Positions 1 to 22,177 of a stretch of DNA of 22,177 nucleotides are shown one piece after another. This DNA is from a virus. Below the pieces are notes generated by a model. That model was not told where the DNA came from. It saw only the letters and a program-made list of their open reading frames with translations, and made no database searches. How positions within the stretch are numbered: position 1 is the first letter of the stretch; each line of letters begins with the position of its first letter. Where the stretch lies: IMG/VR virus record IMGVR_UViG_3300032240_001509, positions 1 to 22,177 of that record; one strand, given 5' to 3'. Both the position numbers and the translations under genes were made by a program.

Positions 1-423
1 CAGTCTGGTAAAGGTATTCCAAAACATTTAGTTGGTGCTAAAAAAGAACCTGCTTTAGAACAGATATTAAATGGACAAATGGATCCGTCTCATTTTAATC
101 CTGAAAAGATTAAGAATAGATTGATTTATGAAAATAAAATATCTGAGGATTGTGCTAATTGTGGATTTTGTGAACGCCGAGTAACGGATTATAAAATACC
201 ATTGTTACTTAATTTTAAAGATAATAATAAACGCAATTATCGTTTAGAGAATTTAGAATTGTTATGTTATAATTGTTACTACCTGTTCATAGGTGATGTG
301 TTTACTCCTGAACAAGTAGATAAAATTGAAAGTTTTACTACGAATAAATTTAAAGTAGAAGAACCCGATTTCCATCTTTCAGAAGATCAAATAGAAAATA
401 TGAAGGCACTTGGAATCCTATAA
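1..423 (+). CDS. HNH-like Cys4 zinc protein, 5'-truncated
   Basis: The frame is open from base 1, so the gene starts upstream; 140 residues are visible. The first in-window ATG is at 79, but coding-like sequence (QSGKGIPKHLVG) precedes it. Two cysteine pairs are visible, CANC (codons at 151 and 160, another Cys at 169) and CYNC (265 and 274), about 35 residues apart. The segment before the second pair, LENLELLC, resembles the NLQLLC-xx-C end of HNH/McrA-type zinc-binding endonuclease folds. The catalytic Asp-His of an HNH motif is not obvious, so this may be a degenerate or purely structural zinc fold. The stop codon overlaps the next ATG (TAATG), which suggests translational coupling. Function is uncertain; phage HNH-like proteins include nucleases and packaging factors. 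Confidence 0.6.
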   Translation, partial: QSGKGIPKHLVGAKKEPALEQILNGQMDPSHFNPEKIKNRLIYENKISEDCANCGFCERRVTDYKIPLLLNFKDNNKRNYRLENLELLCYNCYYLFIGDVFTPEQVDKIESFTTNKFKVEEPDFHLSEDQIENMKALGIL

Positions 424-749
424 TGCCCGTCGTATATTTACCTCAAATAAAAAGTTATATAAAAATGGAAGGATTACACAACCAATACGCTGGTTTTGAA
501 TTACCAGCAGAAGTACAACAAATGTATAAGACGGGATATCAACCATTTGGTTCTAAGAACATGGCTAAGATGTTGTTCTTTGCAAATGAGGTAAAATTAA
601 ATAATGACATGATTAATTACTATTCAGGTATTAAACCTGCTCGTAGAGAAAATGAATCATTAGAAGACTATAGAAACCGTAGTAAATTCCAAAAAGCACT
701 ATACAAATATAGAGCTCAAATTTACGATTACTCAGTATACGAAAACTAA
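423..749 (+). CDS. hypothetical phage protein
   Basis: A 108-residue protein whose ATG shares a base with the upstream stop codon. A second possible start is the ATG at 465 (MEGLHNQYAGF). I do not recognise the family. It is soluble by composition: no signal peptide, no membrane segment, no cysteines. The C-terminal third is rich in Lys, Arg and Tyr (SKFQKALYKYRAQIYDYSVY) and looks helical. It ends 11 bases before the DUF4494 gene and probably shares a transcript with both neighbours. Confidence is high that it is coding and low for any function. Confidence 0.65.
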   Translation: MPVVYLPQIKSYIKMEGLHNQYAGFELPAEVQQMYKTGYQPFGSKNMAKMLFFANEVKLNNDMINYYSGIKPARRENESLEDYRNRSKFQKALYKYRAQIYDYSVYEN

Positions 750-760
750 AATAAAATAAA

Positions 761-988
761 ATGGCACAATTCTTTAATGTAAAAGTCCAGTTTACAACTG
801 AAGACGATAGAGGTAAAGTAAAAAAACAAAATGTAAATTATTTAGTAGATGCTCAATCTGTAACAGAAGCAGAAGCTAGAACAGTTCAATACTTATTGGG
901 CCGTGATGAAGAAGCATTTGAAGTAAAATCAGCTTCCGAAGCTAAAATTGCAGAAGTAATTTTAATAGAATCTGCAGAGGCTGAATAA
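761..988 (+). CDS. DUF4494-family protein
   Basis: A 75-residue protein resembling the DUF4494 family, small proteins common in Bacteroidota and their phages. The recognisable part is a beta-strand start (FFNVKVQFT), a Lys-rich turn, then YLVDAQSVTEAEARTVQYL, which matches the family pattern of YLVDA-x-S-x-TEAEA. An acidic tail follows. The biochemical role of DUF4494 is unknown. It is the last protein gene before the RNA cluster; tRNA-Glu begins 6 bases after its stop codon, so both may be on one transcript. The family assignment is from remembered consensus, not from a search. Confidence 0.75.
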   Translation: MAQFFNVKVQFTTEDDRGKVKKQNVNYLVDAQSVTEAEARTVQYLLGRDEEAFEVKSASEAKIAEVILIESAEAE

Positions 989-994
989 ACAGCA

Positions 995-1065
995 GCTCAG
1001 TTCGACTAAGGGTTAGGTCACATCCCTTTCACGGATGTAATACGGGTTCGAATCCCGTACTGAGT
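995..1065 (+). tRNA. tRNA-Glu (anticodon TTC)
   Basis: A complete cloverleaf folds by hand. The acceptor is GCTCAGT (995-1001) with ACTGAGT (1059-1065), 7 pairs including a terminal G-U. The D stem is GAC/GTC (1004-1006, 1017-1019). The anticodon stem is CATCC/GGATG around loop CTTTCAC, anticodon TTC at 1028-1030. The T arm is ACGGG-TTCGAAT-CCCGT. The acceptor is followed by ACA, so a full CCA is not encoded, as is common in Bacteroidota. It decodes GAA/GAG, abundant codons here. Confidence 0.93.
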
Positions 1066-1066
1066 A

Positions 1067-1437
1067 CATAGGTTGATTGGGAAGCCTTACACCTTCATTA
1101 AAAAGTTGGAATGTAAGCGAGGAGGTTAAATGATACCAAAGAAAAGCCAATCGTAAAAGTAGATGTCCACGCACCCATCTTCTACTTTCCTAAAATAAAT
1201 TAGTAAAGACTACATCCATAGGTGACCACTTAAAATGTGAGAAAACAAAATTAAGTACAATCTGGTGTTTCACGAGTCAGATTCTTTACTAAACTTATAA
1301 TCGTTCGAACGTGGAACGACGAAGACAGGGATAACATTAGTTAGTGTGGGAAACCGGACTTCTAATTGACAGAAACTTCCTCCGTATCGTATGACGGCGA
1401 TGTTGGCAACTCATAGGGTAATTTAAAAGTTGCAAAT
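1067..1437 (+). other. Unassigned non-coding segment with several RNA stems
   Basis: No convincing gene lies here. Several long-range complementarities are visible: TGATTGG (1074-1080) with CCAATCG (1147-1153), enclosing a bulged CTTACA/TGTAAG hairpin; AAAGTAGA/TCTACTTT (1156-1163, 1181-1188); a perfect 10-bp stem TTAGTAAAGA/TCTTTACTAA (1200-1209, 1283-1292) enclosing ACTTAA/TTAAGT and ATCTG/CAGAT hairpins; CCGT/ACGG (1382-1385, 1394-1397); and GCAACT/AGTTGC (1406-1411, 1428-1433). The 1074-1153 and 1200-1292 units are tRNA-sized, but neither has a normal T loop. They could be highly divergent tRNA-like genes, decayed tRNAs or an unrecognised ncRNA. I could not match them to a family I know. 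Confidence 0.4.
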
Positions 1438-1552
1438 AGTCAGGTGGCGGAATGGTTAGACGCAAGTATACCGTAGCAACTATTGTCGGATGTGCAGACT
1501 CTAGTAGTCAAAGCATAAGGTTGCATTGCAGGTTCAAATCCTGTCCTGACTG
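1438..1552 (+). tRNA. tRNA-like gene with enlarged middle; possible tRNA-Met(CAT) with an insert
   Basis: The two ends are clearly tRNA. The acceptor AGTCAGG (1438-1444) pairs perfectly with CCTGACT (1545-1551), followed by G. TG and a GCGGAATGGTTAGACGC D arm follow the 5' side. The T arm is GCAGG-TTCAAAT-CCTGT (1528-1544). The 64 nt between the D and T arms are about twice the expected length, and no contiguous 5-bp/7-nt anticodon arm with U33 is present. One solution pairs CAACT (1477-1481) with GGTTG (1519-1523) and leaves a 4-nt variable loop. The loop would then be AT...CATAA, giving anticodon CAT with A37 and A38, interrupted by about 30 nt after U33, with about 12 extra nt beside the D arm. 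A Leu(CAA)-type reading is possible but poorer. Identity is tentative. Confidence 0.55.
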
Positions 1553-1558
1553 CAAATT

Positions 1559-1643
1559 GGAAAGATGGCAGAGTGGTTGAATGCACCGGTCTTGAAAACC
1601 GGCAACTGTAATAGGTTCTGGGGTTCGAATCCCTGTCTTTCCG
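1559..1643 (+). tRNA. tRNA-Ser (anticodon TGA)
   Basis: A clean class II tRNA. The acceptor is GGAAAGA (1559-1565) with TCTTTCC (1636-1642), discriminator G1643. The D arm is Ser-type. The anticodon stem CCGGT/ACCGG encloses loop CTTGAAA, anticodon TGA at 1593-1595. The variable arm is long (AACTGTAATAGGTT). The T arm is TGGGG-TTCGAAT-CCCTG. It reads UCA, a frequent Ser codon in the neighbouring genes. Only CA is encoded after the discriminator base, so CCA is completed after transcription. Confidence 0.95.
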
Positions 1644-1657
1644 CAAAATTAAATTAT

Positions 1658-1873
1658 ATGTTATTAACTTATTACATTATTTGTATTATCTATTGTTTCT
1701 ATCAGTTAAACAAAAAGTACAATCAAAGAGGATTAGACTATGCATCTCCAGAAATGGATGCAATTATGGTTTTAGTTATGGCTTGGGTATTAGCACCTAT
1801 TGACGTATCTTTAACTTGGATTAGAATGGTTAAGGAAGCTGAACAAGCTAGAATTGACCAAACTAGATTTTAA
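1658..1873 (+). CDS. small membrane protein (71 aa)
   Basis: The ATG at 1658 lies 14 bases after tRNA-Ser. The reading frame runs further upstream, but only by crossing the tRNA gene, so 1658 is the best start. The N-terminus (MLLTYYIICIIYCFYQLNKKY) is a probable membrane helix. A second hydrophobic stretch, AIMVLVMAWVLAPIDVSLTW, sits near residues 35-55, and the tail is charged. This suggests a small two-helix inner-membrane protein. No family is recognised. It is inserted between tRNA genes in the RNA cluster and is probably co-transcribed with them. Confidence 0.6.
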   Translation: MLLTYYIICIIYCFYQLNKKYNQRGLDYASPEMDAIMVLVMAWVLAPIDVSLTWIRMVKEAEQARIDQTRF

Positions 1874-1876
1874 TAT

Positions 1877-2033
1877 TGTAGGGTGGTGAAATAGGTGTAC
1901 ACCGTGGCAGACATGCCCTCCTGTCCCGGGGGTGTAGAGCACGAAATAGGTAATTGATATGGGTGGACCACAAAGCCGGCTTTATTGTCAAGTACTGAAT
2001 CGCTACGTGGAGGTTCGAGTCCTCCCCCTACAG
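1877..2033 (+). tRNA. tRNA-like gene with ~106-nt D-to-T interval (identity unresolved)
   Basis: The ends are tRNA-like. The acceptor TGTAGGG (1877-1883) pairs perfectly with CCCTACA (2026-2032), followed by G2033 and CA. TG and a GTG/CAC D arm (1886-1902) follow the 5' strand. The T arm is GGAGG-TTCGAGT-CCTCC (2009-2025). Between the D and T arms lie 106 nt, about three to five times normal. Two readings exist: a contiguous arm CCCTC-CTGTCCC-GGGGG (1916-1932; U33, anticodon GTC), or a split stem GTGGC (1904-1908) with GCTAC (2002-2006) ending the loop in CTGAATC, which implies an 80-90-nt insert. Neither gives a normal variable loop. It may be an intron-bearing or otherwise expanded tRNA, or a tRNA-like regulatory RNA. 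Confidence 0.5.
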
Positions 2034-2047
2034 CAATATTTATTTAT

Positions 2048-2377
2048 ATGGCGTGTCATTGTTTACATTTAAAAGATTCACGTGAGTTTTATTCATTATT
2101 GAAACAACGTGACCCTGATATGATCATGAAAATGGTCAAATGTGTATTAAGTGCATATAAACGCAATAAACCTAATATTGATATATTTGATATTACGTTT
2201 AAAAATATGGATGAATTAACATTTAATATTGAAAAATCGCAGTATACTGAATTATTATCCAATTGTTTAGATGATTTAATTACAATGGAAGAATATGAAT
2301 TATGTGCTGATATTAAAAAGATATTAGATAAAAAATCTAAGAAAAAACAAGGGGATGTTCCGGTATTTGATCAGTAA
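2048..2377 (+). CDS. hypothetical protein with UVR-like C-terminal helix pair (109 aa)
   Basis: The ATG at 2048 follows a TATTTAT-rich stretch. The frame is open further upstream, but only through the tRNA-like gene, so this start is preferred. MACHCLHLKDSREFYSLLKQ begins the protein. The C-terminal region LDDLITMEEYELCADIKKIL resembles the UvrB/UvrC (UVR) helical hairpin pattern of acidic helix, turn, then YExxAxIRxxI. That motif usually mediates protein contacts; here it is a resemblance only. The last 27 bases of this gene are also the 5' end of the tmRNA (2351-2377), including its acceptor strand and D-loop region. The coding and structural RNA sequences therefore truly overlap. Confidence 0.65.
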   Translation: MACHCLHLKDSREFYSLLKQRDPDMIMKMVKCVLSAYKRNKPNIDIFDITFKNMDELTFNIEKSQYTELLSNCLDDLITMEEYELCADIKKILDKKSKKKQGDVPVFDQ

Positions 2378-2756
2378 TCTGAAGGTAATACTACACGCAG
2401 AGATAAGTACTGTATCTCTTTAAACTACGTACAAACAATAACTGTAGAATTATCTACTATGACCTTCGCAGATCTTATGGATTTCGTAGGCGCGAACGAG
2501 TACGCTGTAGCGGCTTAATTAGCAACGGGTTCGAACACCTAGGAACAGAATTCGATGAGTACTCACAATCGACTCACTAAATAAGGACTGTGGGTTGTTT
2601 TATTGATAGTCATAAAATCAAGTGGTGGATGTCGCTAAGACCAAAAACCTTGCGACCCTATACCTCATGCACTGGGGTTAATCAGTGAGCTAAGCGTGTG
2701 AGACGTTAGTATTATTGTTCATTATTGAGACACGAGTTCGACTCTCGTCATCTCCA
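2351..2756 (+). ncRNA. ssrA: transfer-messenger RNA (tmRNA), one-piece
   Basis: tmRNA rescues stalled ribosomes by acting as tRNA-Ala and then as an mRNA for a degradation tag. The 5' strand GGGGATG (2351-2357) pairs with CATCTCC (2749-2755) over 7 bp, with G3-U70, the alanine identity pair. The T arm is ACGAG-TTCGACT-CTCGT (2732-2748), and ACA follows the acceptor. The 5' side continues TTCCGGTATTTGATCAG, close to the tmRNA D-region consensus. A long P2 helix joins TCAGTAAT..GAAGG-TAATACTAcACG (2371-2397) with CG-TTAGTATTA..GTTC-ATTATTGA (2704-2729). After P2 is a 7-bp AGAGATA/TATCTCT hairpin (2399-2419), then the tag frame (2489-2518). CACTG/CAGTG with an upstream ACCC facing its GGGT loop looks like a pseudoknot. 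At 406 nt it is slightly long but within tmRNA range. Confidence 0.93.
2489..2518 (+). other. tmRNA tag reading frame (GANEYAVAA*)
   Basis: Codons GGC GCG AAC GAG TAC GCT GTA GCG GCT TAA encode GANEYAVAA and a stop. If the resume codon is GCG at 2492, the tag is ANEYAVAA. The hydrophobic end resembles the YALAA of bacterial tags, and Bacteroidota tags commonly start with Gly. The exact resume codon is inferred. Confidence 0.85.
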
Positions 2757-2765
2757 CAAACCCTT

Positions 2766-2795
2766 AAGGCAATCAGAAATGGTTGCCTTTCTTCT
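2766..2795 (+). terminator. rho-independent terminator after the tmRNA
   Basis: AAGGCAATC (2766-2774) pairs with GGTTGCCTT (2781-2789), 9 bp with one T-G pair, around loop AGAAAT. A pyrimidine-rich TCTTCTT tract follows. It starts 10 bases after the tmRNA 3' end and would close the RNA cluster transcript. Confidence 0.75.
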
Positions 2796-2798
2796 TGC

Positions 2799-2808
2799 AT
2801 ATTTATAT
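2799..2808 (+). promoter_or_regulatory. TATTTAT promoter-like box
   Basis: CATATTTATAT lies between the terminator and the gene at 2834, matching the TAnnTTTA-type boxes that precede many genes in this window. It probably starts the envelope-protein transcript. No experimental support. Confidence 0.45.
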
Positions 2809-2811
2809 CCG

Positions 2812-2832
2812 AACCATTAAAAATTAAAAGTA
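2812..2832 (+). repeat. 21-nt leader repeat, copy 1
   Basis: The 21 bases here, beginning AACCATTAAAAATT and ending AAAAGTA, are identical to 8704-8724. Both copies sit directly upstream of, or overlap, a start codon (2834 and 8724). This suggests a shared 5' leader or translation-initiation element. Confidence 0.7.
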
Positions 2833-2833
2833 A

Positions 2834-3487
2834 ATGCAACAAGAACCAGTTACGTCAGCAATCAGTCTGCGTGAACGAATAGGAAATGCCATAGTACTTG
2901 CACTATGTGGATTAATAGGAATTGCCTTCCTATGTCAAATGTACCTTGTAGGGTATCATTTTTTCAAATCACCTGAGGAAAATCAACAATTAGCTAACGA
3001 AATTAGTTGGAAAATTGACGGAACATTTAAGAACAGCCCAGGTAATATCTGGTATAATGCCGCTGATCACATCTACATTGAAAAAGTTACTAATAAAGTA
3101 GTTGTTGGTAAATTAGCAGGTAATCGTAATTTAGAATTTGGTGTTAAAAACATATTAGAAGAATATGTACAAGAAAAAGGATATGATTTATCCCCAGACG
3201 CTGAAAATAAATTACGTGTTGAAATTGTATATTTAGATGTTTTAACTACAAAGAAAAATGTATCTGTATTCCATAAAGATGAACAAGAAGTTGTAATTCG
3301 TCTTAAAGGTATCTTATATAAAGATGGTATTAAAGAAAAAGAAATTATAGTTGAAGAATCATCATCTGAAATATCAATGTCAACTTTAATTGTTGATGAA
3401 GGTGGTAAATTTAATCAAACATCTTTAAGTAATGCTCTTAAAAAAGGTTGTGATCAATTAGTCACTAAACTATTAGGAGAAAAATAA
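2834..3487 (+). CDS. membrane-anchored YajG/CsgG-like protein
   Basis: A 217-residue protein with a short cytoplasmic N-terminus and one membrane helix at about residues 18-42 (ending CQMYLVGYHFF). A periplasmic alpha/beta domain follows. The domain has the layout of YajG and CsgG-type envelope proteins: a helix (FGVKNILEEYVQEKG), a strand (LRVEIVYLDVLT), further strands (QEVVIRLKGILYKDG), then a C-terminal helix (LSNALKKGCDQLVTKLLGE). The family link is inferred from this order of elements, so it is tentative. It abuts the next gene (TAAATG) and opens a block of exported proteins that continues to 11588. A role in assembling or anchoring the secreted neighbours is possible but unproven. Confidence 0.6.
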   Translation: MQQEPVTSAISLRERIGNAIVLALCGLIGIAFLCQMYLVGYHFFKSPEENQQLANEISWKIDGTFKNSPGNIWYNAADHIYIEKVTNKVVVGKLAGNRNLEFGVKNILEEYVQEKGYDLSPDAENKLRVEIVYLDVLTTKKNVSVFHKDEQEVVIRLKGILYKDGIKEKEIIVEESSSEISMSTLIVDEGGKFNQTSLSNALKKGCDQLVTKLLGEK

Positions 3488-5131
3488 ATGAAAAAATTAT
3501 TAACACTTATTGGGATATTATTAATATCTCTAACGTCACATGCACAGTTAACTGTTAATCAATCTGTAACCCCAACAACTGGATTAAAAGTAGGAGATAC
3601 AATCTCAGTAAAATATACAGTTGCTAGAGGTACAACTTTACCTCGTTATTTTTGGTTAAGATATCAATATAATAACAAGGCTTTAGCTTATGTAAATACA
3701 ACATTTTCACAAGGTACTTCATCTCAAACATTCTATACAGGTTGGAATAACTACAAATTTACATCAAACGCTGATAAATCTGCTACAAGCTTGTATGAAC
3801 AATACCAAGCATCACCTTGGTCTTATACAGTAAATACTGATTGGAATGTTGGACAACTAACAGTTCAAAGAACAGATGCTGCTATTAATGGTGATATTGC
3901 AACCCAAAAATATGTAATTAAAGATTTAGGAACTTATGATAATATCCATAAATTAGACTTATCATATTCAATTAGTGATCTTAGTGCATATATTTCACCA
4001 ATTACTACAACTACAGGGTTACTATCTTTATCAAATGTAACAGGTAATACATCTCAATTTAAAGTTAGAGTATTATTCCCGTCTGGATACACAATTACAG
4101 ATCATACAGTACAATTAATGTCTTTAAAAACAGATGGTAGTGGTTTAATTGATTGGACTAAACAACCACTTCAAGTTAAAGCATTAGATGCAAGTGGTGA
4201 AGCTATATTTACATCTGGTATTAAAGTAGGTGATAGCATAGGAGTGTTTGTAGCACCAGCAATGCAAAAAACTTGGATGAATGATATTATAACTGTATCA
4301 GATGCTTACAAAGCATTTTTAGGTATTTCACAAACTGATATTAGTGGTAATACAACATATTTTACAAGACCTAATTTAGAAAAGAAAATAGGTTTAATTA
4401 CAAAAGATAAAACAACTTTTAGTGAGTCAGATTCATATTATTTATTTGCAAACGTAATGGGTATTGATGTATCTGATAAAGCTTCAATTCCAAAATCAAC
4501 TTCAACATCAGTAAGATACTATAGTGGTTTACTAAATCAAGGATGGTTAGATGGAACACCTAATAATAATGTTAGTGTTAAGGCTTCAAACCAAACAGTT
4601 GATATGGTATTTGCTTGGGGTGGTGACTTAGATTGGTCTCATTCATCTCACCCAGATACAATTGCTAGTAGAGTATCTAGTGGTAATTATGCTAATGCAA
4701 TTAATAATGGTGAGACTATTAGAACAATGTCTTTAAGTACAATGTCTTATTCTCAACCTACTTTAGAAAAAGCTACATTAAGTTTAACTTCAACTTTAGA
4801 AAATGGAAAAGTTATATTAAGTGGTAGTTTAACTAAAGCTGATTTAGCTGGTTTAGAAGTGATTATGAATTATGATGATTCTAAATTAACATTAACTGAT
4901 GTTATATTTGATGCTGGCAATACAGTAACTAACTTCTCTACACATGATAGTGGTAGATTAACATTTGGTTCTATTGATCAGTTAAAAACAGCTAGAATTA
5001 AAGTTGGTACTCCATATAAGTTGGTATTTACAACAAAAACATCACTGACTAATACATCAGGTTTATTCTATACAGTATTAGCAGATGCAGTAGATGCAAA
5101 TGGTAAAAAGATAGAATTAGTAGTAGAATAA
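3488..5131 (+). CDS. secreted protein with degenerate dockerin-like and C-terminal cohesin-like domains
   Basis: A 547-residue protein with a signal peptide of about 20 residues ending SHAQ. The N-terminal half is Thr/Ser/Asn-rich beta sequence. At about residues 265-340 it has a segment shared with the next gene (ITVSDAYKAFLGIS... ESDSYYLFANVMG). The calcium ligands of the dockerin loop are mostly lost here: only the final Asp (D315) aligns. Residues 425-547 look like a cohesin/CBM-type beta sandwich, with GLEVIMNYDDSKLTLTDVIF matching the pattern of yDpsxLxLxxV. The stop codon overlaps the next start (TAATG). It is probably secreted or surface-exposed. The protein appears paralogous to the 5131-7017 product, which suggests a duplication. 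Confidence 0.7.
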   Translation: MKKLLTLIGILLISLTSHAQLTVNQSVTPTTGLKVGDTISVKYTVARGTTLPRYFWLRYQYNNKALAYVNTTFSQGTSSQTFYTGWNNYKFTSNADKSATSLYEQYQASPWSYTVNTDWNVGQLTVQRTDAAINGDIATQKYVIKDLGTYDNIHKLDLSYSISDLSAYISPITTTTGLLSLSNVTGNTSQFKVRVLFPSGYTITDHTVQLMSLKTDGSGLIDWTKQPLQVKALDASGEAIFTSGIKVGDSIGVFVAPAMQKTWMNDIITVSDAYKAFLGISQTDISGNTTYFTRPNLEKKIGLITKDKTTFSESDSYYLFANVMGIDVSDKASIPKSTSTSVRYYSGLLNQGWLDGTPNNNVSVKASNQTVDMVFAWGGDLDWSHSSHPDTIASRVSSGNYANAINNGETIRTMSLSTMSYSQPTLEKATLSLTSTLENGKVILSGSLTKADLAGLEVIMNYDDSKLTLTDVIFDAGNTVTNFSTHDSGRLTFGSIDQLKTARIKVGTPYKLVFTTKTSLTNTSGLFYTVLADAVDANGKKIELVVE

Positions 5132-7017
5132 TGAAAAAATTATTAGTTACACTCTTAATATTAATTAGTTCAGTAGCTTACTCTCAAGTAGGCTATTTGA
5201 ATTATACTGTTTACGATATTAGAAATAACCAAGTTGGTGCCTATGCTAACAATGCTGCTAACTTTGTAACTATGTTTGATGTTACAAAGGGTGCTAGTGT
5301 ATATGCAAGTGGAGTATCAACTGCTCAAAAAACATTATTCTTTGCTAATGGTTGGCAACCATCAGGTGTTCCTAATGGAGGTGCTTTTACTGGTATTAAG
5401 ATAACAGGATATTTCGTTCCAAAAGAAACAGGAACATATACATTTGCTATTGATGGGGATGATGGAGTTGACTTTTTATTAGATGGGAATGTTGTAACTT
5501 CATTCTATGGTGCACATGGTTTTGGAGGATATCGTTATGGTACTGTTAATTTAGTTGCTGGTAAGTCATATGCGTTTATGGCTAGATACCAAAACTGGGG
5601 TGGAGGATGGGGAATGTATTTAGTTTGGAAAAGACCATCTCAATCACAATATAGTGTTCAAGCAGATGAGGTAACTACAATTGTATCAACACCCTCAAAA
5701 CAAGCAATAGCAAATTTTAAAGTCAATACAAATTTAGATGCAACCAAATTCTCAATAGGTACCTCAGCATTAAGCTCAGTAGGTTCTATTGATATTACAA
5801 ATAATTTAGATAGTGTAAAAATAAATAATGGGTATAAAGCTAATATTACTACAGGACAAGTTGAATGGAGTTATGTAAATATATTTAATGATAATACTAC
5901 ACTTTACATTGATTTAAGACAATTTGGAAATATAGTACCCTCAACAATTAATAGTGTTTCAATTTTAGATGTGTATAGCGGACCTGTAACATTTTTGAAT
6001 AGTGATATCTATTGGGCACGATATAGTATTCCATCTACATTATCAAAAGTTACAGATGGTAGTTCTATATATAATTCAAATATACGAAATGCTGGATATA
6101 GTAATTATGCATTCACTTGTAATATAGGGTTTACAGCAAACCAAATATACAAACCACAATCAGTATCAATATCAACAACAAACAATTTAACTACATTATA
6201 TAATAGTATTGTTACAGTATCTGATGTTTATACAGCGTTCCAAGAATATTCTAATCAAGGATTATTTGGTAATCAAAGTGGTAACTCATTTACTTATGGT
6301 ATTCAATATAGTAATGCTGATGTGAATGATGATAACGTGTTTGATGAACAAGATTGTTTCTTATTATTACAGAATCTAACAGGAACTAAAACACTAGTAG
6401 ATACATTTAATTTAAATAAAACATTAAGAGTAATACCCCAATCCACTTATGATATGATTGGTAAATCTAATTGGAATACATTTACAAATCCATTAGGTAG
6501 TTCTTATACATTTGATATTAATACAGGTAAATCTACTGATACATTAAGTTTAGCTATAGCATGGAAAGGGGATGTTAATTTATCTCATTCAACTACCCCA
6601 ACATCAAATAACTACACTACAATGTCAGTAAAATCAATGAGTGTTAGTAATGAAATTAACGCTTCAATTATTACTGAAGTGGGAAATAAAATATATGCTT
6701 ACATCACTTTAGATCCACTACAACAACAAGTAGTAGGAACTCAATTTCAATTGAATTATGATAATACAGTATTAAAATTTGAAGGTGTTGAATTTAAAAC
6801 TAAAGGTAGTCCAATGAATTATGGTACTAATAAAGGTAACTATATAAACTTAGGATCATTGATTAGTGATGGTAGTACTGTATTAAACAATACTACTGAA
6901 TATAAAATAATATTTACATCAACAACCAAACTTGATAATGTATTAGGTTTAATATCAATTGGTGCTACAGATGCTGTTAATAAAACAGGCACACAATTAA
7001 AAGTTAAAGTAAATTAA
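5131..7017 (+). CDS. secreted PA14 / dockerin-like / cohesin-like protein
   Basis: A 628-residue exported protein with a signal peptide ending AYSQ at residue 19. Residues 22-175 form a PA14-type lectin domain: GYFVPKETGTYTFAIDGDDG, LLDGNVV, then LVAGKSYAFMARYQNWGGGW. Residues 397-408, DVNDDNVFDEQD, carry a full dockerin/EF-hand calcium loop (D397, N399, D401, D405, D408), followed by a helix. Residues 508-628 form a cohesin-like sandwich (VVGTQFQLNYDNTVLKFEGV). PA14 domains bind glycans; cohesin-dockerin pairs join extracellular complexes. Having both kinds on one chain allows chain-to-chain or self association, which is inference. Start and stop overlap both neighbours by one base (TAATG), so translation is probably coupled. 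Confidence 0.78.
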   Translation: MKKLLVTLLILISSVAYSQVGYLNYTVYDIRNNQVGAYANNAANFVTMFDVTKGASVYASGVSTAQKTLFFANGWQPSGVPNGGAFTGIKITGYFVPKETGTYTFAIDGDDGVDFLLDGNVVTSFYGAHGFGGYRYGTVNLVAGKSYAFMARYQNWGGGWGMYLVWKRPSQSQYSVQADEVTTIVSTPSKQAIANFKVNTNLDATKFSIGTSALSSVGSIDITNNLDSVKINNGYKANITTGQVEWSYVNIFNDNTTLYIDLRQFGNIVPSTINSVSILDVYSGPVTFLNSDIYWARYSIPSTLSKVTDGSSIYNSNIRNAGYSNYAFTCNIGFTANQIYKPQSVSISTTNNLTTLYNSIVTVSDVYTAFQEYSNQGLFGNQSGNSFTYGIQYSNADVNDDNVFDEQDCFLLLQNLTGTKTLVDTFNLNKTLRVIPQSTYDMIGKSNWNTFTNPLGSSYTFDINTGKSTDTLSLAIAWKGDVNLSHSTTPTSNNYTTMSVKSMSVSNEINASIITEVGNKIYAYITLDPLQQQVVGTQFQLNYDNTVLKFEGVEFKTKGSPMNYGTNKGNYINLGSLISDGSTVLNNTTEYKIIFTSTTKLDNVLGLISIGATDAVNKTGTQLKVKVN

Positions 7018-7355
7018 TGAAAAAATTATTAATAATATTGTTAGTATTAACTTCTTGTACTAAAGTAGAAGTTACACCTACGCCACCTCCTGTTCAAAAC
7101 ATATTTAGTGTTACTGAGTCAACTGTGTCGAATGGTGATGAGATTTATTTTGATTTAAAAACAGATGGAATTTATACTCTAACATTAATCGACGTTGCTC
7201 AAAATCAAGTAATAACAAGAGAACGAATCAATGGTAAAGCAGGACAAAATAAGTTAAAAATATACACTAGTTCACTACCAGTTAAATATTTATACTTAGT
7301 ATTAGAAGATGGGTCTAGAACTCAAATAGCTAAAACAACCATTAAAATTAATTAA
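7017..7355 (+). CDS. small lipoprotein with T9SS-tail-like beta domain
   Basis: A 112-residue protein. The signal peptide MKKLLIILLVLTSC has a lipobox with Cys14, so the product is probably a lipoprotein. A Pro/Thr-rich linker follows. The remaining ~80 residues have the strand order of Bacteroidota type IX secretion sorting domains: GDEIYFDLKTDGIYTLTLID, then VITRERI, then GQNKLKIYTSSLP, and a final KTTIKIN. In real T9SS cargo this domain lies at the end of a large protein; here it stands alone behind a lipobox. It overlaps the upstream stop codon and is followed by a second, similar protein. The resemblance is by eye. Confidence 0.62.
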   Translation: MKKLLIILLVLTSCTKVEVTPTPPPVQNIFSVTESTVSNGDEIYFDLKTDGIYTLTLIDVAQNQVITRERINGKAGQNKLKIYTSSLPVKYLYLVLEDGSRTQIAKTTIKIN

Positions 7356-7356
7356 A

Positions 7357-7737
7357 ATGAACATAATAAAAAAAATATGCTTAATAGCAGCGGTTGCAAT
7401 ACTATTTGTAGTATGTACTAAAGTAGATGTACCTGCTCCAGTCGCTCCTGAAGTTAGCGCTGATTTAAAAATAACTAATACTGTTGGTATTAAATTACAA
7501 TCGTCATTTGTTACTAGTGAAGTAGCAATGAATGTTAAAATTGATGTAGCTCAACCAGTTACTATTAAGATATTTGATATTTCAAATAGAGTGGTATCTA
7601 AAGAAACAGTGAATGTAATTGCTGGTGATAATGTTTTAAAAGTATATACAACAGCATTACCATCATCTGCATATCGAATAGGATTATTTGATGCAAATGG
7701 TAAACAATTAGGAATAACAGATTTTAACAAACTATAA
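7357..7737 (+). CDS. second small lipoprotein with T9SS-tail-like beta domain
   Basis: A 126-residue protein with an N-terminal hydrophobic signal (IAAVAILFVVC) and Cys20 as the probable lipidation site. The following TKVDVPAPVAPE parallels the TKVEVTPTPPP of its upstream neighbour, so the two are tandem paralogs. The C-terminal part matches the type IX sorting-domain pattern more closely: VTIKIFDISNRVVSKETV, then AGDNVLKVYTTALPSSAYRIGLFDANGK. It lacks the usual basic end, finishing DFNKL. One base separates the two genes, so they belong to one operon. Possible roles are surface anchoring or mimicry of host T9SS cargo. Confidence 0.62.
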   Translation: MNIIKKICLIAAVAILFVVCTKVDVPAPVAPEVSADLKITNTVGIKLQSSFVTSEVAMNVKIDVAQPVTIKIFDISNRVVSKETVNVIAGDNVLKVYTTALPSSAYRIGLFDANGKQLGITDFNKL

Positions 7738-7756
7738 ACTTTAAATAACAAATAAA

Positions 7757-8071
7757 ATGGCAGAAGAAAAAGAAGAATCAACAGGCAAATCATTTAAAAA
7801 TATTTTAATTGGTTTAGCTAGTACTATTACATTAGGTATAGGTACTTGGGTTACTACAAAATTAACTGGTGGTGAAAAAGATGAAACTCCAGTACAAACA
7901 GCAGCCCCTGTAATTAACATTCAAAACACTCAAAATCAGTCTCAAGCTGCAGGTGGTAAAACTGTAATTATTAAAGAAAAAACAGTAGAACCAGTTAAAC
8001 CAGCTCAAGCACAACCAGCTAAGCCTAAGAAAGATGGTGATGAATTTAAAGAAAAACCTGCTCAGTGGTAA
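7757..8071 (+). CDS. single-pass membrane protein with Pro/Lys-rich tail
   Basis: A 104-residue protein. After a charged start (MAEEKEESTGKSFK) there is one hydrophobic segment at about residues 14-37 (ending TWVTTKLTGG). The rest is a low-complexity, extended region rich in Gln, Asn, Ala, Pro and Lys (PVKPAQAQPAKPKK). This resembles a TonB- or spanin-like arm that crosses the periplasm, but no family is recognised. It lies between the lipoproteins and another membrane protein, in a block of envelope proteins. An envelope role is therefore likely; the exact function is unknown. Confidence 0.6.
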   Translation: MAEEKEESTGKSFKNILIGLASTITLGIGTWVTTKLTGGEKDETPVQTAAPVINIQNTQNQSQAAGGKTVIIKEKTVEPVKPAQAQPAKPKKDGDEFKEKPAQW

Positions 8072-8090
8072 TTATATAAATAAATAAAGT

Positions 8091-8705
8091 ATGCAAGAAC
8101 AAACTCCTACAGGTTTTAGAGACCTATTAAATAAAATGATGAGCCGTAGATGGTATATTACGGCAATGGTATTAGGTGGGTTTATATTAATTATTGGTGG
8201 TATATTTACTGCTATTAGTTTACAAACACCAATGGCGGCAGCGTGGAAGGAATTATTAATGTTATTATTAGGTGCCTTTATTGGTAGTTATGGTAAAATT
8301 ATTGATTACTGGTTCTCTGATACTGATAAAGATAAGATGTTAGTTCAGAAGATGGATGAGGAAGATGGTGTTAGTTTAGGTAGTGTTAATGACATTAAAG
8401 AAAGCAATAAACCATTCACTCCATTGATTCCAGATGCATTTGTTCAAGGTGCTCAAGCAGCAAGAGAATTAGCAGTAGTTGAAAACAAACAAAATTTTGA
8501 CTTAGCTAAAGACGAACAAGAACATAGACAAATGTTAGAAGTTGATGAGCAAGAGCATGAGCAAGAAATGGAAAAATTAAAATTAGAACATGAAATAAAA
8601 GCACATAGATACTGTCAACATGAGTGGGGTGATTCCGACCATGATGGACATTTAGAGTGTCAAAAGTGTGGATTATTAAAAGAATCTTGGGACGAATCCC
8701 ACTAA
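8091..8705 (+). CDS. two-helix membrane protein with coiled coil and C-terminal zinc-ribbon-like end
   Basis: A 204-residue protein. Two probable membrane helices lie at residues 22-44 and 53-71. A long, highly charged Glu/Lys/His/Gln helix follows at about 120-172 (EQEHRQMLEVDEQEHEQEME), probably a cytoplasmic coiled coil. The end, YCQHEWGDSDHDGHLECQKC, has C175, H177, C190 and C193, consistent with a zinc ribbon. Phage proteins with a CxHxW...CxxC end are common but of unknown role. The two-helix hairpin before a holin-like gene makes a holin or lysis-control role possible. It ends just before the second copy of the 21-nt leader repeat. Confidence 0.62.
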   Translation: MQEQTPTGFRDLLNKMMSRRWYITAMVLGGFILIIGGIFTAISLQTPMAAAWKELLMLLLGAFIGSYGKIIDYWFSDTDKDKMLVQKMDEEDGVSLGSVNDIKESNKPFTPLIPDAFVQGAQAARELAVVENKQNFDLAKDEQEHRQMLEVDEQEHEQEMEKLKLEHEIKAHRYCQHEWGDSDHDGHLECQKCGLLKESWDESH

Positions 8706-8724
8706 CCATTAAAAATTAAAAGTA
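8704..8724 (+). repeat. 21-nt leader repeat, copy 2
   Basis: Identical to 2812-2832. Here the last base of the repeat is the first base of the ATG at 8724, so spacing to the start differs by two bases from copy 1. Confidence 0.7.
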
Positions 8725-8972
8725 TGACATTTAAAGAATGGGTAATTGACCTTTTTAAAGATGAAAGAGGATCAATCTCGGTAAAACCAGTAATAGCATT
8801 TATAGGATCATTGATTTTATTCGGCACCACATTTGCTAATTCATTCTCTCATCAAGACGTAGCTCCATCAGCTGATTTAGTTCACGCTTGTATGATTGTA
8901 GTATTAGCAGGAATGGGTGGTGATACAATTGATAAGTTTTCACACAAGAAAAAAGATGATTCCAAAGCTTAA
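8724..8972 (+). CDS. holin-like membrane protein
   Basis: An 82-residue protein with two hydrophobic segments: VKPVIAFIGSLILFGTTFANSF (about 20-41) and LVHACMIVVLAGMGGDTIDKF (about 52-72). A charged tail, SHKKKDDSKA, follows. The arrangement of N-terminal charged segment, TM1, a short loop with Pro, TM2 ending in a Gly-rich stretch and DKF, and a Lys-rich tail is common among small phage holins. Holins form the inner-membrane holes that trigger lysis. The NlpC/P60 hydrolase is 3.4 kb downstream, so this is not a compact lysis cassette. A strong terminator follows directly. Confidence 0.6.
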   Translation: MTFKEWVIDLFKDERGSISVKPVIAFIGSLILFGTTFANSFSHQDVAPSADLVHACMIVVLAGMGGDTIDKFSHKKKDDSKA

Positions 8973-8983
8973 TTTTAAAACCA

Positions 8984-9009
8984 GGGGAACTCAGGTTCCC
9001 CATTTTTTT
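8984..9009 (+). terminator. strong rho-independent terminator
   Basis: GGGGAAC (8984-8990) pairs with GTTCCCC (8995-9001) around loop TCAG, followed by A and seven T. It separates the holin-like gene from the CsgG-like gene and ends the 2834-8972 run. Confidence 0.92.
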
Positions 9010-9019
9010 AGATTCGTTT

Positions 9020-9742
9020 ATGAAAGCATTATTAATATTATTATCAATGTGCACTTTGTTCTTTTACAAGTGCAATGGTCAAACTATAGGCTCAACAAAA
9101 ACCGAGCAGTTCAAAGCATCCTTCGAAACCAAAACAGACATTAGTCAATATTTAAATTATGAAGGACCAACAATACCAATTCAGATTCTCAAATGCGGTA
9201 TTGGTGATGAAGTTTATGAGCAATATCCTGAACTCAAGGAAAAGAAAGTGGGTTTGGGTGTGGCTAACATCACGTTGGAATATCTTGAAAATCTTAACCG
9301 ATTTACATTTACAGAAGATAAAACTGAAATTAAAAACAGAATGGTTAAACAATTTCAGGCGTCTCAAGCAGGTATTTCTCAAGATAAACTTGATGGACGT
9401 GGTAAAATCCGTTTGGCACACTATTTTGTTGAAATTGAAGTATATGATTGGAGTGTAAGTGAAGATGAAGAAGTAAATTTAAAAGATGGAGTTAAAAATA
9501 CAATGGTAACTCGTTTAGGTTTACAAGTACGTTTTACAGATGCTGAAACAGGAGAAATTATAGCAGCATCAGGTTTAGGTGAAGCTAAAACAACAAGAGA
9601 ATTAACATTATTATCTGACGCAACAATAGACCCTGTTAAATTTAATCAATCAACAGTTAGTATTGCAACTAAAAAAGCATTAGATATTGCTTGTGCTCGT
9701 ATATTACCTCGTATGATTAAAAAGGGTGTATTTAAAAATTAA
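9020..9742 (+). CDS. CsgG-family outer-membrane secretion protein
   Basis: A 240-residue exported protein; the signal sequence ends near CNGQ at residue 21. The body follows the CsgG/HfaB pattern: a strand plus helix (VGLGVANITLEYLENLNRFT, 77-96), FQASQAG (112-118), HYFVEIEVYDWSVS (134-147, equivalent to the gAdylvtGsIt strand), then LGLQVRFTDAETGEI (166-180), which matches the family hallmark of vdxxTGEIl. The helix STVSIATKKALDIACARI closes the domain. CsgG forms a nonameric outer-membrane channel that exports curli subunits. This copy is shorter than E. coli CsgG, and the membrane-spanning strands are not certain. It follows a strong terminator, starts a new transcription unit, and is followed by a lipoprotein and a low-complexity secreted protein. 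Confidence 0.78.
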   Translation: MKALLILLSMCTLFFYKCNGQTIGSTKTEQFKASFETKTDISQYLNYEGPTIPIQILKCGIGDEVYEQYPELKEKKVGLGVANITLEYLENLNRFTFTEDKTEIKNRMVKQFQASQAGISQDKLDGRGKIRLAHYFVEIEVYDWSVSEDEEVNLKDGVKNTMVTRLGLQVRFTDAETGEIIAASGLGEAKTTRELTLLSDATIDPVKFNQSTVSIATKKALDIACARILPRMIKKGVFKN

Positions 9743-9747
9743 TTAAA

Positions 9748-10119
9748 ATGGGAACAGCAGCAAAGAAAAAACGTCCTATGAGAAGTAGGAGATCCGGAGT
9801 AAAGAAGTTAAATTTAGTAAAATCAAATTTATCAATATTGAAAAAGTTAGTAGCGTTATTTGTCTTAGTATTATTATTTAATGCTTGTACACCTGTTAGA
9901 ATTGTAGAAACAACATCTATTGATAGTACAGGTAAACAAATTAAAGTAAAAACTAAATATTATCAACAAACTGATGGATACTCAGTTCAACCTGATATTC
10001 ATATAATTACAACTACTCCTTTATTTTATAATAGAGTTCCAATCATAATTCCAACATATAGAGTTCCTGTTATTAGAGGATACCAACGTAATTCATTTGG
10101 ATTTAGACATAGACATTAA
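9748..10119 (+). CDS. putative lipoprotein with basic N-terminus
   Basis: A 123-residue protein. The first 30 residues are very basic (KKKRPMRSRRSGVKK), then a hydrophobic helix ends in LVLLFNAC, giving a relaxed lipobox with Cys47. The mature part begins TPVRIVETTSIDSTGKQIKV, a short beta-rich segment, and ends in Arg/Tyr/Phe/His-rich sequence (GYQRNSFGFRHRH). The family is not recognised. It lies 6 bases after the CsgG-like gene and 3 bases before the low-complexity gene, so it is probably part of the same export unit. A CsgE- or CsgF-like accessory role is conceivable, but no sequence feature shows it. Confidence 0.6.
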   Translation: MGTAAKKKRPMRSRRSGVKKLNLVKSNLSILKKLVALFVLVLLFNACTPVRIVETTSIDSTGKQIKVKTKYYQQTDGYSVQPDIHIITTTPLFYNRVPIIIPTYRVPVIRGYQRNSFGFRHRH

Positions 10120-10121
10120 TA

Positions 10122-11588
10122 ATGAAAAAATGGATAATAAATTCATTAATAATGGTTATGATTCTATTCGCTACAAAAGCGAATGGACAGGTCTATACTC
10201 AAACATTCATTGATAAATGTTCAGGTCAAGTTAAAATTGCTACCACAACCATGGTAAATGGAAATGCTGTGGTATCATTTTATGGACAAATTAAAACATT
10301 TACTCCATTTCAAGTAGCAAATGGAGAATTACAAGCATGGCTTCAGGCAACTTATGCTTACTATAATACATTAACATGTCCAGTAGCAACACCAGTAGTA
10401 ACTCAAACCGTCCAAAATACAGTATCACAAGCAGCAGCACAAGCCGCTTCATCAGCAGCAAGTTCAGCAGCTTCATCAGCAGCATCCTCAGCAGCATCAA
10501 ATGCAGCAAGTGGGGCAGCAAGTGGGGCAGCTTCTGGAGCCGCTTCAGGCGCCGCTTCAGGCGCAGCCTCAGGAGCAGCAAGTGGAGCAGCATCGAATGG
10601 TGCTTCCACATCTTCGGGTGGATCTGTATCGCAATCATCATCGGGTTCATCATCATCGTCTTCTTCATCTTCATCTTCCTCTTCTGGATCTTCCTCATCA
10701 TCAGGCTCAAGTGGGGAGAGCAAAAGCGGAAGCAGCAGTTCAAACAGCGAATCAAAAACAGAGAGCAAAACAGAATCTAAATCTGAATCTAAGTCTGAAA
10801 GTAAGAGTGAGGAAAAAAAAGAGGAAACTAAATCAGAATCTAAAGAGGAAAAGAAATCTGATGAGAAAAAAGAGGAAAAGAAAGAGGAAAAAAAGGAAGA
10901 AAAGAAAGAGGAGAAGAAGGAAGAGAAAAAACAAGTTAAAATGAATCCTATAATGTTAGGATCTGATTTAACTGTAGGACAAAACGCCACTGGTGGTTTT
11001 ACTCCTGTAATATCACTAAGTATGTCTCAAGCGTCAGTTACAGGTGAATCGAGTTGGGGTGTAAGTAGCATGATATGGGCCGATTTAAAATCGATAGCAA
11101 TATCAGCTAATAAAAGCGAAATGGTATTCAAAAACGGCGCTTTATCCGCCATTAAAGCGTATTCTTACACCGTTGCTAATGTAGCTGGTGTTAATATGAC
11201 TTTTGGTGGTTATACTTGGGTTAAACCACATCCAAAATTGGGTACTTATGGTTATAACTTATCAGTTATTAATATTAAGTTAAAAGAAAGTAATGGGTAT
11301 TCATATTCAATGATGTCTTCAACAACAGCATTTTGGACTAAACCCTATCAAATAAGTAGAAAATCAACTTTATCTCCGGGGGTCTTTCTGATGGCTTCGC
11401 CCTACGCTTACAACAGCAAATCGGGAAGCTCCTGGAACTATAATGTAATGGGTTTGGTGGGCACAGGATATAGTTTTAAATTGAGTAAAAGATTTGGATT
11501 TAACATTGATTATAAGGCTAGTGTATCAACAGTACCGGGTTCACCAATACTAAGTTTCTTTCTAATAGGATCAAGACTTCAACTATAA
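10122..11588 (+). CDS. secreted low-complexity (Ala-Ser-Gly / Ser / Lys-Glu) protein with probable beta-barrel C-terminus
   Basis: A 488-residue exported protein; the signal sequence ends ATKANGQ at 23. Residues 24-88 are a small folded domain with two Cys (C33, C86). Residues 104-158 are an (A)(A)(S/G)-type repeat. Residues 159-200 are nearly pure Ser with Gly. Residues 201-266 move from Ser-Glu-Lys to repeated KKEE. Residues 270-488 are an amphipathic beta domain with aromatic-rich strands (GVNMTFGGYTWV; FGFNIDYKASVS) and a final FFLIGSRLQL, typical of outer-membrane barrels. The repeat zone is locally G/C- and purine-rich, unlike neighbouring genes. It sits directly downstream of the CsgG-like and lipoprotein genes. 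A surface-exposed flexible spacer on a barrel anchor is the simplest reading. Confidence 0.75.
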   Translation: MKKWIINSLIMVMILFATKANGQVYTQTFIDKCSGQVKIATTTMVNGNAVVSFYGQIKTFTPFQVANGELQAWLQATYAYYNTLTCPVATPVVTQTVQNTVSQAAAQAASSAASSAASSAASSAASNAASGAASGAASGAASGAASGAASGAASGAASNGASTSSGGSVSQSSSGSSSSSSSSSSSSSGSSSSSGSSGESKSGSSSSNSESKTESKTESKSESKSESKSEEKKEETKSESKEEKKSDEKKEEKKEEKKEEKKEEKKEEKKQVKMNPIMLGSDLTVGQNATGGFTPVISLSMSQASVTGESSWGVSSMIWADLKSIAISANKSEMVFKNGALSAIKAYSYTVANVAGVNMTFGGYTWVKPHPKLGTYGYNLSVINIKLKESNGYSYSMMSSTTAFWTKPYQISRKSTLSPGVFLMASPYAYNSKSGSSWNYNVMGLVGTGYSFKLSKRFGFNIDYKASVSTVPGSPILSFFLIGSRLQL

Positions 11589-11610
11589 GGTTGGTTCGGT
11601 CAAAACCAGA

Positions 11611-11625
11611 TTGTATATTTACAAT
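11611..11625 (+). promoter_or_regulatory. TATATTTA promoter box inside an inverted repeat
   Basis: TTGTATATTTACAA occurs here and again at 20089-20102. The TATATTTA box (11614-11621) lies inside the inverted repeat TTGTA/TACAA. It precedes the small lipoprotein gene at 11653. Confidence 0.55.
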
Positions 11626-11652
11626 AATTAATTAATAAAAAAACAAACAAAG

Positions 11653-11820
11653 ATGAAAAAAGTATTTGCAATCGTAGCAATGGCTACATTAGCAGCTTGT
11701 GGCGGTAGCGCTTCAACAGAAGTTAAAACTGATTCAACAGCAGTAACAACAGATTCAGCAACAATTTGCGCAGATTCAACAGCAGCAGCTATAGCAGCTG
11801 ATACTGCAGCTAAAAAGTAA
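11653..11820 (+). CDS. tiny Ala/Thr/Asp-rich lipoprotein (55 aa)
   Basis: The ATG at 11653 follows an A-rich leader. The product begins MKKVFAIVAMATLAACGGSA, a textbook lipoprotein signal with LAAC and Cys16. The 39-residue mature part has repeating DST/DSA units (TDSTAVTTDSATICADSTAA) and ends ADTAAKK. Such short Asp/Thr/Ala-rich lipoproteins are common in Bacteroidota genomes and have no known function. The gene has its own promoter-like box upstream and a hairpin directly downstream, so it forms a monocistronic unit and may be highly expressed. Confidence 0.75.
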   Translation: MKKVFAIVAMATLAACGGSASTEVKTDSTAVTTDSATICADSTAAAIAADTAAKK

Positions 11821-11826
11821 GAATAA

Positions 11827-11855
11827 TTGGCCCACCATATATTTGGTTGGGCCAA
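11827..11855 (+). terminator. terminator-like hairpin
   Basis: TTGGCCCA (11827-11834) pairs with TGGGCCAA (11848-11855), 8 bp, with a 13-nt loop and a short ATTT tail. It follows the tiny lipoprotein stop codon by 6 bases. The T tract is weak. Confidence 0.65.
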
Positions 11856-11865
11856 ATTTCTGCTT

Positions 11866-11873
11866 TACATTTA
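11866..11873 (+). promoter_or_regulatory. TACATTTA promoter box
   Basis: TACATTTA lies 10 bases after the hairpin and a few bases before the ATG at 11878. It has the same order of hairpin then TAnnTTTA seen at 17372, 18620 and 21474. The very short leader would give a nearly leaderless mRNA. Confidence 0.5.
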
Positions 11874-11877
11874 TGTT

Positions 11878-12396
11878 ATGTACAAAATAAAACGATTCTT
11901 TAAACGATTTTATAATTTATATCGTTGGTTACCTATTATCTGGAAAGATCAAGATTGGGATCATAGTTATATATTTGAAATACTTAAATTCAAATTAAAG
12001 AATCAAGCAGGATATATTGGACATCATGATCGTCACTTATCAGCTAAACGTGATGCTGAGATAATGATGTTATGTGTTAGATTAATGGATAAGGTTCAAA
12101 ATGGGTATTATGATCATGAGTGGAGCAAATATTATAAATCAGAATCTATATTTACACCAAGTGAGGAATATCCAGGCAGTTATAATTGGGATGAAAAAGA
12201 AATATCTGAGAAATTTGATAATTATTTTATAAAATATCCACGCATTTACATTGCTGTTGATAATATGAACAAACCTCCATTCCACAAAGATACTAAATTA
12301 GGAATGGCTATTAATATAGGATTTATAAATCACATACGAGCTAAAAAATTATTATTTAAAATACTAGAAGAAAATATTGAAAGATGGTGGGATTAA
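11878..12396 (+). CDS. hypothetical phage protein (172 aa)
   Basis: The ATG at 11878 gives MYKIKRFFKRFYNLYRWLPI. The frame extends upstream with a TTG, but that would run through the terminator hairpin, so the ATG is preferred. The start is basic and aromatic. The middle part (GHHDRHLSAKRDAEIMMLCVRLMDKVQNGYY) is helical with many His and Asp residues. The pattern of basic aromatic start, WKDQDWDHSYIFEILKFKL and KRDAEIM is typical of an unnamed phage family. No catalytic motif is certain and no membrane segment is clear. The end overlaps the NlpC/P60 gene by 13 bases, so it is probably co-expressed with it. Confidence 0.65.
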   Translation: MYKIKRFFKRFYNLYRWLPIIWKDQDWDHSYIFEILKFKLKNQAGYIGHHDRHLSAKRDAEIMMLCVRLMDKVQNGYYDHEWSKYYKSESIFTPSEEYPGSYNWDEKEISEKFDNYFIKYPRIYIAVDNMNKPPFHKDTKLGMAINIGFINHIRAKKLLFKILEENIERWWD

Positions 12397-12863
12397 AAAA
12401 TATATTAATTACAGGAGTTTTAACATTAATGAGCATCGCTGCATTAAGTCAAAAACCAGCAGAAAATGGATTTAATGATGTAATAACATCAGATTCAACT
12501 CTAAATAACTTTATGACTCATTGGATGAGAAAACCATATAAGTTGGGAGGTAGTACTGAGCGTGGGATTGATTGTTCACAATTTACAAAGCGTTTATATC
12601 GTGATGTTTATCTTAAACAATTAGGAAACGTAGCATCAGACCAATGGGACCAAACTGAGCGAATTAAAAAAGATAGCTTACAAGTTGGTGATTTAGTATT
12701 TTTTAGAAGTAAACAATCACCTAGTGGGTGGCATTGTGGGGCTTATATAGGTAATACATATTTTATTCATGCTTCAAATAGAATTGAAGGTGTTAAAGTA
12801 AGTAGCTTAAATGAACCTCGTTATAAAAAATCATATAAAGGAGCTGGTAGGCTCAAAAATTAA
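12384..12863 (+). CDS. exported NlpC/P60 peptidoglycan hydrolase
   Basis: A 159-residue protein with an N-terminal signal sequence of about 23 residues (ending AALSQ). The NlpC/P60 cysteine-peptidase core follows: GIDCSQFTKRLY with catalytic Cys64, GDLVFFRSK, SGWHCGAYIG with His117, and FIHASN with His129 as the third polar residue. Such enzymes cut the gamma-D-Glu to diamino-acid bond or similar stem-peptide bonds. In a phage this is a likely endolysin exported by the host Sec system, or an enzyme that remodels the host wall during infection. It overlaps the gene before it and is followed by two small membrane proteins, which supports a lysis role. Confidence 0.85.
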   Translation: MVGLKNILITGVLTLMSIAALSQKPAENGFNDVITSDSTLNNFMTHWMRKPYKLGGSTERGIDCSQFTKRLYRDVYLKQLGNVASDQWDQTERIKKDSLQVGDLVFFRSKQSPSGWHCGAYIGNTYFIHASNRIEGVKVSSLNEPRYKKSYKGAGRLKN

Positions 12864-12869
12864 TAAACA

Positions 12870-13043
12870 ATGGAATTACTAATTGGAATTGGGGGTAGTA
12901 TTATATTAGCAGCTATAGTAGCTACATCTTGGGTACGTGGAATTGATTACATGAAAGAAAACCACCCCGATTATAAAGGTGAAGATTTTCTAAATTGGAA
13001 AAATGATCCTGAAAACGAAAACGACAAACATCAAATATTATGA
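12870..13043 (+). CDS. small single-pass membrane protein (57 aa)
   Basis: The ATG at 12870 follows the hydrolase stop codon by 6 bases. The product starts MELLIGIGGSIILAAIVATS, a clear membrane helix, then WVRGIDYMKENHPDYKGEDF and an acidic tail rich in Asn and Glu. The stop overlaps the next gene's start (ATGA at 13040). Its size, position after the NlpC/P60 hydrolase and N-terminal helix fit a lysis accessory such as a small holin or antiholin. No family is recognised. Confidence 0.7.
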   Translation: MELLIGIGGSIILAAIVATSWVRGIDYMKENHPDYKGEDFLNWKNDPENENDKHQIL

Positions 13044-13300
13044 AAAAATACATTAATCCGATTTTAAGTTTAGGTACAGCAGCAGCATTATTAGGTGTTA
13101 TTTACTTTCAAAATGAAAGAATTAATAAATCAAGTGCTGAGATAAAAATGTTACAATTAACAGTGGATAGTTTACGCGATGAGGACTTCATTAATAAATC
13201 GGAGTTAGGTCGTTATGAATTAACTTTAGATCATTTACAAGAAGTTAATCCTGATGCCGCTGTTGAGTTTGTAAATTATATGAACCACGAGACAGAGTAA
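13040..13300 (+). CDS. putative inner-membrane spanin-like protein
   Basis: An 86-residue protein. Residues 5-24 are a membrane anchor (PILSLGTAAALLGVIYFQ). The rest is a charged, heptad-like helix (NERINKSSAEIKMLQLTVDSLRDEDF in two parts) ending with acidic residues. An N-terminal anchor plus periplasmic coiled coil is the architecture of i-spanins, which help disrupt the outer membrane at lysis. No o-spanin lipoprotein is adjacent; the nearest small lipoprotein is at 11653-11820. Start overlaps the previous stop codon (ATGA). The role is inferred from topology and neighbours only. Confidence 0.6.
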   Translation: MKKYINPILSLGTAAALLGVIYFQNERINKSSAEIKMLQLTVDSLRDEDFINKSELGRYELTLDHLQEVNPDAAVEFVNYMNHETE

Positions 13301-13320
13301 ATTAATACTTTCTTAAATTA

Positions 13321-13336
13321 TAGATATTTATATCTA
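13321..13336 (+). promoter_or_regulatory. TATTTA box in an inverted repeat at a start codon
   Basis: TAGATA-TTTA-TATCTA is an inverted repeat that ends on the A of the ATG at 13336. It contains ATATTTATAT. It could be a promoter box, or an operator that masks the start codon as RNA. Confidence 0.45.
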
Positions 13337-13575
13337 TGATACGTACAGTTAACATCAAGGGGAAAGAATATTGTGTTGTGAATACTACATTTACAGCATA
13401 TGGTATTGAAGCGTATACTCAAATTAATATTGATGTAAGTAAATTAAATGCAGGAGATAAATTAATTATTGAACGCAATGCTAATTTATTATTTAATCGC
13501 CCTTTAAAAATATCAGTAAAACCAAAAACACAACCTGAAGTAAAAGAATCAAAGCCTTGGTATAAATTTTGGTAA
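13336..13575 (+). CDS. small beta-rich protein with aromatic-basic C-terminus (79 aa)
   Basis: A 79-residue protein. Residues 1-60 look like a compact beta fold (IKGKEYCVVNTTFTAYGIEA; LNAGDKLIIERN). The end is KESKPWYKFW, a short linker plus an aromatic-basic tail. A similar tail closes the product at 18667 (KKRWWQFWKAGL). No signal peptide or membrane helix is visible. It may bind a nucleic acid or the membrane through the tail, but this is speculation. The start codon lies within an inverted repeat. Confidence 0.6.
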   Translation: MIRTVNIKGKEYCVVNTTFTAYGIEAYTQINIDVSKLNAGDKLIIERNANLLFNRPLKISVKPKTQPEVKESKPWYKFW

Positions 13576-13591
13576 AGGCAAAATAGTTACG

Positions 13592-13599
13592 TAAATTTA
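13592..13599 (+). promoter_or_regulatory. TAAATTTA promoter-like box
   Basis: TTACGTAAATTTAAGTT precedes the phosphoesterase ATG at 13604. The box TAAATTTA matches the TAnnTTTA series by position and sequence. Confidence 0.45.
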
Positions 13600-13603
13600 A
13601 GTT

Positions 13604-14365
13604 ATGAAAACAATATTAATCGGAGACGTCCATGGTCATAATTCATGGAAACAAGTAATTCAACAAGAGCAAGACGCAGACAGAATCATCTTTGTAGGTG
13701 ACTATTTTGACTCATTTACAATTTCTGGGTTGGATCAAATCTCAAACTTCCAAGACATTATTGAGTTTAAAACTACAACTGATAAAGAAGTAGTAATGCT
13801 AATTGGTAATCACGACTATCATTATTTCCCTGAAATTGGGGAGAATGGATGCTCAGGATATCAAGCTAGAATGGCTCCTAGTATTCAACATGTTATTGAT
13901 ACTAACAGAGAACATTTACAAATGGCTTATCAGTTTGATGACTTCTTAGTTGCTCATGCTGGTGTAAGTAGTATTTGGGCTGATGATGTATTAGGTGAAT
14001 GGAAAGTGGAAACACTAGCAGATCAAATCAATGACATGTTTAAATTTCAACCACGAAATATAGAATATCGTCAATATAAACAAATTGGAGATAAAGTATA
14101 TGGAACTGGTGGTTATGGGGATGAAACGTTTCAAGGCCCATTATGGGTTCGTCCTCGATCATTAATGGTTGCTAATTACGATACATTACGTACTGAAGTT
14201 AGACAGGTAGTAGGTCATACTCATATGAAGGAAATTGATATTGAAGGTAAATCTACAGGTGGTCGCTACTATTTCATTGATACAATGCCTAAATTCTATT
14301 TGATTGTCAACGATGGGGACGTATCTTTAGGTAAATTAGAAAATGAGAAAACCCAAACAAAATAA
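13604..14365 (+). CDS. calcineurin-like metallophosphoesterase (PPP type)
   Basis: A 253-residue enzyme with the full two-metal phosphoesterase signature: GDVHGH (D8, H10), GDYFD (D33, D36), GNHDYH (N69, H70), VAHAG (H118) and GHTH (H205, H207). The order and spacing match the PPP/ApaH-like branch, which includes protein phosphatases and diadenosine tetraphosphate hydrolases. In phages these include lambda-type protein phosphatase and RNA- or nucleotide-active enzymes. Substrate cannot be told from sequence. There is no signal peptide, so it acts in the cytoplasm. Its 3' end overlaps the next gene by 23 bases. It has a separate promoter-like box. Confidence 0.9.
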   Translation: MKTILIGDVHGHNSWKQVIQQEQDADRIIFVGDYFDSFTISGLDQISNFQDIIEFKTTTDKEVVMLIGNHDYHYFPEIGENGCSGYQARMAPSIQHVIDTNREHLQMAYQFDDFLVAHAGVSSIWADDVLGEWKVETLADQINDMFKFQPRNIEYRQYKQIGDKVYGTGGYGDETFQGPLWVRPRSLMVANYDTLRTEVRQVVGHTHMKEIDIEGKSTGGRYYFIDTMPKFYLIVNDGDVSLGKLENEKTQTK

Positions 14366-14543
14366 ATTACCCGAATTCGTCATATTCAGTGAGGATGGAT
14401 TCTTCACTGGATTAGCGAATGGAGGTCAACCTCAATGGTCAATGAACATTAAACACGGTAAACCATTTAATGATGAATGTAAATTGAGAGCATTACAATA
14501 TGTTGTAGGGGTTAAAGAATTATTAGTTGAATACTTAAATTAA
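14343..14543 (+). CDS. hypothetical protein (66 aa)
   Basis: A 66-residue protein whose start lies inside the end of the phosphoesterase gene in another frame. It has a basic start (MRKPKQNKLPEF), then VIFSEDGFFTGLANGGQPQWS, which looks like two beta strands, and a C-terminal helix (CKLRALQYVVGVKELL). I do not recognise a family. Domain content suggests a small cytoplasmic alpha/beta protein. The overlap implies that translation is coupled to the phosphoesterase. Confidence 0.55.
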   Translation: MRKPKQNKLPEFVIFSEDGFFTGLANGGQPQWSMNIKHGKPFNDECKLRALQYVVGVKELLVEYLN

Positions 14544-14547
14544 GGTT

Positions 14548-15138
14548 ATGAGTTTAAAATATACATTAGAACGTTTTAGATGGATTAAAGCACTATGGAG
14601 TCCATTTAAACCATTTAAAGTTGGTTTTTATGCTGGCAAAACACAGGTAGGTGTTCCCTATTTCTATCCTAGAAAGTGGGTTAAAGGAAATAATAGAATG
14701 ATAACGGAAGCAGTTATATCCGAAATAGCGGCACAAAAGAAATGGAATGAATTAAATCCTGAGCATGCTCGTAAAATAAAATCATTTGAAGAATTATTTA
14801 ATGAAAAGAAAAACTATAACTTTGCAGTACCACTTAAAGTTGGATTTAGCTACTGTAGTTTAGGATGGAAAACAAAATATGACGATTTTAGACATGAATG
14901 GAACCCAGTATTATCATTTGTATTTTTCGGATATCAAATTGCATTAACATTTTATAGTCCATATGGTAGTCATTATTGGGAACCATGGTTATACTATGAG
15001 TATAGAACAGATAAAACTAAGTCTAAACGTAAACGAATAAGACAATGTAGAAAGAAAGCCCCAGAAACATGGACTAGTAGTGATGAAGGTACAGTTGATT
15101 ATTATGAACGAATACTCAAACCAAAATATCTAAAATGA
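14548..15138 (+). CDS. conserved phage protein of unknown function (196 aa)
   Basis: A 196-residue protein rich in Trp, Tyr, Phe and Lys. The core VGFSYCSLGWKTKYDDFRHEW followed by NPVLSFVFFGYQIALTFYSP recalls a family that I remember as frequent in Bacteroidota phage genomes: a strand with GLGWKTK, then FEWSP and FGYQ. No catalytic residues are assigned for that family. The middle is hydrophobic but has interspersed polar residues and is probably a beta fold rather than a membrane segment. The C-terminus is basic (KSKRKRIRQCRKK). The leader ends AAGGTTATG, the initiation pattern repeated in this region. Confidence 0.65.
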   Translation: MSLKYTLERFRWIKALWSPFKPFKVGFYAGKTQVGVPYFYPRKWVKGNNRMITEAVISEIAAQKKWNELNPEHARKIKSFEELFNEKKNYNFAVPLKVGFSYCSLGWKTKYDDFRHEWNPVLSFVFFGYQIALTFYSPYGSHYWEPWLYYEYRTDKTKSKRKRIRQCRKKAPETWTSSDEGTVDYYERILKPKYLK

Positions 15139-15410
15139 AACGAGTAGATAAAAATAAGTTAGTATTAAAAGAACTAATCGATAAGATGTTTGAAATAGCA
15201 GGTCACGATCTTAAATTTGAAGACGTTGAAGGTAGAACTGATAATTGGTTTCAACAACATACAATGACTCAAGCTCAAAATAAGGAGTGGAGAGATTGGG
15301 GTACTAAATTCATAATGAAAAAACATCGTTACAATAAGTATTTAGCTGATCGTGAAATGAGAATGTTAGATTTGTATTGTGGATTAAAAATATCAGATTA
15401 TGATAATTAA
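15135..15410 (+). CDS. conserved small phage protein (91 aa)
   Basis: A 91-residue protein overlapping the previous gene by 4 bases (ATGA). The pattern NWFQQHTMTQAQNKEWRDWG, then FIMKKHRYNKYLADREMRML and a final LYCGLKISD, resembles a small family that I recall from many tailed-phage genomes, in which WF-x-xxTMT-xxQ-xxxW is conserved. The function is unknown. The sequence looks all-helical and cytoplasmic. It is followed by another overlapping small gene, so this part of the genome is a cluster of coupled short ORFs. Confidence 0.65.
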   Translation: MKRVDKNKLVLKELIDKMFEIAGHDLKFEDVEGRTDNWFQQHTMTQAQNKEWRDWGTKFIMKKHRYNKYLADREMRMLDLYCGLKISDYDN

Positions 15411-15561
15411 TAAAGAAGAATTGTTTAAACTCTATATGGAATGGGTAAATAAGGTAGCTGAAGATAATGATTGGAAAACTTCATTTGGCCCTGAAGAGAT
15501 CGTACATTCAATTGCAAACATAATTGAAAACAACCCACAATTGATTGAAGATGGAAGATGA
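15400..15561 (+). CDS. small acidic protein (53 aa)
   Basis: The ATG at 15400 overlaps the end of the upstream gene by 11 bases. The product MIINKEELFKLYMEWVNKVA continues EDNDWKTSFGPEEIVHSIAN and ends in an acidic stretch, 53 residues in total. It looks like a short helical phage protein with no recognised family. Its 3' end overlaps the next gene by 11 bases. Strong overlaps on both sides, clean length and normal codon use support real coding. Confidence 0.6.
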   Translation: MIINKEELFKLYMEWVNKVAEDNDWKTSFGPEEIVHSIANIIENNPQLIEDGR

Positions 15562-15724
15562 ATACATGAAACGCGTTCGTGAACGCTTTTATAAGCAAGT
15601 AAGAGAAACAAATTGGGGTCAAGATGAAGATCGTATCTCTAAGCCTAGAGGACGTAAACCAAAGGAACGAATAGTGGTACAAAGACCCTTAAATCAAAAA
15701 CAAAAATTTTTCAATTTTAATTAA
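15551..15724 (+). CDS. small basic protein with AT-hook-like motif (57 aa)
   Basis: The ATG at 15551 gives MEDEYMKRVRERFYKQVRET, then NWGQDEDRISKPRGRKPKER, ending QKQKFFNFN. KPRGRKPK at about residues 31-38 is close to the AT-hook core (PRGRP flanked by Lys/Arg), which inserts into the minor groove of AT-rich DNA. The product is basic and small, so a nucleoid-type or DNA-binding accessory role is possible. It overlaps its upstream neighbour by 11 bases and is followed after 6 bases by the next gene. Confidence 0.6.
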   Translation: MEDEYMKRVRERFYKQVRETNWGQDEDRISKPRGRKPKERIVVQRPLNQKQKFFNFN

Positions 15725-15730
15725 TAAACT

Positions 15731-16024
15731 ATGAGAAGTATTAGTGTTGAGGTAGATATAATTGACATTATTTGGGGGATGAGTAGATATGATAGAAAAG
15801 AATTCTTCAATCGTATGCAAGATGAAGGTTACATTTCTAAATCATGTGTTATTACAGATGAAGGAGAAGTTAAAGCATCCGCTCATACAGAACGAAAAGC
15901 GTTAACTGAAAGTAAAGATGATTTTAATAATGCTTGTAATGTATTGTATAATAATGGATGGCGATTAACTAAAGAAGAAGAAGAATATATTATCAACTTA
16001 TCAAAACGATTCATTAATGAGTAA
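15731..16024 (+). CDS. hypothetical phage protein (97 aa)
   Basis: A 97-residue protein. The start MRSISVEVDIIDIIWGMSRY, then DRKEFFNRMQDEGYISKSC, fits a small phage family with a short beta strand and a helix carrying KEFF-x-x-M/LQ-x-EGYI. The second half is charged and helical (WRLTKEEEEYIINLSKRFI). There are no membrane segments or catalytic motifs. The gene overlaps the next by 8 bases. Function unknown. Confidence 0.6.
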   Translation: MRSISVEVDIIDIIWGMSRYDRKEFFNRMQDEGYISKSCVITDEGEVKASAHTERKALTESKDDFNNACNVLYNNGWRLTKEEEEYIINLSKRFINE

Positions 16025-16217
16025 ATATAAAACACTACCTGACAATTATTTTGGATTTGATTTATTTGAAGAGATATTTGATAAAATCAACCTTCAAAAA
16101 AATATATCTGGGGAAACTGCTTTTAAGGCAGGTGTAGCAAGTGCTGAGGCCGCTGTTAGGCGTTTGAGGGAATCATATTATGAAGCAATAAAACAATCTT
16201 ATGAAACTAAAGATTAA
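16017..16217 (+). CDS. hypothetical protein (66 aa)
   Basis: A 66-residue protein (MSKYKTLPDNYFGFDLFEEI...). It is helical, with an Ala-rich middle (FKAGVASAEAAVRRLRESYY) and a charged end. It overlaps the previous gene by 8 bases and the next gene by 17 bases. It has no signal, membrane helix or known domain. It may act with the membrane protein translated just after it, but only the overlap supports that. Confidence 0.55.
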   Translation: MSKYKTLPDNYFGFDLFEEIFDKINLQKNISGETAFKAGVASAEAAVRRLRESYYEAIKQSYETKD

Positions 16218-16470
16218 AGAGTTCTTAATCATGTTTGCTATACAAATAACTAGTTATAGTTTATTATGTATTAACTTTAGAGCAGTAGCTCAGGCTCATT
16301 ACTTTTGGGCTTCGTTATCTGACTTTGCAATTGCAACATTGACATATTTCGTTATTAAACGAATAGCCAATAGTGATGATACACTACACCAATGGTTAGG
16401 TTATGCTTTAGGTGGTGTTGCTGGTAGTTTATTAGGTATATGGTTATCTACAGTTATTTTAGGCAGTTAA
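16201..16470 (+). CDS. three-helix membrane protein (89 aa)
   Basis: An 89-residue protein with three hydrophobic stretches: FLIMFAIQITSYSLLCINF (about 8-26), FWASLSDFAIATLTYFVIK (35-53) and WLGYALGGVAGSLLGIWLST (65-84). NFRAVAQAHYFWASLSDF is followed by KRIANSDD and a Gly-rich last helix, a pattern I recall from small phage membrane proteins without assigned function. A holin role is possible. It begins inside the upstream gene and ends 22 bases before the nuclease gene, with a TATTTATAT box between. Confidence 0.62.
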   Translation: MKLKIKEFLIMFAIQITSYSLLCINFRAVAQAHYFWASLSDFAIATLTYFVIKRIANSDDTLHQWLGYALGGVAGSLLGIWLSTVILGS

Positions 16471-16480
16471 ATATTTATAT
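16471..16480 (+). promoter_or_regulatory. TATTTATAT promoter-like box
   Basis: AATATTTATATT lies between the membrane protein stop codon and the nuclease ATG at 16493. It belongs to the TAnnTTTA series and suggests that the nuclease has its own promoter. Confidence 0.4.
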
Positions 16481-16492
16481 TAAATAACAATT

Positions 16493-17134
16493 ATGAAAAA
16501 AGTTTTATTATTAATTACTATCCTAGCATTCTTTGCTTTAGGTGGTAAAGCACAAGATGTAGTTACATTAACTCATAAAGCGTATACAACACATTACAGC
16601 AAGTCAAAACATTACCCAGTAATGGTTGAATGGTGGATTACTAAAGCCGGATTAACTTGTACTGATAAAGTTAAACGTGGTGATAAATTCATTCCAGACC
16701 CATTATTACCTAATGAAACTGACTTACAATCAGATTATACAGGTGCTGGGTTTGATCGTGGTCATAACATGCCTGCAGCGGATGCTGTTTGTGATCAAGT
16801 AGCAAATGAGGAATCATTTTATTTTAGTAACATGACTGCTCAATACCCTTCACTTAATCGTGGTGATTGGAAAGCATTAGAAACATTAGCTCGCAACACA
16901 GCATTAGAACAAGACTCAGTTAAAGTATGGTGTGGGTCCGTTGGTGTTGAGAAGAAAATAGGTACAACGTCAGTACCGACTCAATGTTGGAAGGTAATTT
17001 ATATTGTTAAAACAAAAGAATATATGGCTTTCGTGTTTGATAATAACACTACTAAAGCAGATGGTATTGATAATAATAAAGTACAACTAGCTGATGTTGA
17101 AAAACTAACTGGATTTAAGTTTAAGGCAAAGTAA
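16493..17134 (+). CDS. exported DNA/RNA non-specific endonuclease (DRGH family)
   Basis: A 213-residue protein with a signal peptide ending GGKAQ at residue 21. The beta-beta-alpha metal nuclease motif is FDRGHNMPAAD, with D88, R89, G90 and general-base H91. FSNMTAQYPSLNRGDW supplies Asn122, the expected Mg ligand, and a conserved Trp. This is the Serratia nuclease/EndoG (NUC1) family, which cuts DNA and RNA without sequence preference. Export is striking for a phage enzyme: it would act in the periplasm or outside, away from the phage's own genome. Possible uses are digestion of incoming rival DNA, of extracellular DNA, or of nucleic acid released at lysis. It stands alone with a promoter-like box on each side. 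Confidence 0.88.
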   Translation: MKKVLLLITILAFFALGGKAQDVVTLTHKAYTTHYSKSKHYPVMVEWWITKAGLTCTDKVKRGDKFIPDPLLPNETDLQSDYTGAGFDRGHNMPAADAVCDQVANEESFYFSNMTAQYPSLNRGDWKALETLARNTALEQDSVKVWCGSVGVEKKIGTTSVPTQCWKVIYIVKTKEYMAFVFDNNTTKADGIDNNKVQLADVEKLTGFKFKAK

Positions 17135-17140
17135 AGATCG

Positions 17141-17148
17141 TACATTTA
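17141..17148 (+). promoter_or_regulatory. TACATTTA promoter box
   Basis: GATCGTACATTTATG lies between the nuclease stop codon and the ATG at 17167, in the TAnnTTTA series. Confidence 0.5.
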
Positions 17149-17166
17149 TGTCAAATAAATAAAAAT

Positions 17167-17370
17167 ATGGCATTTCAAACTCGCGATGAAGCTCAAGACA
17201 AAGTAAGTAAAAAATTAGACAGAGTATTAAACAAGAAAAAGAAGCAAGTGCCGTTGAGCCAGGAAAGCTGGGATGATTTAAACAGACGAGGCGCCTCATT
17301 AGCTGAACAATTCGAATGGATTCGTTTAGATAAAATTAAAAGAGAGCGAGAAGCAAATAATAAAATGTAA
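17167..17370 (+). CDS. small charged protein (67 aa)
   Basis: A 67-residue protein with very high Lys, Arg, Asp and Glu (DKVSKKLDRVLNKKKKQVPL, then SQESWDDLNRRGASLAEQFE). It looks like a basic helical hairpin. No cysteines, signal or domain. It may be a nucleic-acid- or polymerase-binding phage accessory, but that is a guess. A GC-rich terminator follows directly, and a promoter-like box precedes it, so it is a monocistronic unit. Confidence 0.6.
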   Translation: MAFQTRDEAQDKVSKKLDRVLNKKKKQVPLSQESWDDLNRRGASLAEQFEWIRLDKIKREREANNKM

Positions 17371-17371
17371 T

Positions 17372-17388
17372 TTGAGGGGCAGGGCCCC
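17372..17388 (+). terminator. GC-rich terminator hairpin
   Basis: GAGGGGC (17372-17378) pairs with GCCCCTC (17382-17388) around loop AGG. There is no long T tract, but it follows a stop codon directly and a promoter-like box comes 4 bases later. Confidence 0.75.
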
Positions 17389-17391
17389 TCA

Positions 17392-17399
17392 CTTATATT
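17392..17399 (+). promoter_or_regulatory. TATATTTA promoter box
   Basis: TATATTTA directly follows the terminator stem and precedes the ATG at 17417 with its AAAGGTTATG leader. This is one of the clearest examples of the hairpin-box-leader arrangement. Confidence 0.6.
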
Positions 17400-17416
17400 T
17401 ACGCAAATTAAAGGTT

Positions 17417-17608
17417 ATGATAAACATTTTAAGATTAGTCACTGATAGTGTTACTAAGAAATATATCGATACAGGTCATGTATCTAATTGGGTTATTATT
17501 CATATAGCCAAAAAAGTTAAACGTAATAAGTCCCTAACCGATAATGAAAAGGTAATATTTTACGGTAAAACAGCTGAAATAAACGAAGCCATTATTAAAT
17601 TAAAATAA
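17417..17608 (+). CDS. small basic protein (63 aa)
   Basis: The start at 17417 is set by the repeated leader AAAGGTTATG. The frame is open further upstream, but only through the terminator. The 63-residue product MINILRLVTDSVTKKYIDTG has a helical middle (WVIIHIAKKVKRNKSLTDNE) and a C-terminal EINEAIIKLK. The family is not recognised. It is basic and compact, without membrane or signal segments. The next gene begins 2 bases after the stop codon. Confidence 0.6.
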   Translation: MINILRLVTDSVTKKYIDTGHVSNWVIIHIAKKVKRNKSLTDNEKVIFYGKTAEINEAIIKLK

Positions 17609-17609
17609 T

Positions 17610-17795
17610 ATGATAGCAGAATTACAAGTCAAATGTTTGGAAATTGAAAACTGGACTCGATCATTAACATTGAGGGGTATGGATAAAGAAGAAATCGTAT
17701 ATCGAATTGACGAAATGTATGAACCCGAAACGTTAGAGGAAATGGAAGCGTATAGTGAAGCGATTGCTTATGCTCGTTTAGGAGTATTAAACTAG
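17610..17795 (+). CDS. small acidic helical protein (61 aa)
   Basis: A 61-residue protein (MIAELQVKCLEIENWTRSLT, then LRGMDKEEIVYRIDEMYEPE) with many Glu residues and an expected all-helical fold. It starts 2 bases after the basic 63-residue protein, so the two are probably translated together and could form an acidic-basic pair. No toxin-antitoxin family is recognisable. A GC-rich hairpin follows. Confidence 0.58.
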   Translation: MIAELQVKCLEIENWTRSLTLRGMDKEEIVYRIDEMYEPETLEEMEAYSEAIAYARLGVLN

Positions 17796-17828
17796 AGGTG
17801 GCCGGGCAAGGCTGTCAACGTATATTTA
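17796..17828 (+). promoter_or_regulatory. hairpin plus TATATTTA box
   Basis: GTGGCC and GGCTGT can pair around GGGCAA as a weak hairpin (about 17799-17815). TATATTTA at 17821-17828 follows, and the gene at 17863 has the AAAGGTTATG leader. Confidence 0.5.
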
Positions 17829-17862
17829 CAGTGTTAAATTAAATAATTAAAATATAAAGGTT

Positions 17863-18609
17863 ATGAATTACAGTTTAGAAAACATCAAGGCAATTGCACC
17901 GTCAGTATTTACAACTGAAAAAGCATCTCACTTATCAGATAAGTATGTACAAACTCCTACATCACGTGTAGTAGAGGATTTAATGAATTTAGGTTGGGAA
18001 GTAACTAAAGTACAAGAGGTTAAATCTCGTAAGTACAAGGGCTTCCAAAAACACTTAGTTGTGTTTCGCAACCCTGAAATCATGATTAAGGGTGAAAACG
18101 GAGATGATTCGTTCCCTCAAATCTTATTAACTAACTCTCATGACGGTAAAGCCGCTTTCAATTTTAGAGTTGGTATCTTCAGATTAGTATGTAGTAATGG
18201 ATTAGTAATCAGTGATGCTGATTTTAGTAATGTATCTATCAGACACATTAACTATACCTTCGAATCATTACAGGTTAAGATTAATGAAATTATCTCTAAG
18301 TTACCAGGGTTGGTAAACAAGATTAATACATTCAAAGCCAAAACATTAACTGAGGTTGAAATGAATGATTTCGCTACTAAAGCATCTCAATTGAGAACTA
18401 AGAAGCGTGTTAACATTATGGATGTACTTACAGCTACACGTAGTGAAGATCAAGGTAATGATTTATGGGTTGTATTTAACCGTGTTCAAGAGAAAATATT
18501 AGGCGGTTCATATACATCAGGTGGTCGTAAGGCTCGCTCAGTAAAGAACTTCCAGAAAGATATTCAATTAAACGAACAATTGTTCGAATTAGCTGAATCA
18601 TATCTTTAA
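17863..18609 (+). CDS. DUF932 family protein
   Basis: A 248-residue protein with the features of DUF932, a family widespread in phages and plasmids: an N-terminal segment (LSDKYVQTPTSRVVEDLMNL), a strand block with FQKHLVVFRNPEIMI, then LLTNSHDGKAAFNFRVGIFR, followed by LVCSNGLVISDADF and VSIRH. The DUF932 core typically reads (T)NSHDG-x-xAxxxxxGxFRxVCxNGL, which fits closely. The biochemical role is unknown; the family has been annotated as plasmid- or phage-associated and is often highly expressed. It is probably monocistronic: a promoter-like box lies before it and a terminator after it. Confidence 0.85.
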   Translation: MNYSLENIKAIAPSVFTTEKASHLSDKYVQTPTSRVVEDLMNLGWEVTKVQEVKSRKYKGFQKHLVVFRNPEIMIKGENGDDSFPQILLTNSHDGKAAFNFRVGIFRLVCSNGLVISDADFSNVSIRHINYTFESLQVKINEIISKLPGLVNKINTFKAKTLTEVEMNDFATKASQLRTKKRVNIMDVLTATRSEDQGNDLWVVFNRVQEKILGGSYTSGGRKARSVKNFQKDIQLNEQLFELAESYL

Positions 18610-18618
18610 TTTAGTAAG

Positions 18619-18643
18619 TTTGGGGGCGCAGGGCCCCCAACTT
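18619..18643 (+). terminator. strong GC-rich terminator hairpin
   Basis: TTGGGGGC (18620-18627) pairs with GCCCCCAA (18633-18640) around GCAGG; AAG/CTT can extend the stem with one bulge. It follows the DUF932 stop codon. Confidence 0.82.
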
Positions 18644-18650
18644 ACATTTA
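18643..18650 (+). promoter_or_regulatory. TACATTTA promoter box
   Basis: TTACATTTATT touches the 3' side of the terminator stem and precedes the ATG at 18667. It continues the regular hairpin-box arrangement. Confidence 0.55.
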
Positions 18651-18666
18651 TTAAAATAAATAATTT

Positions 18667-18966
18667 ATGAGTGAAAGTAAAGGGGAAATTTACTTAGGTG
18701 GTGGGAAAAATATGATAATGAGCACCTCCAAGTTAGTAACGTGTCATGAGACATTAACATTAGTAATTAATGGTAAGGGTGGAATACCTTTAGATGTTAA
18801 AATACAAGCTGACTTTGATACTATACCTGATGAATATCATGAAGTATTCCTAAACATGATGGCCTCTAAGTATATGAAAGCAGTATCATTTGGAGATAAT
18901 CCATTTAGTAAATGCTTACCTACACCTAAGAAACGTTGGTGGCAATTTTGGAAGGCAGGGTTATAG
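18667..18966 (+). CDS. hypothetical protein with WWQFW C-terminal tail (99 aa)
   Basis: A 99-residue protein. The body is a small beta-rich fold (KLVTCHETLTLVINGKGG; VKIQADFDTIPDEYHEVFLN). A helix (MMASKYMKAVSF) and the linker CLPTPKKR follow, ending WWQFWKAGL. The Pro/Lys linker plus aromatic-basic tail is like that of the product at 13336 (KPWYKFW). Such tails can bind membranes, replication factors or polymerase clamps. No function is recognised. It has its own promoter-like box and is followed by another box before the ligase gene. Confidence 0.6.
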   Translation: MSESKGEIYLGGGKNMIMSTSKLVTCHETLTLVINGKGGIPLDVKIQADFDTIPDEYHEVFLNMMASKYMKAVSFGDNPFSKCLPTPKKRWWQFWKAGL

Positions 18967-18969
18967 TCG

Positions 18970-18977
18970 TATATTCA
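18970..18977 (+). promoter_or_regulatory. TATATTCA promoter-like box
   Basis: GTCGTATATTCACG is a one-base variant of TATATTTA. It lies between the WWQFW protein gene and the ligase gene, 20 bases before the ATG and its AAAGGTTATG leader. Confidence 0.45.
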
Positions 18978-18996
18978 CGTTATAAAATTAAAGGTT

Positions 18997-20076
18997 ATGA
19001 TTTATCCAATGCTATATAAGCGCTCCGTTACGGGGAAAGTATCAACATGGCAAGCTGAAACTGAAGATAATTGCTTCAGAACAATAAGTGGGTTCTTAGA
19101 TGGTCAAAAAGTAACATCTGATTGGACATGTTGTAAGGCTAAAAATGTAGGTAAGAAAAATGCTACTACAGACGAACAACAAGCACATGCTGAGGTATAT
19201 GCAATGTATACTAAACGTAAAGATTTAGGTTACTGGGAAGACATTAATCAAATAGACACTCCAGTTTATTTTAAACCAATGTTGGCTCATGATTACAATG
19301 ATTACAAGGATAAAATTATATTCCCGGTTTATTCACAACCAAAATTAGATGGTATTAGATGTATCATTAGGGAAGACGGAATGTGGTCTCGAAATGGTAA
19401 ACAAATCATTTCAGCACCTCACATTTATGAAGCATTAAAACCATGGTTCGAACAGAATCCTGACTTAATATTGGACGGTGAATTATATGCTGATAAATCA
19501 GTAGCTGATTTTAATACAATTATATCTTGCGTTCGTAAGACAAAACCAACAGCGGCTGACTTAGAAACATCTAAGAAAATACAGTATTGGGTTTATGATA
19601 TTCCTAGTGTGGGAGAGACATTTATAGAGCGATTCCATGAATTATTAGATTTTAATCTACCAGAATGTTGTGTTAAAGTACAAACAGACCAAATTGATAA
19701 CTTAAATGACTTACACGCTTATTATTATGATTATGTAAGTGCAGGTTATGAGGGACAAATATTAAGAACAGATTCACTATATGAAAATAAACGTTCTAAA
19801 GGATTATTAAAGCATAAGTCGTTTGTTGATGCTGAATTTGAAATTAAAGGTGTAATCGAAGGTAAAGGTAACTTAACAGGTAAAGTAGGTAAATTACAAT
19901 TTGAAATTAATGGTAAGCCGTTTGAATCTGCTGTTAATGGTGATTGGGAATACTTAGCTGAATTGTTAAAGCGAAACGATTTAATAGGTAAACAAGCAAC
20001 AGTTAAATACTTTGAATTAACTGAAGATGGAATACCTCGTTTCCCAAAGGTAATTGCAATTAGAGACTTTGAATAG
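18997..20076 (+). CDS. ATP-dependent DNA ligase with N-terminal WGR-like domain
   Basis: A 359-residue enzyme. Residues 1-80 resemble a WGR domain (LYKRSVTGKVSTWQAE, then TCCKAKNVGKKNATTDEQQA, ending GYW), known in phages as a front end on ligases. The nucleotidyltransferase core has motif I KLDGIR with nucleophile K116, WSRNGKQI, motif III LDGELY (159-164), motif IV EGQILR (252-257) and motif V LLKHK (270-274). The C-terminal part (EIKGVIEGKGNLTGKVGKLQ) is the OB fold. It seals nicks in phage DNA replication or repair. WGR domains are known from PARP1-3, where they contact DNA ends, so this one probably aids substrate binding. It has its own promoter-like box and AAAGGTTATG leader. Confidence 0.93.
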   Translation: MIYPMLYKRSVTGKVSTWQAETEDNCFRTISGFLDGQKVTSDWTCCKAKNVGKKNATTDEQQAHAEVYAMYTKRKDLGYWEDINQIDTPVYFKPMLAHDYNDYKDKIIFPVYSQPKLDGIRCIIREDGMWSRNGKQIISAPHIYEALKPWFEQNPDLILDGELYADKSVADFNTIISCVRKTKPTAADLETSKKIQYWVYDIPSVGETFIERFHELLDFNLPECCVKVQTDQIDNLNDLHAYYYDYVSAGYEGQILRTDSLYENKRSKGLLKHKSFVDAEFEIKGVIEGKGNLTGKVGKLQFEINGKPFESAVNGDWEYLAELLKRNDLIGKQATVKYFELTEDGIPRFPKVIAIRDFE

Positions 20077-20091
20077 TCAAAATAACGTTTG

Positions 20092-20099
20092 TATATTTA
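20092..20099 (+). promoter_or_regulatory. TATATTTA promoter box (inverted repeat)
   Basis: TTTGTATATTTACAATATGG contains the same TTGTATATTTACAA element as 11611. The next ATG (20104) lies only 5 bases after the box, so the transcript would be nearly leaderless or start differently. Confidence 0.55.
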
Positions 20100-20103
20100 C
20101 AAT

Positions 20104-20538
20104 ATGGAATTAAGTCAACGCATAGCAACATACACACCCACTAAGTATAATCCTTATTATTGGTGGCGTCGTTTTAAAAGTGGTAAAAGCCCACTTCACA
20201 AGTACCAACCACTTGAGAATAAAATCAAAAATGGTGATTACGAAATAAGTGATTATCATTGGTGGATAATGTGGGAACGTAAGTTAGAAGAAGACGCTAT
20301 TGGTAATGAAAAGGATTTAGCTATAGTACATGAGCTGAGAGGGTTACATGGTGAACGTAGACGTAGATTATCTACTGACTTCGAACGAGATGAAACTCAA
20401 ATATTAGAGGCAATGTATAGAGACTTCTGGATTGAATTTAGAATGAGAAAGGAAGAATTAGAAGAAGAAATGCTTAATTTCGATGGTACGTTATTAGAAT
20501 TCTACCAATATATTTATAGCAAGAAAAAACAAAATTAA
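20104..20538 (+). CDS. conserved phage protein of unknown function (144 aa)
   Basis: The ATG at 20104 gives MELSQRIATYTPTKYNPYYW. A TTG at 20089 is in frame, but it lies in the promoter box, so I prefer the ATG. The protein is rich in Trp, Tyr, Arg and Glu (WWRRFKSGKSPLHKYQPLEN, then YHWWIMWERKLEED), with a long charged helix (LHGERRRRLSTDFERDETQI). I recall similar phage sequences with the WWRRFK-SGKSPLHKY start, but no function is known. The stop overlaps the methyltransferase start (TAATG). Confidence 0.65.
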   Translation: MELSQRIATYTPTKYNPYYWWRRFKSGKSPLHKYQPLENKIKNGDYEISDYHWWIMWERKLEEDAIGNEKDLAIVHELRGLHGERRRRLSTDFERDETQILEAMYRDFWIEFRMRKEELEEEMLNFDGTLLEFYQYIYSKKKQN

Positions 20539-21080
20539 TGGAACATTTCTATAAGGATTTAGGTGAAGAATGGTTTACCTATCCTGAGTTATATAAATCA
20601 ATGGTTGAGAAATTTCCAAATAAATCCCATTTTGTTGAAGTTGGAGTTTGGAAGGGAATGAGTGCCTCATTTATGGCTGTTGAAATTATTAATTCAGGTA
20701 AGAAAATTAAATTTGACTGTGTTGATAATTGGGAGGTAATTGACCCCTTAATACCAGTAGAGGATTATGAAGGTATTTGGGAAATATTTCAAACCAATAT
20801 TGAACCGGTAAAACATATTATTAACCCAGTTCGAGCTATATCTTGGGAAGCTGCTGAAAAATATAAAAATAAATCATTAGACTTTGTATTTATAGATGCT
20901 TCTCATGATTATGAAAGCGTTAAGAGGGATATTGAAGCCTGGTTCCCCAAAATAAAGAAAGGTGGGGTGATCGCAGGTCATGATTATGATTGGTGTATGG
21001 GTGTTAGACAGGCTGTAGATGAAGTATTTGGAAAAGATAATGTAACTGAAACTGAATTGTGTTGGGTTTATAACAATTAA
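20538..21080 (+). CDS. class I SAM-dependent methyltransferase (Methyltransf_24 type)
   Basis: A 180-residue protein with a Rossmann methyltransferase core. Motif I is HFVEVGVWKGMSASFMAVEI (about 31-50), followed by FDCVDNW with the acidic residue that would hold the SAM ribose. SLDFVFIDASHDYESVKRDI is the motif around the active-site acid, and KIKKGGVIAGHDY is the following strand-turn. This pattern is typical of the Methyltransf_24 group. The Cys/Trp-containing end suggests a small-molecule or glycan substrate rather than DNA, but the substrate cannot be told. It is translationally coupled to the gene before it. Confidence 0.85.
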   Translation: MEHFYKDLGEEWFTYPELYKSMVEKFPNKSHFVEVGVWKGMSASFMAVEIINSGKKIKFDCVDNWEVIDPLIPVEDYEGIWEIFQTNIEPVKHIINPVRAISWEAAEKYKNKSLDFVFIDASHDYESVKRDIEAWFPKIKKGGVIAGHDYDWCMGVRQAVDEVFGKDNVTETELCWVYNN

Positions 21081-21093
21081 AATAAAATTAAAA

Positions 21094-21306
21094 ATGGAAA
21101 TTAAAGACATTTTAAAAGAATTAATTATTGCCGCTAACGCGTCTCAGAACAACAATGGTCAGCCTGAGAATTTTGATTTAGATGAGTTCATCTATACGTT
21201 AGAATCGTATTATGAAGAATTAGATGAAGTTGGAGAATTTGTTTATTATGAAGATTCTATTGATGATATGTTTATTGATGATGATGATTATGATGATAAT
21301 TACTAA
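21094..21306 (+). CDS. acidic small protein (70 aa)
   Basis: A 70-residue protein with an N-terminal helix (MEIKDILKELIIAANASQNN) and a strongly acidic second half, ending DDMFIDDDDYDDNY. The Asp/Glu/Tyr tail resembles DNA-mimic or chaperone-type acidic tails, but no family is recognised. It begins 13 bases after the methyltransferase stop codon and is followed by a very small membrane protein gene. Confidence 0.6.
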   Translation: MEIKDILKELIIAANASQNNNGQPENFDLDEFIYTLESYYEELDEVGEFVYYEDSIDDMFIDDDDYDDNY

Positions 21307-21315
21307 ACTGAAACA

Positions 21316-21465
21316 ATGATATTATTTAAAATATTAGCAGCAGCAGGAATAATCAATGTAATACTAGTTGTATCACTAGTAATTGGAGAGAAAATAGTTG
21401 CTAAAAAACCCAAATCACAATTTGCAGGGTGGTGGAGGCGAAACATAATTGGAATAATGCATTAA
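21316..21465 (+). CDS. tiny membrane protein with WWRR tail (49 aa)
   Basis: The ATG at 21316 gives MILFKILAAAGIINVILVVS, then LVIGEKIVAKKPKSQFAGWW and RRNIIGIMH, 49 residues. One membrane helix covers about residues 4-24. The basic linker and GWWRR tail would lie at the membrane surface. No family is recognised. A terminator hairpin follows 9 bases after the stop codon. Clean spacing from both neighbours supports that it is real. Confidence 0.6.
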   Translation: MILFKILAAAGIINVILVVSLVIGEKIVAKKPKSQFAGWWRRNIIGIMH

Positions 21466-21473
21466 AAGTGGAT

Positions 21474-21490
21474 GGGCAACGTAAGTTGCC
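21474..21490 (+). terminator. short terminator hairpin
   Basis: GGCAAC (21475-21480) pairs with GTTGCC (21485-21490) around GTAA. TATCTTTAT follows. The stem is 6 bp plus a possible G-T. Confidence 0.7.
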
Positions 21491-21498
21491 TATCTTTA
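21491..21498 (+). promoter_or_regulatory. TATCTTTA promoter-like box
   Basis: TATCTTTATG directly follows the hairpin and precedes the gene at 21520, whose leader ends AAAAAGGTTATG. Confidence 0.5.
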
Positions 21499-21519
21499 TG
21501 TTACACAAATAAAAAGGTT

Positions 21520-22098
21520 ATGAAAACATTAGTTATACACCCCGACGATCCGAGTACCGATTTCTTAACTCCAATCTATGATAACATATTCCAAGCCACT
21601 GTGGTTACTGGAGGTGTTTCTAAAGAAGAGTTAAAGCAAATGATAGTTGAACATGATAGAGTAATAATGCTTGGACATGGTTCACCACACGGATTATTTA
21701 GTGTTGGTATGTTTCGAGATGCTCCTAATGTAATTTATCCACAACGATTCAATTATGCTTATGCAATTGATTCTACAATGGTAGAGGTATTAAATCAAAA
21801 AGACAACAACGTTTATATTTGGTGTAATGCTGATCAATTTGTAAATAGACATAAGTTAAAAGGATTCTATAGTGGTATGTTCATTAGTGAAGTAAGTGAA
21901 GCAACATATTGTGGACTACCAGGTACAGAACAAGATCAAGTAGACCAATCAAATCATTACTTTGCTCAATTATTAGGTGAAGCTATAAATGACCCACTTG
22001 ATCAAGCATATGAATATGTGTTAGATAATTATGGATTATTAATTGAAGATAATGCTGTAGCATTGTACAACTATAATAGATTATACTTAAACAACTAG
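21520..22098 (+). CDS. putative hydrolase with clan CD peptidase-like His/Cys pattern (192 aa)
   Basis: The ATG at 21520 fits the AAAGGTTATG leader; the upstream in-frame extension crosses the terminator. The protein begins MKTLVIHPDDPSTDFLTPIY. Two blocks stand out: a hydrophobic strand ending in a His-Gly (RVIMLGHGSPHGLF; H53, G54) and a second strand ending in Cys (NNVYIWCNADQFVN; C102). In clan CD cysteine peptidases (caspases, gingipains, CHAT) the catalytic His and Cys sit at the ends of such adjacent strands in this order. The body continues HKLKGFYSGMFISEVSEATY. I recall similar unnamed proteins in Bacteroidota genomes and phages. The peptidase reading is inference; a nucleotide- or sugar-binding alpha/beta fold is equally possible. 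Confidence 0.65.
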   Translation: MKTLVIHPDDPSTDFLTPIYDNIFQATVVTGGVSKEELKQMIVEHDRVIMLGHGSPHGLFSVGMFRDAPNVIYPQRFNYAYAIDSTMVEVLNQKDNNVYIWCNADQFVNRHKLKGFYSGMFISEVSEATYCGLPGTEQDQVDQSNHYFAQLLGEAINDPLDQAYEYVLDNYGLLIEDNAVALYNYNRLYLNN

Positions 22099-22100
22099 TT

Positions 22101-22177
22101 ATGAGCCGCATTAAAGAATTAAAAGTAAAATACCCTGCATTAGCAGTATCTGTTATTGATTTATTAGCAATGGTAGA
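22101..22177 (+). CDS. start of a protein, truncated by the window end
   Basis: The ATG at 22101 follows GTT, 2 bases after the previous stop codon. The 25 visible residues are MSRIKELKVKYPALAVSVID then LLAMV. The frame stays open to the end of the window. The pattern of basic start plus KYPALAVSVIDLL is suggestive of an unnamed phage family, but too little is visible to assign it. Confidence 0.5.
   Translation, partial: MSRIKELKVKYPALAVSVIDLLAMV

Follow-up and report, generated by a model that had tools for sequence, protein, structure and literature searches.

The window analysed here, a 22,177-bp virus fragment, carries tRNAs, one tmRNA and, at 2834-11820, twelve co-directional and nearly gapless genes, which we named A to L (Table 1). 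All twelve products have a signal peptide, a lipobox or a transmembrane (TM) helix, compared with 6 of the 29 genes in the rest of the window (Fisher P = 2.4e-6; envelope calls made with a hydropathy/lipobox script, not SignalP). A preliminary description of this DNA had singled out the same interval as rich in exported, lipidated and membrane products, which agrees with these counts; as a general term, "envelope" holds for all twelve, but "exported" does not suit F, G and H, which resemble inner-membrane proteins. The strong intrinsic terminator between H and I, together with a further terminator downstream of the tmRNA, suggests two transcripts, A-H and I-K. The frequency of the Bacteroidota promoter motif TTTG-N-TAnnTTTG was not above chance. 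The tmRNA gene, complete and in one piece, has its own terminator and lies immediately upstream of the cassette. Further upstream, a third tRNA-like match was found with Rfam (34.8 bits) and missed by ARAGORN; its 115 bases are unusually long for a tRNA.

Table 1. Features of the window discussed in the text, with the strand where it was recorded.
Feature	Position	Strand	Description
tRNA-like match	1438-1552		115 bases
tmRNA gene	2351-2757		One-piece; tag ANEYAVAA
Terminator	2766-2789		Downstream of tmRNA
A	2834-3487	+	217 aa; N-terminal TM anchor and periplasmic YajG/CsgG-like domain
B	3488-5131	+	547 aa; signal peptide; C-terminal half with dockerin-like and cohesin-like regions
B, cohesin-like	~4769-5128
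C	5131-7017	+	628 aa; signal peptide
C, PA14	~5317-5667
C, dockerin-like motif	~6313-6387
C, cohesin-like tail	~6628-7014
D	7017-7355	+	112 aa lipoprotein (LTSC); free-standing T9SS-CTD-like domain; end KTTIKIN
E	7357-7737	+	126 aa lipoprotein (FVVC); paralogue of D; T9SS-CTD-like
F	7757-8071	+	104 aa; one TM; tail rich in Pro and Lys, its end conserved as KK(E/D)GDEFKE..P.W (alignment)
G	8091-8705	+	204 aa; two TM; near-invariant LLGAFIGSYGKIIDYWFSDTDKDKM core; C-terminal CxH..CxxC zinc-ribbon-like end (alignment)
H	8724-8972	+	82 aa; small inner-membrane protein of holin-like size
Terminator	8984-9001	+	Strong, intrinsic; 7-bp stem, T-run; between H and I
I	9020-9742	+	240 aa; SPase-I-type signal peptide; CsgG-fold, periplasmic; anchor gene of the cassette
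J	9748-10119	+	Lipoprotein (LFNAC, lipobox read from sequence); start codon uncertain; minority of loci
K	10122-11588	+	488 aa; signal peptide; ~75-aa two-Cys head; Ala/Ser/Lys-Glu-rich linker; C-terminal barrel
L	11653-11820	+	55 aa lipoprotein (LAAC) rich in Thr, Ser and Ala; short lipoproteins like it recur close to the cassette
NlpC/P60 protein	12384-12863		Signal peptide; right after the block
DNA/RNA non-specific endonuclease	16493-17134		Signal peptide; PF01223 (1.1e-40)

The PA14 domain of C is matched in Pfam at 4.6e-13, and B aligns with the C family over 271 columns (hhalign, 99.9%, 1.2e-36), indicating that the dockerin-cohesin tail is common to both proteins. Among 32 relatives of C, Pfam detects Cohesin in 16, Lectin_C in 15, PA14 in 8, Dockerin in 2 and LCCL in 1, and the PDB profile matches of the family comprise dockerin, cohesin and C-type lectin. 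The N-terminal head swaps among these relatives (PA14, C-type lectin or LCCL) while the tail stays conserved, and nearly all B/C-type proteins have a signal peptide. The initial reading of B and C as dockerin/cohesin-like proteins is thus supported by the family matches and by their mutual homology, and the PA14 and C-type lectin modules would fit the polysaccharide binding proposed alongside it. A PDB sequence-profile search with I, A, B and E gave no meaningful match. A diversity-generating retroelement acting on the C-type lectins was rejected, as no reverse transcriptase was found in 50 records.

A full type IX secretion system (T9SS) sorting domain (CTD; PF18962) occurs above the Pfam cut-off in 34 of 50 related phage records, mostly once per record, and 33 of the 34 matches of at least 27 bits are encoded on the strand of I, 0.5-1.9 kb upstream of it. 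Sorting domains above the cut-off are also present in gp15 of Flavobacterium phage immuto and in one MAG relative. These fused CTDs comprise the full domain, with the PNP strand and the GxYxxxL motif. Where the surface protein has no CTD, it is followed by small lipoproteins, either one (lipo30) or two (D and E). Across the 74 loci with enough upstream sequence, the CTD is fused in 34 (29 by script and 5 more by Pfam), D/E are found in 23 and lipo30 in 15; two loci are unassigned, and no locus has more than one solution. In a tree of I, modestly supported and with the fused loci gathered largely in a single clade, the three states changed at least 12 times, and at least 3 changes are needed between fused and free. 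Such repeated exchange implies one shared role, and one shared partner, for the fused and the free form. The same surface protein also shows a second kind of splitting: the 642-aa single protein of locus L163 corresponds to two proteins in immuto, gp14 (the N-terminal part) and gp15 (cohesin and CTD), at 11598-13422 of locus L081.

The window belongs to the type with D and E: PF18962 gave no match to B-E at E <= 0.1, and B and C are without a recognisable CTD. Compared with the type A CTD (PF18962/TIGR04183), present as a full fused domain in 34 of the 74 loci, D and E are separate, lipidated and divergent, and their homology to it is argued through a chain that runs from the CTD via lipo30 to D and E. 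For three members of lipo30, the identity as lipidated CTDs is unmistakable (1e-11 to 1e-12); the lipo30 profile matches the CTD profile at 5.1e-7 over 78 of 80 columns; D matches the lipo30 family at 5.5e-13 and its paralogue E at 9.4e-20 (hhalign). Compared directly with the CTD profile, D and E give moderate scores (1.7e-4 and 2.7e-4; probability 41-49%), whereas two unrelated cassette families score 6.6e-3 and 0.62. E also matches TIGR04183 Por_Secre_tail at 0.011 (15.7 bits, below the cut-off of 23), and relatives of E show weak PF18962 matches. The two T9SS-tail-like lipoproteins noticed at the outset are recovered through this chain, and the tie between T9SS sorting domains and the cassette backs the location at the cell surface that had been envisaged.

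We tentatively propose, as a possibility that is still more doubtful than not, that D/E or lipo30 could serve as a T9SS signal in trans, docking on a CTD-less surface protein and carrying or anchoring it at the cell surface; we know of no precedent for trans transport by a lipoprotein CTD, and of no bacterium with a split T9SS substrate. The T9SS of flavobacteria exports surface adhesins, and D and E, as free-standing lipidated CTDs without cargo, might instead be decoys that jam the host system so that surface receptors are left unexported, with B and C as separate cargo. However, 34 loci have the CTD as part of the surface protein that the cassette itself encodes, and no locus combines a fused with a free form. 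This fits cargo sorting better than sabotage, and we hold decoys to be highly improbable.

The AlphaFold (AF2) model of I (pLDDT 77) retrieved CsgG as all of its top 21 Foldseek matches, the best at 4.5e-7, and superposes on CsgG with a Z score of 12.4 (VIA; rmsd 4.5, 166 aligned). PF03783, the Pfam CsgG family, does not directly match I of the window; it matches a cellular homologue on an Ignavibacteriales contig, 37-39% identical to I and with an A-like gene as its neighbour, at 28.6 bits (cut-off 20.8). The alignment of I shows SPase-I-type signal peptides (AxA|Q) and no conserved lipobox cysteine, at odds with the lipidation of CsgG. By inspection, the model has three long strands and lacks the fourth partner needed for two TM hairpins, and the hairpin region contains a conserved acidic SEDEE-like stretch. 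The missing lipobox, acidic hairpin and absent fourth strand suggest that I is probably a soluble periplasmic CsgG-fold protein, not a pore. The original assignment of I to the CsgG family therefore stands for the fold and, transitively, for homology, but not for the lipid anchor, as the signal peptide is of SPase-I type. Pfam matches to CsgF or CsgA/B were absent among the A-L proteins, a search in which HMMs can miss divergent forms.

A had been described as a YajG/CsgG-like membrane protein. The likeness consists of a weak match to Pfam Lipoprotein_16 (7.9e-5, below the cut-off) and a local hhalign match to I (1.2e-4); the membrane anchor is a property of A in the window, whereas many relatives have a plain signal peptide instead (alignment). 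An Ignavibacteriales contig (L164, 9977-16016) encodes, one after another, a CsgG-family lipoprotein, an A-like protein, a transglutaminase-like/TPR protein and a large membrane protein, and the A/I pair may descend from this cellular row.

For K, AlphaFold predicts a 12-strand outer-membrane barrel at residues 277-487, with a helix and a long disordered linker ahead of it (mean pLDDT 63.5 overall, mostly 73-88 in the barrel), a model that matches the barrel-anchored low-complexity protein first noted. The top Foldseek match is FapF (1.3e-6), and VIA places NalP first (Z 23.7), followed by KdgM (20.5) and FapF (20.2), with the EspP barrel matching as well. An identification of K as FapF was rejected, since NalP ranks higher by VIA and several barrels tie, and only a 12-strand barrel is claimed. 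With FapF and the autotransporters K shares the signal peptide, N-terminal domain, disordered linker, helix and barrel. The helix-preceded 12-strand C-terminal barrel of FapF is seen in K, but equally in NalP-type autotransporters, and no Fap-like gene (amyloid subunits, FapD) was noticed in the block; the fold class is shared, and family membership is unproven. Outer-membrane barrels are encoded by other phages as well. Some relatives have a second, short K-type barrel (~264-273 aa) without head and linker beside the long one (L163, 13513-14334; L099, 11211-12020; L088, 3741-4535).

A relative of I is encoded at 473 places in IMG/VR (first scan, tblastn-confirmed), and a second scan with a distant I homologue of immuto as the query added one more clade. 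Counted within ~10 kb of I in 87 non-redundant loci, many of which end at contig ends so that the frequencies are lower bounds, A is present in 73, F in 76, G in 46, H in 26, the D/E family in 29 and the J family in 12; the K-type barrel families are found in 51 and 32. B/C-type surface proteins and a K-type barrel are present in nearly all of them. Gene order is kept among the cassette loci, while most other flanking genes vary. The cassette genes thus co-occur in kept order across many phages, as the preliminary description had asked to be checked. A large virus family, which we assign to aquatic Flavobacterium-like bacteria, carries the block as a conserved set of some ten genes for envelope proteins, and the cassette is found on one Flavobacterium MAG contig and one Bacteroidetes MAG contig.

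Among annotated phages, a DNA-level search for near relatives of the window returned tRNA matches only, and tblastn with C, A, G and B gave no matches. With I, K2 and the fused C2 as queries, tblastn retrieved immuto alone, the only cultured cassette phage found (160 kb; host Flavobacterium sp. LMO8). Its cassette, gp13-gp19 at 10-16 kb, adjoins replication and nucleotide genes (1-10 kb), and its capsid and tail genes lie far away at 97-149 kb. This separation bears on whether the cassette proteins could be virion parts, i.e. fibres or decorations, a finding that would have spoken against the initial proposal. Phage fibres commonly contain lectin and Ig-like folds; however, signal peptides on nearly all B/C-type proteins, T9SS CTDs and the distance in immuto all argue against a place in the particle, and we hold such a role to be extremely improbable.

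Lysis is a further function to be weighed. G and H are small multi-TM proteins, an endolysin-like family (PG_binding_1 and GH19) lies near the cassette in 39 of the 87 loci, which suits a part in lysis for some cassette members, and a gated-pore lysis role has been proposed for the CsgG of phage Melnitz (PMC9004378). In such a lysis and release module, G and H would be holins and a nearby endolysin or the NlpC/P60 protein of the window would cut the wall, with the outer membrane opened by K, I and the lipoproteins. In related loci, a PG_binding_1 and GH19 endolysin is often present instead of the NlpC/P60 protein. We consider a lysis module unlikely, since roughly half of the loci or more lack G (present in 46/87) and H (26/87) whereas the B/C-type proteins are near-universal, although these counts and that of the endolysin are lower bounds, as loci can be truncated and other lysins may substitute. 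Moreover, T9SS-tagged lectin/cohesin proteins have no obvious place in such a module, I lacks the pore hairpins, and the annotated lysozyme of immuto is ~130 kb from the cassette.

We favour, with a probability of about one half, the reading that T4-like phages infecting Flavobacteriia and relatives carry the block as a conserved cassette for display on the host surface, which would place glycan-binding proteins on the infected cell in a T9SS-dependent manner. This reading draws on the envelope-only composition of the block, the conserved synteny, the CTDs tied to the cassette and the swapping lectin/PA14 heads, as well as on immuto, which infects Flavobacterium and has its cassette remote from the virion genes. 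B and C would be made during infection; their export by Sec is shown by the signal peptides in both sequences. They would then cross the outer membrane via the host T9SS, with the CTD fused in cis in many relatives; in the window type, the CTD-like D and E encoded just downstream may supply the signal in trans. The result would be a glycan-binding layer on the infected cell, with PA14/C-type lectin heads on dockerin-cohesin stems. A, I, K, F, G and H, judged by their conserved linkage, may be accessory envelope parts, perhaps a scaffold or conduit. The benefit, which is the weakest step, would most likely be to keep a second phage from adsorbing, by masking surface glycans or cross-linking them, and superinfection exclusion by the displayed proteins is plausible.

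The displayed proteins could also favour adhesion: lectin/cohesin proteins on infected cells might clump them with uninfected kin or particles and so make new hosts easier to find ('sibling capture'). For the curli genes of pelagiphages, this idea is already in print (PMC7029224). Repeated dockerin-cohesin tails that bear C-type lectin and PA14 heads would suit it; however, all its structural predictions are identical to those of superinfection exclusion, the Melnitz authors observed no clumping (PMC9004378), and adhesion seems to us rather improbable, if less so than lysis.

Parts of the display cassette have been met before. Cryophage carries T9SS cargo proteins with type A sorting domains, one of them with PA14, for which hijacking of the host system was proposed and which were termed 'a unique occurrence' (Bellas et al. 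2020, PMC7468147). Sorting domains and PA14 are common to both, but in Cryophage they belong to variable genes of one phage, whereas the cassette described here is a conserved one that recurs across many phages and adds CsgG-fold proteins, a barrel and free lipidated CTDs. The csgGF curli genes of pelagimyophages (PMC7029224) and methylophage Melnitz (PMC9004378) likewise place a CsgG-family protein in an envelope gene cluster, and Melnitz, like the window, has a tmRNA gene. Their CsgG has barrel features by the authors' models and is accompanied by CsgF (PMC7029224, PMC9004378), in contrast to I, which has neither a lipid anchor nor pore hairpins, is found without a CsgF match and belongs to phages of Bacteroidota hosts. 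The earlier notion of an undescribed system must accordingly be narrowed: T9SS cargo and CsgG/CsgF are known from phages, while for the combined cassette or a lipidated free CTD we found no report in the literature searched, which left most subscription journals outside.

If the display reading is true, displaying host-secreted glycan-binding proteins would be a standard infection step in many aquatic Bacteroidota phages and would point to a widespread way for phages to remodel the host surface. The cassette unites two isolated reports, phage T9SS cargo and phage CsgG, and with Flavobacterium phage immuto, which can be cultured, it becomes possible to test why phages carry CsgG genes. A CTD that is both free and lipidated would be a natural experiment on the signal requirements of the T9SS.

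The secreted DNA/RNA non-specific endonuclease downstream in the window has relatives in 30 of the 50 related records, 17 of them within 9 kb of I compared with 6.8 expected. It was rejected as a cassette member because this tendency toward I is not constant. As a periplasmic nuclease, it could destroy superinfecting DNA or salvage nucleotides.

Follow-up and report, generated by a model that had tools for sequence, protein, structure and literature searches.

CsgG is the secretion channel for curli. Nine copies of this lipoprotein make up a barrel of 36 strands (PMC7304575), so that each subunit supplies four strands. Phage-encoded CsgG is already known from Pelagibacter phage HTVC008M and Methylophilales phage Melnitz (PMC7029224, PMC9004378), and a function in lysis has been put forward for the CsgGF proteins of the latter (PMC9004378). 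A second way of using the same superfamily fold is represented by PelC, twelve copies of which form a ring in the periplasm, seated on PelB as a separate barrel (PMC12141448).

We analyzed a stretch of 22,177 nucleotides (referred to as the window) from the IMG/VR virus record IMGVR_UViG_3300032240_001509. An initial annotation of this sequence had proposed a gene for a CsgG-family channel protein, followed by genes for a lipoprotein and a low-complexity secreted protein, a layout reminiscent of a channel with accessory and cargo. The open reading frame of the first gene has exactly the limits assigned to it, and the TGEI hallmark read from its sequence is present as residues 166-180 (LGLQVRFTDAETGEI) of the product. 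Features of the gene and its neighbours are summarized in Table 1.

Table 1. Genes of the cassette region in the window
Position	Strand	Predicted product	Remarks
2834..3487	+	Second, shorter CsgG-like protein, 217 aa	N-terminal TM; hhalign match to the family of the 9020..9742 protein
3488..5131	+	Secreted surface-family protein	Clusters with family 0; cohesin-like stretches by eye; no Pfam match of its own
5131..7017	+	Secreted PA14-domain protein, surface-family cluster	PF07691 PA14, E 4.6e-13
7017..7355	+	Small lipoprotein, surface-family cluster	Lipobox LTSC read from sequence
7357..7737	+	Small lipoprotein, weak likeness to type IX sorting tail	TIGR04183, E 0.011, below cut-off
7757..8071	+	Small one-TM protein, Q/P/K-rich tail, C-terminal Trp	Usually just upstream of the CsgG-fold gene
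8091..8705	+	Membrane protein, charged tail at the C-terminus, like a holin in appearance alone	86 loci; no Pfam match above cut-off, PHROGs of unknown function only
8724..8972	+	Small membrane protein, like a holin in appearance alone	96 loci; no Pfam or PHROG match
9020..9742	+	CsgG-fold protein (gene under study), 240 aa	ATG start; hydrophobic signal sequence
9748..10119	+	Lipoprotein, between CsgG-fold and barrel genes	Family in 18/162 loci only
10122..11588	+	Signal peptide, N-terminal domain, linker, C-terminal 12-stranded outer-membrane beta-barrel	AlphaFold2, Foldseek, VIA

Distribution and conservation of the CsgG-fold gene

Searches of IMG/VR revealed 473 relatives of the CsgG-fold protein. 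Its one cultivated relative is KNV73_gp017 of Flavobacterium phage immuto (complete genome), which shares 52% identity and is annotated only as hypothetical. The gene is under strong purifying selection, with dN/dS values of 0.04-0.11 in the nine non-saturated of 11 comparisons with IMG/VR relatives. Given the number of relatives, the identity with the immuto protein and these dN/dS values, it is not a chance reading frame.

A bacterial origin of the family was sought. One scan, covering 84,980 species genomes of bacteria and archaea, yielded just two MAG contigs that encode relatives, and a clear relative was present in one of 299 Flavobacteriaceae genomes, the same MAG as the match of the genome scan. 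The family is essentially an almost purely viral one, and the source of the window is a phage of Bacteroidota bacteria.

Predicted fold

The protein gave no usable match in searches of Pfam, NCBIfam, PHROGs and PDB sequences; matches to DUF6708, DUF7710 and proline-tRNA ligase were at chance level. The CsgG profile PF03783 remained silent at E values up to 10 for the contig and 18 members of the family, in a search whose controls (E. coli and others) were detected.

An AlphaFold2 model built from 45 diverse relatives (pLDDT 75.7, pTM 0.69) was compared with 350,542 PDB chains using Foldseek. Ranks 1-19 were all occupied by CsgG (best E 4e-8), and PelC came next (5t0z, E 3.6e-6). VIA placed CsgG 4uv2 at Z 12.2 (rmsd 4.3 over 155), with CsgG at Z 11-12 across residues 36-240, while other proteins scored lower: Cj1090c 10.8, PelC 9.1, LptE 8.9 and TraT (9fsm) 7.3. 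The top viral match in BFVD was a protein of an uncultured phage annotated as CsgG (E 9e-8). The CsgG alpha/beta core proposed from the sequence is thus recovered in the predicted fold.

Profile comparison with true flavobacterial and curli CsgG gave no significant kinship (hhalign 0.08). Among the 299 Flavobacteriaceae genomes, the family profile weakly detected one stretch (L190, E 0.028), which is itself assigned to the CsgG family by PF03783 (E 1.2e-29), as a divergent member, and aligns colinearly with the phage family (hhalign E 7e-4). These links offer weak, independent sequence support for kinship with CsgG. Judged by its model, the product is a CsgG-fold protein, though not one that can be classified as CsgG by sequence.

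Comparison with known CsgG-fold systems

Flavobacterial CsgG has 45-46% identity to its counterparts in HTVC008M and Melnitz, and Brevundimonas phages give weak matches to it; the same search with flavobacterial CsgG that finds HTVC008M and Melnitz does not retrieve the family described here. With CsgG, including that of these two phages, the protein shares the predicted alpha/beta core, the order of helices and strands over residues 36-240, the TGEI strand and its phage-borne state. It differs in lacking a PF03783 match and a lipobox, in its shorter hairpin segments, and in having no CsgF, CsgE or curlin beside it. The PelC/PelB pair resembles the phage proteins in the superfamily fold, in the separate encoding of the putative partner barrel and probably in a CsgG-type core that has no membrane strands of its own. 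However, PelC is lipidated and PelB forms a barrel of 16 strands, whereas the phage barrel is predicted to have 12 and is preceded by a low-complexity linker. TraT shares the general fold, but the match is much weaker than that of CsgG, and lipidation of TraT is not common to both.

The segments corresponding to the membrane hairpins were measured between the YD, LGLQ and TGEI strand anchors. The equivalent of the first hairpin (TM1) has 22 residues, compared with 25 in curli CsgG, and twice the charged fraction (0.33 vs 0.16). That of the second hairpin (TM2) is 8 residues shorter (39 vs 47). The monomer model contains one long, TM1-like hairpin (135-153/157-174), and the TM2 region is without a hairpin. 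No lipobox was found in the protein, and lipobox-like sequences occur in 29 of 162 relatives. Neither CsgE, CsgF nor curlin repeats were detected in the window or the immuto record at E values up to 1, in a search with a positive E. coli control. Therefore, of the proposed CsgG-family channel only the CsgG core is retained, and on the model; the channel is not supported, given the silence of PF03783, the short TM2 equivalent and the charged TM1 equivalent. Because the hairpin segments are short and the first is charged, most members have no lipobox, and CsgE, CsgF and curlin are missing, it is unlikely that the protein forms a pore by itself.

Lipoprotein and predicted barrel downstream of the CsgG-fold gene

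The gene directly downstream encodes a lipoprotein, as had been noticed. The product of the following gene (488 aa) carries a small conserved domain after the signal peptide and then a low-complexity linker, which is Ala/Ser-rich at first and Lys/Glu-rich thereafter. In an AlphaFold2 model from 46 relatives, residues ~277-488 form a domain of about 12 beta-strands (278-486), mostly at pLDDT 75-89; the linker (pLDDT under 50) and the helices are of low confidence. The best Foldseek match of the barrel was FapF (8e-6), while VIA returned mostly 12-stranded outer-membrane barrels, including NalP (Z 23.8), KdgM (20.3) and FapF (20.0). The C-terminus is predicted to be a closed 12-stranded outer-membrane barrel, and since several unrelated barrels tie in VIA, this is the sole claim made for it.

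FapF and the autotransporters NalP and EspP likewise have a C-terminal 12-stranded barrel behind a helical or unstructured exported segment, but this is a likeness of fold, at ~8% identity, that is generic to 12-stranded barrels. A link to amyloid through FapF was dropped, as unrelated 12-stranded barrels equal or outrank it in VIA. The earlier description of a low-complexity secreted protein holds for the signal peptide and the middle of this product, but its C-terminal barrel had gone unrecognized. The idea that the protein is exported as amyloid-like cargo was given up in view of the predicted barrel. The suggested layout of accessory and cargo is wrong in detail: the presumed cargo is itself a predicted barrel, and the lipoprotein does not belong to the core of the cassette.

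A conserved cassette in two types of phages

All open reading frames of 162 loci were clustered, and occurrences were counted for window-type and immuto-type loci. The gene order of the cassette is: secreted proteins, small TM protein, (membrane proteins), CsgG-fold protein, (variable gene) and barrel. In immuto-type loci a short CsgG-like gene stands at the end, after the barrel gene. The barrel gene lies downstream of the CsgG-fold gene in 134 of 138 loci with enough flanking sequence (67/71 window-type and 67/67 immuto-type), and secreted proteins are encoded upstream in 124 of 125 loci (58/59 and 66/66, respectively). The small TM protein precedes the CsgG-fold gene in 55/59 window-type and 66/66 immuto-type loci. 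Where the barrel gene comes next in immuto-type loci, the two genes overlap or abut in 32 of 41 cases. The gene families on either side are for the most part not shared by the two types of phages, so it is the cassette that is conserved. In immuto it occupies 10-16 kb, and the holin and one endolysin are annotated ~30 kb farther on, at 44 kb; a second annotated endolysin gene lies at 22 kb and the tail genes follow after 81 kb.

The short CsgG-like family is homologous to the longer one (hhalign E 8.6e-9, probability 95.7%), and a C-terminal FNxxT...AxKKA motif is common to both. Relatives of the window's short protein have ~150 aa and a signal peptide. The gene is present in 92 loci, including 67/67 of the immuto type. 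The window's copy matches PF03923 (Lipoprotein_16) just below the cut-off (E 7.9e-5), and one short paralogue shows a weak match to the TraT Pfam family (E 2.8e-4). In the small TM protein, Trp is the last residue in 141 of 141 family members, although the tail is otherwise variable, which suggests that this residue may be a docking end.

Among 62 scanned members of the secreted surface family, the domains found were Cohesin (23), Lectin_C (15), Por_Secre_tail (14), PA14 (6) and dockerin (6). The type IX sorting domain (PF18962/TIGR04183) was identified in 14/62 members and in immuto gp015; the window's own copies are sub-threshold. Positions 10946-11674 of locus L002, together with these 14 members, provide examples of secreted phage cohesin proteins that bear a type IX sorting tail. 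As judged from such signals, the phages apparently use the type IX system of the host for cohesin proteins.

Several other genes were noted around the cassette. A tmRNA gene (2351-2759; Rfam RF00023, 78 bits; tag ANEYAVAA) lies between the tRNA genes and the cassette. Positions 1438-1552 (115 bases) match the tRNA family (34.8 bits) and were not called by ARAGORN; the sequence may be a tRNA that carries an insert or has a long variable arm. Positions 16493-17134 encode a secreted DNA/RNA non-specific endonuclease with a signal peptide (PF01223, E 1e-40), whose family recurs near the cassette in 32 loci. An exported 151-aa protein with a metallopeptidase-like VHESKH motif is encoded on the minus strand of locus L139 (5115-5570). 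It has no Pfam match and occurs near the cassette in 44 loci.

Proposed role and alternative explanations

We propose that the CsgG-fold protein is an exported subunit that probably belongs to a ring or collar in the periplasm, beneath the outer membrane, and that would work with the separate 12-stranded barrel and the second, shorter CsgG-like subunit, while the inner-membrane protein with the C-terminal Trp may tether the complex. Three compartments would thereby be occupied: the inner membrane (TM protein), the periplasm (two CsgG-fold proteins), and the outer membrane and surface (barrel and lectin/cohesin proteins). The likely task during infection would be to pass or anchor the phage's own secreted lectin, cohesin and PA14 proteins at the cell surface. 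Export or anchoring of phage surface proteins by such a complex is the reading that we favour, at a probability of about 0.38, because PelC shows that a ring of this fold can be seated on a separate barrel (PMC12141448). We infer the assembly into a ring, the contacts among the parts, the cargo and the gain for the phage (adhesion, or keeping other phages out). The reading is weakened by the many secreted proteins that carry host type IX signals and would need no phage exporter; in addition, neighbouring genes need not encode proteins that touch, the barrel could be an autonomous autotransporter-like protein, and lysis genes adjoin the cassette in some loci. More tentative is the fuller proposal of a new trans-envelope machine, in which two CsgG-fold subunits, the 12-stranded barrel and the Trp-ended tether would install lectin and cohesin proteins on infected Bacteroidota cells.

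In a different explanation, lysis would have an outer-membrane-disrupting arm that is made up of the CsgG-fold proteins, the barrel and the tethered TM protein and does the job of a spanin in Bacteroidota hosts. Holin-like membrane genes adjoin the CsgG-fold gene in many loci, a GH19 endolysin gene lies inside the locus in 34/57 immuto-type and 10/50 window-type cases, an NlpC/P60 gene is located at 12384 of the window, and the Melnitz proposal (PMC9004378) points the same way. We nevertheless regard this as rather unlikely: the secreted lectin/cohesin proteins have no obvious place in it, the holin-like genes match no holin family, and in immuto the cassette is distant from the annotated holin and one of the endolysins. 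The same genome bears on the idea that the exported proteins ride on the virion as adhesins or baseplate parts, since there the tail genes, too, lie at a distance from the cassette. For particle adhesins, lectin, PA14 and Laminin_G domains would be fitting, but signal peptides and lipoboxes direct these proteins out of the cytoplasm, where virions are assembled, and this appears very improbable.

TraT acts in surface exclusion during conjugation, and the cassette could by analogy encode a complex in the outer membrane that keeps other phages from adsorbing or their DNA from entering. The general fold common to TraT and the CsgG-fold protein, and the TraT match of one short paralogue, are consistent with superinfection exclusion, as are surface lectins and lipoproteins that could mask receptors. 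TraT is, however, one example of a general fold that numerous proteins share, and its match lies far behind that of CsgG; we consider exclusion unlikely. Still less probable is a true CsgG-type pore that would use its own short membrane hairpins to export an unrecognized amyloid or fibre subunit. The one long hairpin of the model, similar to TM1 of CsgG, and the comparably short segments of the CsgG-family member L190 would fit this explanation; the reduced, hairpin-less TM2 equivalent, the charge of the TM1 equivalent and the missing curli partners argue against it.

Significance for phages of Bacteroidota

No report of the family or the cassette was found in the literature searched (open-licence PMC papers), and a paper on Baltic flavophages holds no data on the cassette genes; both the lineage and the cassette appear to be undescribed. 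The role of the CsgG reported from pelagiphages and Melnitz is not agreed. The family described here constitutes a second, divergent CsgG-fold lineage, present in hundreds of contigs that have a cultivated Flavobacterium phage as a relative, and offers a case in which the question of why phages build outer-membrane structures can be approached genetically and biochemically. The nearly constant position of the CsgG-fold gene beside genes for a barrel and secreted sticky proteins suggests a multi-part envelope device built by the phage, and the lineage may prove relevant to lysis, to the exclusion of superinfecting phages or to adhesion in Bacteroidota.
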